This document shows positions 1 to 11,407 of a DNA stretch of 11,407 bases, piece by piece (position 1 is the first letter of the stretch; every line of letters begins with the position of its first letter). Source of the stretch: Pseudomonadota bacterium (GTDB lineage Bacteria; Desulfobacterota; Desulfobulbia; Desulfobulbales; Desulfobulbaceae). Below the pieces are notes generated by a model. That model saw only the letters and a program-made list of their open reading frames with translations. It searched no databases and had not been told where the DNA came from. Where the stretch lies: NCBI GenBank assembly GCA_009782165.1, contig WQUH01000166.1, positions 1-11,407 on the forward strand. Direction: 5' to 3'. Position numbers and translations under genes: made by a program.

Positions 1-936
1 CATGCCGCCGTCGATGTCATGACGCTGGGCGAAGGCGACCAGCGCGTCTACGTCTTCATGCCCGCGCAGCCCGCGCTGCGCGGAAAAGCGCCCATCGTCT
101 TCTTCCATCATGGCTGGCAGGGCATGAATCCGCTCAATTTCGGCGGGCTGATCGACCACCTCGCCCGTAGCGGCCAGGTGGTGATCTACCCGGTCTATCA
201 GCAGTCGGCGCGAACCTCGCCGCAACTCGTCACCGCCGCGGCGGCGGACGCCAACCGGCGCGCGCTGGAGGCGTTGAAAGCACGCTACGAGCTGACGCCC
301 GATCCGCAACGTATTTTGTATTACGGCTATTCGATGGGCGCGACCATCGCGCTCAATCTCGCGCTCGATCCAGCGGCCTACCATCTCCCTGCGCCGCGCG
401 CGCTGATGCTGGTGGCGCCGGGCAACGCCCATCATGTCGTCCATGGTCCTGAGGGGCGCAGCATCATCGGCCCGGTGGAACAATTGCCCTCCCGCCTGCC
501 AATCGCCTTGCTGACGGGCGAGGCGGACACCTCCATCGGCCTGCCCACCGCCCGCCTGCTGGCGGCGCGGCTGTGCGGCATTCGCGCCGACCGGCGCGTG
601 CTGATGGTGCTGCCCAGCGGCGAACACGACGGCAGGAAAGTCAAAGCCGGTCACGGTTCGCCCGGCGCGCCCGACAGCCGCTATGACTTTGCCCTGACGC
701 GCGAGGATATTCCCACCCGCATTCCTGGGCGATCGGGCTTTGAGGCGTCGGCCTCGCTCAATCAACTGGATTTCTACGGCTACTGGAAAGTGATCGACGC
801 CCTGACCGATAGCCTGGAAAAAGGCGAACTGCCCGCCAGCGTGTTCGGCGACGGCACGCCGCAGCAGACCTACCTGGGCCGCTGGCCGGACGGCACGCCG
901 TATCCGCCGGCGCAAATCGAGAATATGTGCCCATGA
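1..936 (+). CDS. alpha/beta hydrolase (dienelactone hydrolase-like), 5' partial
   Basis: The frame is open from base 1 (H-A-A-V-D-V before the Met at 19) and that stretch reads like part of a first beta strand, so the true start probably lies upstream of the window. Counting from the Met at 19, the visible part has 305 residues. An oxyanion-hole type HHGWQG is at residues 30-35, the nucleophile elbow GYSMG at 103-107 (Ser105), a likely acid Asp170 in LLTGEAD, and a likely catalytic His203 in GEHDG. Order and spacing fit a complete Ser-Asp-His triad. The family contains esterases, lipases, peptidases and dienelactone hydrolases; the substrate cannot be read from the sequence. The tail after His203, about 100 residues with FYGYWKVIDAL and YLGRWPDG, is longer than in minimal dienelactone hydrolases. 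No signal peptide can be judged because the N-terminus is missing. No partner gene is visible; the next gene downstream is of phage type and unrelated. Confidence 0.85.
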   Translation, partial: HAAVDVMTLGEGDQRVYVFMPAQPALRGKAPIVFFHHGWQGMNPLNFGGLIDHLARSGQVVIYPVYQQSARTSPQLVTAAAADANRRALEALKARYELTPDPQRILYYGYSMGATIALNLALDPAAYHLPAPRALMLVAPGNAHHVVHGPEGRSIIGPVEQLPSRLPIALLTGEADTSIGLPTARLLAARLCGIRADRRVLMVLPSGEHDGRKVKAGHGSPGAPDSRYDFALTREDIPTRIPGRSGFEASASLNQLDFYGYWKVIDALTDSLEKGELPASVFGDGTPQQTYLGRWPDGTPYPPAQIENMCP

Positions 937-985
937 GTTTTTTTGAATCTTTCCCCCGCCTCTCCGCAATCCCGCCGTCCCGCCA

Positions 986-1028
986 TTCCCGCGAAAGAAC
1001 GTCACCCCCGCGAAGGCGGGGGCGGGAA
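986..1028. repeat. nested palindromic dispersed-type repeat
   Basis: Two perfect inverted repeats are nested. The inner one is CCCCCGC (1005-1011) and GCGGGGG (1016-1022) around a GAAG loop. The outer one is TTCCCGC (986-992) and GCGGGAA (1022-1028). The wording 'cattcccgcgaaag' and 'gtcacccccgcgaaggcggggg' resembles the short intergenic palindromes (ATTCCCGCG...CGGGAAT type) that occur in many copies in some proteobacterial genomes. It looks like one such element with a second inserted inside it. It follows the hydrolase stop by about 50 bp and could also act as an RNA hairpin at the transcript end. Family assignment is by resemblance only. Confidence 0.55.
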
Positions 1029-1059
1029 CAGACGTTCGCCTGTGATGATGTCGCTCCCT

Positions 1060-1079
1060 TCCCGTTGAACGGGATTTTT
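1060..1079 (+). terminator. weak Rho-independent terminator candidate
   Basis: A short stem (TCCCG 1060-1064 with CGGGA 1070-1074, loop TTGAA) is followed directly by five T residues (1075-1079). It lies about 125 bp after the hydrolase stop codon and would end that transcript. The stem is only 5 bp, so the call is tentative. Confidence 0.35.
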
Positions 1080-1085
1080 CAATGC

Positions 1086-1113
1086 CGATGTTCCCCGCCC
1101 GCGCGGGGTGATC
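1086..1113 (+). repeat. CRISPR-like repeat unit (type I-E style), left copy
   Basis: This 28-base unit contains TGTTCCCCGC, CGCGCGGGG and GATC. The layout matches type I-E CRISPR repeats (GTTCCCCGC, palindromic centre, GCGGGG, A/T-rich end). It is 26/28 identical to the copy at 3973-4000; the differences are C versus A at 1099 and T versus C at 1109. No further unit lies at the expected distance of about 61 bp on either side, so this is not an ordinary array. It could equally be a dispersed REP-like palindrome. The GTG that would open the long frame at 1108 lies inside this unit. Confidence 0.6.
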
Positions 1114-4100
1114 TCCGTTCCCGGCTCGCAGGGGAAGCTAGTGCGACCCGCGGTGCCGGTCACTCCCGATGCCCAGTCCAGTCCTGCCGTGCAGGACACG
1201 CAAGCTGTTCGCAGCCAAACGGAAGAGTCCGAATATCAGGACTGGATAAAGACCACAGAGCTGCGAAACGTCCAGGCAAAAGCTGACGCGACGCTTTCCG
1301 ACATCATCAACAACGTCGACGCTTACGGCACCACCAGAGAAGACTGGCAAGCTGAACAGTCAGCCAGCGGCATTGTGCATTATTCCGCCGAGGGGCTCAC
1401 CCCAGAGGACTATGACCCCGTTGTTGACGACTACGGCAGCATAATCGAGCTTGGATTCACGCACAAAGAGGCGCGGGAATACCTTGGTCCGCGTCTGGCC
1501 GCTGTTGGATTCACGGACAGAGAGATCCACGAATATTTCACCAAGTGCGCGGACCCTGGTTTGCGGCGCTCGTGGATATACGGCGACCAGGGGTCGTATG
1601 CCGGATTGAAGATGAGAGGCAAGCGACCGGACGAGTTGCAGCCGGAAGAGGCTGCCGCCGAAAGCAAGCTCCGGGAGCGCGCGCCCGACGCCTACAAGGA
1701 TATGGTCGAATCGCTCACCGACAACAGCGACGTGAAAGAGCTTCACATCGATGGCGAGCAGTTTCAGCAGGCCATGGACAAGGCCGGCGTGACGTTCGAG
1801 CAACTTCAGGCGACCATGCCGGACGTTGCCCGAGGGTTGGGAGAGGCGCTGGCGACCAGGGGCGACGTGACCATCCCGGTTGCGGACTACCTCACCCATG
1901 TTGCCGGCACCCCGATGGAAGGGGAAGTCCTGCCGCATATCAAGGTTGACCCGGAAGGCATGACCTATGCCGAGGGGCAGGCATTCTACCAAACCCAGAA
2001 TGAAGCGATGCTCAAGGCGGCCGAGAAGCTGAGCGCGGCCAAGGAGAAGGACGCCGAGTACCAGAAACAGGTGAAGGAGGTACAGGACAGCATCACCAGG
2101 CAGTTGACCGACGCAGGCGTTTACGCGCCCTCAGTGTCGAAGGAGTACGCGAAGCTGCCCCTGGCCTTCTTCCAAACCACCGCCCACCGGCTGGGCATGT
2201 CGCCGCTGGAGTTTTATCAGCGATGGGGCGCCAAGATCGTTGGCGACCATCTTGACCGCGTGACGGGCGGCGATGGGTTTGGGCAGCCGATGAACCCTGG
2301 TGTTGATCCAGCCGAGCGCATTCCTGTCGTAAATCTTGACGACGTTATTCCGGGGATAAAGAAGTTTACCCAAGAGGGTGCGGATAAATTTGTTGAGCTT
2401 TGGAAGGGGGCAGAACTTACGCTTTCTGATGGGGGATATTCGGCTAGGCTATCATCTATAGATCCAGATCATCCTTACTGGTCTGCAAATGATGCTGGAC
2501 GCATAAACGAAACCCGACGGGCGGCGCTAACCGTGCTGGATCGTGTGTTGGCAGGGGCAAGACGTATTGAGGATGCGCCAGGGAAACACGAAGGCGTTGG
2601 CGCTACCATTCGTTTTTATGTTCCTGTGCGTCGGTACAACGACAATCCGGCAACATTGCGGATTGTCACGCATGTTTTGGAGGGGAACAAAGCGGAAATA
2701 GACGGAGTGGAAATTTATGATGTCATGCGAGAGCGCCCCTCCCGTCGGGGAAGGGTGGCCTCCGAGACGAGCCGGGCGAGCGACATCCCGCAAAGGATTT
2801 CCGAAGCAAGCCACCCTTCTTCGGATCATCCTGACACTATTACTATACGCGAAATGCTCTCTGGCGTCAAGGACGCGCAAGGCAAACCGTATTTTGAACA
2901 GTCCGCCAAACCCTTCGACGGCCGCGAAGTTGCCGCCACACCCATGTCCGCAGGCCAGGCCCACATCGAGGTGGATGGCGTCACGCGGTCGGCGCTGAAC
3001 AGCGAGGGCAAGCCGCTTCACTGGAGCGAGGAGGGTACGCGCAATTTCTGGAGGTGGTTTGGCGACAGCAAAGTGGTTGACGAGGAAGGCCGGCCGCTGG
3101 TGGTGTATCACGGGACGAATGATGCCGGATTCGATACGTTTTCCCGTGAACGTCTTGGCTGGAACACCGAGGGAAACGCATCTGACAATGAGATGCTGGC
3201 CACATCGGCTGTCGGATTCTGGGCAAACACGGGGAAAGAGGTGTCGGAACGCGGTGGTTACGATGCGACCATGCCGCTGTACCTGCGCATTGAAGAACCG
3301 TACAACGCCGGCAATCTGGAGTCGTTGGGACGTGACATCTCCCAGCGCACTCCCGTAGAAGCTCTGGACGCGGATGGCGACCCTGCCGGCGAGATGAACG
3401 GGTTGGAAAGCGGCAAGAAATACGCCTCTTATTTACGAGGCCTTGAATACGACGGCGTTATCATCCAGGATGAAGAGTTTGGCGGCACGTCGGTTGTCGC
3501 TCTCAACCGCTCCCAAATCAAATCCGCCATCGGCAACACCGGGGCATTTGACGGGACGAATCCGAATATCCTGCGCCAGCAAGGGGCCGCCCCTCGCGGC
3601 ACGTTCAACCCTGCCAGCAACACCATCACCCTGCTCAAGCACCCGGACGCACTCAAGGGTGCCGACCTGTCCACGTTCACCCACGAGCTGGGGCATCATT
3701 TCTTTGATGCCTACACCAAAATAGCCGCGCTCGAAGATGCGCCGCCAGAGATCAAGGCCGACGTCGAGACGCTGTTCAAGCATTTGGGCGTCGAGAGCCT
3801 GGACCAATGGCATTCCATGTCGGTCGAAGAGCAGCGGCCCTATCATGAGCAGCTTGCCAAAGATTTCGAGAAGTACATGACGGACGGCAAAGCGCCGACG
3901 CCGGAACTGCAAGGCGCGTTTTCCGCGTTCTCTTCTTGGCTGCGCGAGATTTACCGCACCGTAAAAGAACTGCGATGTTCCCCGCACGCGCGGGGCGATC
4001 CTTTTAGTGAATGTATGATGTATTTTTTCTTGCTTCGAAGGATGCCTCGCCAGCGGCCTGGGGCGCGGCAATGGCCCGATGGCTTGCGACAGGCTTTACA

Positions 4101-4197
4101 AGCTCCGGGCAAGTGGTTTATGATGCCGGGCAGGGTGCGGCATGGGATGCAAAAGATGCCGAGTTTCCAGCAACTTCTCAGCGCAGGTGGATCATGA
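1108..4197 (+). CDS. truncated phage/mobile-element polyvalent protein: ADP-ribosyltransferase-like plus zinc metallopeptidase domains
   Basis: This 1029-codon frame opens at a GTG inside a CRISPR-like repeat, so its N-terminus is doubtful. Residues 1-390 are mostly helical and charged ([20 protein letters not shown] near 304-323) and resemble the leading parts of large phage proteins. Residues 425-545 hold a module with [17 protein letters not shown] and RFYVPVRR, perhaps an LPD3- or barnase-like associated domain. Residues 645-815 ([24 protein letters not shown], then YDGVII and QIKSAIGN) fit the ADP-ribosyltransferase domains of phage polyvalent proteins, with His668 as candidate NAD contact. 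Residues 830-955 carry HELGHH (859-864), a zinc-metallopeptidase motif, then [13 protein letters not shown]. Such proteins are thought to be delivered with phage or plasmid DNA and to modify host targets. Family-like sequence ends at [10 protein letters not shown] (946-955), where such proteins normally continue. The last 74 residues are translated CRISPR-like repeat and ssb leader, so the gene is 3' truncated and probably non-functional. No capsid, tail or integrase gene is near. Confidence 0.75.
2741..2825. repeat. in-frame palindrome-rich insert within the polyvalent gene
   Basis: Two overlapping perfect inverted repeats occur here: GAAGGGTGGC (2750-2759) with GCCACCCTTC (2810-2819), and TCCGAAG (2800-2806) with CTTCGGA (2819-2825). 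A small TCCC-GTCG-GGGA hairpin lies at the left edge. The stretch codes for a low-complexity Arg/Ser-rich linker ([22 protein letters not shown], quoted in part) between two more conserved domains. It resembles a REP-like dispersed element inserted without breaking the frame. Whether other copies exist in the genome is unknown. Confidence 0.45.
3973..4000 (+). repeat. CRISPR-like repeat unit (type I-E style), right copy
   Basis: This is the second copy of the 28-base unit, in the same orientation as the copy at 1086-1113 and matching 26 of 28 bases. In the long frame it reads [17 protein letters not shown]-like peptides are typical of spurious translations of type I-E CRISPR repeats. It starts exactly where the recognisable phage-protein sequence (…[10 protein letters not shown]) stops. 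No neighbouring unit is present at CRISPR-array spacing. Confidence 0.6.
4095..4124 (+). promoter_or_regulatory. sigma-70 type promoter of ssb
   Basis: TTTACA (4095-4100, 5/6 to the -35 consensus) and TATGAT (4119-4124, 5/6 to the -10 consensus) are separated by 18 bp. Transcription would start near 4131 and give a leader of about 60 bases before the ssb start. No operator-like palindrome, such as a clear LexA box, was seen next to it. Confidence 0.6.
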
Positions 4198-4625
4198 TCA
4201 ATAAAGTTATATTAATCGGTAATCTGGGAGCGGATCCGGAAATTCGGTATACCCAGAGTGGAACGCCGTTCGCCTCGTTCCGGATAGCGACCACCGAGCG
4301 GTGGAAAGGCCAGGACGGGCAGATGCAGGAGCAGACCGAATGGCACAGTATCGTGGCATGGCGAAGGCTGGCCGAGATCTGCGGCGAGTATCTGGCCAAA
4401 GGCTCCCGGGTGTTCATCGAGGGCAAGCTGCAAACCCGGAAATGGCAGGATCAGAACGGCAATGACCGCTATACCACCGAGATTGTCGCCCGCGAGATGA
4501 AGATGCTCTCGCCGCGCTCCGGCGGCGGCGGCAGCGGCGGCGGCGAGCACGGCGGCGGCAGCCAGGGCTACGGCGCCGAGCCCTTTGCCGAACCGCCGCC
4601 CATGGGTGACGATGTGCCGTTCTGA
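4194..4625 (+). CDS. ssb: single-stranded DNA-binding protein
   Basis: SSB coats single-stranded DNA as a tetramer during replication, recombination and repair, and recruits partner enzymes through its acidic tail. The 143-residue product begins [20 protein letters not shown], the standard SSB start, and residues 1 to about 108 form the OB fold (TEWHSIVAW at 48-56, [11 protein letters not shown] at 74-84). A glycine-rich linker covers about 109-125. The C-terminal tip is MGDDVPF, a variant of the usual acidic DDxPF tail. The length is normal for bacterial SSB. The frame is open far upstream, but the ATG at 4194 is chosen because homology starts there and AGGTGG (4185-4190) sits just before it. 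The start overlaps the stop of the phage-like frame as ATGA, but this is likely accidental because ssb has its own promoter. Confidence 0.97.
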
Positions 4626-4632
4626 CGCCCCG

Positions 4633-4654
4633 TTTTTTTTTGTTTTTTTTGTTT
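4633..4654 (+). other. long interrupted T tract
   Basis: Nine T, G, eight T, G and three T follow the ssb stop codon by 7 bp. The tract is extreme for this GC-rich neighbourhood. A weak stem could form upstream from GGGTG (about 4604-4608) and CGCCC (about 4626-4630), so the tract may be the U-run of an ssb terminator whose stem spans the end of the coding region. It may also be a slippage-prone or bent-DNA tract. Confidence 0.5.
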
Positions 4655-4666
4655 ACATCCGCAACC

Positions 4667-4700
4667 CGCAACCCGGATGGCCTGTGCCGTCCGGGTTGCG
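4667..4700. other. 15-bp stem-tetraloop hairpin
   Basis: Bases 4667-4681 pair with 4686-4700 over 15 bp, with one T-G wobble (4678/4689) and a CTGT loop. GCAACCC occurs twice in tandem at the left side (4661-4667 and 4668-4674 with small offset). No T run follows on the + strand and only A runs follow on the - strand, so it is not a standard terminator on either strand. It could protect the 3' end of the ssb mRNA or be part of a small RNA or leader for the next gene. Confidence 0.6.
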
Positions 4701-4734
4701 ATGTTGTATGCCCAGGCTTGGGGCGGCCCGGCGG

Positions 4735-4762
4735 GCAGGGGAGGGGGCAGGGCCACCCCTGC
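4735..4762. repeat. inverted repeat upstream of the exported-protein gene
   Basis: GCAGGGG (4735-4741) and CCCCTGC (4756-4762) are perfect inverted repeats with a 14-base G-rich loop. They sit 50 bp before the start codon at 4814. They may be a leader hairpin; no convincing -35/-10 pair was found between 4700 and 4813. Confidence 0.35.
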
Positions 4763-4813
4763 GATCAAGAGGATTGGGTTCCTGCCAGACATATTCAGCA
4801 TAGAGGTATTGGT

Positions 4814-7039
4814 ATGCGGCGCATCCCGGCGGTTCTGTTCATCTTTCTGCTGGCCGGTCTGGTCCGCGGCCAGCAGGCATTGGCCAGCCTCGACTATATG
4901 TGTACGCAGACCTGGAAGCTGGTCCATCGCAGCTACGAAGGGTGCAGCAATCAGGCCATGCTCGCGCCGGCCAACGACACCAGGGTCAACCTGCTCCTGC
5001 TCATGGCCGACCTCCATGCCGCCCGCTACAAAAAAACCTTTGCCGCGCAGCCGGCTACCCAATCGCCGGACTCGCCCCTGTTCGGCTGGCAGATGATCCC
5101 CGGTTGGTCAGACTCGCAACGCAGTACGACCCAGGAGTCGCCTCTGTTCAGTTGGGAGGAGATCGCCGCCCGATTCGCGCCACCAAGAACCCAGCCGGCC
5201 CCATCCGACGACGAGGCGCAAGCCGAACACGACAAATGCCCGACAACCTTTGACCCGGCGGACGGTTTTCCTGGCGCGGTCAGGGCCGATGCTTCGCTTG
5301 TGCCGGAGGAGCGGGAGGCGCTGCTCGCCGCCCGTCTTGCCCTGCGATGCAAGGAGAGCCAAGAAGCGCTGACCAAGGCGGCCAAGGCGGCAACAACCCC
5401 TGCGGGCAGGGCCTTTCTGGCGTACCTTGCGGCTGCGGATCGTTTCTGGCAGGGCGCCTACCCGGAGGCCGCGGCCGCCTTCGCGCCGCTCGCCAAGGCG
5501 GATGTTCCCTGGCTCAAGGAGACCGCGCAATACATGCTCGGGCGGACCGCGTTGAAGGTCGCGCAGGAGGGGGCCTTTGACACCTACGGCGAATTCAACC
5601 GCGACTGGAAGCCCGACGAGAGGCGCATTGCCGATGCGCAAGCCGCGCTCGACACGTACTTGCAGACCTATCCTCAGGGGCTGTATGCGCAGTCGGCGCG
5701 CGGCCTCAAACGCCGCTGCCCCTGGCTCGCCGGCGCCAAGGATGCCCTGGCGAAGGAATACGGCGCGCTGATGGCCGTGGACCACGGCGACCGGAAGGTC
5801 AGCGACCCCGAGCTGGCGCAGGAGATCGACAACAAGCTGCTCATGGCGATCTACGACCCGCAGGCGAACGGTCCGGCGCCCAAGTGGGATCCCCTGTCCC
5901 AAACCCCGGCGCTGCTTGCCGTCCTCGACCTGCAGCGGATGCGGAAGCCGGGGAGCGATCAGGACGCCGTCGGTTCGACCATCACCCGCGCCGAACTGGA
6001 AGCCCAGCGGCAACTCTTTGCCGGGAACATGCCGCTCTACGAATACCTGCTGGCGGCCTATGCCTTTTTTGTTGACGGCAAACCAGCCGAGGTGCTGCGC
6101 CTGATCCCGGATGCGGGCCGGCAGGATTTTTTGAGTTATTTCGAATTCAGCCGCCAGATGCTGCGCGGCTTGGCGCTTGAGGCCATGAAGGACCGCAACG
6201 CCCTCGGTTTCTGGACGCAGATGCTGCCCGGCGCAACCATGCCCTTCCAGCGGGCGGCGCTGGAGTTGGCCATTGCCCTGCACCACGAACGCGCCGGCAT
6301 GACGAGCAGGGTCTTCGAGGCCGACTCGCCGGTCCGTTACCCCTATCTGCGCCAGACGCTGCTCCTGTACAGCGCCGATGCCGCCTTGCTGCGCAAGCAG
6401 GCACAGGACAACAACGCCCCGCAGCGCGAGCGCGACAAGGCCCTGTTCATCCTGCTGTATAAGGAGGCCACGCGCGGCCATGCCGCCGATTTCCTGAAGG
6501 ATCTTGCCCTGGCGCCGGCCGATGCGCCGGTCAAAGGCGGCATGTCTCCCGACGGCAGCGCGGATGCGATCTGGTACGAGTCGGCAAAGGAAGGTGTGCC
6601 GTTGGGCATCTTCCGGCAGCCCATTGCCGGGGAGTACGGCTGTCCTTCGCTGGTCGAGGTGCAAACCCTCCTGACCAAAGAGCCGCGCGACCCGAAGGCG
6701 CTGCTGTGCGTGTCGGATTTTGTCCGCAGAAACAGCGAGGTCGCCGCCGTGGTGGACCATCCGCCCCCGGCCGACGAGTTGGGCGGAAGCCCGTCGCAAT
6801 TCGCCGGCAAGCCCCATGTGCGGATGGAGACCTACCAGGCCGTCCTGACCGACCCCAAGGCCAGCGCGGACAATAAGGCCTATGCGCTGTACCGGTCCAT
6901 CAGGTGCTATGCGCCCGGAGGCAACAACGGCTGCGGCGGCGCGGATGTTGCCCTTGACCAGCGCAAGGCGTGGTTTCTGCGTCTGAAGAAAGAATACCCC
7001 GCCTCGCGGTGGGCCAAGGAGCTGAAGTATTACTGGTAA
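4814..7039 (+). CDS. exported helical-repeat (TPR-like) protein of unknown function
   Basis: I do not recognise a named family. The 741-residue product starts MRRIPAVLFIFLLAGLVRG with a clear Sec signal peptide and a likely cleavage after QALA (residues 21-24), so it should act in the periplasm or at the envelope. The mature part is largely alpha-helical. Residues about 195-300 (AYLAAADRFWQGAYPEAAAAF, quoted in part; ETAQYMLGRTAL; AQAALDTYLQTYPQGLYAQSA) read like TPR or TPR-like repeats, which usually bind proteins. PLFGW at 88-92 and PLFSW at 110-114 form a small internal duplication. Several Cys (30, 44, 142, 179) could make disulfides. The frame is open upstream to a TTG at 4640, but the ATG at 4814 follows AGAGGT (4802-4807) and starts the signal peptide. 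The next gene overlaps its end by 11 bp, so the two are probably co-translated and may work together. Confidence 0.8.
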   Translation: MRRIPAVLFIFLLAGLVRGQQALASLDYMCTQTWKLVHRSYEGCSNQAMLAPANDTRVNLLLLMADLHAARYKKTFAAQPATQSPDSPLFGWQMIPGWSDSQRSTTQESPLFSWEEIAARFAPPRTQPAPSDDEAQAEHDKCPTTFDPADGFPGAVRADASLVPEEREALLAARLALRCKESQEALTKAAKAATTPAGRAFLAYLAAADRFWQGAYPEAAAAFAPLAKADVPWLKETAQYMLGRTALKVAQEGAFDTYGEFNRDWKPDERRIADAQAALDTYLQTYPQGLYAQSARGLKRRCPWLAGAKDALAKEYGALMAVDHGDRKVSDPELAQEIDNKLLMAIYDPQANGPAPKWDPLSQTPALLAVLDLQRMRKPGSDQDAVGSTITRAELEAQRQLFAGNMPLYEYLLAAYAFFVDGKPAEVLRLIPDAGRQDFLSYFEFSRQMLRGLALEAMKDRNALGFWTQMLPGATMPFQRAALELAIALHHERAGMTSRVFEADSPVRYPYLRQTLLLYSADAALLRKQAQDNNAPQRERDKALFILLYKEATRGHAADFLKDLALAPADAPVKGGMSPDGSADAIWYESAKEGVPLGIFRQPIAGEYGCPSLVEVQTLLTKEPRDPKALLCVSDFVRRNSEVAAVVDHPPPADELGGSPSQFAGKPHVRMETYQAVLTDPKASADNKAYALYRSIRCYAPGGNNGCGGADVALDQRKAWFLRLKKEYPASRWAKELKYYW
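7016..7031 (+). promoter_or_regulatory. Shine-Dalgarno sequence pointing to an AUU start codon
   Basis: AAGGAG (7016-7021) lies 7 bases before ATT at 7029-7031, an ideal spacing. The next usable start in that frame, GTG at 7062, has no purine-rich sequence in front of it. Starting at ATT also supplies the charged n-region that the GTG start would lack. The only in-frame codons between ATT and GTG that could initiate are none of ATG, GTG or TTG. Confidence 0.5.
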
Positions 7040-7766
7040 CCGCTGCTTTTTTCTTGCGCTCGTGCCGGCGCTGCTCCTGTTTGCCGCTGGCACGGCCGTC
7101 CGCGCCGAACCGGTCGATGCCGGCCGATACGACGCCTTCTGGCTGTGGGCCGGCGTCCAGCCGCAGCCTGTGCTGGCGCGCGCCAGCCGCATCTACCTGC
7201 TCGATGCCGAGGTCCGGCCCGGCAAGCCCGTGCGTTTCATCTCGCAGCGCCCGTCTGTGCCCCAGGTCCAGCACGCCGATGTCTGGATGGTGGTGCGGGT
7301 GAACACGCTGCAATGGCCTCCGGCCATCTATGCCCAGGTGCTGGCGGATCTGGCCCGCTGGCAACAGGCCGGCAACCGCATGGCCGGCATCCAGATCGAC
7401 TTCGACGCCCGCACCCGCCATCTCGAAGAGTATGTCCTGTTTTTGCACGACCTTCGCCAACGGCTGCCCGCTGACTGCCGCTTGAGCATCACCGGTCTGC
7501 TCGACTGGAGCGCCAACGGCGACCCGCGCGGCCTGGACGCCCTGGCCGGCATCGTGGACGAGGTTGTCCTCCAGATCTACCAGGGACGACGGGTGATTCC
7601 GGGCTACGAAACCTATCTGGCCCGGCTCGGCCATCTGAAGATTCCCTTCCGCATCGGCCTTCTCCAGGACGGAGAATGGCAAGAACCGGCCGAGCTTGCC
7701 GCCAACCCCTGGTTCCGGGGTTTTGTCGTCTTTTTGCACAACCCCGGAAGTCATTTGGGCAAGTAA
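7029..7766 (+). CDS. exported DUF3142-type protein
   Basis: From the ATT start the product has 245 residues and begins (M)TGNRCFFLALVPALLLFAA, with signal-peptide cleavage likely after AVRA (residue 26). From the GTG at 7062 it would have 234 residues and a signal lacking any n-region charge. The mature part, with DAFWLWAGVQPQP, IQIDFDART, LSITGLLDWSANGDP, VVLQIYQGR, PFRIGLLQDGEWQEP and FRGFVVFLHNPG, matches my memory of the DUF3142 family. The alternating strands and the QIDFD motif suggest a TIM-barrel-like fold of the glycoside-hydrolase kind, but this is inference and no reaction is known. It overlaps the upstream exported protein gene by 11 bp and is probably translated with it. A control region and the nuo operon follow, without a strong terminator between them. 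Confidence 0.75.
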   Translation: MTGNRCFFLALVPALLLFAAGTAVRAEPVDAGRYDAFWLWAGVQPQPVLARASRIYLLDAEVRPGKPVRFISQRPSVPQVQHADVWMVVRVNTLQWPPAIYAQVLADLARWQQAGNRMAGIQIDFDARTRHLEEYVLFLHDLRQRLPADCRLSITGLLDWSANGDPRGLDALAGIVDEVVLQIYQGRRVIPGYETYLARLGHLKIPFRIGLLQDGEWQEPAELAANPWFRGFVVFLHNPGSHLGK

Positions 7767-8000
7767 GGCCCCTCATCGCACAAGCCGCACAATCACGGTA
7801 TGGAGCGGTTGGAAGTCGCTCGTAGCGTAATTACTTTTATTTACTAGATAAATTTGGATGACATTTTTCCGGGAGTATTTCTCTTGACAGGGGATATGGC
7901 TGTCGGTAATGAATAGCCATTCATTATAGTTGACTGGAATAACCTGCTGTTCATAAAAGGTTTATGTTTCCATTTCACATCTGAAAAAGAGGTTGAACGC
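7767..8000 (+). promoter_or_regulatory. AT-rich control region of the nuo operon
   Basis: This gene-free stretch is clearly AT-richer than the coding DNA around it, especially from 7825. It has a perfect -35 box TTGACA (7884-7889), though the -10 at 17 bp (TAATGA) is poor. A second pair, TTGACT (7930-7935) and CATAAA (7952-7957), has a 16-bp spacer and better overall placement about 50 bp before nuoA. TATAGT (7925-7930) is a further -10-like box. A weak GAGCG/CGCTC stem (7803-7821) is the only terminator-like structure after the upstream gene. The nuoA Shine-Dalgarno sequence AAGAGG is near 7987-7992. The boxes are motif matches only. Confidence 0.5.
7907..7926. promoter_or_regulatory. perfect 8+8 inverted repeat, operator candidate for nuo
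   Basis: TAATGAAT (7907-7914) and ATTCATTA (7919-7926) are perfect inverted repeats around AGCC. The 20-bp site lies between two -35-like boxes in the nuo control region. The A/T-rich stem makes a protein-binding dyad more likely than an RNA hairpin. The regulator is unknown. Confidence 0.5.
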
Positions 8001-8360
8001 ATGGTGACGGAACTGGTGTTGTCGGCAATAGCCTTAATCGGGATTGCCCTCGTTGTCCCGGTGATCATGTTGGCGACAACGGTGTTTGGTCCGCGTGCCG
8101 CCGGGAAGCTCAAGAATCAGCCCTATGAGAGCGGCATCCGGCGGATGATCGGCCTGGCGGATCAGAAGTTCAGCGTCAAGTTTTACCTGCTGGCCATCCT
8201 GTTCCTGCTGTTCGATATCGAGGCGGTGTTCATGTACCCATGGGCGGTCAGCGTGCGCGAGCTGGGCTGGTTCGGGTTCGCGGAGATGTTCGTCTTCATG
8301 GTGCTGCTGTTGACTGGACTACTGTACATTCTTCGGAAAGGGGTGCTCAATTGGCGCTAG
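8001..8360 (+). CDS. nuoA: NADH-quinone oxidoreductase subunit A
   Basis: NuoA is a small membrane subunit of complex I beside the quinone-binding chamber, where the peripheral arm joins the membrane arm. The 119-residue product has three hydrophobic segments (about 5-28, 60-83 and 88-111). It carries the family signatures YESG (42-45) and KFYLLAILFLLFDIEAVFMYPWAV (60-83, with the conserved acids Asp72 and Glu74). The length is normal. The ATG at 8001 follows AAGAGG by about 8 bases. It is the first gene of the nuo cluster and its end overlaps the nuoB start. Expression probably comes from the control region just upstream. Confidence 0.96.
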   Translation: MVTELVLSAIALIGIALVVPVIMLATTVFGPRAAGKLKNQPYESGIRRMIGLADQKFSVKFYLLAILFLLFDIEAVFMYPWAVSVRELGWFGFAEMFVFMVLLLTGLLYILRKGVLNWR

Positions 8361-8863
8361 GATTAGAAGCAAGTCTGGGTGATTCGGTACTGACCACCAA
8401 GCTCGATGCAGTCATCAACTGGGGGCGTCAGTACTCTCTGTGGCCGTTTGTATTCGGGACCGCCTGCTGTGCGATCGAATTCATGAGCGCCGCCGCAAGT
8501 CAGCTCGATATTTCCCGCTGGGGCGCCGAGGTGGTGCGTTTTTCGCCCAGGCAGGCTGACCTGCTGCTGGTCTGCGGCACCATCAGCTACAAGCAGGCGC
8601 CGATTCTCAAGCAGATCTACGAGCAGATGCCCGAGCCCAAATGGGTCGTGGCCATGGGCGCCTGCGCCAGTTCCGGCGGCATCTACGACAACTACTGTAC
8701 TGTCCAGGGGATCGATACCATCATCCCGGTCGATGTGTACATCTCCGGTTGTCCTCCCCGGCCCGAGGCGGTGCTGGATGCCCTGATGCGGATCCAGGAT
8801 CAGATCAAGGGAGAAACGGTGCTGCGCGACCGCCACAAAGATTTCAAAGGGATTCTCGACTGA
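8351..8863 (+). CDS. nuoB: NADH-quinone oxidoreductase subunit B
   Basis: NuoB holds the terminal iron-sulfur cluster N2 ([4Fe-4S]) that passes electrons to quinone. The 170-residue product has the N2 ligands Cys39-Cys40 (GTACCAIEFM), Cys105 (MGACASSGG) and Cys134 (ISGCPPRPEA). The length is usual for the family. The frame is open upstream into nuoA, but the conserved N-terminus and AAAGGGG at 8337-8343 point to the TTG at 8351, which overlaps nuoA by 10 bp. No ATG or GTG exists between that codon and the conserved sequence. The stop lies one base before the ATG of nuoCD, which suggests coupled translation. Confidence 0.95.
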   Translation: MALGLEASLGDSVLTTKLDAVINWGRQYSLWPFVFGTACCAIEFMSAAASQLDISRWGAEVVRFSPRQADLLLVCGTISYKQAPILKQIYEQMPEPKWVVAMGACASSGGIYDNYCTVQGIDTIIPVDVYISGCPPRPEAVLDALMRIQDQIKGETVLRDRHKDFKGILD

Positions 8864-8864
8864 T

Positions 8865-10580
8865 ATGAATACGACGGCGCTAGAAGGACTCAAGGCCGCG
8901 TTTCCGGACGCATCCTGCACGACTTCAATCGACTCGGCGGTGCTGACGGTGCAGCCTGGCCAACTCGAATCAACGTTTGCCCGCCTGAAAAACGATCCGG
9001 CCTTTGACTTCGGCCTGCTGCTCGATGTGACCGCGGTCGACTATCTCACCTACCCGAAGCCGCGGGATGCGCGTTTTTCCGTGGTGTATACCCTGCGGAA
9101 CTGGGAGAGGAACATGCTGGTCCAGGTCCGGGTTCCGGTCGCCGACCCGGACGCGGGCGTGCCCTCGGCCACGCCGTTCTGGGCCTCGGCCAACTGGGGC
9201 GAGCGCGAGGTCTACGACCAGTACGGCATCAACTTTCAGGGACATCCCGACCTGCGCCGCATCCTCAACCATTGGCAGTTCCAGGGACATCCCCTGCGCA
9301 AGGACTATGCCATCGACCAGGGGCAGGTCTGTTACGAGAGCGACAGTCTGGAAAAGGAGATCAAGGCCCGGCTGGCGCACAACGGGGTCGATCAGACCGT
9401 GATGAGCGACATCAACACCGAGATCATGTATCTCAACCTGGGCCCCTCCCATCCGGCTACCCATGGCGCGATCCGCATCCTCACCGCCCTTGACGGCGAA
9501 ACCATCTTGGCCAACGTCAACGAGATCGGCTACCTCCATCGCGGCTTCGAAAAGACCGCCGAACACCGAACCTACAACCAGGTGATTCCCCTCACCGACC
9601 GGCTCAACTACTGCTCGGCCCTGATGAACAACATTGCCTACGCCAAGGCGGTGGAGTCCTGGCTTGGCATCGAGATCACCGAGCGCGCCAAGTTCATGCG
9701 GGTGATTCTGTCCGAGTTTTTCCGGGTGCAGGACCATCTGGTGTGCATTGCCGCCAACCTGGTCGACATGGGCGGCTTGACCAACTACTGGTATTTGTAC
9801 AACGAGAAGGAGGCCTCCTACGATTTCATCAGCCGGCTGACCGGGGCCCGCCTCACCAGTTCCTTTACCCGGATCGGCGGCATGGTCCGCGACTTCTACG
9901 AGGGATGGGAAGTCGACATGGAGCAGCAACTGCGGGGCATCGAGAAGGGCGTCAACGACTCGCTCAAACTGGTGCTGACCAACAGAATCGTCCACGACCG
10001 GACCCAGAACGTGTGCGTCATGCCCGCCGACCTGGCCCTGTCCTACGGCTACACCGGGCCCTGCCTGCGCGCCAGCGGCGTCCCCTTCGACCTGCGCAAG
10101 GACAACCCCTACTACCATTACGACACCTTCGATTTCACCGTCCCGATCGGCTCCACAGGCGATATCTACGACCGGATCATGATCCGCTACCAGGAGATCT
10201 TCCAGAGCATCGGCATCATCCGCCAGGCGATGAAACGCATCCCCAGGGGACCGGTGAGCATCAGCGACAACCATGTGGTTCTGCCGCCCAAGGCCGAGGT
10301 CTACCGGAACATCGAGGCGTTGGCCGGCCACTTCAAGCTGGTGTTCGACGGCGTGCAGGTGCCGGCCGGGGAATGGTACGACTCGTTCGAGGCCGCGAAC
10401 GGCGAGCTGGGCTTCTATTTCGTCTCCGACGGCTCCGGCCGGCCCTACAAGTGCAAGGTGCGGCCGCCGTGTTTCTACATGATGGGCGGATTCCACGAAA
10501 TGGTTGAAGGCGAAATGATTGCCGATGCCGTGATCAATCTCGGCAGCATCAATATTATTGGCGGAGAGTTAGACAGATGA
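8865..10580 (+). CDS. nuoCD: NADH-quinone oxidoreductase, fused subunits C and D
   Basis: One 571-residue frame holds both subunits of the complex I connecting module. Residues 1 to about 155 are NuoC (30-kDa type), ending in the signature GHPDLRRILNHWQFQGHPLRKDY (126-148). A linker of about 25 residues follows. From about 183 it is NuoD (49-kDa type), with GPSHPATHG (193-201, the quinone-site loop), GYLHRGFEKTAEHR, RGPVSISDN and the usual C-terminal GELDR. NuoD shapes the quinone-reduction site with NuoB; it descends from the hydrogenase large subunit but lacks the Ni ligands. Such fusions are known in E. coli and some other bacteria, while many species keep the genes separate. The ATG follows the nuoB stop by one base; a distant AAAGGGA (8846-8852) and coupling probably drive initiation. 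No frameshift or internal stop is seen. Confidence 0.96.
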   Translation: MNTTALEGLKAAFPDASCTTSIDSAVLTVQPGQLESTFARLKNDPAFDFGLLLDVTAVDYLTYPKPRDARFSVVYTLRNWERNMLVQVRVPVADPDAGVPSATPFWASANWGEREVYDQYGINFQGHPDLRRILNHWQFQGHPLRKDYAIDQGQVCYESDSLEKEIKARLAHNGVDQTVMSDINTEIMYLNLGPSHPATHGAIRILTALDGETILANVNEIGYLHRGFEKTAEHRTYNQVIPLTDRLNYCSALMNNIAYAKAVESWLGIEITERAKFMRVILSEFFRVQDHLVCIAANLVDMGGLTNYWYLYNEKEASYDFISRLTGARLTSSFTRIGGMVRDFYEGWEVDMEQQLRGIEKGVNDSLKLVLTNRIVHDRTQNVCVMPADLALSYGYTGPCLRASGVPFDLRKDNPYYHYDTFDFTVPIGSTGDIYDRIMIRYQEIFQSIGIIRQAMKRIPRGPVSISDNHVVLPPKAEVYRNIEALAGHFKLVFDGVQVPAGEWYDSFEAANGELGFYFVSDGSGRPYKCKVRPPCFYMMGGFHEMVEGEMIADAVINLGSINIIGGELDR

Positions 10581-11083
10581 GTGATCGATCACACCTGATG
10601 GCAACGGGACAACCCTTTGCCTTCGATGCGCAGAGGGATGCGGAATTCGAGCGCCTGGTCAAGCGGTATCCCACCAGGGAATCGATGATCTTGCCTTCGC
10701 TCTGGCTGGCGCAGGAGCAGGAAGGGTGGATCAGCGCCGAGGCCATGGCCTACATCGCCGACCGGATCGGCACCTTCCCCAGCATGGTGTACGAGGCGGC
10801 CACCTTCTACACCATGTACCACCTCCAGCCCAAGGGGAAGTACCATATCTGCGTGTGCCGGACGCTCTCCTGTTATCTGCTCGGCAAGCAGGAGATTGTC
10901 GACTGCCTGCGGCAGGAGTTGGGCATCAAACCCGGAGAGGTCAGCGCGGACGGCAAATTCAGCCTGGAAGAAGTGGAATGCCTCGGGCACTGCGGCACCG
11001 CTCCCGTGGTTCAGGTGAACGGAGAGTTCCATGAGGACATGAATGTCGCCAAACTCAAGGAACTCTTGGCCACGCTGCAATAA
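10577..11083 (+). CDS. nuoE: NADH-quinone oxidoreductase subunit E
   Basis: NuoE is the 24-kDa-type subunit of the NADH-input module and carries the [2Fe-2S] cluster N1a. The 168-residue product has a helical N-terminal part (residues 20-75, with [14 protein letters not shown] following) and a thioredoxin-like domain. The cluster ligands are Cys94 and Cys99 (CRTLSC) and Cys135 and Cys139 (CLGHC). The length is typical. The start overlaps the nuoCD stop as ATGA and follows GGAGAG (10563-10568) by 8 bases, which favours it over the internal Met8. An AGGAGAG directly after its stop serves nuoF. Confidence 0.96.
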
Positions 11084-11096
11084 GGAGAGCAAACAG

Positions 11097-11407
11097 ATGC
11101 AAGTACAAGTACTCAGCGCCAGGTTTGACATTCCGGACGCCAACAGAATCGAGGTCGCCAAGCGGCATGGGGCCTACGCCACCCTGGACAGGGTCTTTGC
11201 CATGGAGCCCGCGGAGATCACCGAGGTGGTCAAGGCGAGCGGCTTGCGGGGCCGCGGCGGCGCCGGCTTTCCCACCGGGCTGAAATGGACGTTTCTGCCG
11301 AAGAACAGCGACAAGCCCGTCTATCTGGCGGTCAACTCGGACGAGTCGGAACCGGCCACCTTCAAGGATCGCTACATCCTGGTCCGCGACCCGCACATGC
11401 TGATCGA
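11097..11407 (+). CDS. nuoF: NADH-quinone oxidoreductase subunit F, 3' partial
   Basis: NuoF binds NADH and FMN and starts electron flow in complex I. Only the first 103 residues are in the window: [20 protein letters not shown], then the NADH-binding glycine-rich loop [13 protein letters not shown] (49-61) and the FMN-region motif [13 protein letters not shown] (80-92). The C-terminal iron-sulfur part (cluster N3) lies beyond the window end. The ATG follows AGGAGAG, and nuoE ends 13 bp upstream. The motif has Ala87 where most relatives have Gly (ESEPGTF). HoxF- or HndC-like flavoproteins share these motifs, but the nuo context decides the call. Confidence 0.93.

Follow-up and report, generated by a model that had tools for sequence, protein, structure and literature searches.

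We analysed a stretch of 11,407 bases (the window), which is the whole of contig C166 in a bin of 1.47 Mb and 313 contigs. At its left end the window carries an alpha/beta hydrolase gene, in its middle two CRISPR-repeat-like units that bracket a piece of a phage gene, and beyond these the gene ssb (Table 1). The right unit is followed by 78 bases, the ssb upstream region, ssb, a frame with no Pfam match and a DUF3142 gene; the genes beyond the DUF3142 gene read as an NADH dehydrogenase (nuo) run.

Table 1. Features of the window discussed in the text
Feature	Positions	Strand	Basis
Alpha/beta hydrolase gene of the left flank, truncated 5' at the start of the contig	19-936	+	Pfam Abhydrolase_3, DLH
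Terminator-like hairpin and T run 3' of the hydrolase gene	1060-1074	+	Consensus match only
Left CRISPR-repeat-like unit	1086-1113	+	Direct-repeat match, pattern search, hairpin (6-bp G+C stem, 4-base loop)
1029-codon open frame, through the phage piece and the right unit	1108-4197	+	ORF list
Open stretch, unaligned in all searches; taken to be the left part of the phage piece	1114-1425	+	Homology searches
Polyvalent phage gene of the Bbp10/Rauchvirus type, internal piece	1426-3972	+	Domain, PHROG and phage alignments; well supported from ~1648
Right CRISPR-repeat-like unit	3973-4000	+	Direct-repeat match; phage homology ends here
ssb upstream region with promoter-like pair	4079-4193	+	Similarity to relatives, consensus scan
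ssb; right flank	4194-4625	+	Pfam SSB in 4011-4625; start codon by reading

The right flank is widely shared, with ssb matches in 48 of 55 genomes. Similarity upstream of ssb extends back to positions 4079-4107 in 6 of 29 relatives' loci and starts nearer the gene in the others. The sequence farther upstream differs among the seven relatives examined, where it holds an ammonium-transporter-like frame or other frames, all named by reading. The promoter-like pair, at 4095-4124, lies within the ssb-upstream stretch common to close relatives, and the gene farther upstream of it varies. On the other side of the phage piece, the terminator-like hairpin behind the hydrolase gene is one of 10 terminator-like sites in positions 900-4300, where 3.7 are expected. 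The same left intergenic stretch contains a strong palindrome, CCCCCGCGAAGGCGGGGG, at 1003-1024; elsewhere in the bin it occurs at chance level with up to three mismatches (4 forward and 3 reverse matches, against 3 and 4 for the control). The left junction had no match in plasmids. The Rfam scan gave nothing at the gathering threshold, and an anti-hemB match below it (952-1082, E 0.22) was put down to chance.

Two units resembling type I-E CRISPR repeats

The two units are direct repeats with 26 of 28 positions identical. They stand in the same orientation, 2,887 bases apart from left to right, and beyond their edges the match is lost. Every other direct pair of 28-mers in the window scores lower, and the maximum in 20 dinucleotide shuffles was 23. 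A degenerate 27-mer allowing three mismatches matched twice in the window and in none of 200 shuffles. Across the searchable bin it again matched twice, both times at the units, and a search for the core GTTCCCCGCNNNNGCGGGG with up to one mismatch recovered the same two sites only. The units have no exact word of more than 13 bases in common. In both, a G+C stem of 6 bp carries a 4-base loop and is extended by an outer GAT/ATC helix, a folding equalled by 10 and 11 of 200 shuffles for the two units, and the stem sits within TGTTCCCCGC....GCGGGG, the type I-E repeat pattern. These results bear out the initial description of two 28-bp units in the same orientation with a type I-E core. In a consensus scan the right unit appears terminator-like and is followed by CTTTT; on the + strand the scan found no promoter-like site upstream of either unit.

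Of 55 genomes searched, four hold the exact core GTTCCCCGCNNNNGCGGGG: the bin (2 copies), the congeners G013 (1) and G018 (68), and the order-mate G026 (41). The copies form type I-E arrays in one of the 22 congeners (G018) and in the order-level relative (G026). The exact core matches in G018 are mostly 61 bases apart, and the stretches examined in G018 and G026 are arrays with a period of ~61 bases, in which the repeat ends in ATGAACC. When an array is defined by at least two spacings of 58-64 bases, arrays are present in 69 of the 116 GTDB stretches with TGTTCCCCGCNCGCGCGGGG among the matches listed. The exact degenerate 25-mer of the unit form, TGTTCCCCGCNCGCGCGGGGNGATC, had no match in GTDB or in IMG/VR viral contigs. 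A near form, GTGTTCCCCGCACGCGCGGGGGTGATCC, is the repeat of a locus in the Desulfovibrio sp. MAG Roe453_bin138 (L192), and the units are one base shorter than this repeat past GCGGGG. With the repeats of G018, G026 and L192 the units share the core and its orientation, TGTTCCCCGC, the 4-base loop, the GCGGGG stem and a TGATCC/TGAACC-like 3' end, which is off by one base. By these features they resemble worn type I-E CRISPR repeats, in a searchable bin where no array was found.

The layout differs from that of type I-E arrays. Where an array has at least three repeats at a period of ~61 bases with 32-base spacers, the window has two units 2,887 bases apart, with no ordinary spacers between them and no Cse1 or Cas1 match, and the searchable bin holds no third unit. 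The searches for Cse1 and Cas1 found no match in the bin, which is 57% complete and in which 8 of 20 contigs examined are N throughout, so that part of it was probably outside the sequence searches; for the same reasons the absence of an array, Cse1 and Cas1 is weak evidence.

Other kinds of repeat fit the units less well. The earlier note had considered a dispersed, REP-like palindrome family, which finds no support here: REP or BIME palindromes call for many intergenic copies, and two are seen in the searchable bin. CreTA consists of two degenerate repeats flanking a short guide, a layout that does not fit units standing 2,887 bases apart. Solitary repeat units, or Racrs, are CRISPR-repeat mimics near phage DNA, as are the units described here, and one study reports a suggestion that they may allow viruses to integrate into arrays (PMC10651486). 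As portrayed there, a Racr is a single intergenic repeat of a mobile element, unaccompanied by other repeats, whereas the window has two units that bracket a cut gene, one of them abutting the broken coding sequence.

An internal piece of a polyvalent phage gene

The 1029-codon frame carries an ART-PolyVal domain at residues 658-814 (Pfam) and matches PHROG 9880. Among its homologues in phages are Bbp10 (Bordetella phage BPP-1) and counterparts in Caulobacter phages. The presence of ART-PolyVal and flanking conserved segments in one frame identifies a polyvalent protein, a class described in PMC5512222. A defence-family scan of the frame gave no match. Bbp10 (2052 aa, phage BPP-1) and JessAGP_039c (2039 aa, Caulobacter phage Jess A) have the common parts in the same order as the window at 30-40% identity, and the window holds an internal piece only: its residues 181 to 962-963 correspond to about 375-404 to 913-928 in the two phage proteins. 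Assuming colinearity, the position of the aligned part means that neither end of the gene is present. No stop codon interrupts the 952 codons of the insert.

The right end of the phage homology was examined in 60 phage loci with a match (58 viral loci, Jess A and BPP-1), 24 of which have alignments reaching at least residue 945. Each of these loci continues for a further 100 aa or more, some past the end of the available stretch; the gene in the window is thus not of full length. The alignments end at residues 952-958 in 18 of the 24 loci and at residues 961-971 in six, and the right unit corresponds to residues 956-965. The residues VFDR are found within the next 25 residues in 17 of the 24 loci and are absent from the window. 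At the level of the contig the right break is real to within a few residues. The scatter of the 24 alignment ends places it at the unit to a few residues and not to the base, and to that resolution the earlier claim that phage homology ends exactly at the right unit holds. A polyvalent gene that naturally contains the right unit was rejected, as all 24 loci that reach the break carry other sequence there. The earlier note had named a full-length gene with both palindromes as a possible alternative; the comparison speaks against it for the right unit only.

Most phage alignments start near residue 181, few loci align earlier, and the leftmost alignment, to one phage at 28% identity, starts near residue 107. 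Targeted searches of the left part, one of them limited to proteins of up to about 1,800 aa, recovered no match for the first ~105 residues, and the left break of the phage homology cannot be placed for this reason. Of the ~2.86 kb of polyvalent coding sequence first proposed to lie between the units, the domain, the PHROG match and the alignments confirm a phage piece, and the first ~105 residues are matchless.

A related copy is present in the congener G016, where a domain 77% identical to that of the window lies downstream of a frame read as a tyrosine integrase. The arrangement of this copy suggests that such phage elements occur in the genus. On contig C296 of G016 (L126, L129) the polyvalent gene stands close behind the integrase-like frame; its DNA resembles that of the window only from window position 1797 onward, and the junction is abrupt.

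Within the phage piece, positions 2750-2819 hold an in-frame palindromic stretch with the arms GAAGGGTGGC and GCCACCCTTC. The 111 bases around it matched 1 of 55 genomes, the bin itself. The stretch resembles the in-frame palindromic elements of Rickettsia.

Proposed origins of the join between the units and the phage DNA

The observation itself is sound, and an interrupted CRISPR-like locus is of a known kind; how the join arose is a matter of proposal. The likeliest single route, to which we assign a probability of about 45%, is an assembly path running along spacers of the same sequence as the phage; the earlier note had likewise considered a metagenome assembly join at CRISPR repeats. The units would then be the ends of a small, worn I-E-like array between the hydrolase gene and the ssb promoter, and the DNA between them an internal polyvalent-gene piece from a phage of the host group. 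Two spacers of the array would be identical to two places in the phage gene, so that the assembler could leave the first repeat through spacer one, follow the phage sequence and return to the final repeat by way of the final spacer. On this proposal both ends of the insert would be spacers, and the join would have been made by software.

The assembly path is supported by the fragmentary state of the bin (313 contigs, 57% complete), by the type I-E arrays of near-identical core in congener G018 and order-mate G026 and those among the GTDB stretches listed, by the signs of such phage elements in the genus, and by the end of the phage homology at the unit, where a spacer would sit. A frame that stays open for 952 codons despite the missing parts of the gene is what a live phage would be expected to supply directly; such intactness points to DNA newly derived from a phage, and hence to either an assembly join or a recent event. 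According to a 2019 study, CRISPR-array repeats can yield chimeric contigs with short reads (PMC6617893). The simple collapse of one unit onto the other is a different matter, as it is impossible at usual k with no common word longer than 13 bases.

Several observations count against the assembly path. Like a double crossover within the cell, it predicts a spacer in the 32 bases at each end of the insert. The E. coli-type PAM list comprises AAG, ATG, AGG and GAG. None of these stands before a spacer of 31-34 bases that would end at the right unit, the sole testable end, and this weighs against both the assembler path and the double crossover. The exact end segments of the insert had no matches in viral contigs. 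The path also requires two spacers from one gene and the loss of the alternatives at both, and it predicts base-exact edges, which the alignments resolve to a few residues. Finally, the 1029-aa protein was counted on two contigs, the window and one other, and the second may be another assembly with the same join.

The routes by which the join would have formed inside the cell, all taken together, fall somewhat short of an even chance. They consist largely of a genuine capture that would have exchanged a section of an existing array for 2.86 kb of phage DNA, either by double crossover at two spacers and their protospacers or by end-joining repair of a break in the array; jointly these two routes are a possible account that we hold only tentatively. 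The sequence is contiguous with units at both edges, it offers no common word longer than 13 bases to mislead an assembler, and the count of the 1029-aa protein on two contigs also fits a capture. Large inserts between repeats do exist elsewhere, with exact-core gaps at several of the loci listed and toxin-antitoxin-like genes in the gaps of L192, L195 and L240 (see below). Against a capture, an unselected fragment would decay, yet the insert has 0 stops in 952 codons, so the event would have to be recent. No further repeats, Cse1 or Cas1 were found in the searchable bin, and the crossover form meets no listed PAM at the right end. The earlier suggestion of a decayed array with a phage insert therefore stands as far as the likeness to repeats and the right break are concerned, while the array, Cse1 and Cas1 that would belong to it were not found in the bin. 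That the cell holds the 2.86-kb phage DNA as a 'giant spacer' between repeats, through two-spacer recombination or through integration of an oversized fragment, we consider unlikely; plain end-joining repair makes up the remainder of the in-cell routes.

Two further recombination routes were rejected. A single crossover of a circular phage would leave the same spacer at both ends, and the ends differ, with no common word longer than 13 bases in the flanks of ±100 bases. A circular phage integrated at its own solitary repeat would, by reasoning, require a circle of 2.86 kb.

A chimera of three parts, with the hydrolase flank coming from another organism and joined at the left unit, is improbable. 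It would agree with the hydrolase match in 1 of 36 genomes, the bin itself, and no relative with the hydrolase-ssb interval was found in that search. Among the 120 matches listed of 261, the closest relatives bearing an organism name come from Dyella (74%) and Collimonas (69%), and the 4-mer profile of the gene is among the most extreme 3.5% when set against 141 host windows taken from 12 contigs; a chimera would agree with both. However, the codon use of the hydrolase fits the contig (0.338, against 0.316 and 0.362 for other genes), a Desulfobulbaceae MAG carries a relative at 59% (among the same 120 of 261 matches listed), and horizontal transfer accounts for the same facts. A full-length hydrolase of 358 aa, 100% identical over 305 aa, is recorded on a public 6,904-base contig (P0005), which perhaps represents the same population in another assembly.

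Integration of one very long phage fragment by Cas1-Cas2 at a single repeat, with duplication of the repeat, is very unlikely. In CRISPR adaptation, integration at a repeat yields a repeat-insert-repeat layout, and the layout of the window fits. However, the two copies would start identical, and their present difference at 2 of 28 positions with no stop in the insert arose with a probability of ~0.06 when neutral change was simulated in 400 draws under a flat prior. The insert is also far beyond ordinary prespacer size, known type I-E prespacers being ~33 bp. Equally hard to credit are non-CRISPR hairpins, such as terminators or the ends of HUH-type elements: the outer GAT/ATC pairs seen in both units and not in the co-folded L192 repeat, the absence of exact TGTTCCCCGCNCGCGCGGGGNGATC from GTDB and viral contigs, and the terminator-like right unit with its CTTTT would suit them, but TGTTCCCCGC-N4-GCGGGG with a GATC-type end is the pattern of arrays, and the searchable bin has only two copies.

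Should the insert prove real, CRISPR arrays would be able to acquire phage segments of kilobase size, and this would be a route for array decay or for DNA exchange between phage and host. Should the join be a product of assembly, it shows a way in which identity between spacers and protospacers links phage DNA to host contigs, a concern for anyone inferring prophage content or host-phage links from metagenome bins.

Large gaps between CRISPR repeats in other genomes

Gaps of more than 500 bases between exact cores were detected at 8 of 116 loci among the matches listed. In three of the eight (L192, L195 and L240), from a set of at least 116 loci, toxin-antitoxin-like genes lie between CRISPR repeats; the family searches of gaps covered these three. 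L192 (positions 1120-3800) has I-E-like repeats interrupted by ~2.6 kb, with a pair of BrnT and BrnA genes and two Pfam-less frames in the gap. In L195 (positions 3740-4680; Proteobacteria MAG SKS3.bin107), UPF0175 and DUF3368 genes, a pair that we take to be a toxin-antitoxin system, lie inside an ordinary array of 54 units. The PhdYefM match of this pair is slightly under the cut-off, and a frame with a ParE domain crosses the array end. L240 (positions 4116-4798, minus strand; Rhodospirillales MAG PL25a_bin.107) carries a ParD-ParE pair in a 1,027-base gap of one array.

These interrupted arrays share with the window the presence of large foreign DNA between repeats of one locus. Their inserts hold whole toxin-antitoxin-like genes (BrnTA in L192, UPF0175 and DUF3368 in L195, ParDE in L240), whereas that of the window is a cut phage gene, and L195 and L240 retain many ordinary spacers, unlike the window. 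Judged by title, the literature on large phage inserts between CRISPR repeats yielded no work that names such a case, and that on toxin-antitoxin genes between array repeats no obvious one. The three loci with toxin-antitoxin-like genes merit a systematic count.

Of the other gaps, that of L144 lies between two arrays and contains frames read as cas genes, those of L146 and L194 contain frames with no assignment, and that of L142 has no long frame; the gap of L205 vanishes when looser units (up to three mismatches) are allowed. In L192, an apparent half repeat can be seen by eye directly after the first repeat.
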